Shown here: in pieces, positions 1-63,695 of the stretch
Numbering within the stretch: position 1 is the stretch's first letter
Layout of the letters: each line of letters opens with the position of its first letter
DNA from: Fragilaria crotonensis
Taxonomy: Eukaryota > Bacillariophyta > Fragilariophyceae > Fragilariales > Fragilariaceae
Length of the DNA: 63,695 nt
NCBI GenBank assembly: GCA_022925895.1
Contig: JAKSYS010000344.1
Coordinates: 1 to 63,695 of the forward strand
Reading direction: 5' to 3'
Made by a program: the position numbers and the translations under genes
Notes under the pieces: generated by a model
What the model was told of the DNA's origin: nothing
The model's database searches: none
Seen by the model: only the letters and a program-made list of their open reading frames with translations

Positions 1-545
1 GTGTCCTTGATGAAAGCATGGACGACTAGTAGTACGTATGCGTAGTACGTAGTACGTAATACGTAGTACGTAGTACCTGGTACTTGTGCTCCGAATACAA
101 AGTACAAGTAGATGTACTTCGGGTAGACTGGTACCCCAGGTACTTGCACTCTTATCCTTGGTGCTATACTTGGGTTACAATCAGGGATGCGCAGCAAAAA
201 AACGATCGTGTTGCAATACATATATTGCAATATAATATTACCAATATATTGTATTGGTCGGTCCAACAATACCAATGCATTGTATTGTATTGTTACCTCT
301 TGACAATACAAATCTATTGTACAATATATTGTACCTGGTACACCACTTTCATACGTTCTGATGCATTAAATCCGACTGAAAAAAGGACAATATTTTGATA
401 TATATTGTATTGGCTACCGGTAGTTCAACAATATCAAGAATATGTTGTGTTGGTGGCAACTTATATTGCAATATATTGTATTGGTGGTACCGTATATTGC
501 AATATATTGTATTGGTGGTAACGTAGCTATATTGCAATATACTTA
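1..545. repeat. GTAC-type and CAATATATTG-type short tandem repeats
   Basis: Positions about 28-90 repeat a GTAGTACGTA-like unit. Positions about 205-545 repeat variants of a unit with the palindrome CAATATATTG followed by TATTGG(T/C)GG. The two clearest full units lie at about 463-525, roughly 31 nt apart. Frames across it are low-complexity and not credible genes. Function unknown; it looks like slippage-prone intergenic DNA. Confidence 0.7.
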
Positions 546-3500
546 TTGTTCATATTCAAAACCACCAATACGATAACAATACAATTGTGCGCATCCCTGT
601 TTACAAGTACTTTGGAGTGCTTGGAGTTCTTGGAATACTCTTAATTCCACTTCACATAATGCAGCACTGCGTGTTGCGTGTACCACATGTACCAAGTACT
701 TAGTGCCTTCATTGCTTCCCATTTCCAAGCTTTCCTGGTTGTGTACATTCTTGTGTCTTTATCATACAAGGCTAAATGGACTGGTAAAGTGACCACTTGT
801 AGTAGTGTGAGTCAACTGCACCAAGAGAAACATTTGCCTTTTTCAATTGCAACAGCACTCACCAGCAATAAAAATGTTTCCTCCAGTCTGCAAATGAGTC
901 CTCTGTTCTGTATTGATTGCATCCACAATTGTTGGTAACCCCTAACAAGCAAGATCTGAACCACACAATCTACCTAGTACTCTTTGTGAGATTATTCATG
1001 AGCTGCAACAGAAGTAACACTGTCGCTGCATGCAGAAGTATCTGGAAGATAGTAGTAGACAAGATGACACCATGGGTTCTTGTTAATCAGCTATATCTCG
1101 TGACACCATGCCACTGCCTACGTGCATGGTGGTCAACTATCTATGGTCAATGATGTGCCAATCCAAATGCGTGCTATTCGGTTAGTTTAGCCTTAATGCC
1201 AATGTGTTTCATCGGCTCACAACTTCTATTAATCCTATATACTTCAATTGTACGGATTTTTACCGGCAGTCCTGACAATTGTAGCTAAGCAGGGTGAAGA
1301 CGAGGCAAGAGGATATCATACTTTGCCACAACACTAACGGCAACAATATAAAAATGTTCATTCATATTGGTATCGCAATGCACTGTGCCTTCTGGTTTCT
1401 GCGTTTGTTCCTCTCCATCACGTCAGCCCTGAACAAACCCGAATCCCCTGCGGGTTGTTGTTTGTGGAGCCATTGTATTAGGAAGGGCCTCACAGTTTGT
1501 GTGCAACAAGCAAACCAGGGGATCCGACCTCATCTTCTTGTTTCATTCAGGGAAACCTTGGGACAGCTGCTATTTCAAGATCCTACCTTGCAAGGCTGTG
1601 ATGGCCCAGATCAACGTGGTACATAGGAGCAAGGGTCCACCACAACTGTGAATTGCCCAACCCTCATCATGCGGCAAGCTACAGCAGGCAACAAGTTTGC
1701 TGCTCTTGCATCTCAAGAAGAAAAGGTCATCCTCTGCATAAACCCCAATCTATTTCTCATCCACCCAGCAATATTCAACTTGGAAGATGGAGCCCCAAGA
1801 CTGGTCAGGTCCAGGGAAATGTCAATTGATATAATTGATGCAGCCATGAAGAGGATGATGGAAGTAGATACAAAGAAGCTTTTATACGCAGCAAATGTTG
1901 AGTTGCTATTGGGAATACTTTGGGCATTGGACAACAGGCAGGGGACTGCTGACCGATGTTCAATGACCAATGTTGAAGAGTACCCAAACCTCAATCACGC
2001 CTGTCTGGCCAATTAAGAAGAAATTGATGAATGACTGCCAACCCACAGTTGATGCGGAGAGCAAAATGATGAACCAGAGGAAGGCACTGTCATGCCCTGG
2101 GCAGTCTTGTCACAAATGAACCGTATGCACGAGAGTCAAGAAGACAAGGTTTGAAGAAGGATCAAGCCAATCCTATCCATATTCAAGGCTTTGAGACCCA
2201 TCAATCAGACAAGGTTCTTAACTGCACTGTGGTGAACTTCCAGCAGGGTTGGTGCAGAACTAGTCATGTTCAAATTCATGATGACTGTGATCATGATCAA
2301 GACACCTCAAAAGAAATTGGGCTTTTTGAAGGCATCAAGATGAGGATTGAGCAGGAGATTCTGTGATGGGTGCTGCCACCAATTCCTACCGGCAGTGTTT
2401 CTGTCATTCTTGGAGACAAATTTGGCAAACTGGGAGGATATACAGTTAAGTTTTCCGCCCAAAGATAGTAGGGTTCTTCCACCATCATCCCACAAATGTC
2501 CATGACCAAAGACCCAGCTACGTACAGCCTTTTAATATGCTGGAGCCACTAACCTGCAAAGGATCAATAGTAGCCAACGCAAAGGGATAGAAGCAATACA
2601 TTTTGGAAGCACAATGATGGAACTCTCTGGCTCTAAATTTGTATAGCGTCATCACCACACTTCTTCAGAATTTTTGACACGATCACCACAGTGGCTGAAG
2701 GACCATTGTAAAATACACAATTGTGGCAAAACTAATTGGCTGGTTGCTCCCAACGAGCACCCAATGCCTAAGAAGAGGGAGGATGTTGGAGTCCTGTAAC
2801 AAATACAGGCCTCTCACAATTTTTCCAAACAAGTGAAATTGGGCAAGCCCTCATTGAATCAAGGTAGAAGTGTGTTAATTATTTAACAGGATCATGGCAA
2901 CTGCATGTGACAGAATTTGTTGTGTGTTGTACACTTCACAACTGTACGCAAAATCTACTCAAGTTTAGTCAGCATTGTTGAGAAACATCTAGTATTGTGG
3001 AAGAAATTCTCTTGCTCTGATCAGATGCAGACCCACCATGCACAGTCAAACAATGGGACTCTTCTCAGCAGAACCACTGCTTGCCAGACCAGAGTCCATG
3101 TTGGCAATACACCTGCAATGGGAATAAGAAGAAAAGTGTAATCTCAACCTGATGTTAAGCATGCCAACCTGGGGCTTCAGCGACTGCACCAACAGTACTG
3201 GCTGGTGATCACTCATACTAGTAGCTAGTATTGCATGCCAAGAAAGATGCTTTTACCATACCTTACATTCAATGCATAATCCTTGATCCTAAATGCATTC
3301 TGGAGCAGTGCCCTGCCTACCGAAGCCTAAATACTTTTCTGATGAGATCAAAATGAAGTCATAGCGTGACATATTTGGCTTGGCTGGTTGGCCATGTACA
3401 GACCAGGGTCCCTTCCCCAATTTTCATCACATTCTTGGGTATCAGGTTACCCTGGTCACATCATAGCAGCATTACTTAAGGGAGGCAGGTATGCAGCATC

Positions 3501-4480
3501 TCACAAACAATGGGATAATTTTTTTGGATCTGTTCCGCTGTATCAAATTAATTCATATCCTCTGCTCTGGCCAATTTGCAGACCCTAGCTAAGCCTATCT
3601 GATGCAAAGGCTCCAACTTGCAAGACTGATTCGAGACCCTTGTGCATCTATGTGATTTCTCTGATTTTCAGAGGTTGCTGGAGACAAATGGGGCAAGACT
3701 GGCACCCCAACTGTGCCATACTAAGCATCCAGCTGATGATTGAGCTGTTAAATTGAGTGGAACAAGGGTTAGGTTTAAATGGATTATGGCAGGAGGTTAT
3801 CTTGCTTCTGTTTTGTGGCTTCTTTGAGAGCCCACCTTTTTCCTTGTGTGATTCTGATTTGATGCCTCAAGTAGAATTTCCCAGAAAGCTAAGGCTACTA
3901 TCTTCGTTATATAAACATGCCTTATGACAGGGCAACTACTCGTAGTTACTACTACACTAGCAGTTACAGTGTGTCCATTCTTTGCTCATAGTACAGCAGT
4001 ACTAGTCGTCTACTCGGATACTAGAGTACGGAGTACCAAGGGGCCTAAGGCCTAAGTCTGAGGTATCGTAGCTTGTGCTCTGGAAAACTGTGCCTGGAAG
4101 TAGCTATTGTATGCATGACTACCGGTAGAGTGTACTAGTAGTACTACTACTCTACTCTAGAGAAATGTGACATTGAACTCCGTATTCACATGCACATCTT
4201 ATGTGTTTACGTACGCACCACAGGCATTTGTAACGTTGTGACCACACGCAATTGTACTTTAGGTACAGTAAAACAGTATTGGGCGTACTGGCGTACTAGA
4301 GTACAAAGGAGTAGGAAGACTGGAACGAAACCTCGCTTGCAGTGAACAGTTATTTGAATCAGTCCGGACTGTCGTGGAAACTCAGTCCGGACTGGTATCA
4401 AACCTTGGAAAAATTGTAATAATAATGCTTAATTATTAATTATTAATTAATTATATGATATTAAAATAACTCAGATATTG
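546..4480. other. Gene-free stretch, no recognised feature
   Basis: Only short interrupted frames are present. The longest, on the plus strand at about 1648-2016, has no domain I recognise, no good start context and stops shortly after it. The composition resembles the decayed retroelement further right, so part of this could be old transposon sequence, but I found no diagnostic motif. From about 3950 to 4300 GTAC-rich sequence dominates, and 4425-4460 is a simple A/T tract. Confidence 0.5.
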
Positions 4481-4557
4481 TCTTACTGTATTTTCAAAAG
4501 TAATCGTATATATTTATTTTTTAATCCACGTACTGATGTAGCATTTGCGGGAGAAAG

Positions 4558-4842
4558 GTACATGGTACAAATTTTGCAGTAGAAACCTACACGGAAGAAA
4601 TGTTTCACTGTGTACAGCAATGGATATTGTATAACATGGTACGAATCGTTGTGTAGAAAGGACAACAATTTTATGTACAAGTACTCCGTTAATGCCATAT
4701 CCAGTTTGTTCGATCTGTCTAGAAATACTGGAAAATGTATTTTGAATTCCAGATTCCGTGGTACAAATTTTGCAGTAGAAAACTACGACATGTCCAGGAG
4801 TTTGTTCGATCTGTCTAGAAATACTTTGAATTCCAGATTCCA
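4558..4842. repeat. Local direct repeats (about 24-44 nt units)
   Basis: A 27-nt segment starting AGTTTGTTCGATC occurs at 4703-4729 and 4799-4825. Each copy is followed by TTGAATTCCAGATTCC (4742-4757 and 4826-4841); the first copy carries about 11 extra bases between the two parts. A second segment, GGTACAAATTTTGCAGTAG, occurs near 4562 and 4760. The arrangement looks like a local segmental duplication followed by small indels. Confidence 0.75.
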
Positions 4843-5524
4843 ATGCTCAGCAATGTCACAGGTAAACTGATACTACTGAAACAACCATACTATCAGAGTA
4901 CAACAATAAACTCCGCCAGTAGCCAAGATTAAACAGAAGACTGTAAACATCCCCACAAAAGATTCGTCAATGAAGAAGAGGGGACAAGCCAACAGTGACG
5001 TAATTGATAGTACTTGCAAAGCTATCATTATCAAATGCCAGTGTCACTGAAAGTGTAGTCCAGAGAGAATTGAATTGCTAACAACATCTTATTCAGACTA
5101 TGCTGCTTTCACAATGCAAAAACATCAGGAAGGACAATTCATCACCATTGGTATTGTCGTCAGAATTGAATGGTATGTACTCAATTCTTGATATGCGGAT
5201 GGTCAAGATGATTCACAAAAACACGATTGTACTTAGAATTGTTACAATTTAATTGATACCACCAGGGCCTGTGCATCCTACAAAAAGCATCATCTCCCTG
5301 CAACCAGCTATAATGGTCCAAAGCCATACATAGGAATGTATATGTACCCAAGCAAAATCATGGGCATGCGTTGAGATTATTTCCCTTTTGGCTCTCCAAA
5401 CTTGTCAGGGTACAGGATTATCCCATGTGCCACCATGATGCTAGGGTAGCTAGCTATCATTGTCGACCTTTGTTCAATATATGATGTGTTGACACATAGC
5501 TTGCCAGCAATCTACCATCAAAAC

Positions 5525-7143
5525 CTCCATGAACAAATTGGTTAGTATACTGTCCTCTTTTCTGAGTTTAATGATCTTTGCCACTACTGCCTCACAAATT
5601 GCATGGTAATTGATTGCTTTGTTGTGCTTCTTTACCAATATTGACAGCAAGATACTGCCATTCTTTACAACATCAGCATGATTATTGTCGCAAAAACATT
5701 GGCCTGTCTAATGATGGGCACATCAATCAGTATCTCAATGCCACCAACAGATCTTTGCCAATCTGAAAGGCCATGAACTCACTTCCAAAGATTGCCAATT
5801 CAGCAGTATACTACCTTATCAAAAACCAAATAACCGCTACATTTTGTGCATTATTTATTATGCTGCTGCGTGTGTGGAATCAACAAGTCGTAGCATTTCT
5901 GGCATGGAAAGCATCAACAATGCATGATATGCACACAGGTTCATCACCGGCATCGCTCGGATTTGTGATCCACAATCTCAGTCAACAGCTGGAACTGCCG
6001 ACCCTTTGAGTCAACTTGCGCGCACATATTCTCAACAACAATGACATTTTCCAAGTAATTTTTGGTAGATCCACCAGTGAAATTGACAACATCCTATTCT
6101 AGGGAAATGAATCAAGGGGATGAATGAGCTCAACCGAGGAGTTGTTTGTCTGAAGTTCCTTTTGTTCGTTGATTGCATGGCATCGCCGCTCGCTGCCAGT
6201 TCCGATGTTAAATATGAGCTTCGCATTCTGGTACTTATTGACAGCCTCATCATTATTGGCTGCTTCAAGGACATCCGCAGTTACTAGCTATATCGCCGAA
6301 CTCCCCATCCGTTGGAGTTGTTGTCCATGTTTTTGTACTGAAATTGTTGATCTCTCCATCATTTTGTAAGAGGAATGATGCGTCTGCATTCTAGGCGAGG
6401 AAACCTTGTTCCTTCAAGCACTCCTCTTCAACCGCATTATCAAAGTGATTGACATGCTTCTACACGTCCTCGTTCAATAGGTCCTTGCGTGTATCATGTT
6501 GTAGTACGGTCGTCCGTGCAATAACGTTTCCACTCTCCAATAACTACCAGCAGACAAAGCTTGAATCACTACTGACATGACAAGCAACATGAAGCCATCT
6601 CTTGAGCCTCTTACCAGTGTTGTCAATTTCCATCCTCTTTCTTGCCATCATGATTTATTGCTACTAGTACTAAGGTTGTAGAACTTGAAATTCACCCATT
6701 CTGAGATATCAGGCATATCACCGGTCACAATCTTTGGTAGACCAGCCACAAGTTTGGTGTTGCCTGGTGCCACATATACCAACCCATAGTCTCAAAGTCA
6801 AGCAGGCACTTTCCTCATGGACATACAATTTTGCCATCTCTTGCCAAGCTCTCCTATCTCTCACTCAGCTGAGCAGGCGGGATTGTCTGGCTAGTAATGT
6901 CCTCCGTAACTTGATCTCCAGGAGTGAGTTGTTGACATATTTCATAAACTCGGTTTGCAGCCCGACAATTTCAGGTGCACCGTCAGTCATTAAAGCATCA
7001 GGGAGGATCCTAATATAATCGGAGAATTCCATCAGCACCTGCGATACTATGGATTTCGAACGCAAACTGTGCGCCGCAGTAAAGCGATCATTGGTGAAAA
7101 TTTGCACGTACGAATTACCTTGTATCACTTTCAAAAACAGCAA
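5525..7143 (-). pseudogene. Decayed Ty1/copia retrotransposon pol remnant lacking reverse transcriptase
   Basis: Read on the minus strand, successive pieces match the diatom copia-type pol order but in shifting frames with many stops. At 7143-6865 is an integrase core piece containing ALMTDGAPEIVG. Near 6720-6682 is a DMPDISEW motif, and near 6600-6420 the post-integrase segment containing SGNVIARTTV and RKDLLNED. Near 6060-5950 is a linker with NVIVVENMCAQVDS and EIVDHK. At about 5820-5525 is RNase H, with GSEFMA, CFCDNNHADVV and KKHNKAINYHA. The linker and RNase H pieces are under 200 nt apart, so the roughly 250-residue reverse transcriptase that should separate them is deleted. No LTRs were found. 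The element is dead; the call rests on motif order, not a database search. Confidence 0.85.
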
Positions 7144-8800
7144 TGTGTCTGATGGGATGAATCATAGTCCAAACACATCGCTGCGTTGTCACTTGCAAGA
7201 TTCTCTTTGCAGTGTCGATTCCATTATTTCATTTAAGAGCCAAATGCTAAGGAATAACACTGTCATGGCATGTTCCGGTGACGGTTGCAGCCATACTTAC
7301 GGACACACCAGCCATAGTCAACATCTGTCCCCGGAGCCGCACCAGAGAACGAAAAATTTGAGGCGGATAAAGAGACACAGAGATACTCCCGAGAAGAGAT
7401 GAGGAGATTCCAAAAATGGTGCGTGCGAGCGAGTGCAAAAAGGAATGATGCAGTGAGAGTGCATGGGGCATGGGGCCATGTTTGCGGACATCATCTAAGC
7501 AACTGGATGGGTTCCAATGGGGTGCTTTCATCTTGACATGTTCCAGTTGGTAATTGTGACAACCCCCCGATTGATAGGGTCATTTCGAAGTTAGCAAGGT
7601 ACGGATCGGATGCCAGGAGCGGTGCTAAGAGCAACAAGGTCCCCGACATCCAAACCCAATTCCCGATGAGGATTGCACGGCGGGTCGTCACAGAGGCTGT
7701 GCCCGTGGGAGCGAATTTGGTGCAGGTTTATGAGATTGCAATGCAAATCTGAACTGAACCAAAGAACTTGGTCGGCGATAAGAATAACTGATTTCCCTGA
7801 ATCTGGGCATCATGTGTGTTGTGGGACATTTACCTTGTTGGGTTGATAGTCACATGAAAAATGCTTCGTCATCATGATACTGCAGAATTCAAGCAATAGT
7901 TTGAGCAAGAACTTCCAGTTTGGTAGTACAGCACAAATATAATCAGCATGTTTGCCACTTTTGTTTCTGCCAGATGTCCCCTCAAAAATTGTATTGTCAA
8001 AGGTTTGCATGTTGATGGCACTGGAAACCACACAAGCACTCAATATTATTACAGGCATAGTAGTAGCATGCATATCATTGTTTATCACATGTGCCTACCT
8101 CGCTCATATCAGGTAGTCTATGCACCATGATGCACATGATCAAAACTTGAACCATTCGCTCTGAGATCCGCTCTCCGTTGCTGTCTCGGATACAACACTC
8201 TGCTCTTTGGCTGAGTGGCATGTTCAGTATTGCTCGAAGCTGTTGCTGCTTTTCTAGTAGCAATTCATTCTTGTCTGTCATTGGATCGACCTTGTTCATC
8301 CATCGTCTGTAACTCATATCATGTCAAACAAAATGAGTGACCAAATACCATTTCTAACCATTCTGATTGGTTTATTTCAGTATTCTATGTCGTAACTCTT
8401 TACAACGAAATCTTCATCTGCCTACCAGACCCGACAGAAGCTACTATACTTGCTTTCTACCAATAGCAACTTTCTTTCCGGCAGTCCTTACATTTTCTTC
8501 TTTCCAATAGAAGCAACAGCAATGCTGAGTGCTTCTTCCCTCTGAGGAGCCACATTTTTCTGCACCGATGCCATCCTCGTCTTCTCTGTAAAACAATCTG
8601 AGATAACTGCTGCCAAGTTGACACCTTGCTTGTGCTGTGTTGTCACTTCTTTTGCTTGATCAGACTGACACTTGCTCCCAAGATAATAAAGCAACCTCTG
8701 TCGCTTTTGGTCAGACATTTTGGCTTGGGATGCAAAGAAGGGATGCTGTGAGGAGAATCTGACACAACCAGCCACTGGTCATCAATACCATCCGGCTGAT
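7144..8800 (-). other. Possible 5' part (gag/protease) of the copia relic
   Basis: This segment sits where gag and protease should lie relative to the integrase remnant. It has minus-strand frames of 66-95 codons (7247-7531, 7491-7691, 7810-8088, 8075-8317, 8488-8775). None carries a zinc knuckle or aspartic protease motif I can recognise, so the assignment rests on position and direction only. Beyond 8800 no further element sequence was identified. Confidence 0.3.
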
Positions 8801-9334
8801 TTCTCATTGTTGCTGCAAAGACTGTTGAGAATATTCACCTTTTGGAGCCATGGACCAACATGTTCCTCAACATGTGCACCTCAGACAACATGTTGATAAA
8901 ATGCTCAACCATTTCTACTTGGTTCTATGCCAACAACTTTGAAAGTGAGGCCAGTTGGGAGATGAATGGTGGTTGTGGCCGAAGTGTGCGGTGTGAACAA
9001 CATTATTTAAGCATCCCTTAATCACCACAATATTGCGTTATTTCGGATGTAGCTACATAAGATTCCGTCAAAATTCCGTCAAAATCTCTGAATCACCTTC
9101 ATCTCTTAATGGGCGCAATTTACGGTGAGATGTTTTAATTTCAAGATCCAGAGTACTGTAGTAGGTAAAACGTACCGTACCGTCGACGCTCATACTATCA
9201 CATGTCATACGGTCATACGGAGTAGTAGTAAAACTGTATTGCAGCAGTACAGTAAATTCTGGTACAGTGCTATCGTACTTGTACTACGACGGTACAGGTA
9301 ATCCTTTGTCAGTACTGGAGTACTTTACAGTTCA

Positions 9335-10740
9335 CACCAGGAGGTTCCGGAATTCATGTTGTTTCGGTAATAGAGAGATCCTCTTTTGAATTTTTACACC
9401 ATACAAATTTACAGAACTCCGGACCCAGTACCGGTTCTGGGTCCTCAGCTTCGTAAAATTGAGATTCAATTTTCCCTTAACTTCATGAATTTTGGGGTCC
9501 TTTGGTAAATTTGAAGCCCGAATTTCCCTTCGACTTGACACTGAGCAAATTCCGTTCCACGTGTTTACTTTGGTCAGAAATTACTTCCACGTGGAAAATG
9601 ATTTGTGTACATCAGCATACGGCCTTCTACTAGAGTTTGTTGACTTTTCATCTTGCTGCGCTACAGTACCGGTACTTGACATGAGGCGGCGCGGTTTGCA
9701 TGTCACCGGGAGTTCGCGACACACAAAAATTGTATCTCGTATTTAGTCCTCATCGGAACTCGACGATGTCGTTCGCTATTGCGATGTGGTTGTTCTAAGA
9801 GCAACCACATCGCTATGTAGGTCATTCGATTGCCCTTGTTTCGAGTGATTCAACGGAAGAAACGACATCTATCTGCGGTGGCGTGGACACAAGAAATTTG
9901 ACATCTTGTACTGAAGGCAGATGGATGTCGCTGGCTACGCATCGGCCACTGTATGTGGCTTAGCTCTGAAAGCAACAAGGAGGATACCAATGCCCAAGTA
10001 CTTCGGTGACAGTCAAGCTTGAAAAGTGACGTTTTGATCCAATGAAAGGAAACGATGCAAGAGGTCGGTCTTGTGGATGATTTCTACTTCCATAGAAACA
10101 GGCGAAACCTATCGCAGGCACTGGTGATTTCTTTGCTGGTTAAATCGACGATGACAACCGTGAAGTGGAATGCCAGTTGGACGCAACCTCACTCACTCCA
10201 GATTGCATGGACCATACATCTTCAAATGAAGGATGTTCAACAGGACAGGCTGATCAAATTGAAAAGCAGGAAATGAAGCTGCAAAAGCCGACATGTTCAA
10301 AAATTTTCAGCAGCATTTGTCAAAGGGCAGAAAAACAGCGAAGGAACTAGAGTAGCAGTTGTGATAAATAGTCAATCAAGATCCTACTTTTTATACTACG
10401 TACGAAGAGATTGGACAACACCGATGGACGGGTGATGGAGTCGATGTATGTCATACTTGCTGTTGTATGATCTCAAAGACTCAAAGTAACTGCGAGTCCG
10501 AGAGTCCATGTGTTGTGAAAAAAACGGAATCTTGTTGAATGATACGAGAAATTTCGAAGGAATCTGAGTAATGAAATTCATCTTGTATTTTCTAAAAAGA
10601 GGACATAAATTTACAATGTAAATTACTGTAACAAAAAGACGCCAAATCTTCGTAAGGTTACGGGTTCCGTTCTGTAAACAATAAAAAGAGGATCTCTCTA
10701 ATAAAATCGTGTGGCATTGAGTCAAAGTTCCGGAACCCCG
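9335..10740. mobile_element. Inverted-repeat element, GGTTCCGGAA-ended family, copy 1
   Basis: The left end at 9343-9352 reads GGTTCCGGAA and the right end at 10728-10737 reads its reverse complement. Inside each end the similarity continues, diverged, for about 150-200 nt; both arms contain AGAGAGATCCTCTTTT followed by a TTTACAGAAC-type segment (left near 9371-9420, right near 10665-10715). The interior has no transposase frame I recognise; short plus-strand frames at 10055-10350 have no known domain. No target-site duplication was found. A second element (18102-19012) shares the terminal motif, suggesting a non-autonomous family. Confidence 0.65.
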
Positions 10741-11148
10741 ACAGTATGTCGAACTCGGAGTACTAGTACTGTACAAGGAGGGCCTGGTGCCGGGGTCATC
10801 AGGAAAGGGACCTTCAGAACGGTAACGTAATTAGCGAACTCGGATTTTCCGGGATGCCCCCACCCCACCCCCAGTGCCCCATGACTGGTGACTGATACAA
10901 TGACAGCAACCGTGGTCCGCTACAAGGACATGGTACAGTACAAGTACCAGGTACTACATACGAGTACCTGAACGCTGGACTCATGATTCCCAACGATCAG
11001 CTGGTCTGAAGTCCCAACTCCCCTCTCTGCAACCTTCTAACGCTTCTTCCGCATACACTGTTCTGCTTCGGTTGATGGATTTGATAGGCGGCACAAGGAC
11101 AAAGATCATATCAGCTGTCCATTGTCCGCCTAGGCCGAGACCCCCAAA
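10741..11148. other. Upstream region of the AMBRA1-like gene
   Basis: No gene is seen. The stretch holds GTAC-rich sequence near 10930-10970, a C-rich run near 10855-10875 and then probable promoter and 5' leader sequence of the gene starting at 11149. No TATA box or other element can be assigned with confidence. Confidence 0.4.
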
Positions 11149-13354
11149 ATGGATCAGTCAATGTCAAGTGTGGATTGGGATGATTGGGAGGGAACATATC
11201 GAAGACGAGAGGAAGCCCATGAACCATGGCCGGTCCCGTCAGCAATGGAAATGATCGATCGCGTTGCACATCGGGAAGCCATGGAAGAGCAATCAGAGCA
11301 ACTGCGACGTGTAAACCCGCATCAAAACGACGGGCGGAGTATTTTTTCGATTTTGAAAGATAGAGAGTGCTTTGGAGCAAAGCATGTTAAGAGACGGCGA
11401 ATGGCTACGACGGTTGAACATGAGGTTCGACTCTTTGGAGAGTATTATTCGGTCACCCGCTATCAGTCCTCATTTCTGAAACATCTCGGAGGAGAAGATG
11501 AAGTCGACGAGAACGGAGATCGACCAGCGTCGTCAGAAGCCGTCTCAACTATTTCGATTGCTTTCTCTAACGACTCTCAAACAATGGCATCCACGCACGG
11601 AGACCATACAGTTAAAATCACCTGTTGTTCGACGGGGCGTTTGTTGACGACGCTCGAAGGACATCCACGAACTCCATGGACTGTTAAGTATCATCCTCTG
11701 GAGAATAACATTGTGGCGAGTGGATGCTTGGGATTTCAGGTGCGCGTGTGGGACTGGCACCGGCCAACGTGTTTGCACATGATTCGATTGGAATACGCAA
11801 TCATCAGTCTCAGCTTTCATCCCAGTGGGCATATCCTGGCCGTGGCAAGTGGATCGAGATTGCATTTCTGGGACTTTGATAACTTTGGTGGTCGCAAGGA
11901 TGGCGTCGGAACGACGGCTACTGGGGCCGTCACGCAAGTTGACCAGCGAAATATGTTGCGGTGTGTCCACTTTCCTCCAGATGGAAATTCCGTTATTGTG
12001 GGAGGGATGAATCCAAATGCAGAGGATCCAAGACGATCAGGGCGAACTAGAAATGGCTCTGTGAGTGGTGGTATCAGTTTCTACCTACGACTTTGGGATT
12101 TCGACATAGACGCGGCCCTTCAACCATCACCCACAGTTGACGAACTTAGACTTGCGCGGGGCGGGTTGCGACTGCAGCGAAAGCCTTTATCGAATGTAAG
12201 TACTGATGCGATGTCAGTTAATGAAGCTAGGTCAGCTTGCGCTTCAAACGTGAACCCTCACAAACATTTGCTTTCATCAGCCTCGAACGGTTGTTCCTCG
12301 TGCCCTTTTGTACAACGACGGTGGTTTTGATGTGTCTCCAGATGGAAAGACAATATGCGCATGTGCAGAATATTGGCTCCCAGATGGTGTGGACAGCGCT
12401 ATGGAGTTGTTTCGTAGAGACGAGGATGAATATAGCGACAGTGACTCGGTTGAGGAGTCGAATCCAGGGTCTGGCAATGCTGCTGTCTTGTCACCCCTGG
12501 GGATCGGTATTGGACAGATTCCATACCTTTCGCCTCCGCGACAAAGAGTACCCAAATTCGCAATCAATCCACCGCCGCCGCCGTCTTCTTCCTCACAATC
12601 TATGGTGCCAATTACGCCGCCAAATCCAACCCGTGCACAATTTCCGTTGTCACCTCCGTCGCCACCGGGACGCCGATGGGCCGGAGGTCTTGGGCGGTAT
12701 GACCCACATCAGCCTCGCAGTAACGCCCAAGGGCAGACCCCCATCGTGAGAAATAGGGACCACGGCAATCCAGATGAAACTGCTTCTCAAGGTTCTCAGG
12801 GTGCGTTTTCGGCGTCTGCTCACAACCTTCCATTGCGACCGCCACACCCTCTCTCCGTAATAACGGCACAAGCCACGTACGCCGATATGACTCGCAAAGC
12901 AGGTCGCTATGTTCCTCACGTGGTCACTGTCAGCTTGGAGACGGTGCCGTTACCGGACCACTGTGGGGTCCCACGTAGTACTCAAATGACTTCCGTTGCC
13001 AACGGTTATCGGCCCAGACTTGGCCAGTTGCTTGAGGCTTGCCCACTCGATGGGACCAAGGCATCTGCAGTCACATGTGTCAAGTTTGCACCGTCATCCG
13101 ACTTTTGCCTCTTGGGCTACGGAGTCCGCGAACCACTGTCGAGTGAGGGTGAGTCCTCGCCGTTTCATCCAGTGACGGCCTTGTATCGAATCAGAGGTGG
13201 CATGACTCATGTATCCACCATGTTGAGTGGCGATGACGACGTTAACATTGCACGATTCCACCCTGATTCTGGATATGGTTTTGTGTATGGAACCAAGCAA
13301 GGCCGAGTCCGGATTTTGAGTCCAAGACCATGGAACTATTACAATAGTCTCTAG
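11149..13354 (+). CDS. AMBRA1-like WD40-repeat protein (2 exons)
   Basis: Proposed CDS: join(11149..12195, 12281..13354), 706 residues. The 85-nt intron starts GTAAGT, ends CATCAG and falls in phase 0. Residues about 130-300 form WD40 repeats closely resembling the N-terminal propeller of AMBRA1: MASTHGDHTVKI, then GHPRTPWTVKYHP, IASGC-type and VRVWDWH motifs, and FHPSGHILAVAS followed by HFWDFD. A proline- and serine-rich linker covers about 420-540. A C-terminal block (about 560-706) ends in a further WD-like segment with VNIARFHPDSGYGFVYGT. AMBRA1/DCAF3 proteins are known as substrate receptors of CUL4-DDB1 ubiquitin ligases and autophagy regulators; that role here is inferred from similarity. 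The start ATG opens a D/E/W-rich N-terminus. The stop codon lies within the start of a tandem duplication. Confidence 0.85.
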
Positions 13355-13790
13355 TGATCAAAAGAATCAAGAAATTACGATATTGTCATGTACGACTGAA
13401 GTCACAGAAGCAATTGGACGATGCCAGATTGTCTAAGATGTGTTCATTCGATTTCGCTGTGTGTTGGATTGGTGGAACACAAGAGGTGCTGTGCTGTCAG
13501 CTCCATCGGCAGCGATCCCAATTTTTCTAGGAATATCCTACGTCAGGACTACTCCAAGATTTCTGAGAGTCTAGTGATCAAAAGAATCAAGAAATTACGA
13601 TATTGTCATGTACAACTGAAGTCACAGAAGCAATTGGACGATGCCAGATTGTCTAAGATTTGTTCATTCGATTTCGCTGTGTGTTGGATTGGTGGAACAC
13701 AAGAGGTGCTGTGCTGCCAGCTCCATTGACAGCGATCCCAATTTTTCTTGGAATATCCTACGTCAGGCCTACTCCAAGATTTCTGAGACG
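13347..13790. repeat. Two-copy tandem duplication of about 220 bp
   Basis: Copy 1 runs from about 13347 to 13567 and copy 2 from about 13568 to 13790, differing at only a handful of positions by eye. The unit starts at the TCTAGTGATCAAAAG segment that contains the stop codon of the AMBRA1-like gene. It ends at ACTCCAAGATTTCTGAG, just before the end of the convergent SWEET gene. It therefore duplicates the shared 3' region of two converging genes, probably including polyadenylation signals. The few differences imply a recent origin. Confidence 0.9.
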
Positions 13791-13819
13791 AATGATTGCG
13801 CAAATGTCGTGCAAACTGT

Positions 13820-15126
13820 CTACACCTGGTTCGTTCCATCGTCATGTTTTCCCTCTATAGCGCCAAGGCTGGCATTCGGTACTGCGGACGATGGATTCAT
13901 ATCCTTGCTCGGTTCTGTAGGTGCTTCATCACGGCTCGATTTCTCGCTAGTACCAACTGTACTCTTGAGCGGTCCATCGAAAGGTATTCGCGGGAATAGT
14001 AGCACCAATGCAATCTGCATGAAACCAAGCACGGCTCCAATTCCATTGGGGACGAAAATGAAAGCGTCGCCAATCGCGAGACCGTATGCAGTCCAAAAGC
14101 AACTGTTTAGAGTGTTGGTGACCATGGTCCGAATGTGTATTGATGCGGAATTGCGGTCTCGGCAAACTTTTACGACACTCGACAGAGGAGCTCCGTAGAA
14201 GAAAAAGAGGTTGATATTCACGGAAATGCCAATCACCAGTTCGTTGGTGCTGGATGGTAGATTGGCGAGGCCAACAATGGCAACAAGGATGGTCCAAATA
14301 ATGACAATGATCATGACCATTTTCTCATGAGGAGCTGGCGCAGGTGTAGTTTGCGCGGTTACGCTTAACACGAGAGCACCCAGATCTGTAGCCGCCTGCC
14401 ATGATGTTTGGTAGTGGTCGTCCGCCTCGCCCTCTTCCGCCGCCGCGTCTGCATCAGCCTTATCCGTTTCCACCCCTTCCTGTCGCATGAAGGTCTTAAG
14501 CGTTGCCGTAGACTGTTTATGACTAAACAGTTGACTGGTTTCCTCTTCTAAATACCGAACAATAGATTGTCTGATTTCCCTTGCATGATGGTCTTCGTAT
14601 TGAAGTTTTGCAGCGCAAAGGTTAAACCACACGGACAAGAGAAAACCAGGTGCATTGGCAAAGAAGAGAAAAAGATTCTAATCAAAAAGCACGTGGAGGA
14701 TCGCATATGGTGAGATTCTATCCGTGAGCAAAAGGTCACGGGCAAGTCCGCACCAGTGGGAAGTGGACACGCCAGAAACTCACATGTCGCAGAAAACTGT
14801 AGACAATCCATCCAATTGTATTTCCCGTCATGAAGACCCAAGGGGTGGGGTTCAGCTCTCCCAAATATCCTCGAGCAACGGCTTCCTGTACGGATCTGAA
14901 GGGAGCTAGAAACAAGACATGAGGATGGGTATCTGCCAGAGGGGTGTACGCCACGTATTGGCTGGGAACAGTAGATTCGCGTTTTCAATGGCGGGATTGC
15001 TTTGCCGCATCCGCTGCCGTCACTATCTTTTACTGGTAAGCATCACATACCTGCAAACATGATATTCCCCATGATGCACCCCAATGTGGGGCAGATGTAT
15101 TCCAGAATGATTGTGCTCGCGGACAT
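13820..15126 (-). CDS. SWEET/MtN3-family sugar transporter (3 exons)
   Basis: Proposed CDS: complement(join(13820..14677, 14784..14905, 15051..15126)), 351 residues. Introns are 145 nt (donor GTATGT, acceptor TTTCTAG) and 106 nt (GTGAGT, TGATTAG). The first MtN3 repeat is built across all three exons: GNIMFAAPFRSV, then GYLGELNPTPWVFMTGNTIGW, then FFANAPGFLLSVWFN. A charged spacer of about 80 residues follows. The second repeat contains LVIGISVNINLFFFYGAPLS, TLNSCFWTAYGLAIGD and PNGIGAVLGFMQ. SWEETs are seven-helix facilitators that move sugars down their gradient across plasma or internal membranes; the substrate cannot be told. The hydrophilic insert between repeats and the acidic tail make it longer than typical SWEETs (about 230-300 aa). 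It converges on the AMBRA1-like gene. Confidence 0.9.
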
Positions 15127-15800
15127 GATTTTCCTTGTGTATCGTTCGACTCGTTGTCAACATTAAATTGTGGGCTCGCGATATACGGGCATTTTTGTCG
15201 ATGTCTGTCCTACTGGTGAGTCGAAGGCGCTTTACCTGTACTTGTACTGTAGTACATTGTTCAAGTAGAATTAACCTACTGTGGTCTGACTACATATCAT
15301 ATAGTTCTACGAGGAGGGTGCGCTGTGTGGCTATCACAGTCGTATTTCGTACCGAACACGACTGGGACGAAGGAAATGTGCGATGTCACCACTTCGGACA
15401 ATCAGGACTTGGGAGTTGGGAGTTGGGAGTTGGGAGTTGGAAGGCTGGGACGTTGGGAATCTCGCCTCGAGTGTCCTGGGAGATGCGGGAAAGTCCAAAT
15501 TTTTCCCGGAGAGTGCAAGATTCTGCTTCGTTGTAACTGGTCCTTGTACTACTACTCTCTACTAGAGTAGAACTGTAGTACTCCCATTACTCGGACTACT
15601 ATCATCAACTACAGTACAAATACTAAAAGAGTATCAACGATCACGTGCTACCAAAAAAGATTACGTACTGTATGTAAAATAGGTTTAGGGTTTAGCTGCG
15701 GACGCTGCGAACTAAAACAGACTCGATGATCGTAATCTGTGCCGTCGTAGGTACTCGTACTGCAATTCGTGTACTTTTATCATACCAATAATAGGGTTGT
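15127..15800. other. Intergenic stretch, low-complexity
   Basis: No gene is seen. A GGGAGTT unit is repeated about four times at 15409-15440, and the rest is GTAC-rich sequence upstream of the SWEET gene. The promoter of that gene should lie here, but no element is recognisable. Confidence 0.4.
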
Positions 15801-16559
15801 GTGCATACCAGGGTTGGGAAAAACCACTACTCATTATTTTGCCAAAAGTGGTTTTTGCAAAAACCACCCAAAAACCACCCAAAAACCACCGAAAAACCAC
15901 CCAAAAACCACTAAAACCACTTGAAAAACCACTTTGCGTGTTAAAATCACGTAGTAACGACTTCCCACGTAGAGAAGGTACCGTCGTTGTCGTAGTAGTG
16001 ACAGCAAAAATCACCGGCATACTAGTTGATGATTTGCAGTCAACACAGCCACCATAACTCCATACATTATCATGCTGTGAATCATGAGATTGGCAACCAC
16101 TGTCAATTCCATCAATATCAATGGATTGGGCAAGATTTCTTATCAAATCATGCGATAATTTGCAACTAAATGCTGCCACCATGATGTTTCATCATTGCCA
16201 GGCTCCATCTTCACTCTATTGGCAGCATTTGAATGGACAAGTGTTGGAGGTTGTGTGAAAACACGTGAACACAATGATGCAAGAAAGGTTAAACTCTCTG
16301 TGGCGCGTGTTCATTGAACAGGTGAGTTACGATGTCTACGTACAATGTACTATGTATTTGTACTGACACTACTGGTACTGTGTGTCAGTATGACGGTGTG
16401 GGCCTCACTTTACGTACGAGGTCTGCTATTTAATTAGCAAAAACCACTTTTTAGCTCGAACAAGAAAAACCACTTAAATTTTGGGAAAGTTGTTTTTGGG
16501 GGTTTAAACCCAAAAACCACTTCGAGCAAAAACCACACCTTGCCAACCCTGGTGCATAC
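15801..16559. mobile_element. hAT-like MITE with 8-bp target-site duplication
   Basis: The element spans 15809-16551 (743 bp). It starts CAGGGTTGG and ends with the exact reverse complement, CCAACCCTG. It is flanked by a perfect 8-bp direct repeat, GTGCATAC (15801-15808 and 16552-16559). An 8-bp duplication and a CAGGG-type terminus are classic hAT superfamily features. Both subterminal regions carry clustered AAAAACCAC motifs: about nine at 15825-15935 and several at 16438-16537. Such clusters resemble transposase-binding arrays in hAT elements. The interior has no transposase frame, so it is a non-autonomous element needing an hAT transposase from elsewhere. Confidence 0.9.
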
Positions 16560-17100
16560 ACATGCAGAGTACAAGTACGATACTCGGAGCGTATTGATTT
16601 CACTCTCGTCTTCCTTGTGTGCACTGCGCTATGTGCACTCCAATACGCGAACGCATGCTACTGGCACAATATTCATACTGTATACTGAATACCATATCTC
16701 TTTGTTAGTCCGTAGTACCAGTACCAGTACCAGTACGGATGATTTTACTGTCGAGGACGTACTGGAGTACTTGTACTACTCCAGGCGAGCTTTTCCCTTG
16801 CTATCATGAAAGGGCACAGACTTCAGTCCGAGGATCTGTATTGTATGATACTCCAGTACACCAGTATGATTTGATTCTACAGTAGTTTGCAGGTATGCGT
16901 GATATGGGCACTATTACCCAGTGTATGCAATCGACATCGCGTATCGTGCAGTCAAGTCTGGTTGGAATGGTCAATGGTCCAACCGGTACTTGTAGTAGGT
17001 GGATGACAAGTACTCGCGTGAACAATCTTCGTATCTCTATCTATGTATATACAGTTTATTCGTATGTCGTAGTCGCAATGGACTTTGCATGTAGAAAACA
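16560..17100. other. Intergenic stretch, GTAC-rich
   Basis: No credible gene is seen. Short repeats such as CAGTACCAGTACCAGTACC at about 16716-16735 fall here. It separates the hAT-like MITE from the next fold-back element. Confidence 0.4.
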
Positions 17101-17109
17101 TGATGCTAG

Positions 17110-17920
17110 TCACGAGCCGCAACCGTCTTGCCGACAGATCTGATGAGGTACAACGTGGCACGTATCCGTTCAGATGCGACATCTGTTCGAGGTCCCGAGG
17201 AGTTTTTGTACCACGAGTGTCGTAGAAGAAACCTGATGTCTCGAGAACATCTGACACAGATCTGTTTTTCAGATCTGTCAGTCCCGGTGGCAAGACGGTG
17301 CGCATTCCATTGTTATTTGCCTTCAGGCAAACTTTGTGAGCCCATAACTTCGCCAATAATGGCAGCAACATAGATATTTAAACAGATATCAAAAGCCCTA
17401 TAAAGCAGCTTTCCAAATCTGCACTACTTTATCTTGTATCTCAATTCGTTGAAGAGTTAGAGGCTCATCAGAAAGCACTTTTTCCCGAAAACAACAAAAT
17501 CGACAACATTAGTCGGGATATAACAATTGAACGAAGAAGGTTATTCTAAAATGAAGGACAGATTCGGAAAGTTCATATCTCGCGCTTTCCGAATCTGTTT
17601 CAATATCTACTTTGGTGCCATTATTGGCAAAGTTATGGGCTCTCAAAGTTTGGCAAAAACAATGTTATGCTTGACGGACGAAACAGATCAGATATCTGCC
17701 AGATCGTGGACAGATATCTGTTTTTTTTCTACGACGCTCGTGGTACAAAAAATATCATGCGAGGTCGTAAATATACGCAGATCTGAACAGATCATCTGAC
17801 CGACATCTGATCAGATCTGTTGGACGAGGTGATGTTTCCTACGAGAGCCGCCTGGTACAACATCTGACAGATATCTGACCCGATATCTGATCCGTTTCGT
17901 CCGTCACTCGTGATTCGAGG
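17110..17920. mobile_element. Fold-back element with long diverged inverted arms
   Basis: The two halves are inverted copies around a centre near 17490. The best-kept part pairs 17322-17390 (GGCAAACTTTGTGAGCCC, AACTTCGCCAATAATGG) with 17595-17665 (CCATTATTGGCAAAGTT, GGGCTCTCAAAGTTTGCC-type). Further out, TTTTTGTACCACGAGTGTCGT near 17205 pairs with ACGACGCTCGTGGTACAAAA near 17731. Both arms are packed with CAGATCTG and CAGATATCTG palindromes. No transposase frame is present. It resembles a fold-back MITE; a transcript across it would form a long hairpin. Confidence 0.75.
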
Positions 17921-18101
17921 AAGGAGCCCTGGTGAACACATAGATCACGTTCTACTATTAAGACAAGTGGTTTTGTATGGTATGGTATGGTGCCTGGTAG
18001 TAGTGTACTACTACTAGCACACCACTGGCTAAAGACGAAGCATCATAAAGGCCTTCCCCATGTACTCGAGTATTAAAATATGCCACCAAATACACCGGCA
18101 C

Positions 18102-19012
18102 CAGGAGGTTCCGGAATTTCGGCTCTTTTATGTGTCTCGTACCTTTTACGCAGATTATCTACCAGAAATTTGTTCGACAAACATCTAAATAATTCCACGA
18201 TTCCAAAATGATAGAATATCTTCTGTTGATACACTATAATTAAAACCGTGCTTTATTTTGGAACTGTTGTTAACATCGTTTGTTATGACAAGTACGACAT
18301 CGATTCAATGTCTTGGATGAACTAGTACTATGTAGGGATATTCAAAAAAGGCGTTGGCTCTTGAGCCATTGGCTCTTGAGCCACTGGCTCTTGAGCCATT
18401 GGCTCTTAAGCCAGTGGCTCAAGAGCCACTGGCTCAAGAGCCAATTTACCTCGTCCAACTAGTCGAGGAACGTGTTTTCTTTAAATGAGAACTCGCCACA
18501 CGGGGAACGGAAAAAAATGACAGGTCATCTAAGGCCGATGGTATGCGTATGCGTTACGTCTCCTAGTGGTATGACATAAAGTGCGAGCACTTTTGAGGAC
18601 GAGCTCTATGACACACACAAAACGTGTGTTCTTGAGTTTGACTTCGCCGGGGGCTGTTGTTCAGCCGTTGGCTCTTGAGACAACGGCTCTTGAGCCAATG
18701 GCTCTTGAGCCAATGGCTCTTGAGCCATTGGCTCTTGAGACAACGGCTGCCGACACTTCAAATGTCGAATATCCTTAAGTAGGATTTTCATAAAACGTCG
18801 ATTCCGTTGTCGCATAGTCTAATCTCAAGTTCTTTAGTTGCAGCTCAAAATTTGTCACGTCATGAGATTGATGTACCTAATGATCCGGACATTTGAAGTG
18901 ATGGAACGTGGAATATTTGTCTGGCGTGACGAACGAAGTTGTAGAATTAGTATCCGTAGCCAGTAGTAGACACTTATACATAGGTAAAAGAGCCGAAATT
19001 CCGGAACCTCCA
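18102..19012. mobile_element. Inverted-repeat element, GGTTCCGGAA-ended family, copy 2
   Basis: The left end at 18102-18131 (AGGAGGTTCCGGAATTTC, continuing GGCTCTTTTA) is matched in inverted orientation at 18985-19012, almost perfectly over about 29 nt. It shares AGGAGGTTCCGGAA with the element at 9335-10740. Inside are two arrays of the palindromic unit GGCTCTTGAGCC: 18357-18441, where the run also reverses to GGCTCAAGAGCC, and 18668-18748. A short ATATTC/GAATAT motif borders them. No coding capacity or target-site duplication was found. Confidence 0.75.
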
Positions 19013-19650
19013 GTAATCCACAAAACTCAATTAGTAGAGACCTCTCTATATTCTCTGCTGGAGCTACATAGCGGTAGTAGTGTCTACTAGTATTATGGTG
19101 GAGTTCGAGCACTGTATGAAAATAACCGTAGCATGAAAATGGCTGCTCCAATCCCATCAAACAGCTTGCAGCATCCCGCGTGCCGATTACCAACACTCAT
19201 GTATTCCACTGCAATGGTACAGTACGGTACTGCACAATTCAATACTCTCTATGCAGTTGTTCATATTTCATACATCCAACGTACTATGCATTCACCAATT
19301 AACAGAGCACAGATCAACATATGTACGTTGTCGGCACAGGTAAGGAGTACTGGTACCTGGTACTTTTACCACATACCACATAGAATACTCGTGTACTTAT
19401 ATATCCTATATCCGCTTCGTCCACACGGAGTACAGTTCAAGTACAAGTACCACCACGGCGTATGATATTGAAGGTTGATTCACGTTCGCAAGTCGAATGA
19501 AGGTCTACCGTTAGACACAAGTTACATCGCATTCGTACAATGTATTTGTAATTTAAGGGTGGTTAAGGTACGTTAACAATATAGTGTACCGTAGTAGTCT
19601 GCGGTCTACTGTCTAGTTTACCTCCAAAGAGTACTTTCCCGCATCTCCCT
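19013..19650. other. Intergenic stretch, GTAC-rich
   Basis: No gene is seen. A 110-codon plus-strand frame at 19133-19465 has no domain and ends in repeat sequence. GTAC-rich motifs recur around 19215 and 19340-19450. Confidence 0.35.
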
Positions 19651-21550
19651 GGGGTTGCGGGAAACACCGATTTTTCAATACGGTTCCCGAAACCCCGAAA
19701 AATTCCGGCGTACAGTTCAGTACTGGTATCAGTAGAGAGTACTGGAAGACAGAGTATGTATAAGCAAGAGAATAGCAATAATAGATAAACAGTACATATG
19801 GTACGTGCATATAAACTGAAATAATATAGTCATATTTGATTACGTGTGCTGGTTCCTCCAAAAACCCAGCATTGTCTACTCTACTCTGGAGAACACCGTT
19901 GTCCCGGCTTCGTAACGGCGTCTTTGATCGCTCCATGGAACAGCTCGTATAGCGTATGATCGTATGATATATGCATATATGTCATACCTAGGATGAGCAT
20001 GTAAGAAACGCGAAGACAAAGCCGGCAGCTTTTTTAGGGGTTGCGGGAACCGGCTTGAATTGATTCTCTGATGTCACGCTATTGCGTCAGAGAGAACTCG
20101 ACACGGATTCGAGATACATATACGAAGTTGTCCGAGTGATCCGAGAAGTTGTCCGAGTGATCCGAGAAGTTGTCCGAGAGCGTATCCCTAATGCATTGCG
20201 GTACTGAGTACTAGGGTGTGTAGGAGTGTCAGTAGAGTGGTCCATGTAAAAGTTATTTCATGCTCTGAAACGAGTTTCAAAAAGTCAAATCGCTCTGAAA
20301 AGTCGTTTCAAGAAATGAGTGATCCGGAATTGGGATCACTTCTTTTTAATCCCTGTAGACTTATACCAGAAGCTACACAAAAATAGGGTTAAGAATATCG
20401 TTGTGTTTGTTTAATTGCTGTTTAAAACACCCTGTTTTAAACAGCTGTTTAAAACAACTTTTTTCTTTCAAAAAAACAATTTGTTTAATTGAAATCTAGG
20501 TTAGGGTTAAGGTTTTACGGTTATGATGCGGTTTTTTCATCGACAAGGCTCATTGCTCATCACATAACTATACTGTTTATAGGTTGAAACAGCATCAAAA
20601 TGCAGAACATCAGTTAAGTGATGCATGTCAGACAATTCAATACATTTTGATTCAAGAAGAATGGTGAGACAAAAGGATGTTATCAGTGGACACTTATAGG
20701 GGATCCATACCATTCAGTTGGTGGGATACCTGCATGCAACAAGGCAGAGTATTGTCAGGCATAAGTGCAATTATAAGTTCATGCTGATTAGTCCTTAGGC
20801 TCCTTTCTCTTGGTTATCCTTGTTGTCTTGTTCTCAAGGCTTTGAACCGTATTGATTGGTGGTCTACTCCGGTACTTGACTACTTGGAGTACTGTAGTAC
20901 TTACTACTGTGAACTGTTGCTGTTTTAAACAAAGTTGTTTTAAACAGTTTTAAACTGTTTAAAACAAATTCAAAATCTGAATTTGTTTAAAACACAACGA
21001 TAGTTAAGAAGTGATCCAGTAGGACAACTCGAAAATCCTCCGGACAACTCAAAAATCCTCCGGACAACTCGAAAATTCTCTGAAAGACGCCATTTTTGTC
21101 GAGCTCCGTTTTTCGATAATAGTGCGAAACAACAAATCGATACCCGCTGTTTCCCGCATCCCCCAAAAACGCTGCCGGCTTTGTCAACCGGGTTTCGTAC
21201 ATGCTCATAGGTATGACACGTATGCATTTATCATACGATCATACGCTATATGATACGAGCTGTTCGAATGGACGCGATCCAAGACGCCGTTACGAAGCCG
21301 GGAACGGTGTTCTCGGTATCATAGTAGTATGATAGAATACAATACTGGGCTTTTGGAGGAAGCAGCACACGTAATCAAATATATTATTTCATTTTATACG
21401 TATTTGTTTATATACACTGTTGCTATAGCGTACTCTTATACATACTCTGTATTTAAGTACAGTCTATACTGATACCAGTACTGAACTATACGCCGGAATT
21501 TTTCGGGGTTGAGGGAACTGTATTGAAAAATCGGTGTTTCCCGCAACCCC
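19651..21550. mobile_element. Large inverted-repeat element with about 410-bp arms
   Basis: The left arm (about 19651-20062) starts GGGGTTGCGGGAAACACCG; the right arm (about 21145-21550) ends with the exact reverse complement. The arms correspond along their length: ATTTTTCAATAC next to the ends, CGTAACGGCGTC near 19911 with GACGCCGTTACG near 21287, and AAGCCGGCAGC near 20018 with GCTGCCGGCTT near 21168. GGGGTTGCGGGAA also recurs at the inner end of the left arm (20037-20051). The roughly 1.1-kb core has short GTTGTCCGAG repeats (20130-20180), matched in inverted form near 21020-21075, and a second inverted pair. No transposase was found and the target-site duplication is unclear. Confidence 0.8.
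20330..21020. repeat. Inner inverted repeat with TGTTTTAAACA palindrome clusters
   Basis: Inside the larger element, GGATCACTTCTT (20334-20345) pairs with AAGAAGTGATCC (21006-21017). ATCGTTGTGTTTGTTTAA (about 20398-20414) pairs with the TTGTTTAAAACACAACGAT segment near 20983-21001. Next to each side lie dense TGTTTTAAACA-type palindromes (20420-20462 and 20918-20995). A MITE nested inside the larger element would explain this. No open frame of interest lies in the middle. Confidence 0.65.
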
Positions 21551-22467
21551 CTTATACATAAATATACGTGCAACCTTGCAACTGCTTCATCACGCATACC
21601 TCTAATGGAGTAGTAGTACCAGGTACTACAGTACCTGGTACAGTTTTGTGTACATTGTATGCCAGGTTAGATGGTAGAGTAATCAATTCTCTACGGTATG
21701 ACAAATTCATACTAGGATTCAAGGTACTACTAGTACAAGTATGCTCTCTAACTATGCATAGTACAATTGTAGCATGTCATAAAGCATGTAATCCGATGTA
21801 CTGCAGTTCTGCAGTACTACAGTATGTCCACTTCTAGTACAGTACGGTAGTGCAGTTTGTATGGGAGGGTTGTGTGACCGGTGATGTGTGTATGAATACT
21901 GAATACTGAATACTGAATACTGCATACTGCATACTGCTTCTTGTACCTATGCATACGTAGAGTACGTTTATGCTGGTCATATGTTACGCATACATTAGCA
22001 CAACGGTACAGTATTTCTCGTACGTTTGAATTTTGAAGCTTACGCCACACTCGTACCTCTTGTACGTATCATACCGTAATATCGTATGATGAAACTGAGT
22101 GGATGGACGGACTGACCTCGTCGACTCACCACCTAACCACCAAAGCAACAGCTGCAATCGGCACCGACAATGTCGTAAAAGGCGTTTCATAAAAAAGCGA
22201 AGATCTTCTATATTGCGGTAATTCGGCAGAACAAGAACCTCAGAAAGATCACTACATGTACCAAGATCAAATGAATCGAATTCACGAGTGAAGAGCAAAC
22301 ATAACGGCCTAGGTACCAGTACATCGTATTCGAGCGCATCACTATAGCCACGGCTTCTGAATTCTGCGAACGGTTGAGAAAAGGGTATTATTCGCCCCAT
22401 CCCGCTGTGTACATTTTGATGAAACTGGAGTGCTACGTACGATATCTCTAGTCACTTACCAGCATTC
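21551..22467. other. Intergenic stretch before the PPR gene
   Basis: GTAC-rich and GAATACT/GCATACT simple repeats cover about 21620-21960. A minus-strand frame of 138 codons (21984-22400) starts with ATG close to the divergent PPR start but has no recognisable domain and runs into repeats; I do not call it a gene. The PPR promoter should lie in the last few hundred bases. Confidence 0.4.
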
Positions 22468-25375
22468 ATGGTTCAAGTATGCGTACACGTGTGGCTTCTG
22501 TTTAGCTTTGCCCTGCTCCTCATCCGAACGAGGCGATTGGCGGCCTTTCAACCCCACGTCGTTAAACGGCACACACCAATAACTCCAAGGTTGTCCACAT
22601 TCTTACCAGCAGTTGATCGTAAAATATCCAAGAAGAACCAAGCAGCATCCCCGAAATCATCCGCTGTGAAACGACGGCCATCTTCCACGAGCAGCAGCAG
22701 CAGACCGTCGTCAACCGAGGCTGACAAAGTCGGCACGAATGACACAATTAGTTCTGCAATCAACCCAGCGTCACCCCAGCTATCTCCCCTGGCACTGGAG
22801 AGATACTCGGCATCAAAACTTGCAGAATTGCAAGAACGGAATCGTCTAGGCATGAACCTTACCCGTAAGTGTGACAGTATTGTATCTGGGTTATGAATTT
22901 GGCATTTTGTGTTCTCCACTGATACCGTTTTCCGCCATGACTCCCATCGTAAGAATCCTATTGCGACTCCGTCTTGGCGTTGTGCGTGTCTCTCAACGAC
23001 TGGGACAGCGTCTGGGAGGTGATCCAAATCATGGCATCGCAAGGTCTGTCGTCGCAAGAACGCAACACCTTCAAGGCATGTTTGCAGTCTTGCTTCGAAG
23101 TTGGAAACGGCGAGTCGGCTCTGGAAATCTTCACGGCCATGACGACAGCCGCCGCAGATGATCACACTCTATCACCAGATCCAGTAGATGTCGGTTTAGT
23201 TGTTGCGGCCATGTGCAAACAGAATCAACGAGAAGAGGGGTGGTGGAAACGAGCTCTGTCATTGCTGAAGTCGACGGCCGCGGATGCCGTTACCAAGGGA
23301 GGTGAGAAATTGTTGGACGAATCAAACCTAGTGCCCGTGGAAGCGTACGATGCGGTATTATCGTGCTTTGTTCCGACGGAGAATTGGAAGGAGGCTGCCA
23401 GGTTGCTTCATTTGATGGAAAGGCCACATTCAGGGCACCCAGATCCTACTGTTTCGACCTATCGGCTAGTCATTGAGACATGTGTCCAAGCAAAACAAGG
23501 AGAACAAGCCTTTCAAGTTTTGATGAGCATGTCCAAACGAGGCCTGACACCGACAGTATACACATTCGAGCTCATTATATCAGCACTGGCCCAAAAGTTG
23601 CTATGGCGGAGAGCTCTGCAGCTGTTGGACATGATGGACGAACTGCAAGTACAAAAAACAGTCATAATATACAATACCGTCATTTCCGCTTGTGCCAAAG
23701 CTGGTGAGGTTGGGAGCGCTAAGAATCTGCTACTTAAGATGCGGAGGGCTGGTGTCAAACCAGATATTTTCAGTTTCAACTCCGTAATGACGGCCTGCGC
23801 CAGAGGTCACCGATGGCAAGACGCCTTGACCATACTGGATGAGTGCCATCGGGAGCCCGGAGTGGAACCGGACATTATAACCTACACAAATGCTATTCGA
23901 GCATGTACCAAGGGTGGAAAAACAGTGCGAGCGTTGAATATCCTACAAGTTGTCAAGGACAAAAAGCTTCCTCTCGATAACTACGCCTATGCGGCGGCTA
24001 TAGACGCGTGCGCCAAGGGCAGAATGTGGCAGCGGGCCTTGGAACTATTGGATGAGATGGAAAAAAATGGGGTCACCCCCAATGCTATCACCTACTCAGT
24101 TGCTATCACTGCGTGTGGTAACGGTGGGCAATGGGAGAAAGCATTGTGTCTATTGGATGAGGTACGACAATAGTTGGGTGCGTAACTGTGACGTCATAGT
24201 GGCTGATTCTGTCATTTTCTTGTGATTTTTAGATGAAAGGAAAGGGTCTACAGATCAACCTGATAACTTACAATTCTGCAATCACGGCTTTGTCGAAAGC
24301 CTCCAGAAGGGGGGCACGTAAATCTACCAAGGAGCATGCTCCTCAACGCTTCTCGGTACTTTCCGACAAGGCGGAAGTTTTGGATATTGACGAGCAGCAA
24401 CTCTGGACTAAAGCCCTCGACTTGCTGGAGCGAATAAAGCAGGATGGGCTCGAACCTGATGGATTCAGTTATTCTGCTGCCATAAGCTGCTGTGGTGCAG
24501 GTGGGAGATGGAAGGAGGCGCTTGCGTTGATAAGAACTATGCAGAGTGGAGGACCGAAGACTCGTCCGAACAAAATCGCTTATACTGCTGCAATATGTAA
24601 GTTATGTAACATGTCCAGATATGCTTGGCTGGTGAGAAATCTCACAACGCTGTGTCGCGTCTTAGCTGCTTGTGGACGGTCTGGCAAACATGCGGAAGCC
24701 TTGAGGCTGTTTACGGACATGAAGGAGCAGGGACTTCAACCCGATCGAGTAGCGTACAATGCGTTGTTGTCAGCCCTTCGAGTCGCCGAGATGCCGGATC
24801 AGGCTGTGCTTCTGTGGCAAGAGATGATCGGGAAGCAAAGTAGCCCTTCGTCGAAGATTGCTTCCGCCAAGGCAGATCCGTCGCTGTCGCCAGACATCAT
24901 CACTGTCACTGATGTCCTCGCCACGTTGGTTCGTTCGGGAGGGCCTTCGAACATGAATATGGTGGACCAAGTATTTGCTGAGGCTGTTCAACGAGGGATC
25001 GTCCTTGGTAAGGATAAGATCCTTGACTCCCATTACGAAATTGACTTGTCTGGGATGGCCTTCCCCGTCGCAAGGGCGTCTGTTCGCTTCATATTCAACA
25101 GAATCAAAGATAACTACCTACGAGGCGGAGTGATAGAAGATGTGATTCTCATTACAGGTATCGGTGCGCAGTTCTTGAGGACCTCCACCGCTTCTCAACC
25201 TGAACCCTTGTCCCCGGATCAATGTGAGACGACCCAATCGCTGAGAGATTACACGCAAGACGTTCTAAACAACGACTTTGAACCGCGCATCAAGTCGTCG
25301 GTGCCGCAACTTGGTCAAGGGACTGTTTTGATCGCAAAAGATGACGTTCTGGACTGGGTCCGATCTCAAACTTAA
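22468..25375 (+). CDS. Plastid-targeted pentatricopeptide repeat (PPR) protein with SMR-like C-terminus (4 exons)
   Basis: Proposed CDS: join(22468..22864, 22954..24161, 24233..24596, 24666..25375), 892 residues, all junctions in frame. Introns are 89, 71 and 69 nt. The N-terminus is a signal peptide (WLLFSFALLLI) followed by RLAAFQP, like the diatom plastid motif with Phe after the cleavage site, then a basic S/T-rich stretch. From about residue 165 to 700 are tandem 35-residue PPR motifs, for example YNTVISACAKAGE, PDIFSFNSVMTACARGHR, YSVAITACGNGGQWEKAL and YNALLSAL. The last 130 residues resemble the SMR domain of diatom PPR-SMR proteins (DLSGMAFPVARASVRF, ILITGIG). PPR proteins bind organellar RNA and act in its processing or translation; the target RNA is unknown. 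The 69-nt third intron keeps the frame open. Confidence 0.88.
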
Positions 25376-25447
25376 TTTAAATCTCGGTGAAGAGTCTCAC
25401 TTATTATTCACTATATTACTCACTTCATTACTCTCAGTACACTCACT

Positions 25448-28400
25448 TTAAATTTCGCCCTCGTCCAAGCTTTGACTGGTCATAGCGGCCATCATAGCTT
25501 CTACACGAGCCGCGGCAAGCTCTTCTGCAGCCCTTACTGATTCATTCTTTGTCTGTACGCTCCTCACGGTTCGAGAACCGTCTGATCGTACTCCTTTAAT
25601 GTCATATGGGGACATCGCCCCGGCATTTGGAGACACACCACCAGTAGACTGACTAACCATGTCGTCAGCCTGACTGTACTTATCACCTTGCCGTCTCCTT
25701 GCCATAGCTTCCATCATTTCTTCAACTTGCCGGGCAGCATATCGCTCAGCAGCCTTCGACACTTCGGACGAATGATCACTGCCGCTAACTGCCGATTCCG
25801 CCCTCCGCTTCTCGGGGCTGATTCCGATGGATTTTCTGTCCACGAACTCTTGCCATTTTTCACTTCGCCGGGAGCTAGCCGACACGTCAGACATGTTTGA
25901 GGAGCGGCTCTTCTCGTCACTTCCTCTTCCTCGGCTGCCATGGCGTTTCGGCTTGGACACGGCGGCTTCCATTGCAAGGCTTTCGAGGTATGATGTTTTG
26001 GAGCCGAAGCCGTCATCCGATGTAATACTTCTCACTTCAGATCCTCCATATCTGGGACTTAACCTTTGCTTCGATCTCTTTGAGCTCGAGCTCCTTGCAG
26101 TCTCGATTGGGGAAGGCAGTTCCTCCACTTCTTCGCTGATGGTGTCTGGACGGGCGCAAAGATTCGGTGGAATGAAATGAGCGGATGAGGACGCTCCTCC
26201 GCTCTGCGGAGGTGAGCGTAGGAAGGCGAGGTGTGAAGACGGTACAGTGTTGCCATCAACCGGCTGGGATTGAGAATAAGACCTAGGCATCATTGGAGCA
26301 GCACAAGCCTGCAAGCGCTTAAAGAAGGACCCTTGCTCGATGTTCGTGCCAGTATCAGAGACGGCTTCCATACCTCTCGACCCTTCGTCCTCGTCGTCAT
26401 CGTATCCGTCTTCGCGCGCCTGGATAGGAGATATGTCAGAGAAACTGTCGTCAACCTCGTCGATGGTACTGTGGGCTGCCGTTGGAAACGCTCCAGTTTC
26501 ATCCCGCATCGAAGGCTTGAACTCAAAGAGGGAATCATCATCCGGATCGTCCTCCAAAGCGCCGTCTGGGTCTTTTCCACGTCTGCTTTCAGAAGGGTCG
26601 GGCTTTTTGCGCATTTCAGAGGGATCGGGTCGAGCGGCTTCGACCAGTCCCAGTTTGGCGGCAGCTGCACTCTCCGCCGACACCTTTTTCTGGAGGAATG
26701 ACTTCCATTCAGCTGTTCCCGCCGGAGACTTTTCGTCGGGGCTGTCTCTCTCGTATCGAGAACCTTCAAGTCGCGGCGACTTCGGCGATTCTTGGTCAAT
26801 TTTGGGACTAGTTGCTGCAGCGCGCGACTCCCATTGCCTTGCGAGGTTTTTCACAACCGAGGTTCTCTCGACATCAGGAGAAGTGTTCCCCAGGACTTCG
26901 GAGGCACGCACACTTGCAGTTCGCGAGTTCGTGATTCCTCGTGGGTCCTCGCGCGGCGCTCCGGGGACACTTTCAACTTTGTCAGCATGACCGTAAGCCG
27001 AATTCCAAACCTCGTTCGGATCCCGGAGCTCTGATTCTGGAAGCGACTCAGCTGCCTGAGGACTACCGCCTTGTACGCTTTCATTCCTATGCGGATCTCC
27101 ACGAGGTGTCCTACTTCCTCGTCTGCGATCGCGAAGTGGAGAAGTGTCTTTCGGCGGGGCCTTAATCTTCGGCGGTGAATTTTGCGAGTATTTTTTCGCC
27201 GTAGCAGCTCTGACGGTCGATGGAGCTGCTGGACTTGAGCCTATCTGAGCCGAAGGCCACGTTTCGTCATCCGCTTCGTCATCAAAAACCATGTCATCAA
27301 TCTCGTCGATGTCTACAGGTCCTTGGCCTCTGCGTTTGAAATCATCTATTTCATCGAGGTCAACCGGTCCTTGGCCTCTTCGTTTAGAAGATTGCCCAGG
27401 AACGTCGACCTTTGGAAAGCTGTTTCTGGAATCGTGTGCAAACAGGCTTATATCATCCTCTGTGTTTTTCAATTTCACCACCTCAGTTCGGTCTGCTGTT
27501 CTTACGAAGTCATCGCCAACAAGGAGTGGAGCAGTATCATCGTCGACAGTGTTTTCCTGTTCTAACAACGGATCGAACAAGTCTCGCGTAGTCATAATTC
27601 CAACAGAACTTTCCAACTTGTCCTTGGTCCCTTGTTTTTTCTTGCCGGAAGGATCAGCTGGACTTTGGTTGTAAGTGAACGACCGAACTGATCCTGTATC
27701 TCCGATTTGAACGTATCTTTCGTCCTGAGCCGTGGTGATGGTGTCCGCATCGCCAATCGAGCGACTGGCCTGGGACGGAGGGCGAAGGCGATCGCCCGAG
27801 TCCGCCTCAGCCGCATCCATGGAGAATAAAATACCTCCAGAACGCGTCTCGAGAACGCCGTAGTCATCTCCATTTCTTTGGGGAGAGGCCTCTGCATTCA
27901 TTCCGCCTGCGTTCTCGACAACGCTGGTGCTGGCGTTGCGTTGACCGGCGACCATGGCAGCAGTACCACCTGTAGGCGTCACAACGCCCCTAACGATGGC
28001 TGAATGCCGAACACCATCTGGGTCCGGCGCTTGAGAACGATTGTAGGCCGATGGTGAAACAGGAGGGTCAACCCCAGCGCGCTTTACATTAGGCGAGGTC
28101 GGCATATTTCGTTGTTCGCTTATTTCTTGCTTCGCGGTCGCCATGGCTTCAGGCAACGCCTTCGCCTCCGATGAGATAACTCTTGCTTCAACATCGTGAG
28201 ACTGAGTTGGAGCATCATGGGCATACAGCTGAGAGTCGTCCTCGTCGTCGCTTTCACTCGGGCTCAAGAGCTGGACATCACTCTGGATCCCGGGCTGCAA
28301 ATCATGACCATCTTCGCTATCGTTTAGAAGGCTGTCGTCCTCCTCAGCATCGCTTCGAAGCTCGTGGGGGTCTTCCTCGTCTTCGACATCGTCGTCATCA

Positions 28401-30889
28401 TCATCATCGTCCTCACCTTCCTCCCATACAATGTCACCATCCGATTCCCCTTCGATGAAGTCATCAGCAGGAACAACCTGCTGACCAGCTGGCTTCTTGT
28501 TCAGTCCCTTCAGTTGAATATGAATAGGGCCTTCACTTTTCTCACCTCGTGGGTCGACGTCGGAATCCTCGTAATCTAGGAACCCTTCTTTCGGGTCCCA
28601 CTTCTGGTTAGATTTCGCGGCAGCGCTCTTGATGGATTCGTGCCACCCTTTCCTTGTTATGGCAGCTTCCTCTGCTTTCTTCGCATTCTCAAGACGAACC
28701 TTGGCAGCCCCAGGTCTCCTCACTCTCGATGACGTCGTGTAGTTTGTGGCACCTGTTGCTGCTGTCCAATGACTCTTGCCACTAACAATCGACATCTGAT
28801 CCTGGTTGTTGGAATACGCGGAAGGGGAGTCGATGTAACTGTCAAGCTCAAGCGACCGGTCTCCGTCCACTTCAACAGTCCGACCACGGTGGCTTCCTAC
28901 CATGGACAACGGAGTTACGATGTCAAAGCTCGTTGCTTCTTCATCCTCAGGAATGACAGCATTGACGGCGAGCCCCCCGACACGGACTGGGGAAGGAAGG
29001 TGATGATTGTCATCTTGAGAGTCATCCCAGGAATCAATGCCAGAATTGTTAAGCAGGTCTCTCATCGCGGCATCTTCGTGAATTAAGGCAGATTTGGCTC
29101 CATCAACTGCAGGTAGAATGGGATCGCCCCCTGTCGACGTACCAATGGCAGAAGAGCTTTGGAGTTGATTGCGCTCCGGCGAGTAATTCTCAGCGACGGA
29201 CGCAAAGCCACCGATACGAATACCCCTCATCTTGAATCGACGGGCAGAAGCAAGCCTACTTGTGCGCTTGGCAGTACTCCTGCTTGAGACCTCGCCTTCC
29301 TCGCTACTTACAGTGGCTGGTACCTCGCCTTCTTCGGATTCGTTGAGCGGCGTAAAGCCGGCTTGGTTTCCCGTTGGGCTACGTGTGCCAGTAGGACTGC
29401 GCACTGCAGCGGTACGCGATGCACGCACTTGAGCCGCCTTCTGCGCTAGTAGCGCCGACCTGCTTGCATGCTCCTCGGCGTCGTTATCTCTCCTCACAGC
29501 GTCGTAGTAGTTGCTTCCACTCTTCGGCAAAACGTCATGAACCGTTGGCGCCGTCGTTTTCCTGCTAACCACAGCAGCAACAGCAGCTGGCGCCACAGGC
29601 GCCGGTCCAATTGCGATGAAAGCATCTCGGGATCGAGCCCCCTCGTCCTGAACACCACCATTACCAACAGCATGCGAACTTTCCATGTCCTCGTCTTCAC
29701 TCTCGCTATCAAAGCCAGCAGCTTCATATTGATCATATCTATCTTCCTGTGGTACCACCATATTCTTGTCTTCAGCTTCTTGCAGATTTCCCAGTGTGGG
29801 GTCCTCATTAGGAACTTTGACTTGTGCGCCAGCAATATCCTTCGACGCACCAGGACTAAGCGATCTCTCCGGCTTAGGCTTCTTCCAGAATGCCAACCCA
29901 CGCCGACTAGAGGCGGGAGTGCCGGCAGACTCACGCTCTTCCATGACTTTTTTGGCACTCTGAGTAGGAGTCATTCCCGCATTGACCATTTTGAGGAACT
30001 TTCGTTTCTCAGTAGCACTGAAGCTGCTATAGACATCGGTCTCGTTTTCTTCGTCTTCAACAATTTCGGACTTCTTCTCTTCGGCGTGTTGCTTCTCAGG
30101 AACAGTCTTGTCAAATTCCGCCTTCGCCTTGCGTGCCATGGCCGTCAGGTACGAGTTCTTCTTGGAAGCAGCCAAAGCAGCCTTCTCCCTTGGATCAGGT
30201 TCAACGTATTCGATTTCAATCGCTGTTTGCTCCTCAATTTGATACTCGTCCATAGGAATGTCGTTGATTGGTCTCAATGTTCTCTTGGCCGGTGTGGCCT
30301 TTCGAACAGGTGACTGTGTCTTATTTTCTCCGCAAATGTTACTCAGCATGGAAGCAACATCGCAAAATTGGTCATCCGATTCGGTTTGAGCAACGTTAGG
30401 ATAGTCGTAGTTTTCATCCGACCTTCGTGGTGCTTCCGGTTTCTTCCTCTGCATGCCTCTCATTTCCAAACTCGCCATTTCATCATCGGGAGCCTCGCTT
30501 TCGTCTTCCCACGAAGGAGACGAGCCGCGAGCTCTTTTAGAGAAACGCTCAGAATTCTGTCGGCGCTCAGCCTTGGATGGTACTTCCAAACCCAACATGG
30601 ACGGTGGTCGCAAGGGCTTGGTTCTCGACGTCCCTCCATTCAACAGAGACGTGCCGCGAGATTTGCTAAGGCTTGGCAAGTCTCCGTCTTCGAGCTCATC
30701 GTCGTCTTTCGACGAATCAAAGTACTCTTCAACGCATGCTAGGAGTGGGGACTTGGATCTTTGATTTCCAGTGGGAGAACGCGCAGGTTCGTCCCATGGC
30801 TCATCCACATCGTCATCATCCGGATAACTATATGGAACAGGGGAGGGATTGCGACCCTCAAGGGATCGTGCAGCGACCGCAGCTGCCAT
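25448..30889 (-). CDS. Large acidic, low-complexity protein of unknown function
   Basis: One uninterrupted frame of 1813 residues starts at an ATG at 30889. I recognise no catalytic domain. It is rich in S, D, E, P, R and K and probably mostly disordered. Visible features are repeated RSPTG units, SEEGEV twice near residues 520-535, a run of eight Asp after EEGE, and a tandem pair RRGQGPVDLDEIDD / RRGQGPVDIDEIDD. Two C-terminal copies of an amphipathic helix are also seen: AAERYAARQVEEMMEAM and AAEELAAARVEAMMAAM. No signal peptide or membrane segment is visible. The composition fits a scaffold or a phospho-regulated nuclear or cytoskeletal protein, which is a guess. It converges on the PPR gene (72 nt between stops) and diverges from the SulP gene. 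Plus-strand frames opposite it are shadows. Confidence 0.85.
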   Translation of the reverse strand: MAAAVAARSLEGRNPSPVPYSYPDDDDVDEPWDEPARSPTGNQRSKSPLLACVEEYFDSSKDDDELEDGDLPSLSKSRGTSLLNGGTSRTKPLRPPSMLGLEVPSKAERRQNSERFSKRARGSSPSWEDESEAPDDEMASLEMRGMQRKKPEAPRRSDENYDYPNVAQTESDDQFCDVASMLSNICGENKTQSPVRKATPAKRTLRPINDIPMDEYQIEEQTAIEIEYVEPDPREKAALAASKKNSYLTAMARKAKAEFDKTVPEKQHAEEKKSEIVEDEENETDVYSSFSATEKRKFLKMVNAGMTPTQSAKKVMEERESAGTPASSRRGLAFWKKPKPERSLSPGASKDIAGAQVKVPNEDPTLGNLQEAEDKNMVVPQEDRYDQYEAAGFDSESEDEDMESSHAVGNGGVQDEGARSRDAFIAIGPAPVAPAAVAAVVSRKTTAPTVHDVLPKSGSNYYDAVRRDNDAEEHASRSALLAQKAAQVRASRTAAVRSPTGTRSPTGNQAGFTPLNESEEGEVPATVSSEEGEVSSRSTAKRTSRLASARRFKMRGIRIGGFASVAENYSPERNQLQSSSAIGTSTGGDPILPAVDGAKSALIHEDAAMRDLLNNSGIDSWDDSQDDNHHLPSPVRVGGLAVNAVIPEDEEATSFDIVTPLSMVGSHRGRTVEVDGDRSLELDSYIDSPSAYSNNQDQMSIVSGKSHWTAATGATNYTTSSRVRRPGAAKVRLENAKKAEEAAITRKGWHESIKSAAAKSNQKWDPKEGFLDYEDSDVDPRGEKSEGPIHIQLKGLNKKPAGQQVVPADDFIEGESDGDIVWEEGEDDDDDDDDVEDEEDPHELRSDAEEDDSLLNDSEDGHDLQPGIQSDVQLLSPSESDDEDDSQLYAHDAPTQSHDVEARVISSEAKALPEAMATAKQEISEQRNMPTSPNVKRAGVDPPVSPSAYNRSQAPDPDGVRHSAIVRGVVTPTGGTAAMVAGQRNASTSVVENAGGMNAEASPQRNGDDYGVLETRSGGILFSMDAAEADSGDRLRPPSQASRSIGDADTITTAQDERYVQIGDTGSVRSFTYNQSPADPSGKKKQGTKDKLESSVGIMTTRDLFDPLLEQENTVDDDTAPLLVGDDFVRTADRTEVVKLKNTEDDISLFAHDSRNSFPKVDVPGQSSKRRGQGPVDLDEIDDFKRRGQGPVDIDEIDDMVFDDEADDETWPSAQIGSSPAAPSTVRAATAKKYSQNSPPKIKAPPKDTSPLRDRRRGSRTPRGDPHRNESVQGGSPQAAESLPESELRDPNEVWNSAYGHADKVESVPGAPREDPRGITNSRTASVRASEVLGNTSPDVERTSVVKNLARQWESRAAATSPKIDQESPKSPRLEGSRYERDSPDEKSPAGTAEWKSFLQKKVSAESAAAAKLGLVEAARPDPSEMRKKPDPSESRRGKDPDGALEDDPDDDSLFEFKPSMRDETGAFPTAAHSTIDEVDDSFSDISPIQAREDGYDDDEDEGSRGMEAVSDTGTNIEQGSFFKRLQACAAPMMPRSYSQSQPVDGNTVPSSHLAFLRSPPQSGGASSSAHFIPPNLCARPDTISEEVEELPSPIETARSSSSKRSKQRLSPRYGGSEVRSITSDDGFGSKTSYLESLAMEAAVSKPKRHGSRGRGSDEKSRSSNMSDVSASSRRSEKWQEFVDRKSIGISPEKRRAESAVSGSDHSSEVSKAAERYAARQVEEMMEAMARRRQGDKYSQADDMVSQSTGGVSPNAGAMSPYDIKGVRSDGSRTVRSVQTKNESVRAAEELAAARVEAMMAAMTSQSLDEGEI

Positions 30890-31725
30890 GAATACGAAGA
30901 ATCGAGGTTATGAACTGGACGCTGAGGACGTGATCGATAAAACTCGCAATCTACAGCTGTCCAGTCGGCTCTCTTTCAACCAAATAGATGATAAATGGTA
31001 AAGGATCAATGCCGAATGTAGCAGTCCTCTGTTCAACAAAGGAAAGTATCCGTTAGCAAGGAAAGTGGTATGGAAAGATGAGAATAGTAAAGGAAGGTGT
31101 GCGGAGTGAGCAGCAGCCAGAACGCACGTAATGGGGGATGATAGAATTGAAAGTAAGTACCGACGGGTAGGATGCATAGTTTGTCTACCTCCAACCCTGT
31201 ATGACATTATACAATCTTGAATAAATGGACGCATTTTACCGCAATCTTTCCCAGGTTCTGGCCTCCTTGTTTAGAGAACGGATCGTTGAGCCGGGCCGTT
31301 GGATGACTGCCTGTATATAGGTTTGTAGGATTTGAATTTGATTGGCCAGCGTATGGTTAACTGACGATTCACCCTGGGTTTTTGTCCGACAAAAATCGAC
31401 TGGAGCTCGATGTTCCCGTGCCGTACAAGGAAGGCTCCCACTTAACTTGCAAATTGAGAATCGCATGCATCTAAATCATCTCTGATGACCACTTGCCACC
31501 AAGAAAATGAGCAAATAAAGTCCACAACGACTGTTCTCGTCGGCATTCCACGTTCCATGTCGAGAATTGTGAAGTGAACCGTCCTGTGTCTGACTTCTTA
31601 CAATTGTATGTCACACCTGGTCAGTCGCCACTCATCCGCCGATTCTCAGTCCAAGACAGGTCCTGCCATCGTGTCGGCTTTTCATCACTTTTGGTGTTGG
31701 GGTTGAAACCAGGGTTCGAAACAAG
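30890..31725. other. Divergent promoter region
   Basis: About 835 nt lie between the start codons of the 1813-residue protein (-) and the SulP transporter (+). No gene is supported; minus-strand frames at 30908-31234 and 31236-31466 have no domain and probably overlap the 5' leader. No shared regulatory motif could be picked out. Confidence 0.45.
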
Positions 31726-34504
31726 ATGAAGAACTACAAAACAATTCCACGGGATGAGGAGCACTGGGAAGATGATCCTGCCCCTTTCGGTCACTCCTCG
31801 TTACACAGTGCTCTATCAAGCACCATGTCGCTCAGGAACGCACCGCTCCTTTTCGCTCCAGAACCGTTATCATCATCAAAGCTGGTTCCACCGGAAGCCA
31901 ACAGCAGCAGCCGCTCGGAAGCATCCGGTGAGGCTAAAACCACGAGACCGGCAGCTCTTATCTACATCCTCATTTATGGCGTAGTGAACTCCATCATGGG
32001 AATCCCGGCCATGTACGGCTACGCGGCTGTCATTTTCAATAACCCAGCCTTCAATTCGTACACGAACGAGCTTTCCAAGGTGGTCTTGTGGAGTTCCGTC
32101 GTTCATCAGGTCTGTTTTGTCGCCTTTTCTTCGCTTCCTTTCGCCATTGGTCAAGTTCAAGATGCGGGCCTCATTTTTCTCTGCCACATGGCCAACACAA
32201 TGGCCAACAAGATTACCTCTGACGGAGGGTCTCAGGAGGAGATCATGTCTACGTGTTTAGTCATTCTAAGTATGGCCACATTCTCGACCGGCATTGTGCT
32301 AATGCTCATGGGCAAGTTTCGCTTAGCAGATTTAGTGTCGTACCTACCCTTGCCGGTAGTCGGGGGATATCTGGCTTGTAAGTGTTATATGTCCATGCAC
32401 ATTGTGCCACTCCTTGTTCGATTCGCAGCTACATCCACTCAACCCTCTTTCAGTTATTGGTTACTTTTGTGGACAAGCAGGTGTTGCGCTCTGCATCTCG
32501 AAACCTATGATGGGACTCAAGAGTTGGGCATTGTTGTGGAATGAGCAGGAATTCTTCTTGGCCTTGCCAGGCCTTCTCGCGGGGCTCTTATTCGCTGTGG
32601 TTACCAGGACTATTCAAAATGATGCCGTCCTGCCCGTGCTGATGATTGTTGTTCCAGCATTGTTTTACGTTGTCATATTCTCCTTCGGAATGACTCTTGA
32701 CGATGCGCGAGACTATGGCTGGATTGGCGAGTCGTCGCCACCCGTACCTGCTGCGGATCTCTTAACGTTGATTGACTTCAGTAAGGTGCACTGGAAGCTT
32801 GCTATGGACTGCTTCTCCACATGGATTGGCATGGTTTTTGTGGTATCCTTTAGCTCATGTCTGGATGTTGCCGCGATCTCGTTGGATATGGGCGTTCCGC
32901 TCGATGTCAACACGGAGCTCACCACTGTAGGGATTTCCAACGCTATATCGGGACTGACTGTGGGATTCACGGGATCTTACATCTTTTCCCAAACCATCTT
33001 CACATGTCGAACTGGAACTCACTCTAGGTGGATCGGAGTCTTTGTAGCCGGTGCCGAGCTGGCTGTGATTTTTTCCCCTGTCAACGTTTTGGAAGTTGTA
33101 CCTCTTTTCTTCCTTGGGTCGACTCTCATTTTTATCGCGATTGATCTTCTCTATGAGTGGCTGGTCGAGATTCGACACAAAATTCTGCTATCCGAATTCT
33201 GTGTCTTGATTATTACATTCATCAGCATTCACATTCTCGGCATAAACTTTGGCATCGTTTTGGGCGTGGTTATCTCTATTGGTGATTATGTTGTAAAGTC
33301 TGCTAGGGTGTCATCCATCACCAGAGTGGCGAAACGGTCCAGAGCTGTGTGGCGTCCGGAGCAGTGGAAGCTGTTGACGAATCATGGATATCACATACAG
33401 AATCCAAAGATCATGACGTTCGAAGTTAAAGGAACGGTATTTTTCGGCTCTTCCCTGCAACTCCTTTCCTGTTTGAGTGAAGAATTGTCTCTCAATGCGG
33501 GTGAAGAAGACTTACACGTGTTATCCATGGCTAGCCCCGGTCCTCACCGTGGTAGTGCGGCGTCTCCTATGAAAAAAGGCGGAAATCAGGTAGCATTCTC
33601 CAAGCGCGTGAAACCGAAACCTCGGCGCGTCACTCGTCCTAGGTTTGTGGTCTTTGATCTGTCGCAGGTTCCCAACATTGACTCATCCGCTGCCCGCGGT
33701 TGCTTCTTTCAACTCGCCAAAATTTGTGCGCGTTACAATGTTGTACTATGCGCGTCGGGTGCCAATTCACGAGTTGACTGGGTGTTGCGCTGCCACGATG
33801 CTGCGTACACTGTTGAGGAAGAAGACGGAGCCAAGATTAAAGCATCGAGCCTGCACGATGTGACCGACAAAATCATTCTATTTGAAACAGTCTTCGAAGC
33901 GTTGGAATTCTGTGAATCCAACCTTATTTCCGAGATGCAGCCGGCACCATCCCATGGAATGATCCCACCCTCCTCAAGAAGAATTGTTCGCGAAGAGAGG
34001 ATCTCACTGAAGGACGCGTTCGTCAACATTTTGGGATTGAAGCCAGAGGAGGAGGCGAAGCTTCATGCTTTCGAGGCGGAACGAGGACCATTTCACGACG
34101 AAGTAGAATACCGCTCTGGCGAAGCCATCTTCCAAGAGGGTGACTATTCGGATGCATTCTTCGTCGTCCTTAGTGGCGCTGTTGCTCTCTTTGAATCGGG
34201 AAGAACCTCATCCAATCTCGATGTGCTGTCAGGTGCTGGCAGTGTCCGTCCATCACGTATTTCTTCGTTGGGTGACGTCGGCGCTTTTATACCGACAGGC
34301 GGTATCTTTGGGTTCGTTGATTATGTTCTCGATCAGCCAAGGCTATTTTCTGCTGTCGCGGCCAAGGACAAGACTTTTATAGCCAGGTTGCATCGCAAGG
34401 GACTTCTGAAGCTGAAGGCAGAATCACCAGAACTAGACCGCATTGTGGACCGAGTCCTTTTGCAAATTAGCATTCAGGAGCTTGTCAATTCACAAGCATT
34501 ATAA
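31726..34504 (+). CDS. SulP-family anion transporter with STAS and cyclic-nucleotide-binding domains (2 exons)
   Basis: Proposed CDS: join(31726..32377, 32454..34504), 900 residues. The 76-nt intron (GTAAGT to TTTCAG) interrupts the conserved GGYLAFIGYF segment. After a roughly 75-residue polar N-terminus, SulP membrane helices run to about residue 490 (YGVVNSIMGIPAMYGYAA, LPLPVVGGYLA, FTGSYIFSQTIF). A STAS domain follows at about 535-690 (FEVKGTVFFGSS, VFDLSQVPNIDSSAARG), then a cNMP-type beta-barrel at about 755-870 (RSGEAIFQEGDYSDAFFVVLSG, GGIFGFVDYVL). The same order is known in fungal SulP-like proteins such as yeast Vsb1, linked to vacuolar storage, and many protist homologues. The substrate may be sulfate, another anion or none; it cannot be read from the sequence. 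Whether the cNMP fold binds a nucleotide is untested. Confidence 0.9.
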
Positions 34505-35024
34505 AGTTAACCACTCGTGCACAATTCTGCCCAAGTCATGCATAGGTGCTGCTGCTGTAAGAGGAAGAGTCGCATCAAGTGCTTCCAAGAGAAGCACGAT
34601 GTTACGAATGTACGCCTATAGTACCACTATACCCCGATGGGGCGGGTACGGGCGTACGGCATGGTGGGCATCGCTTGCATTGCCATGTCTGCTTTTTTTG
34701 GAGTACCAGTGCAAGTACCGTATTTGTTCTAGTATTACTTGCGACTTGCGACTTGCGACTTGCGACTTGCGAAACCGAAAACGTGGTACTGGTACTTGTA
34801 CTCCAGTGCCGGCTAACGATGGCTGTCGTACTACGGTGGTCGTAGGATGAATGGTCGTACTCGTATTCTGCGTATGCGCCAAAACGCTAGCACCCAGTTT
34901 TTTTGTCCGTCTGAAGTCTGAAGTCTCTGAAGCACGTCGATCGTTGTTCTGCCGATCTCCACAACATCGAGATCCGCATCATGATTTAAGAAACGACGCG
35001 TCTCTCCTAGAAGCACTTTTTGAA
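34505..35024. other. Intergenic region with ACTTGCG tandem repeat
   Basis: At about 34738-34770 the 7-nt unit ACTTGCG is repeated about four times, followed by GTAC-rich sequence. The frame of the next gene is open back to an ATG at 34851, but the first 58 codons from there look like leader sequence. Confidence 0.45.
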
Positions 35025-36737
35025 ATGGACTGGACTTCAGTCTTCGACGAAACTGGCGAGGAGGAGCTGATCATTCCTCAATTGATGGAAGGACACCCCA
35101 CCGAACCTCGGTTGGAGCGATTACTAAAGAAGCTTTATGTTCAGGAAAATGGTCTCCATGAAATACGAGACCATCATTTGATGGAGATATCAGAGATTCA
35201 CGCACATTCAACACCACCTTCATACTCTCTAAAGGCTCTTTATTACCTCACAATTAACTACATTCTGGGTGTCGGTTGTCTCGGCATTCCTTATGCTTTT
35301 GCTAGAGCCGGGTTTCTGCTGTGCTGCGCTATTTTGTTGGTAGTTACTGTATTTTCCTACATGACTGTCATGTGGGTAGCCGAGACCGGACAACGATACG
35401 AAATTCAGATGCGCAACGCCCCGAAGGAGAAGGCTGCCTCTGAAACGACATCCTTGCTTACATCTGATGGCAGTCAACATATTCAAGACACATTTGTCGA
35501 GCGCTACGAAGTTATCGATCTCGTTTCACATTACCTGGGACCAGTTCACACATTTATCTATCAGGCATCGCTCTTCTTTCTCATGTTTGTGGGATTATTA
35601 GCCTATTCGCAAGTGTTTTGTGGATCGATATCAGCTCTATTGTGGAGTGAGACTGACGCTCCCAAGGGTTTGTCGCAGGTCATCTTTGGAGTCATGGTGA
35701 TTCCATTGTCCTGCATGGAATTGGATGAACAAGTTTCCATTCAATCACTCATGGCGAAAGTTAGATTTTTAGCAATCTTCGTCATGGTTGCTGGTTCGCT
35801 TCTTGCCCTTTTTATGGACGATTCTGAAGATCGATTGGGCGGGATTGCCCCGAACGGACATGCGCCATACTGGGCACCTCCGGAACTGGACGGGTGTCAC
35901 ATGAGCTATACAGCCTGCTTTCCAGGCTTTGGAGTCGCGTTTAGCACTGCGTTATTCTCTCAATTATTTCAACACTCGGTTCCTGGTCTTCTTAGGCCGC
36001 TTAGTGAGCAATCACATCTCGTTGGAAAGGCACCAAAGGTCTTCGGTGCGTCCTTGTTCACGACCTGTGCATTCTATCTACTTCTCGGAACCAGCGCGGC
36101 GTCATACTTTGGAGCAGATACCAAGTCCAGCGTTAACCTCAACTTTGCAAATTTCACTTTCGGTTTCGACCCGGAAACCACATCAGCTTGGGTTTTGAGT
36201 CTCGCCCGAGTGGCGTCGAGCATTGTCGTTGTCTTCCCAGCCTTGGACACAATAAGTGTGTTTCCGCTCATTGCGAACACTTTGGGCAACAACATGTATG
36301 CAGCGAGCAACCCGTCCTTTTTGAAGTGGATTGCGCATCAGATGGCAAACATTCAAGGAGCAGCCTTAGATAAACACCAACGGAAACGATACAGCGATCT
36401 CGGCCTTGACGATCGGAAGGTGCTTCTTCAAAGTGCGTCTCAAGTTTCTACCATCTTCTGGCGCCTTGTTGCAGCCATCCCGCCGTTGATAGGGTCTGTT
36501 TGGGCTACTGATTTGAGCTTTTCTTTTCTCCTAGCAGGCGTCGCTGGCATCTACGTGGCCTTCGTTGCTCCCTGCTTGTTGCAACTTTACAGCGGTGCCA
36601 TTGTAGGGCATGCTTCACTGTTCCAAGGGTGGTACTCGTGTCCAACCTGGACCTATCCTGTGATTGCTTTTGCTTGCTTTGCACTTTATGAAGTTGTCGC
36701 TCAGATTGGCGACGCGTGGACAGCCATGCGCCACTGA
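35025..36737 (+). CDS. Amino acid/auxin permease (AAAP, SLC36/SLC38-like) transporter
   Basis: From the ATG at 35025 (context GAAATGG) the protein has 570 residues. An in-frame ATG at 34851 would add 58, but its context (TGAATGG) is weaker and the extra residues lie next to simple repeats. A cytosolic N-terminus of about 65 residues leads into the AAAP signature: ALYYLTINYILGVGCLGIPY then AFARAGF. About ten further hydrophobic segments follow, including YLGPVHTFIYQASLFF, FGVAFSTALFSQLFQHS and VVVFPALDTISVFPLIANTL. AAAP proteins carry amino acids with H+ or Na+ across plasma, vacuolar or endosomal membranes. Substrate and location cannot be inferred. No intron is needed. The gene converges on the KH-domain gene. 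Confidence 0.85.
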   Translation: MDWTSVFDETGEEELIIPQLMEGHPTEPRLERLLKKLYVQENGLHEIRDHHLMEISEIHAHSTPPSYSLKALYYLTINYILGVGCLGIPYAFARAGFLLCCAILLVVTVFSYMTVMWVAETGQRYEIQMRNAPKEKAASETTSLLTSDGSQHIQDTFVERYEVIDLVSHYLGPVHTFIYQASLFFLMFVGLLAYSQVFCGSISALLWSETDAPKGLSQVIFGVMVIPLSCMELDEQVSIQSLMAKVRFLAIFVMVAGSLLALFMDDSEDRLGGIAPNGHAPYWAPPELDGCHMSYTACFPGFGVAFSTALFSQLFQHSVPGLLRPLSEQSHLVGKAPKVFGASLFTTCAFYLLLGTSAASYFGADTKSSVNLNFANFTFGFDPETTSAWVLSLARVASSIVVVFPALDTISVFPLIANTLGNNMYAASNPSFLKWIAHQMANIQGAALDKHQRKRYSDLGLDDRKVLLQSASQVSTIFWRLVAAIPPLIGSVWATDLSFSFLLAGVAGIYVAFVAPCLLQLYSGAIVGHASLFQGWYSCPTWTYPVIAFACFALYEVVAQIGDAWTAMRH

Positions 36738-37324
36738 ACATCCGCGTTCAAAACCCAAGCAGCAGTTTGCATCATCGCTTAATCCAGGTCTCCTGCTCTC
36801 TTTGAACCTGCATCCGCTGTACATCAACGGCAGCCATATCCACTAGCCAGCAAACGAAAGCCATGCCGATTGCACTAAACCATGACAATTGAACATTCGG
36901 CGCATAATTTAAGGACCAAGCAAGTCCTTCTAAGTTTCCCATACTTTGGAGTCACCACCTTCATGTAGCTCCGATGCCAACGAGGTACGGACCTTTTCGC
37001 AAGCAACAACACAATTACCACAACAAAACGAGAGGATTACGACTACGACAAGAGGCTGAAAACTCGAATCTGATCGTTTTAGAAATCAACTCGAACTCGT
37101 TCCTTCAATGCTTCATTCCTAATGGGGTAGTGTTGACGGTCGACTCGACTCCATTGTCGGTCGGTATTTTGGTCGAATCAGGGCCATCGGTGTTAACCAC
37201 ACCGGAAATTATCGCCATCGGTGGTGGAAGCTAGTACTTAAATGTACCGGTACGAGAGATTTACCAAAAGAATACAAGTTGACTTGTCGCCTTTCCAACT
37301 GTGAAAATGCTGTCCACATAGCAA
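36738..37324. other. Intergenic region between convergent genes
   Basis: No gene is seen. A plus-strand frame of 86 codons (36974-37234) has no recognisable features. The 3' untranslated regions of both neighbours must lie here. Confidence 0.4.
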
Positions 37325-38286
37325 TTAGTTAGTAGTGGAAGGACTTTCCGCAGATGTTGGTGTTTTGGTAGGCTTCTCTCCAGGCCCCTTTCGATTGTTT
37401 CGTCGGTTGCTTCGTCCACGACCTCGTCCGGCTGCCACAGGGGCGCGGCGGGGAGGCGTTTCGACAGCGGGTGGTTGCACTTCGTCTTGTCGACGATCCA
37501 ACATGCCAACGGCCGCTTGAATGTTTTCAGACGATGCCCCAGAAACTGTCAACTGCCATGAATTATCGTCATCTAACTTCTTTTTCCGAATCGTCGTTTC
37601 TGTTTTTCGTGACACGTTGCGAAGCTTCGTTTGTGAGGGCAACTGGTCGACGCGCAGCGAGGCAGGCAACGGTTTGGCTTCACATCTCAGAAGGATCTTG
37701 TTCAAGCACTTGCGCACGTTCCCCAACTCGCCCTCGAGCTGCACAATATCGTGTCTAACTTCCTTGGCGGGAACCATGATACGAACCGAAGTGTCGGCGG
37801 AAAGATTGGCCAGCACCAAGCCACGTTTGCCGATAAGTGACGCGTGTTTCGTGCGGGATAATGGAAAATCCAAAACTACTTCGTCGAGTTCGCCGACAGT
37901 TTCCAAAAGACGTTGTCCAGCTGCCAATGCAGCACACGGATTTGCTCTAATAACAACAGGGGTCAATCGGGCGACGACCAATCAAGTTCGCTGTAGGTGT
38001 AGGGAACATCATCGTCGTCATGTCCGACGATGGATACCCTAACAGGCCCGGCTCCACCAATCTGCTGGGCATGACGCTGGATCTGAAGAATAGTTGAGCC
38101 ACGTCGACCAATCACAGCCCCCACAGAGGCTGTGGGGATGTAACATGTCAATGTTACTTGTGGATTCATCAAAGCCGATGACATAGACGCGATCGACTGT
38201 AGAATTTCCTCTTCATCGCCGGCACTAGAGCTCCGAGGAGGTTTCGCGGGTCGTTTTGCGTTGTTTTTGGGGGATGCTTCTGACAT
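37325..38286 (-). CDS. Two-KH-domain RNA-binding protein, interrupted by a 1-nt frameshift
   Basis: The reading frame runs from the ATG at 38286 to a TGA at about 37982, then continues one base out of frame to a stop at 37325. The first part holds a KH domain with GAVIGRRGSTI (GxxG = GRRG) and ends YTYSELDWSSPD. The second part resumes with TPVVIRANPCAALAAGQ and a second KH domain (ASLIGKRGLVLANL, GxxG = GKRG), ending in an R/G-rich tail. The family reading at the break appears to be SSPD-W-TPVV, so one G is missing from the tryptophan codon before ACCCCT. With that base the protein would be about 320 residues. KH proteins bind single-stranded RNA; the target is unknown. The break may be an assembly error, a null allele or, less likely, frameshifting. 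Alternative starts upstream are GTG only. Confidence 0.75.
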
Positions 38287-38563
38287 AGCTTGCTGAACGG
38301 AACGCGTAGATGCGAGAAGTACCACCGTTGAGGAGGCAAATGATTCTCTTCAAGACAAGAGACTGGAGGTTGAGATCAGTATGTCGCTTCTTTTTATTGA
38401 TGGAGAAGTGAATCCATGTGCAGCCTGTAGACGTCAACGCTGGTGTCTGATGGTGAAGAGTTGTGAGTCAACAGTGCACGGTGCGACAGATGCGGCGATG
38501 CGGCTTGGCGGCGATGTACAGCTGTACCGATGTACTCCGAGTACCCCCGCACATTATAGACAT
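38287..38563. other. Upstream region of the KH gene
   Basis: Probable promoter and 5' leader of the KH-domain gene; nothing specific was recognised. The repeat complex around the Helitron starts immediately to the right. Confidence 0.35.
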
Positions 38564-38701
38564 ACTAGTAGTGGGTGCCTCACATTTGATCGGAGTGTCT
38601 ACTACAGGAAACTGGACGTACAGTACCCCCAACCTGGTCGTACTCCGTATCACTACTTTTTCCCCTACAGTATGCAGTACCATGGTACCCACGTAGGAAA
38701 C
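38564..38701. repeat. Repeat A, left copy (inverted partner at 45081-45215)
   Basis: Starts ACTAGTAGTGGGTGCCTCAC and ends CCCACGTAGGAAA. Nearly the whole segment is present in inverted orientation to the right of the Helitron, including CGGAGTGTCTACTACAGGAAA, CTGGACGTACAGTACCCCCA and GCAGTACCATGGTACC. Confidence 0.85.
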
Positions 38702-38952
38702 TTCATGAAGTACAGTACCAGGTACCTGGTACTTATCATGCCCCAGTATTGCAGTTCATCGCACGGTATATTTTACAGTAGCATTTGTCAAGCAACCTGT
38801 TCACAGCAAATTCAATGAGTATTCCATCCAGTAACTTTGAATTCGTACAGTATTGTAGTTCAGTAACGTAACACACTGTCGTTTCAACATAAATTACCGT
38901 CCGTTTATGTACTGTAGACCTGTAGTACATGTAATCCACGTAACAGTGCAAC

Positions 38953-39050
38953 ATTTGATCCAGTACCCCAGAGTGGTCATACTCCGTAACAGACGCACGC
39001 ACGCACACACGCACACACGCACACAATTAATTTATAATATAGTAGGATAT
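38953..39050. repeat. Repeat B, left copy with CGCACACA microsatellite
   Basis: Runs from TTTGATCCAGTACCCCAGAG through GACGCACGC and several CGCACACA units to CACACAATTAATTTATAATATAGTAGGATAT. A near-identical direct copy lies at 44873-44952 on the other side of the Helitron, next to an inverted copy at 44953-45066. Confidence 0.85.
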
Positions 39051-39239
39051 GAATACATATTACACTAGTGGGTGCCTCCCAATTGGTCGGACTTTTGGAA
39101 TACGTGTACGGTATGGGTTGTTCACGGTTGTGTGTAGTGGCAAGCGTGCTGCAAATGACGTGTTTTACAACACAATTAGATGAGGAAAAAAGTGACAAAT
39201 TCTAATTTAGATTGCCAAAATACACAGTATTGAAGTTGT

Positions 39240-40600
39240 TTACAAATCCTGTTGATGATACTGAGGGCACAGTTTTGATATCAGGACCTCCTTATAAACA
39301 ATGTTGTGCAGAAGATGACCATCAGTAAATATGAAAAGATCATGTGGGTTACGAACTCTTGAGAGAGCAACGTAAAGCTGGCCATGTGCAAATACACCTT
39401 GTGGCAAGAAAATGCCAACTCTTCGCAATGTTTGACCTTGACTCTTGTTGATTGTCATTGCATATGCTGGTTGAACTGGAAACTGACGTCGTTTGAAGAC
39501 AAATGGCAGCTCATCTTGAGGTGATAGGAGAGCAATCCTTGGTATGTGCACAATTTCTGCAGTGGTAGGAATCAAACACTCGAGGACAGACCGTGAGATA
39601 CGGCGAACAATGAGACGGGTGCCATTGCTGAGTGTGCTTGATAGGTTTCGGGAGCAGCATGACCAACATGCCTTTTTTTCAGAGTGAGGCAATGTGGTGG
39701 AAGGCCAGATAGCTCCAAAGAGTTCAGGAATTCAGGAGGATAGAGGGTATGTGCAGGATCATTAGGTTCCTCAGATATGATGTTGTCAATACTGAGAAAC
39801 ACATGTTCATCATGAGGTAGCCTTGAGGTTACCATATCATTGATTCTTTGAACATCTTTGTTTTTAGGACATAGAATAGCACGTTCAGACCAATAGGCTG
39901 GTTCATTGGAAGAAAAATCATCAAACACATGCTCAACCAGTTCGTTTGTATCCTGAGGCTGGAATATATAAGATGGTAGATTTATTGGGGAAGGCTCCAT
40001 ATCCTCGCCGATCCTCAACAGGAAAGATGCAAAATGGGAAAGTACTTCTTGGAACTCTGGGTTAGCATTCGTGTTCTGTAAGTCCATTCGCAATCGCATA
40101 TTTTCAGAGAGTTGCATTACATTCACAGATGATGTTTGCCAGACTTTGGATTGTAGGACAGTTGAATGCACAGTGGTAGCTCTTCCAGCATGGCGTAGTA
40201 TGGGAAGCACTTGACGAAAGTCACCACCCATGACGACAACCAAGCCACCAAAGGAGCATCATTACGTTCAAGTAAATCACAAAGAGACTGTGAAAGAACA
40301 TCAAGACCAACACCCTTAAGCATTGTGATCTCATCAATGATCAAAATCTTTGCAACCTTCATAACTTCTGCCTTCTCTTTTGATAGGTTGCACATGGATG
40401 TTTCATATAATTGAATTGGAAGCCCGGATATATAGTGCAGAGTACGGCCCAAAGGGGCAAAGTTTGAGGCAGCAATGCCTGATATGGCAGTTGCAAGGGC
40501 AACCTTCCCTTCACTGCGCACCTTGGCAAGGATCATCCTGAACAACTCCGTCTTACCTGAGCCTGCAGGTCCATCAACAAAATAAACATTTTCTGAGTTT
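39240..40600 (-). pseudogene. Helitron helicase part, frame-broken
   Basis: Four shifts are inferred from where protein motifs jump frame: an A run near 40590, a T run at about 40250, an A run at 39673-39679 and a C run at 39650-39652 (bases named on the coding strand). Between them the helicase motifs are intact, including the C-terminal VALSRVR motif. The stop is at 39240. Confidence 0.85.
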
Positions 40601-43566
40601 CAGTACCAGCATTGTTGTTCACAGAAGCAAGTACAGCATCAAAAATAGCACGCTGTTCAAGATTCAGGAGAGGGAGGCGATCCAGCTGCTGTTGAATATC
40701 AGTGTTGGATGATGACAGCTGCAATTCTAACAAATGGTTGACTGAATTGTTGTCCATGGCACTCCCATGCTCCTCAACCAGAAGTGTGCGGAGGGATGGT
40801 ATCCATTCGAATACAGAACGGCTGTGCATTATCCCCAGAAGGGCATCAAGTTTACGCACAAGGAGGTCCTGCAGGTGTTGTTCACTAAGGCTGGGTTGAC
40901 GGTGTGCATAGTCTTCTGACAGGGCAGCCCAGTGAGAGTCATAGAGTGACCTTGGGTCAGAGACATCACAGTTGAAGAGGATGATTGCAAAAAGTCTTCT
41001 GAGCCTTGCTGGGGAGAGTGTCTGTGTGGCTTCCTGCATGGCTCGATGCCACTCAGTATCATCATCTAGAAGACCCAATGTACGACAGGCATCTTGAAAT
41101 GTTGGACAAAGTACATCATCAACGGTTCGTAGAGCTTCAAAGCTTGTTGCACCTTTCACTACAGTCAACATCCTTCGCAGGAAGTATCTCTCACCAGAAG
41201 AAGGGGAAGCACTGTAGAGGCGAGACACAGTGGGGAATGTCTGCCGGTGATTGGAGCGTCGTACCCAGCACTTCTCGACACCAGCACTTTTCCATGTGTA
41301 GTGTTGTGGGATGTCATGATAAAGGAACTGGCGAGCATACTGATCATGCCGATTGAGGTCCAACCAGGCAGTCAATTGTGTACAGGGTGGTCCTCTTGCA
41401 AGCACTTGAGCAACAGTTTCATTTTCCTCAAAAACCACCGATTGCTGATTGGGAAGATGGAACATTAGGCGCATCACATTGGGCTTCTCTGAATGTAGAC
41501 GAAGGCTGAAGAGGCGCCAGCATGCCTCTGATGCAGAGACATAACGTCCATCAAGATAGAGCTTGATCTCATCAACATCTTCCCCCCATCTGGACTGCAG
41601 CACGGTCGTGTCCCTTGTATACATACTTGTAGAGGTACTTGACGGCCTGCACTGAATTGCACACCTCAACATTGATATGACAATCATACTTCTTGGTAAG
41701 ATGGCAATTATATGGCACAACCCAGCGGTTGTCCAACTCAGCTCCTCGAACAGTTACAGTCCTTCCATCATCACGTCGATGATATTGAGGGAATCCATCA
41801 TCATTGAGTGTTGTCTCATCTTGAAAGGGCCGGGGATACTTGTCCTTGCATTCACCTGCTGGCTTTGTAGAACTATTACAACACTTCAAATTTTGCCATC
41901 GATTGGGGGGGGAAACTTTGGTGCCACAGGGCCCATGCAACATACACCTCTTCACAGTTGCAAAAAGTTCAGGATCTATCAATGCATCTGGGATCTCAGC
42001 TGAAACAATATGGTCAATGTCAGATTCTGTGCGCGGTTTGTCATTCTCTGCCAAAATGACCAGTACATGTGCATGCGGCAATCCTCGCTTCTGAAATTTG
42101 ATGGTGTAGATAGCAGCCACAACCCTTCCAAGCACTTGCCGCTTCTGGAGGTCAATCATCATCTCTGTAAACTTGAGATGGAACACTCGTGCCACCAAAT
42201 CTGGTCTGTCATTTACAGTTTGGCCAGGAAGAAGGTTTTCAACAACTTCTGGCCACTGCGGATTGGTTGTCATTGTAATAAAGAGGTCTGGCTTGCCCAT
42301 TCGGCGAACAATTGCCAATGCATCCTGGCAAAGCTGGTGCATGTTTCTTGCACTTCCAATGTGAGATGAAGGCAGAATGATTCGTCGCCCCAGCTGTCGA
42401 GTGTTTGTCACATCCTCACCAGCAACAGCATCTGCAATGCCTTGATAAAGTTCAGCACGCAATCTTGGTTGATTAAGACGGATGAAATTAAGACGGCCTT
42501 GTTCCACTTGGGCATAGCAGTCCACAATGTATTGGTGAAACAGCTTCCCTGCAAAGTGAAGGTGATTGGAGAACTGAGCAGCAGGTCGTACAAAAAGCCG
42601 AAATGCAGCATGCATGAGGCAAGTTAATCTTGTCAAATGTGGAGTCGTAGCATTTGGACCAGTTTGCATCATGCCAGGATGCCAGCCTCTTGGGGAGCCT
42701 GTTGGAAAAAGGAGTACATATGCCAGTGGAGAATAGTCGGGATGGAGCTCTGAGATTGACTGAATTGCTCCAGCACGAAGCAATACTCGAATATCACGGT
42801 TACCTGAACCTTCGTCAGGAAGAATCACAGCTACCTCACTGGAACATGGTGCATTGTACCGTCTGTTGTCCAATTCAGGTTGATCCAGGATATGCATTGC
42901 AACATTGTGGCCAGGCAATTCAACATCATGATTACCATCAGTATTACTGGCCAAGGTTTCCTCATCAAGAGCTTGCTTGAATAATCCATACAGCCGGTTT
43001 TGATTCTGAATCATTTGCTGCAATAAAACCAAAGTATTCCTGTCCAAGGTATTCAAATGATGTAAACGATTGTCCACCTCATGGTCAGTGTCATAGAAAT
43101 AGAGTTGTGCAAAAGCAGGATGCTGTCCAGGTTCTGGGAGCAATGATCCTAACCGGTGGTACATTGAGCCATGAATGCGAAAAGTATAAATTCCACAACT
43201 CCTATCAATCAAAGCATCATCCACATTAGCGCCTATTGAGGCAAAACTCAAGGCAGAGTTGTAGGCACGGATGTGTGGCATGAACAATTCATGTGCATGA
43301 AAAAGATCCATCAACACATTTGGTGTGGGATCAAGAGGGAGGAGAGATACCTTGCCCTTGGCACAGCAAGATGAAAAGTAGCCCCTTTCAGACCTTGATT
43401 CATTTGGAAAATGCAGTGCAGAGCAGCCCTGACATTCAACTGTGCATGGGCCAAGGACATGACGTGCTGGAGCAGGAGCAGATGAATAGGCTGCGCCATT
43501 GGTGCGTTGGCAACTTTGGCGTGTTTGTCTCATGTGCTCTTGGTGCTGAGTGGTGATGGCAGCCAT
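40601..43566 (-). pseudogene. Helitron Rep part, frame-broken
   Basis: Rep nuclease and linker of the same element. One shift lies in the G run at 41582-41587, just after the catalytic tyrosines, where removing one G would connect VQMG to EDVDEIKLYL. Another is a missing base at about 43614 in the N-terminal repeat array, where the 99-nt repeat period falls to 98. Confidence 0.85.
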
Positions 43567-44290
43567 CTGTGTGGCAGCAACAGGGTCACCTTCTTGAGAT
43601 CTCTGGAGCGCTCCAGACGTGTTTGTCTCATGTGCTCTTGGTTCCTGGTGGTGATGGCAGCCATCTGTGTGGCAGCAACAGGGTCACCTTCTTGAGATCT
43701 CTGGAGGCGCTCCAGACGTGTTTGTCTCATGTGCTCTTGGTGCTGAGTGGTGATGGCAGCCATCTGTGTGGCAGCAACAGGGTCACCTTCTTGAGATCTC
43801 TGGAGGCGCTCCTGACGTGTTTGTCTCATGTGCTCTTGGTTCCTGGTGGTGATGGCAGCCATCTGTGTGGCAGCAACAGGGTCACCTTCTTGAGATCTCT
43901 GGAGGCGCTCCAGACGTGTTTGTCTCATGTGCTCTTGGTGCTGAGTGGTGATGGCAGCCATCTGTGTGGCAGCAACAGGGTCACCTTCTTGAGATCTCTG
44001 GAGGCGCTCCAGACGTGTTTGTCTCATCTGCTCTTGGTTCCTGGTGGTGATGGCAGCCATCTGTGTGGCAGCAACAGGGTCACCTTCTTGAGATCTCTGG
44101 AGGCGCTCCAGACGTGTTTGTCTCATGTGCTCTTGGTGCTGAGTGGTGATGGCGGCCATCTGTGTGACAGCAACAGGGTCACCTTCTTGAGATCTCTGGA
44201 GGCGCTCCAGACGTGTTTGTCTCTTCTGCTCACGGTTCCTGGTGGTGATGGCGGCCATCTGTGTGGCAGCTACAGGGTCACCACCTTCTT
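43560..44290 (-). repeat. Coding minisatellite: eight 33-residue repeats at the Helitron N-terminus
   Basis: Eight copies of a 99-nt unit encode MAAITT(QH/RN)QEHMRQTR then LERLQRSQEGDPVAATQ. First and last MAAITT codons are 692 nt apart, equal to 7 x 99 minus 1, which pins a single-base deletion to the copy near 43614. The variants QH and RN alternate, so the true unit is a 198-nt dimer. The encoded sequence is basic and Q/E-rich, probably a helical coiled-coil-like extension. It is not a known Helitron domain to me. Confidence 0.9.
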
Positions 44291-44385
44291 CTTGGTGGGA
44301 CAGGTTGCGAAGTTTGGCACGCCTTTTCCTTGCTGCAATGGCAGCTGGCTTTGTTGATAGTGAATGTTTACTTGGGTGTGACATA

Positions 44386-44872
44386 ATGGTTATATGCTGA
44401 TTGGAAAGAATTGGAAGCAAGGAATTATGTGAGCGGTACAATTACTGTAGGTGTATGAGGTACTGGAGTCTACAGTACAGCGTACAGTACCATACTGTAC
44501 AGTACTCGGAGTACATCTTATAGTGAGTGAGTGTATGTTGTACTGGAGTACAATGTAGAGTCGTAACAGGGACTACAGTACAGCCAGCGTACAGTACTGT
44601 GCAATGACCACCAATAATACAACTTCACGACGCAACCTGCCGTTAATAAAGCGTTATTTTTTTAAAAAACGAAATAACCCACCGTTAATAAAACGTTATT
44701 TGAGTAAGGGTTGACTTTTGGAATCAAAAAATTTGCGTTCATGGGGAGGCCAAGCACCAATACTGGCGAAGCTTCTTGGTTACTGTTTACTTTCAGTACT
44801 CAACCCTGGCGAAGCTCCGTAGTGAGACCACTGTACTGCGTATTGCGCACAGTAAAAAAATTCAGACAGTAT
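44386..44872. other. Helitron upstream flank
   Basis: GTAC-rich sequence (44440-44600) is followed by a duplicated CCGTTAATAAA(G/A)CGTTATTT segment (44641-44660 and 44682-44701). No gene is seen. The 5' end of the Helitron should lie here but was not fixed. Confidence 0.45.
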
Positions 44873-45066
44873 TCATTTGATCCAGTACCCCAGAGTGGTC
44901 ATACTCCGTAACAGACGCACGCACGCACACACGCACACACGCACACAATTAATCCTACTATATTATAAATTAATTGTGTGCGTGTGTGCGTGTGTGCGTG
45001 CGTGCGTGCGTGCGTCTGTTACGGGCGAGTATGACCACATGACCACTCTGGGGTACTGGATCAAAT
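44873..45066. repeat. Repeat B palindrome: direct and inverted copies head to head
   Basis: A direct copy of repeat B (44873-44952) abuts its own inverted copy (44953-45066), making a long near-perfect palindrome. Its centre is ATTAATCCTACTATATTATAAATTAAT. The arms contain the CGCACACA / TGTGTGCG microsatellite and CCAGTACCCCAGAGTGGTCAT. Such a palindrome could extrude as a cruciform and be unstable. Confidence 0.9.
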
Positions 45067-45080
45067 GAATACTGTCTGAA

Positions 45081-45215
45081 TTTCCTACGTTGGTACCATG
45101 GTACTGCATGCTGTAGGGGAAAAAAGTACTGGTACGGAGTACGACCAGGTTGGGGGTACTGTACGTCCAGTTTCCTGTAGTAGACACTCCGATCAAATGT
45201 GAGGTACCCACTAGT
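45081..45215. repeat. Repeat A, right copy, inverted
   Basis: This is the reverse complement of 38564-38701, from TTTCCTACG to GAGGTACCCACTAGT. It is followed by TTTATAATATAGTAGGATAT, the same tail that ends repeat B at 39031-39050. Confidence 0.85.
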
Positions 45216-45235
45216 TTATAATATAGTAGGATATA

Positions 45236-46036
45236 CATGCATTTATCTCTATACCTCTTTTACTACGTTTGTCATACTAAGTACATGTACTCCGAGTGCA
45301 CTACGACCATACCAATCATGACGTACAAGTACTGTACCAGGCTACAGTAGTACAGCTACTCAAGGGCCAGGTACATGTTATACAGTGTACTGTAGTATGC
45401 ATTATGGATACGGATACTTGGCCCATCTATGCATGTACAATGTACAGTACTCCGAGTTCATGAGAGATCAGAATTCCGACAAACCTACTAGTGCCCTAGT
45501 AGTACAAAGAGTGTACAAGTAGGACATCATCCCACGCACGTCTGGGACTGCACTGCCTGTAGAATACAGTACTTGTACTCGTACTCGTACTGCTTTTAGG
45601 AAGGAGGAAGAAGTATGATACAAGTATTGTACGGAGTATTCCGAGTACCAGGTGATGATGTACCCATAAACAGTACCTGGTACCTGGTACAGTACATGAA
45701 CTTGTAGTACTACTGTACCGGTAGAGTACGGTACGCTTACTGCTCTGAGTTCTACTCCAGTAGATACCATATGGTCAAGGATAGTGAACAGTATACTGTA
45801 CTGTAGTGACCTGTCCTTGCATTCTAATCGGATCCGTTCTGAAGTACCGTACTGGCGTCTGGCGTACAGTCATTCCAGTACTTCCGGTTTTCGCGCCAAT
45901 TTGGATACCGTCATTCAAATCCTTCCGAGGTGCTTTGCTGTGTGTTGCATGGGGGTGAAAGCTTAATCTGAGCATTTGTTTCGAGTGTCGATAGTCTCGA
46001 TCGATCCATAGCTGTTTGCATTTTCAGGTCTCAACC
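45236..46036. other. GTAC-saturated intergenic region upstream of MSH6
   Basis: By eye 45241-45780 contains 28 copies of GTAC where about two are expected by chance. No gene is seen. The promoter and 5' leader of MSH6 lie at the right end. A TTTGCATTTTCAG segment just before 46030 could be the acceptor of a 5'-leader intron. Confidence 0.5.
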
Positions 46037-49000
46037 ATGTCGTCGAAGTCGTCATCAAAGAAGACGCCTTCGAGCAGCAAGAGTCTTAAGCAGGGTACGC
46101 TGTTCAGTTTTTTCAGTAAGAAACCAGAAAGTGCAACCAAACCACCATTCCTACCGAACCATCCAATCACTGCGCCTGCGGAGGTTGTTTCGACCCCCGT
46201 GTCATCCAAGGCATCCTCTGTCACTCCCTCGACTGGTGCTACCAACCGCACATCAGTCTCCAAGAATGTTGCTCTATCCCAGGCATGGGAGAAGGTTACC
46301 GTCGGTATGCGCATCGCAGTCTATTGGAAGGACGACGGCAAGTACTACGAAGCCAAGGTATCGGGTCAAAAGAACAAGAACCTCAGATCGGAGTTTACCC
46401 TCGTATACGACAACGGTGACATTGAGCGTATTGACCTCGCCACTGAGAAGTTTAGATTGCTCGACAATGCCGAGCCTCCCAAGAAGAAGCGCCGCCGCAT
46501 AGAAGAAGAAGAGTCGGAAGAGGAGTTTGAATTTGACGAGGACGACGTCGACGAGGATGACGACGAGTCGGAAGTCAAGGAATGGACCAAGGATGACGAC
46601 AAGGAAGATGATTGGATGGTGACCGATGATGAAGAAGAAAGAAAGACAACCCGCACAGCAAAGAGGAAACCGAGCACAAAATGCAAACTCGTCAAGGTCG
46701 TCCGCGTTCCTACGCCAAATACGCCCGCTCCTCGCAAACTGGAAACGAAATTCTCAAACCTTACGCCGGTTTCCGCAAGCAGATCAGCTTCGGTCGTATC
46801 ATCATCAAGTCGGACGTCCGACACTCCGATCGCCTATGTCGACAAAGGGGTGAATCCTTTTGGTGCTCATGTTCACCACCACCTCGAGTTTCTTCGCAAT
46901 CCCAAAGATAGCGAAGGAAGGCCCGTGGATCACCCAGATTACAATCCTCGCACGTTGAAGGTAGATCACAATGAACTAGAACGACACCTTGGAGGGAAAA
47001 TCAGTCCCGGTGTCAAGCAGTGGTGGGACATTAAGGCGCAATACTTCGATACCGTTCTTCTGTTCAAGACTGGAAAATTCTACGAAATGTTCCACATGGA
47101 CGCGGACATTGGTGTGCAGCAGTTGGAATTCTGCTATATGAAGGGTAAGGTGGCACATGCAGGCTTTCCAGAAATATCGTACGGGCAGTTTGCCGATCGG
47201 CTGGTGAGAGCAGGCTATAAGGTGGCGCGAGTCGAACAGACTGAAACACCTGACATGCTCAACGAAAGAAAGAAACAAACCTCGGGGAAGAAGCCCCAGG
47301 TCGTTAATCGAGAAGTCTGCTCCATTATGACCTTGGGGACTCGCACTTTCTGTTACATGGATGACATCAACTCGCTCGAAACCGATGGATCAACATCCGC
47401 GAAACCCCTTCTGGCTATTAAGGAAATCCAGACGCCGCAAGACGAAGAGGGAGGTCCGGTTTGTGAATACGGCGTCACTCTGGTCGATGCTGCCAGAGCT
47501 GTGATTACTATCGGTCAGTTTGCAGATGATGTTCTTCGAAGTCGAATGAATACGTTGCTGACATCCTTTGAACCATCGGAGGTGAGTTTTACTGTTACAG
47601 TCCTGAGGGTGCATGCAAAAGAGTCTTACATTTCATTCCTAGATCATTGTCGAAGGTGGCGAAGGCGGTGCCTCAAAGACTTTGCTATCCCTTATTGAGG
47701 TTTACCAGAGCACCAGTCGCACGCCAGTTGTGATTGAAAACATTGCTTCCTCAACGACGTTCCCTAAATCAACCGCTCTAAGCGAGGACATTCGTCGCAA
47801 GATGGAACGGAAAAGCACCTACATCAGGCCATGGGATGTCAATGAAACCTTGGACGAACTTCACCGCAAGGCGTACTTTCCTCGCGCTTCACGTCAGAAT
47901 GAGGGCAACAAAAGCACTACCCGCTGGCCCAAGGTCCTTCACGCTATCGTGGAAGGTGGCGCCGACTTGGCTGTGTCTAGTTTTGGCGCTGTTGTCTTTC
48001 ACCTTCAACGCAACCTTATCGACCATGAAATCTTGAGCATGGGAACGATCAAGGCCTACATTCCTCCAGCATCATCAGAAGTGGCCAATACACCGCTCAT
48101 GGACGAATTGACCCAAGGCGAGGAACTCGATACCGTTCCTCCCATGACACCCGCCGGGCCAAGCCCTCGCGACCCTCACTTGGGTTTCGATTCCACTGAG
48201 GAGCTGGGAGAGGAAGCAGACATTAATCATATGGCTTTGGACGGTACGACTCTGCAGAATTTGGAGGTACTAACCAATTCTACAACATTTACAACTGCCG
48301 GAAGTCTTTGGTCCAAGATCAATACGACGAAGACTCCCCATGGGTCCCGAATGCTTCGAGCATGGCTGCTCCGTCCCCTTTTTCGCAAGGCCGACATTGA
48401 TCGACGAGCAGATGCCGTAGAAGAGCTTGTTTCTGGCGGAGCGGGCGTAGCCCTCTCAGAAGCTCGACAGGTGTTGAGCAAGTGCGGAGACATTGAACGC
48501 CTCCTTAGTCGTATACACAGTATGAGTGGTACGGCGTCCCAGCCGGACACAGGAGGTATCCACCCCAATGAACGTGCTGTCTTGTATGAAGGTGTGACTC
48601 ATACGAAACGCAAAGTTGGAGACTTTTCAAAATTGTTGAATGGCTTGCGCCACACGACGAGAATCCCAGAAATTTTTGACGGCGTGAAGATCAAGAGCGG
48701 GTTGCTTCGGAAGATAGTATATCCCATCTCCAAGGGTGGCTGCTTCCCTGAAATGGAGAAAGAACTCGACTGGTTCTTTGAGAACTTTGACTGCGAGCTG
48801 GCTGCCAAGGGACTATTCGAACCAAGCAGAGGCGTCGATGAGAATTACGACGAGGCATGCGATTTGGTTCAGCGGATTCGGCGTGAGCTGGAAGACTACA
48901 AGGACGAAATGTGTTCTGAAGTACTTCGAGGGTCATCGCGAACGAGTTGGAAGTATGTTAATACCAAGGATGATTCTAAGGACAAATACATGATCGAGCT

Positions 49001-50207
49001 TCCTGCTAGCATTCGAGTTCCTAACAATTTCATCATCAAGGGAAAACGAGGCAGTGGCAACAAGCAAGTTAACAAATACCGAACAAGAGAGGTCGAAGAG
49101 ATGGTCAAGGAGCTTGAAATTGCTCTAGACATTCAAAAGGATGGCAAGGCTCGCGGTATGCAATTGATCTTCGCGAAGTTCGACTCGAAGCGTAGTCTCT
49201 GGGCTGCCGCGGCTCAAACGACCGCAATGCTAGACGCTTTGGGTTCTTTGGCGGAGGCGTCCGCGAGACCAGGTTTCAGTCGACCATCCATTCTTGCTTG
49301 CCCCCCACATGTCAAGCCATGCATTCACATCGTCCAGGGCCGACACCCTTGCGTTGAAATTACACACAACGGAGGCCAGTTTATTCCGAACGACCTCACG
49401 CTCGGCGATTATGAAGGGCACACTGGAGACGCAGAAAGAGTCCTCCTCCTGTCTGGGCCGAATATGGGAGGAAAATCGACCCTCCTGCGACAGACTTGTC
49501 TTATTTCCATATTGGCACAAATTGGTTGTTTCGTACCTGCGGACGAATGTGCTCTGACTCCTGTCGATCGCATTTTTACGCGACTTGGAGCGTGCGATCG
49601 CATTCTTCTTGGGCAGTCGACGTTTTTCGTCGAGCTCGCAGAGACAGCGAGTGCGCTCCGAGGTGCTACCAGGAGATCACTCGTTATCATGGACGAGTTG
49701 GGACGAGGAACTTCAACGTTTGACGGAACCGCTATTGCAAGTGCCTGTGTGCAGCACCTTGTTCAACAAAACCAATGTTTGACATTGTTTGCGACGCATT
49801 ATCACTCACTTCTGGCGGAATGGCAGCACGAACCAAGTGTGAGGCTTGGACACATGGAGTGCTACGTTGAGAATGAGGTGCAAGAATCAATGGAACAAGA
49901 CCCTGACAAAGACCATAACATTACATTCCTCTACACCTTGGGACGAGGTCCATGCCCTCAAAGTTTCGGCGTGAACGTCGCCAAGCTTGCCGGCTTGCCG
50001 GACGAGGTGTTGTCTCGGGCCAAGCAGAAGAGTGTCAGCTTCGAAAAGGAAATGGGCAGCGTCGACATCGATGAAATCACAGCAGAGGAGGCCACTGAGC
50101 TCTGCTCTCAACTCTCTGCAGCCATCGAGGCAGGCGACGAAATCCAAGCGTACTCGCTTTGGGAAAGACTCAATAGCTCATCTCAACACTCAGTGGGATC
50201 TAGATAA
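46037..50207 (+). CDS. MSH6: DNA mismatch repair protein MSH6 (2 exons)
   Basis: Proposed CDS: join(46037..47581, 47643..50207), 1369 residues. The 61-nt intron (GTGAGT to TTCCTAG) is in phase 0 and joins SFEPSE to IIVEGGEGG. Near the N-terminus QGTLFSFF (residues 19-26) is a PCNA-binding PIP box. A Tudor-like domain follows at about 83-145 (VGMRIAVYWKDDGKYYEA), then an acidic stretch to about 200. The mismatch-recognition motif GKFYEMF supplies Phe348 and Glu350, as in MutS and MSH6. The C-terminal ATPase has Walker A GPNMGGKST (about 1120), Walker B DELGRGTSTFDG (about 1199) and the ATHYHSL motif. MSH6 pairs with MSH2 to recognise base mismatches and small loops in nuclear DNA. The gene appears intact. 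Its stop lies 21 bp from the stop of acetyl-CoA carboxylase on the other strand. Confidence 0.95.
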
Positions 50208-50212
50208 ACGTT

Positions 50213-50233
50213 CATAGATTCAGCTAATCTATG
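50213..50233. terminator. Perfect hairpin between two convergent stop codons
   Basis: CATAGATT (50213-50220), loop CAGCT, and AATCTATG (50226-50233) form a perfect 8-bp stem. It lies between the MSH6 stop and the carboxylase stop, and overlaps the latter. Both mRNAs must read through it in opposite directions. A role in 3'-end formation is only a possibility; chance cannot be excluded for an 8-bp stem. Confidence 0.35.
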
Positions 50234-53200
50234 TCAAGGCTACTAGGATGGCCTCTTTCAGTTGAGCTCTTTCGTCAGGACTCATCAGTCCGTACGCTCG
50301 GGCCAAACCTTCTACTATACCAGCAGCTCCGACGCGTGCTGTGTTTCCACCTGCAGTCAAAACTTGTATCACCTCTTGAGCAACACACGACTTCGTGTAG
50401 GCCAATATCTTCTCCTCCAAGTGTTGATGGGAATGCGCCATCCAAGTCAGCACCGCCTTATCGTCAACCCATTTCGCTTCGTCCATTCCCGGAGTCTGGA
50501 CAAACCAACTCTTGATCAAATTCGAGGCCTCTATCGCTGTTGGGGTCTTGACTCCTCTGCCGACTTCGGCAGCTTCTATAATCTTCTTGCGAAGATCAAA
50601 TTCAGCAAGCTTGCGACGGAGGCGCCAATAGAAGAATGCACGCGACTCTGACCATTCGACCTCGCGTTCGATCACACCCACGGCTTTCATCCTGCCTGGT
50701 GTATCGTGCAGCTCGCAGAATTGGACGGCGATCTGTCCGTAAACTGGAAGAAGTGCGCGTTCTCGCTTCGCAATGAGGGCCTGCACGGATTCCTTGTTCG
50801 TTGGCTCGTCCTCGGCTTCAAGCTGCTTATCAAGTTGTTGGAGTGTGTCGTCGAGTCGGTGCATGGTGGCCAGCAACTCTGCTGTTCGGTACTTCACACT
50901 AGCTGCTCCATTTGCTTCAAGAACCCCGCCGCGTGCAGTCCTAGACGAAGCGTACATTTCCATGGACCCGGCATTGATGGACGCATCCAGCACTACCCAA
51001 GCGCCCCCACGAATCTCAGCGTACGGAGGAATAAATACAAACACAGGTTGGGTGTAGGCAACGAAAGCGTCAACGATCAAAGATCCATACTTCAGCACTT
51101 CATCAAACATATCTCGCTGGCCGCCGCTGAAACCTCTCCAGTTCGCAAACACCATGAGAGGAAGATCCTCAGTGCGAAAGTCGTTGATAGCTTAAGCTGT
51201 CTTGTATGCGCTGTTAGGGAACCAAACACACCCAGCCTGTTGAATGACCGCTTCGGACGCCTTGACGTCAGCAGGATCTGCCGGTTTAATGGCTTCCGCT
51301 GTTCTGTTCTCGGTAATAACGACTCCCATCGGGATACCTCCCAGACGAGCTCTTCCAACGACCACAGTCTTTGCCCAACCGGCCAGAGTTTCGGTGAAAC
51401 TGCCGTTGTCAAAAAATCCACTTTGCCAGATTCCTAGGTCGTCCCTACCACCTGCAAGTAGCATTCGCGGATCGTAAGGAACCCCAGGACTTGGCGTGAA
51501 AGTCACGGGTCTTTCGATGTCGTCGATTCCTCGAATATCTGTGATTGGAAGGATACCACCCCTGCGCGAAGGAACGAACGAAAGCCAGTCAATTGCGGCC
51601 TTGATCGATCGGAGGTGATCAGATTCCACAATGTGAGAGATTCCATTCGGGTACATTATTCCAGGACCTCCCAGCTGATCATTAGTTGAGTAGACATTGA
51701 CACCCATCAATTTATTAAGCGCCTGGTATCCAGTCAGAATGATGGGGGATGCCGTTGCCTTCTGGATAGTACGCTGTCCGAGACGGACCAGATAGGCACC
51801 AATGCCAACCGTTCGTCCCAGGACCAGCGTTAAGGTAAAAATATCTTGATATGCGGAACTCGTTTCGCCAGCAATAAGCCCTGACCCCTTCAGATTCTCA
51901 ACACCAAGGTCGGGTTCTGATCCAATGATATCAGTCACTTTATAGACAATTTCACCATTGTACTTAGCCTCGGTTGTAATGATCTCAGCCTTTGATTCAG
52001 TGAGCATCGCATAGTCCTCCTTGGATACGTAAATGAAATCGAAACCATTCTCCGGCTTCGACGGCTCCTTGAAAGCAACTTTAAATGTCTTCTTCACCCT
52101 CTCTGCCAACCCAATTCGAGCTCCAGAGTTGGCTGCAATGTACAAGCGTGGGATTCTATGCTCTCGAGCATATTCTGATGCCAATTTGAATACAACATCT
52201 TCCCTCGTTCCGAAACTTCCAGCCTTGAAGGTGATGTCGTTAGCAATGAGAACCACTTGGCGCCCTTCAGGATATTCGACGGTCTTTAGCACCATCAGCC
52301 ATGCAACCATGCCAACATCATTCGATCCGGCGCGACGATTCATTTGTACAAGCTCAAGTGAACCATTGAGATAGTCTTCGATAGACCACCTTTTCGATGG
52401 CGAGACCTTGTTCTGAACTACCAGTTCGTGTGTGTACATGACCATGAGTGGTCGTCCGGGGGCTTGTATACCGGACGCGCGATTGGAAGACCCCTTCTGA
52501 TCCCGCCCAGTCGACTCAATCCACTGCTGTTCGACTGCAGCTTCAAATAACGCGGGGAAGTCGTAGCAGTATAGGGTGTCGGACGATTGAGCTGCAGCCT
52601 TGCGTTGCGCATCAAAGGGCCGAGTCAAAGGGTATGGAGTATCTGTACTCATTCCTTCCCATGAGCTGTCGCCGCTGCTGGCTAGACTTGCTTTCGTGCC
52701 TCCGATTAGCTTGAATTCGAGATTTCCTCCCTTCTCGTCTGCAGCCTCGACGTAGGTACTCATAACATGGACATACCCCGTTGGGTTGCTTGCGACCAAA
52801 CGTAGTGCGATGGGAGGCGAGCCTGGTCTGAGACAGCAAACGACCCTGGTTTCAACTTCGACAATGCCAAGCGCCGAAATTCGGGAGCCGTGTCGCTTCA
52901 GTATATCAACAACAACCTGCTCAACAACAACGGGGTCAAGGACAGAATTCTCATTGTGGCTCTCGAGGTTCACAAAGAGGTGATTATCAGATTTGCTCTT
53001 CAACGCAACCACGTCGACAGCGTTCAATGCATCGACAAGAACACGTTCGAAGCTAGAGGAAGAGAAATCTAGTGTGAAACTTATTGCGCGAGCAAACACT
53101 CTGGGTGCCTTGTTTGCTTTCTTGTCTTTCACAAGGGCAGCCGGTCGGGGCGTTGCCTCGTAAAGGTGAACGTGGCACGTCGTTGTATGCTGCCGTCCGA

Positions 53201-56200
53201 GACTCTTGATGTTGAAATTGTGGGCGACTCTGTTCAATTCAAGGTGGTAGACATGGCTGGGTTCGATGTTCCTGAAAAGCTCTTCCTCCTTGAAATCAGG
53301 TCCACGATACGTAAATGACGCGGGAACAGAATATTCCTTGAAGTCGTCATCTTGCTGTTTATCGATGATAAAACTCACCCGCCGGATTCCAGCCTTCGTC
53401 ATCAAATCTGTGTAGGAGGATAGGCAATTCACGCAAGTTGTCGCCATTGCATCCATCGCAGCGCTCTCCGGCGAGACAGTCCCACTCAGGACAATGATGT
53501 ACATGACGTTGACAAGACCAACATAGGAGTCCTCGCCGCCCAAAAATTGAGGAAAGTTAGCTAGCACCTGCTCAAAGTATGCGGCATCTTCCAAATCTTC
53601 AACTGTGTCAACAAGCACCACGAGACCGGTTCGAATTGTCGAAGGCGGGATCTTCTCCTTGTTTTCGGGTTGCAGGAAACTGCTTTCCGAGTCGCTTCGT
53701 TCAAGTACCCGCTTGTCAAGGGACGTGCTGCTCAAGATTCTTGTCAAATCAGTCATGCTTGCCACTGGCGTGTTGGCGCTGATGGCCCGCTCCGACGGCT
53801 TGTTCTGAAATGAGAATCTGAGTGACCTGCCGTTTGATTTTCTCTCAAATGTATTCAGAGTGTACGGCCTGTACAAATATCGCAAGTATAGTTCCATAAA
53901 AGCAATCTGTTCCTTGCCATCTTGCAGGTTCTTGAGAAGCGGGTAGAGCACGTCACCCATTGGCAAATGGTCGGCTAGAACCTCTTCCACGTCGTATGCA
54001 GGCGCGCCATCAGTAGCATCGGCCAGCCTTTTCGCGGCTTCCTCGAACTTTCGTTTCCGCTGTTCGAGACTCGGCATGCTCTCCTGTAGAAGCAACTTTC
54101 TTGCCTTAAGGGCAGGCTCTGCGTAGGCATCGAGCCCTTTCAGGGCGCCTATCTCCGACAAACAAGCCGAAGCACTAGAAAGGCTCTCGGCTCCAGTCAG
54201 GATCGAAACTCGCTTTCCTATCGGAGACGTGAAACTCGTCACAGAATCGATTCGCGATGCGTCGCTGATCATTGAAACTATCATGGATATGATAGACGAC
54301 GTTGTCTCAATGCCTGCGTGGGCTCTGCAAATGTTGATAACATTGTCAAAAGAATCCTTGTTGGCTCTACGGAGATTGTCGACAGCATCAGAGTAAGACT
54401 TTCCATCGCAAAACCATCTCTCCACAGATACCCACTCTCTGATAATGCCTAGGAAGCTGCTCATTACTCTCTCTGATCCTGGCACTCCACTGGCGTGACT
54501 CTTTGCATAAGGGAGAGCAGATTTCAGGAGGGCGTTGGTAAGAGTATCGAACGCTGTTCTGTCGGCGTGACTCAGAATGCCATTGGAGAAGGCGGTGAGG
54601 ACCTCCACAACACGCTCTGCAGGAAACCTTAGATGAAGGGTTAATAAAGGCTTGGCAAACATGCATGAAGACCGCATCACAGGGGTGCTTACCTGAGTTG
54701 CACACCAGTGCTCGAGTTCTCTTCGCGCTTCGCCTTGAAATCCTGGATCATTCCGAAGATGGTACTGAACAGATCAGCTGGTATTCTACCGCTGAGCACT
54801 GAAAGTTGCTCATCGATTTCCAGGACTGGGAGAATTGGATCGGTTACAGCATATTGCAGATCTTGAATGGCTGCGTCGAAGTCTTTTTTACTAAGCGTGT
54901 ATCCTGCCATGCCCCCCTTAATCTTTTCCACCGCTTGTCGAAGCATGAGGTGAGGTCTTGAGATGTTGCGAACGGGACCACTTGCGCCCCATCCAGCCAC
55001 AGAAAGATCACCTTTGTACACGGTTACCGGGGCAACGTTTTCGGGATTCTCGAGCTGCAGTGTCGCCAGCAAATCACCTGCGGCGAGGGCAGCGCCTTCG
55101 TTCATGCACCAAGTCACAATACCGGATTCCTCCACTTTCAGTGGCATGAACATTTTCATTACCTCTATTTCTGCGAAAGGCTCACCTTTCTTGACCTTGG
55201 CGCCATCAGGAACAAGCCTCTTCACAAGCTTTCCTGCCACATCAGTTCGAAGTGACGTTGGATCGTAATCAGGCGAGAACGCGATGTTAGCGCCACCGAC
55301 ATTTAGACGAATACCGCTGGCAACATCAGCCTTGCTTGTCATGTAGACAACGTGACTCTGTCCACCAATATCAATAAGGTATCCGGCATCACTTAGGACT
55401 CGAACATTGGTTATGATTGACTTTGACTCGTCCTCCATCTGGGCGAGGGTGAAGGTGTTAGGACCATTGCGAGTGCATCGCAATTTGTATTTCACCCCCG
55501 TCAAGATAAGTTCAATATCATGAACCATGCCTAGCAGGCTCTGCGACGGTAACTTGCCCTTAGTCAAGAAATCCATAAACTGCTGCTCTCCGTCGGTGCA
55601 AAGGTCGTGAGCCATGATTGTTGCTCCCATAACAACATAAAGGTGATTGTTCAATGTATTCTTGTTCTCGACGCCGAATAAGTCACCTTCTGCAGTTCCG
55701 ATACCATCGACATTGGCCTTGATGAGACCATCAAGCCATGCTGTAGTGATTCTGTTGGCGATAAAGTCGTCAAGCTCGATCAGCTTTGAGATGTAGTCAA
55801 TGGTGGTGCTAATATCACCACGAATCGATAGCTCCTTCAAGGCCAGAACCATGTTCCGCCTGGCCTGCTCACGATCCAAACCGCTGGCGAAAAGGTGGCC
55901 AAATTGCGAATCAGCAAATTCATGGATAGAACCCGAGCTGTCCATGCTAAAGTAGCCCCAGACACTCGGAGTCGAGCGAAAGTTCAACTCTTGAATTCCG
56001 CCGCTCGTTGGCTTGAATCCAGCCTCTGCATTCTCCGCCGTGATACGGACAGCAATACAATGCCCAGTAGGATCATTTCGTTTTGCAGTGTCAAAATCTA
56101 TGACTCTATCTGAAGGATTGCTCTCAAAACGATCCTTGCCATAGAGCTCACGGATTGAGGATATGTTGTAGAGCGGAATTCCCATGGCAACTTGAAGTTG

Positions 56201-57530
56201 TGCGGCAGGGAGGTTGACGTTGGTAATCATCTCCGTAACTGGATGTTCAACTTGTAAACGCGGATTCAACTCCAAGAAGTAAAACTTGTTATCTGCTTCG
56301 GAATAAAGATACTCCACAGTTCCGGCATTCGTGTAACCCACAGCTTTGGCTAGGGAAACTGCAGCCTTTTCCATTTCATTCCAGACATCCCGAGGGGCAG
56401 CTAATGGTGGCCCCTCTTCAATAATCTTTTGATGACGACGTTGAACGGAACAATCACGCCCGTTCAATGCGATTGCATTGCCGTACAGGTCTGCCAATAG
56501 CTGGACTTCCAAATGCCTCGAGTTGGAGGCTAGCTTCATGATGAAAATCGGACTACCGGGCACTTCACCACAAACCTGTCGGTAGGCAGTCAGCACGTCT
56601 TCACTTTTATCCACGCGTCGAATACCCTTACCACCTCCACCTTCGGACGCCTTGATCATGATTGGAAATCCAATCCTTTCAGCAGCTTCGCATGCTTCCG
56701 TAGCCGAATGAATGCTCGCCTCGTCGAATGCCTCATCTGGCAATTTTCCAGTATCTTGATTGTAGTACGCTTTGACGTTCCCGCCGTTCCAAGCGATGCA
56801 AGGGACTCCTGCGGACTGGGCAATAATGGTGGAACCAATTTTATCTCCCAGAGCCCTCATGGGCGGTCCGGATGGTCCGATGAATTCAATGGGTGGATTG
56901 CTCTGCGCCAACGTGTCTGGGAGCAGCGGATTCTCACTGGCATGTCCCCACCCGGCCCAAACGGCATGCACAACGTGAAGCCTTGCGAGTTCGACAATCA
57001 GAGTCACATTGGCGTAGTTGTGATTGTTGGATCCTCCAGGAACATCAACAATGACATCTCCCATGCGGATGTACTCGGCATTCGCTCTTTTATGGAAGGG
57101 CGCAGGAAAGGAAGGAGTGAGGTCAGATGTCAGCAAAGTGCACGCGCGCAATGCTGTGATGTGGATGAAGCATTGTCCTGCAACCAGATTCCAACAGGAA
57201 CAAAGAAACGCAATTGCCATTTAACAAAAACGTTGAACCAACATACCTTAGATCCTCAGGGGTTGCCATGACCACAAACGAAATAGCGCGTTCATCTCCG
57301 AATAGTTCGTAAGCCCATCGGCGAATCGATCGAATCGCTTTGACGGCTCCCACTCCGTTGTTGGCAATGAGTACCTTTTCAATGACGCGACTTTTGCTTC
57401 CTCCGAGCTCCGCAACGTAAGCGGCGACCGTCGGAAAGCGACGGTGCGAACGGTCCGATACAGCATCCCATCGACTGTTCTGTTCTTCAGCCTCTCCGGT
57501 CTCGGGATCGTTGACGTCGACCTCCGACAT
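50229..57530 (-). CDS. ACC: Multidomain acetyl-CoA carboxylase, cytosolic type, with an in-frame TAA in the carboxyltransferase domain (3 exons)
   Basis: Proposed CDS: complement(join(50229..54627, 54693..57086, 57247..57530)), 2359 codons. Introns are 160 nt (GTATGT) and 65 nt (GTAAGC). Domain order is biotin carboxylase ([46 protein letters not shown]), biotin carrier (EVMKM, Lys about 739), central region, then carboxyltransferase ([48 protein letters not shown]). It makes malonyl-CoA from acetyl-CoA. The N-terminus has no signal peptide, which fits the cytosolic isoform used for fatty-acid elongation rather than the plastid one. At 51192-51194 the frame has TAA where the family has CAA (Gln) in KTAQAINDF. 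The same frame then continues to the true stop at 50229. Read literally, the product ends after 2037 residues and loses an essential part of the carboxyltransferase. Confidence 0.9.
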
Positions 57531-58115
57531 GGTCTACGTTTCGGTACGGTACCAGGTACTGTACTCGTACTTGAAACAGATTGTTGAATTGAGAAAGTTG
57601 TGTGGGGTCAAGAATCAAGAATGATGTAGGAAATTCCACTCTACTATATTGGCGACAGGTGTGACGATCTTGAGATACTGGGTAAAACGTACATACTGGA
57701 GCATACGTACGCGTTTCCGGTGCGCAACTTGACACTTCACGTCACCTCCACCAAGCGGTTTTCACGCCGTGACAGACATCGACGTCGATTTCGATCCAGC
57801 TATGACAGATCAGCATATAAGCTATACTGCAACTCTGCAACTGCACCGGCATGCAGAACTACTTCCGCAAATATACTCCAACATGTCCGAATACTACGAA
57901 ACCTATGATAGATTTCAATCCCAAAAGCATTGAATTATGATACGATGGAGCGAATGTGAAAGGTGAATAGAACCTATACGTACTGAGCACTGTATACTTC
58001 CCATCCTAATGGAATACAATCCATTGTAGAATGGGCGATAGAGGACTCTAATCGTTCACTTAAAGTTAACAATAAATGGACACATACTCCCTAGACCGAA
58101 ATCGAGTCGAATGAT
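57531..58115. other. Upstream region of acetyl-CoA carboxylase
   Basis: No gene is seen. GTAC-rich sequence at 57545-57575 and 57685-57715 sits in the probable promoter. The 3' end of the DUF6824-like gene on the same strand lies at the right edge. No specific regulatory element was identified. Confidence 0.4.
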
Positions 58116-59548
58116 TCAGACTGACATCATTTCAACATGCTTCCCCTCATCCTCCACAAGCGTCTCGTCGTCAGCAGGGGCTACAATACCAGGTAGAGTC
58201 CTTTCAAGAACCTCCTCTGGAGCCAAAATATTCCCATCCAAAGCAGCGCTAACGTTGGCATCTTCGTCTGGACCTGAATCATCTCCGCCTTTATCTGGGT
58301 CGCCCTCTTCCACTTCCTCCTCGCGCGTGGCTTTCTCTTCAACAATTCCATGGTTCTTCGTCCTTCGGGTGTAACTCTTCCTTTCTGCAGCTCGATCTGG
58401 TCTGTGGAGATCCCTCATAACCTGACAGGCCTTATGAACAGCTTTGTCGTCAGACAACTCCTCCCATTCACCATCCAGACCTCGGGTATACATAGACCAG
58501 CCTTCATCGTTTGCAGTTTTTTCTGGGGGATTGCCGTTGCCTGTAGAACGTTTGAGAAAGCGGCCTGGCGGATCGAGGCTTCGAATGATACCAACAATCT
58601 CAGTTGCAAGGGCCCTCTTGTCCGCGTAATTGCCAGCGTCGAATCGATCCTTGCGCTCAATGGCAAGTTGACGAAAGCGTTCGTTTCCAATGTGACCATT
58701 CACAAACGCACCTCGACCCGACAAAACGTCGTGGTCGTGAACCCCATACGGGTTCTCAACAATGGGGGGCAACGGCACGGCAGGAATGGGCTGCGAATAA
58801 CGACGTGAGAGAAATTCAGAATGTGGTTCTATACCGTCAATGGCAATACTTACAGCGTTAACCCCTGGGGTAGATTCACTAGTCCGTTGACGCTTCCGAG
58901 CTCCGTTCGAAGAGGCCATTTCACGTAGGATGAGGCGATCTGGACGTTGAAAATCGCGCATGACTTGACATGCTTTAAGGATAGCCTTCTCGGTACTTAC
59001 TTCATACCAAGGCCCCTTGTCGTTCTTTCGCTTCAAAAAGCGACCTGGCAGAGCCTTGGTGGCACTTACAATCTCGGCAGCTATGCGACGCTTCGCGGCG
59101 TGGTTCCCTGCCTCGAATTCTGGTTTGCGAGAGAAACACAAGGCACGAAAAGTGGTATTACCTCTGAGGTTTGATGTCATGAAAGGGGTAAGGGAGTGTT
59201 TGAGCAAGCTGTTTTGAAACATCGCTAAGCATAAAATCGATGGCGAAGATGGGTGGCGTACCTGTGTGCATTCACCGAGGCACCCCGGCCGTTAAGAATG
59301 TCATGTTCGTTTGGCTCAAGAATAGGTTCGCCATCCTCTTCATGACCTGTTAGTGCATCGCGTTTGTAACCATCATCTTCAGCCTCCTTGATTTCCTCCA
59401 CATTATCATCGCCAACATTGTCAGAGTCAACAATCTCTCCTTCACCTAAGACATCAGACTCTGGTGGTACAACGCCCTTTCCTTCATCAGGAAACTGACT
59501 GGATAGCAATCCTACCTCGTCTTGAACATTTTCCGAAGTCGTGTCCAT
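58116..59548 (-). CDS. Protein with two DUF6824-like domains (2 exons)
   Basis: Proposed CDS: complement(join(58116..59163, 59262..59548)), 444 residues. The 98-nt intron (GTACGC to CCTCAG) interrupts the first domain at NAHR|GNTTF. Two similar domains of about 90-110 residues are present. The first has HDILNGRGASVNAHRGNTTFR, then GRFLKRK, WYEV and KACQVMRDFQRPDR. The second has HDVLSGRGAFVNGHIGNERFR, GRFLKR, WEELSDDKAVHKACQVMRDLHRPDR. The D-(I/V)-L-x-G-R-G start and KACQVMRD end are what I know of DUF6824, a family abundant in diatoms and of unknown function. Acidic, disordered segments lie before and after. A DNA-binding role has been suggested by its basic, helical character, but the sequence does not prove it. 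Confidence 0.8.
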
Positions 59549-60509
59549 TATGCTACTATACCCAGAACTTTTAAGAGTACTGGCGACCTTGCAGCTGGCA
59601 CTCCTCTAATTAGAATCAAGACAGCGGATTGCTTCGACTGGATGAATCAAATCAATCGACCCTGTGGACTGAAAGCAACAATTGATTCAATTGATTGCAC
59701 CCAGGACTCCGGTAGAGCAGCGTCGACTTCTTCGATTGAGAATGGAGAGAACCGCAGCGAGTCGGCGCTTCACTGAGGCACGCGTGGCAGGTGGCGAGTC
59801 GATGAGGAGTCCTCCACACTCCACACTCCACACTCCACACTCCACACACGCCAGATATGGCCATACGACGCTACAACTGGCATGCATACAGAAGTACCAG
59901 TACGGATGTACTGTAGCACTCAGAACCAGAGTGGAACCCCATACATGCACCTTCGTAATGCTTTTATTACGTAGTACAGGGTACTGTACATGTAGTATTG
60001 GTGTTGGAACTTTTTTTTCGAGCATTCATTTTGGAACAGATGAGTACTCGTACATCTCACGTGCCGGCAAATAACGGTTTAGAAATTCAGCAACGAAACC
60101 AAAATTTCGTCCAAAAATACAGAAATTGACTGTTCCTGCGAAAGAAAAGTGAACGAAAAGGAAGAGTATTGAGGAGTCGTGAGTCTGACGTCTTAAGTCT
60201 TGAGTCTCGAGGAGTCATGAAGATGCGCACCAATGTATTAGTACTGACACACTGCTATGAAGTCGATTAGAAGGTTCAAAATGTAACCCACAATTGACGG
60301 GATTATCTGCATAACAATCAGGCTACAAGCTAGAACCAATTGACGGGATTATCTGCATAACAATCAGGCTACACGCTAGAACCAATTATGTACGCCACGT
60401 GCAGAACGACAACTTTCGAGTTATCAAACGAAACCTGCTAGACGTAGCGATTTGCAGTAACTAAAGTGTCTTGAAACTTGCATAGGCTTCTGCTTGGCAA
60501 TTGAAAGTT
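59549..60509. other. Intergenic region with short tandem repeats
   Basis: CACTCCA units repeat about five times at 59813-59845. A unit of about 46 bp (AATTGACGGGATTATCTGC, then ATAACAATCAGGCTACA(A/C)GCTAGAACC) occurs twice at 60293-60383, and a third copy begins. CTTGAGTCTC-like repeats lie near 60175-60215. No gene is supported. Confidence 0.6.
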
Positions 60510-61343
60510 TCAGTTCGACAGGAATGCAAGGTCGGCATCGAGAGACTGTCGCGAGACGCCTTTGGCACAAAGTAAGCCCATATTTCCTCTCTTCCCATGA
60601 TCGGCTCGTATAATCCAAAGATCGACTAAACCGGAGGAGTCTTCACTCTCTACTTCAGCTATTGAAGAAAGAATTTTGGAAGTTAGACTGAAAGCTGTCT
60701 CGCCTGTAACCTCTTCGGTGTCTCGAAAACGTTCTACTAGACTTTTCAATATCAGATGGTTCCTCTTCCCCGCAACGCAGTAAATGCATTGTTCCATCAC
60801 CCCACCAGGGTCAGTTTGGTAGATTTGCACTTCACCTGCTGTATCACTCCGTCTCGACCTCGTAACTCCAATGACAATTCCTGTGCACCCCAGCGGTCGA
60901 GCTCCAGCGGTTTTGGTCAAGTCATGTTGCAGTCTAGCTGCATATTCCGCCACCTCCTTCACCGTTGGGGTTTCGCCATACGAAAGGAGATGACGTTGGC
61001 AAGAAGTTCGCAAGGCCGATGCCAAGGCTCGTCCATCGCCGGCCATGCCGGCCGAGGCCAACAGAATGTGCGAGTCGATGCGGTGCAGTTTATCCGTACC
61101 ACGGAGTGCGATGATCGCCATGGTTTTATTCACGAGAGCAGTGACGACGCTCTCGCCACGATTGGCAGCCTCCAAGCCGTATTCAACTTGCTGGAGCCTT
61201 CCATCTGGAGAAAAGGTTGTGATAGCACGGTCGTATTTGACTTGTTGCCCTGCGTACCGAACAATGGGCCTTCTTCTCGAGTGAGCCCCTTCGGTCCGTG
61301 CAAGCAAGAACGCTAAGAGAGCGAGCAATAATGATTGTCGCAT
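60510..61343 (-). CDS. Proteasome alpha-type subunit with N-terminal ER signal peptide
   Basis: From the ATG at 61343 the protein has 277 residues. The alpha-subunit signature YDRAITTFSPDGRLQQVEYG is clear at about residues 38-57. The rest of the fold follows: MAIIALRG, LLASAGMAGDGRALA, LGCTGIVIGV and a C-terminal helical part. Unusually, the signature is preceded by a strong signal peptide, MRQSLLLALLAFLLARTEGA, with HSRRRP after the likely cleavage site. No ATG lies between this start and the signature, so the hydrophobic leader is part of any product unless an upstream exon exists. Alpha subunits form the outer, non-catalytic rings of the 20S proteasome in cytosol and nucleus and normally lack leaders. 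In diatoms a signal peptide without Phe at +1 is typical of proteins held in the periplastidal compartment, where a ubiquitin/Cdc48 system exists. That location is inferred. Confidence 0.85.
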   Translation of the reverse strand: MRQSLLLALLAFLLARTEGAHSRRRPIVRYAGQQVKYDRAITTFSPDGRLQQVEYGLEAANRGESVVTALVNKTMAIIALRGTDKLHRIDSHILLASAGMAGDGRALASALRTSCQRHLLSYGETPTVKEVAEYAARLQHDLTKTAGARPLGCTGIVIGVTRSRRSDTAGEVQIYQTDPGGVMEQCIYCVAGKRNHLILKSLVERFRDTEEVTGETAFSLTSKILSSIAEVESEDSSGLVDLWIIRADHGKRGNMGLLCAKGVSRQSLDADLAFLSN

Positions 61344-61959
61344 GACTACGAAACGTAATGATGGGGCGGGGCAAATTGTAAGCATGCTGGTGGTCATGAA
61401 TTGCAGGTAATATGGTAATATGCCAACATTCATCATGATTTACGTGATGTCGATGGGATTTCTTGACAGGTATTCCGCTTCCAGGGAGTACTCCAGTCTC
61501 CAGTACTCCAGTACTAGTACAAGTACTTGTTCGCGTGGTGCAGTATGATGAAAAATGTGTACTGTGTACTGTAGTACTCCAGTACAACACTCCGAGTATG
61601 AATCTACTGTAGCGAGGCGTACATGGCGTAATCTGCTGGAAGGTCCGGCCACGCACCTCTGCTTGGTATTAATTGCATGTAGAAGCTACGAGGGGAAACG
61701 TCATTTTACCGGACCTCCCTGCCATCCGCTACTACCGTAGACGCCACCAGCCACCAGCCACGAGCAACTGGCTGCTGGCTGCTGGCTTGCCGAGCGCAAG
61801 GGGAGAAGAAAAACGTCACACGTCAAGGTCCTGCGGTGGTGCACTGCGTCGATGTCGCTAAATCCCTCACCACAATCCTGTGAAGTTCGCTTTCTGCTCG
61901 TATCATATTAACGAGCACCGCATGCGAACGCTCATTGGAGAAAGCAGTCACATCTAACC
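61344..61959. other. Divergent promoter region with short repeats
   Basis: About 616 nt lie between the start codons of the proteasome subunit (-) and the Rdx-like gene (+). The region contains GTAC-rich sequence (61480-61580). At 61743-61790 CCACCAGCCACCAGCCAC is followed by GGCTGCTGGCTGCTGGC, a partial inverted repeat. No gene was found. Confidence 0.5.
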
Positions 61960-62684
61960 ATGAAGACGAGAGAATTTATGTTCCTGACGCTTGTCGTAAC
62001 TGTGGTTTGCGCCGCGCATGTCGACGCCTTCAGTCCTTCCCGCGGCGCTCGCAGGGTTTCAGTAGCAGGCATGAGTATGGAAGGGAAAGTCAACGGCGAC
62101 TCGATTCCTATCGTCGACAATATCGACCTTACCACACAATTGGACCCAGACGCGATAATGCCACTGGCCCCTCCGCTTACCTTTGACAAGTATCTGACAA
62201 TGCAGGTACGAACCTACTTGGTGCCACTCACCGCCATGCCTCTGTAAGTTTGCCTAACTCATATCATTCGCGTTTACAGGACAAACGAGTCGTTGTCACA
62301 ATACAATACAGTGCTGAATCTGGCATGAAACCATACTTCCTAACTGTTGCCAAGAAGATCAAAGCCTCACATCCTGATGTTATTTTGGAAAAGAGAATCC
62401 TCCCCGCCCCCAACGAAGGTGGGGAGCCTACCTTTGAGGTGGTAGTAGACGATAAAGTTGTTGTAGGCAAGAATAATGCTCGTATGCAACGATTGGGTTC
62501 CGACAAGATTATTCAAGATTCAACTGGTGGCATGAGTGTCTTTGTGTCGATGGGAGAGCTGGATCTTGCCATATCCAAAGCACGACGACGACGACGTCCG
62601 ACTACCATGTACGGTAAGGAAAATGAAAGCAACATTCGGGACATGCTGCGACGGGATGTCAACGATGGGGACGAGGAGCACTAG
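61960..62684 (+). CDS. Plastid-targeted Rdx/selenoprotein W-like protein lacking the redox cysteines (2 exons)
   Basis: Proposed CDS: join(61960..62205, 62280..62684), 216 residues. The 74-nt intron (GTACGA to TTTACAG) is in phase 0. The N-terminus MFLTLVVTVVCAAHVDAF-SPSRGARR is a signal peptide followed by the diatom plastid motif with Phe at the cleavage site and a basic transit stretch, predicting import into the plastid. The second exon looks like the thioredoxin-like Rdx fold: VVVTIQYSAESGMKPYFLTVAKKI, then a segment resembling FEVVVDDKVVVGK. In Rdx/SelW proteins the first strand ends in YCxxC or YCxxU; here it reads YSAES, so both positions are Ser. A thiol-disulfide role is therefore unlikely. 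The C-terminus is basic then acidic (KARRRRRPTTMYGKE). Family assignment is moderate; targeting is clearer. Confidence 0.7.
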
Positions 62685-63103
62685 AAGGACGCGCAATCTT
62701 GCGAACTGTAGAGACACTGGAGAATGTCGAAAATCTGCAGTTGCCAATACCTTGTACCATCGTCGCTTACAGTCCGGTTTGGCATGGTCGCTGTCGCTGT
62801 TTGTATTCGAGGCACAGGTGCTCCATATACGATGAGGGATGTTGACCTTCAGGCCAGATTCAACCGTGTTGCGAAGACTCGATCGTTAATAAGTTTTGTG
62901 TCGCATCCCCATTGCCAGTTATTGAACCTTTTTTCGAGTAACGTTAATGTCCTCAGATCAATTCGCACGAAAGAGTGCATTCCTTGCGCGGGTAATAACT
63001 TCCCATTCTGTAGCCGAACAAGATATGTGGGAGCTACTACTGGCTACTGGGTTTCTAATACTTTCTAGTTCTACATTTTGCTCAAGGATTGTCAACGCTT
63101 CCC
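62685..63103. other. Intergenic region between convergent genes
   Basis: No gene is supported; short frames here have no features. It must contain both 3' untranslated regions. Confidence 0.4.
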
Positions 63104-63695
63104 TTACCCACGCGACAAGGCTGCCCGTGCCATGAAGCTTTCCCGAGTTTCCTTGGCATCACGAAACTGCTTCCACTTCATAATGGAAGCCAACGACTTG
63201 TCAAGCTTGATAGCCTTGGTGGCAAGATCCAAACTTTTGAGCGAGTGACCGCGCTTCATCTCAAAAAGTGCATAAGCTTGGAGAACCTTTGCCGAACAGG
63301 CACATTCCTTGTCTTCATCCATCTCTAATACAACGATTCGGAAGAAGTTCAGAAAGACAGAGCGAGTGCCTTTCATATCACCCAGCCGTTGAAGAAGCAA
63401 CGCCAACAGCAATGTGGTTACGGCCAATTTAGCGTGATCGCATTGGCCGTCTTCTTCCTGCGAAAGTTCATCAATTATTCGTCGATAGATATGCTCGGCA
63501 TGTCGAGGCATACCATTCTTGATCTTGTAGCGCGCAAAATAGTGTTTCTTGGCCAGAGTAAGGAATTCTTGTTGATTGTGTCCATCCTCCGGAGATAGTT
63601 GGCCCATGTTTCGTCGGCGTTCTTCGCGCATGACTTTGGAGTAGTATTCGACGGAACCATTGACCCATGCCATTCGCCTGTTCGCGTTGCATGTT
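63104..63695 (-). CDS. TPR-like helical protein of unknown function, 5' end beyond the window
   Basis: The frame ends at 63104 and stays open to the right edge, so the 5' part may be missing. An ATG at 63673 (MAWVNGSVEYYSKVMREE) is possible, but six more in-frame codons precede it within the window. The visible 189 residues are mostly alpha-helical with a TPR-like rhythm: RHAEHIYRRIIDEL, LAVTTLLLALLLQRLGDMKGTRS, KVLQAYALFEMKRGHSLKSL, DLATKAIKLDKSL. TPR-like repeats mediate protein binding. I cannot name the protein. Confidence 0.6.
   Translation of the reverse strand, partial: TCNANRRMAWVNGSVEYYSKVMREERRRNMGQLSPEDGHNQQEFLTLAKKHYFARYKIKNGMPRHAEHIYRRIIDELSQEEDGQCDHAKLAVTTLLLALLLQRLGDMKGTRSVFLNFFRIVVLEMDEDKECACSAKVLQAYALFEMKRGHSLKSLDLATKAIKLDKSLASIMKWKQFRDAKETRESFMARAALSRG

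Follow-up and report, generated by a model that had tools for sequence, protein, structure and literature searches.

Introduction

The closest described systems to the locus analyzed here are the 20S proteasomes of the periplastidal compartment (PPC). In passages of one source, only 20S core subunits are attributed to this compartment in plastid-bearing heterokonts, being host-encoded and directed by signal peptides, and a hand-over by Cdc48 is suggested (PMC5070193). Likewise, passages of a second source describe periplastid 20S proteasomes of diatoms without 19S cap, also termed degenerate, with two proteins localised (PMC5756292). What these accounts leave open is how, in plastid-bearing chromists, an import that is derived from degradation and depends on ubiquitin can operate beside a proteasome without loss of the cargo (PMC5756292, PMC5070193).

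Here, we examined a proteasome gene in a stretch of 63,695 nucleotides from the diatom Fragilaria crotonensis (contig JAKSYS010000344.1; hereafter the window). We consider, with a probability of about 80%, that its product belongs, as an alpha4-type subunit, to a second 20S core that is sent via the ER into the PPC, judging from the sequences of the gene and of its relatives in the same genome.

Sequence features of the window gene

The 277 aa frame (without stop) runs from 61343 to 60510 on the minus strand, and the N-terminus of its translation reads MRQSLLLALLAFLLARTEGAHSRRRPIVRYAGQQVKYDRAITTFSPDGRLQQVEYGLEAANRG (Table 1). Its matches to PF00227 and PF10584 both exceed the curated cut-offs, and the QVEYG ending of the alpha signature, pointed out in the first-pass annotation, is present. 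A single-sequence fold model of residues 21-277 reached a mean pLDDT of 44.7, too poor for a fold search, and when relatives were sought in viral contigs, 10 stretches fitted a pattern with 0 true relatives among them.

Leaders were scored using an approximate matrix of the von Heijne type, with a cut-off of 3.5, together with a hydrophobicity cut-off (best 10-residue Kyte-Doolittle mean). Congruent with the signal peptide initially proposed ahead of the 20S alpha signature, the window leader is strong by this matrix (11.1) as well as by hydrophobicity (3.30). Both cut-offs are passed by 14 of the 156 ORFs of the window (six-frame, ATG-started, at least 60 aa), rendering the leader alone a one-in-eleven event, and the case is therefore carried by the set of leader-bearing 20S genes described below. 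The cut had been placed at GA|HS, which the matrix disfavors with a score of −17.9 and Glu at −3; the best cut is instead after Thr17 (ART|EGA, 11.1). The absence of Phe at the cut nevertheless holds, as the +1 residue is Glu or His by either site, never F, W, Y or L. With cleavage after residue 20, 16 residues are retained ahead of YDR, versus 2 in the leaderless alpha4.

The leader was also thought not to be optional, and indeed the stretch from the leader Met to the signature contains no ATG. On the other hand, an in-frame ATG is found upstream, at 61436, yielding a form of 308 aa in which the hydrophobic stretch begins at approximately residue 35. This corrects that part of the claim, and translation may start at 61343 or farther upstream.

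Table 1. Positions of the window gene, its parts and adjacent features, and contigs of the leader-bearing 20S genes
Feature	Location	Strand	Details
Leader-bearing 20S proteasome alpha subunit CDS (alpha4/PSMA7-like, predicted)	60510..61343	−	277 aa, no evident intron
Predicted signal peptide region MRQSLLLALLAFLLARTEGA, residues 1-20	61284..61343	−	Score 11.1, hydrophobic mean 3.30; top cut after residue 17
Basic, transit-peptide-like extension at the N-terminus, HSRRRPIVRYAGQQVK (residues 21-36)	61236..61283	−	
PF10584 alpha N-terminal signature, YDR motif intact, residues 37-59	61167..61235	−	E 2.6e-12
PF00227 Proteasome domain, residues 66-243	60615..61148	−	E 5e-26
Short back-loop (6 residues), then retained pocket lysine K85	61089..61109	−	
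Upstream in-frame extension with further ATGs (308-aa form)	61344..61436	−	
Tandem repeat past the proteasome gene on its 3' side	60291-60387		46-bp unit, 2.1 copies, 98% matches
Tandem repeat past the proteasome gene on its 3' side	59812-59847		7-bp unit CTCCACA, 5.1 copies
DUF6824 protein	58116-59222	−	PF20710 E 1.7e-37, in two stretches
Leader-bearing alphas (six)	C275 (window), C688, C107, C49, C225, C201		
Leader-bearing betas	C350, C753:7297-7935, C36, C250, C659		beta1, beta2, beta3, beta4 and beta5, respectively

Relation to alpha4

A leaderless alpha4/PSMA7 is encoded as a separate gene of the same genome (G000, contig C800), with 58% identity to human PSMA7. The window protein shares 37% identity with the C800 protein and 32% with human PSMA7 in local alignments that use an approximately joined C800 model and approximate human subunit sequences. 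Its pairwise scores are highest against PSMA7 (251) and C800 (249), the next being 211. Among the best 60 of 221 matches to solved structures, the top-ranking chain (7qve_k, E 2.1e-26) is an alpha of unnamed type, followed by a chain named as alpha4 (5fmg_D, E 3.2e-25). The named chains scoring close behind are mostly alpha4/PSMA7, and some archaeal alphas occur among them. When the window protein is the sole leader-bearing row of a tree, it joins alpha4 with weak support (64/82) on a branch of 2.76, and in a tree of all alphas no leader-bearing alpha is firmly placed in a type, with 10 of 16 inner branches open. Being closest to alpha4, albeit with weak tree support, the window gene appears to encode an alpha4-type subunit, as an extra paralogue beside the leaderless alpha4. 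An extra alpha paralogue had been anticipated, and the separate gene at C800 agrees with it; for the same reason, the opposite case raised at that time, of a sole copy of a canonical alpha, does not apply. We also considered that the leader might be a chance upstream extension of an otherwise canonical alpha, and rejected this in view of the separate leaderless alpha4 together with ten other leader-bearing 20S genes.

Leader-bearing 20S genes across the genome

Profile searches of the own genome returned 29 matches to PF00227 at E <= 0.001 (34 at E <= 10) and 10 to PF10584 at E <= 10, a weak PF10584 match at C242 (E 3.47) being left out of the gene count. We read the matches as 22 genes and three allele-like second copies (C376, C241 and C631). 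The genes comprise 10 leaderless 20S subunits (alpha2, 3, 4, 5 and 6, and beta2, 3, 4, 5 and 6), 11 leader-bearing ones and one HslV-like gene (C18:104130-104351, minus strand), the latter classified by eye and perhaps with an organelle-type N-terminus. The search for other alpha and beta subunits with signal peptides, proposed in the first-pass annotation, thereby yielded ten further leader-bearing genes.

From the chosen start codons, the leader score is passed by 10 of the 11 leader-bearing genes versus 0 of the 10 leaderless (one-sided p 3e-5), a test that is partly circular as the leader itself helped to name the set; the sole miss is C201, at 3.39 versus the cut-off of 3.5. Using the first in-frame ATG of every gene without further choice lowers the count to 7 of 11 (p 0.003). 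The two starts differ for four of the 11 genes; of these, C36 passes the leader score in its first-ATG form, and the other three (window gene, C659 and C688) do not. For the ten genes besides that of the window, 9 pass from the chosen start and 7 from the first in-frame ATG. Less circular evidence is that, where a type has two divergent copies, the leader sits on the divergent one, namely for beta2, beta3, beta4 and beta5 by tree, for alpha4 with weak tree support, and for alpha2 (C688) by pairwise score only, the clade test neither supporting nor rejecting the grouping (p-AU 0.405). C49, C107, C225 and C201 fall clearly into no single alpha type.

The genome searches left a beta6, a beta7 and a seventh alpha missing from the leader-bearing set, and a search with the own leaderless beta6 as query likewise yielded no leader-bearing beta6. 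Analogously, leaderless alpha1, beta1 and beta7 were not found in the own genome with approximate human queries, nor was leaderless alpha7 with the PF00227 and PF10584 family models. As conserved leaderless subunits are among those missing, the assembly or the search is incomplete, with a recall of approximately 10/14, and 11 of 14 possible leader-bearing subunits would be compatible with a full set, without demonstrating one.

All 11 leader-bearing genes have frames that are open over the domain, one intron in C49 excepted. By the approximate gene models, introns are present in 1 of the 11 leader-bearing genes (C49) versus at least 6 of the 10 leaderless. The frame of an XRN1-type exoribonuclease (XRN_M, XRN1_D1) continues stop-free into the leader-bearing beta5 (C659, L002, minus strand), amounting to 1353 aa. 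Near-identical pairs (C36/C241, C107/C631, C753/C376 and C305/C150) suggest that both haplotypes are partly assembled, and stops in C376 as well as broken frames of the leaderless alpha4 and alpha5 point to errors of assembly. The genome furthermore contains 19 silicon-transporter matches, as for a diatom, with three tandem silicon-transporter domains in one open frame of 1456 aa at C97:29749-33762, and two within one frame at C771.

Catalytic sites, alpha ring and ATPase docking

Alignment of the leader-bearing beta1, beta2 and beta5 demonstrates that T1, D17, K33, G47, S129, D166 and S169 are all kept, as is R45 in the leader-bearing beta1, and the three protease sites of the second core thus appear intact by sequence. 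In the beta tree, each of the leader-bearing beta1-5 falls within its own type with starred support. The host and human copies cluster apart from the leader-bearing copy for beta3 (97/90), beta5 (96/94) and beta4 (91/89), with beta2 left open. Such placement, in a tree with leaderless diatom and human copies, is as expected if the leader-bearing betas are of endosymbiont origin, a pattern that rapid evolution could mimic.

The alphas are considerably more divergent. End branches are 2.78-4.65 changes per column for the leader-bearing alphas and 0.41-1.16 for the leader-bearing betas, a comparison that spans two separate trees, the alpha tree carrying a warning of long branches meeting. C225, C201 and C49 are devoid of a PF10584 match, and C225 displays a 45-residue loop.

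According to passages of earlier work, the HbYX C-terminus of activators is bound by an alpha lysine (K66 in Thermoplasma), and the back-loop has been reported to be important for gate opening (PMC10055539). All five leaderless alphas have the HbYX-docking lysine, versus 1 of 6 leader-bearing ones, namely the window protein. The other five leader-bearing alphas lack a lysine in ten aligned columns around the pocket position, but C107 has one four residues upstream of this position that would be usable under another alignment. The pocket column holds His in human alpha1 and Arg in alpha7, and since the alpha1-alpha7 pocket is the only one named as lacking a lysine in passages of a review (PMC13022661), the alignment of alpha7 may be shifted by one position here. 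The back-loop preceding the pocket lysine comprises 6 residues in the window protein versus 14-17 in the five leaderless alphas.

Two Cdc48 genes were recovered, one leader-bearing (C402) and one leaderless (C240), the leader of C402 being weak (2.43 versus the cut-off of 3.5). The C402 frame ends in DDVLAVPATGDDEE, without HbYX, and the C240 protein in DEEDLYS, with HbYX. A second leader-bearing Cdc48 was sought in the genome and not found. Passages of PMC5070193 state that a pair of such Cdc48 forms is usual in plastid-bearing heterokonts, one of which keeps HbYX in most two-form species; with one leader-bearing Cdc48 found here, a HbYX-bearing form may have been missed, which would count against a core uncoupled from ATPases. 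For the 19S ATPases, five Rpt genes were recovered from the incomplete assembly, one of them scoring under the family cut-off, and the frames read, which may not include the first exons, show no leader. PA28 is present at C305 and C150, with an N-terminus that is ambiguous as to a leader, and a genome search for UMP1 yielded no match with controls equally silent, and is hence uninformative. From these features we infer a core without cap, its sites putatively functional and its docking of ATPases weakened or lost.

Targeting and alternative readings

In passages of work on diatom plastid import, an aromatic +1 residue is described as crucial (PMC3017844). In all 11 leader-bearing 20S subunits, the predicted +1 residue is other than F, W, Y or L, and with the aromatic residue absent, the plastid stroma is judged an unlikely destination. 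A plastid-type leader can be read in the plus-strand neighbor (exons 61960-62205 and 62280-62684 as joined; VDA|FSPSRG), which is transcribed divergently from the proteasome gene with 617 bp between the starts. Its VDA|FSPS site scores 4.4, the matrix favoring a cut five residues earlier (7.4), and the protein has a sub-threshold Rdx-like match (E 0.013).

We then weighed whether the leader-bearing set could represent a proteasome of the ER lumen or the secretory route rather than of the PPC. The first 10 residues past the predicted cut are neutral or acidic in 8 of the 11 subunits (net charge −2 for beta1 and beta2, and −1 for beta3, beta4 and C201), and are basic only in the window protein, C659 and marginally C49. 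Most leaders thus miss a clear basic transit-peptide-like stretch, and passages of PMC3017844 describe that GFP fusions with acidic leaders mostly stalled in the ER. The same passages, however, report that neutral leaders got to the PPC and that the mature domain could contribute transit functions; in addition, heterokont 20S subunits are published as PPC-located (passages of PMC5070193 and PMC5756292), and the genome encodes a leader-bearing Cdc48, although its leader is weak by score. We therefore regard an ER location as unlikely, and favor the PPC as the destination of the window protein.

Another reading is that the window protein starts elsewhere, at the ATG at 61436 or in a spliced first exon, leaving the leader unused and the product cytosolic. 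The frame is indeed open to the upstream ATG, from which the 308-aa form misses the hydrophobicity cut-off, with the cleavage-site score unchanged. Yet similar leaders are found on ten other 20S genes, seven of which pass from the first in-frame ATG, 0 of 10 leaderless subunits pass the leader score, and a leaderless alpha4 already exists at C800, rendering a cytosolic product very improbable. It is also conceivable that the set is a decaying relict, with alpha genes heading for loss and no working barrel. The long end branches of the leader-bearing alphas, the three without a PF10584 match, the loop in C225, and the two beta types and one alpha that were not found all lean in this direction, but apart from the C49 intron no frame of the 11 is interrupted within the domain, the catalytic beta1, beta2 and beta5 keep every checked residue, and the leader-bearing betas are much less divergent. 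We thus give decay very little credence, and retain the reading of an alpha4-type subunit of a second, PPC-directed core.

Proposed function

The signal peptide would drive ER entry of the alpha4-type subunit, and, following the published rules, the non-aromatic post-cut residue would permit SELMA passage across the periplastid membrane and a stop in the PPC, the remnant cytoplasm of the red-algal endosymbiont. There, the window alpha may join the other leader-bearing alphas and betas into an assembled and active barrel. The second core would be without 19S cap, as suggested by the literature and by the five Rpt genes found, which show no leader. With most of the cap-ATPase-binding lysines gone from the leader-bearing alphas, the core probably works without an HbYX-type ATPase, on unfolded or leftover proteins, and ubiquitin-driven import could run beside it, with the cargo not fed into the core. 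The specialised proteasome-like ring in the periplastidal space that the first-pass annotation proposed would fit such an arrangement.

Considering the lysine in 1 of 6 leader-bearing alphas, the 6-residue back-loop of the alpha4-type subunit and the leader-bearing Cdc48 without HbYX tail, we tentatively raise a further reading, the odds of which we hold to be against it: the PPC 20S may be complete and catalytically intact, with an alpha ring freed from ATPase control, so that the import machine and the protease are physically uncoupled. If true, uncoupling would explain why imported proteins escape digestion. Intact active sites combined with a largely lost cap-docking lysine would then provide one concrete and testable answer to the question left open in the literature, a core decoupled from ATPases.

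Comparison with known systems

With cytosolic alpha4 (PSMA7, yeast PRE6), the window protein has in common PF00227 and PF10584, the YDRAITTFSPDGR signature and the pocket lysine. It differs in the signal peptide, the basic extension before YDR, a back-loop of 6 versus 16 residues and an identity of 32-37%.

A proteasome within the remnant red-algal cytoplasm would be shared with cryptophytes. According to the parts of the literature considered, the cryptophyte version is however nucleomorph-encoded inside the compartment and comprises core and cap, whereas the genes analyzed here would be nuclear and their products imported, with the Rpt genes found lacking a visible leader.

Among the literature matches listed (titles and abstract openings), neither an alpha/beta asymmetry nor the pocket lysine of the PPC core appears. 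We do not assert newness of the 11-gene list or of the contrast between betas and alphas, as Moog et al. 2011 and Stork et al. 2012 may list these subunits. Judging from the passages cited, a second, leader-bearing diatom proteasome is already described, and this genome adds most of the parts list. The heterokont PPC 20S (PMC5070193 and PMC5756292, after Moog et al. 2011 and Stork et al. 2012) shares with the present set signal-peptide core subunits beside a cytosolic set and, probably, a cap-free nature. Relative to its description in those passages of the citing papers, the differences here are the 11 leader-bearing subunits, the catalytic betas that appear intact, and the very divergent alphas.
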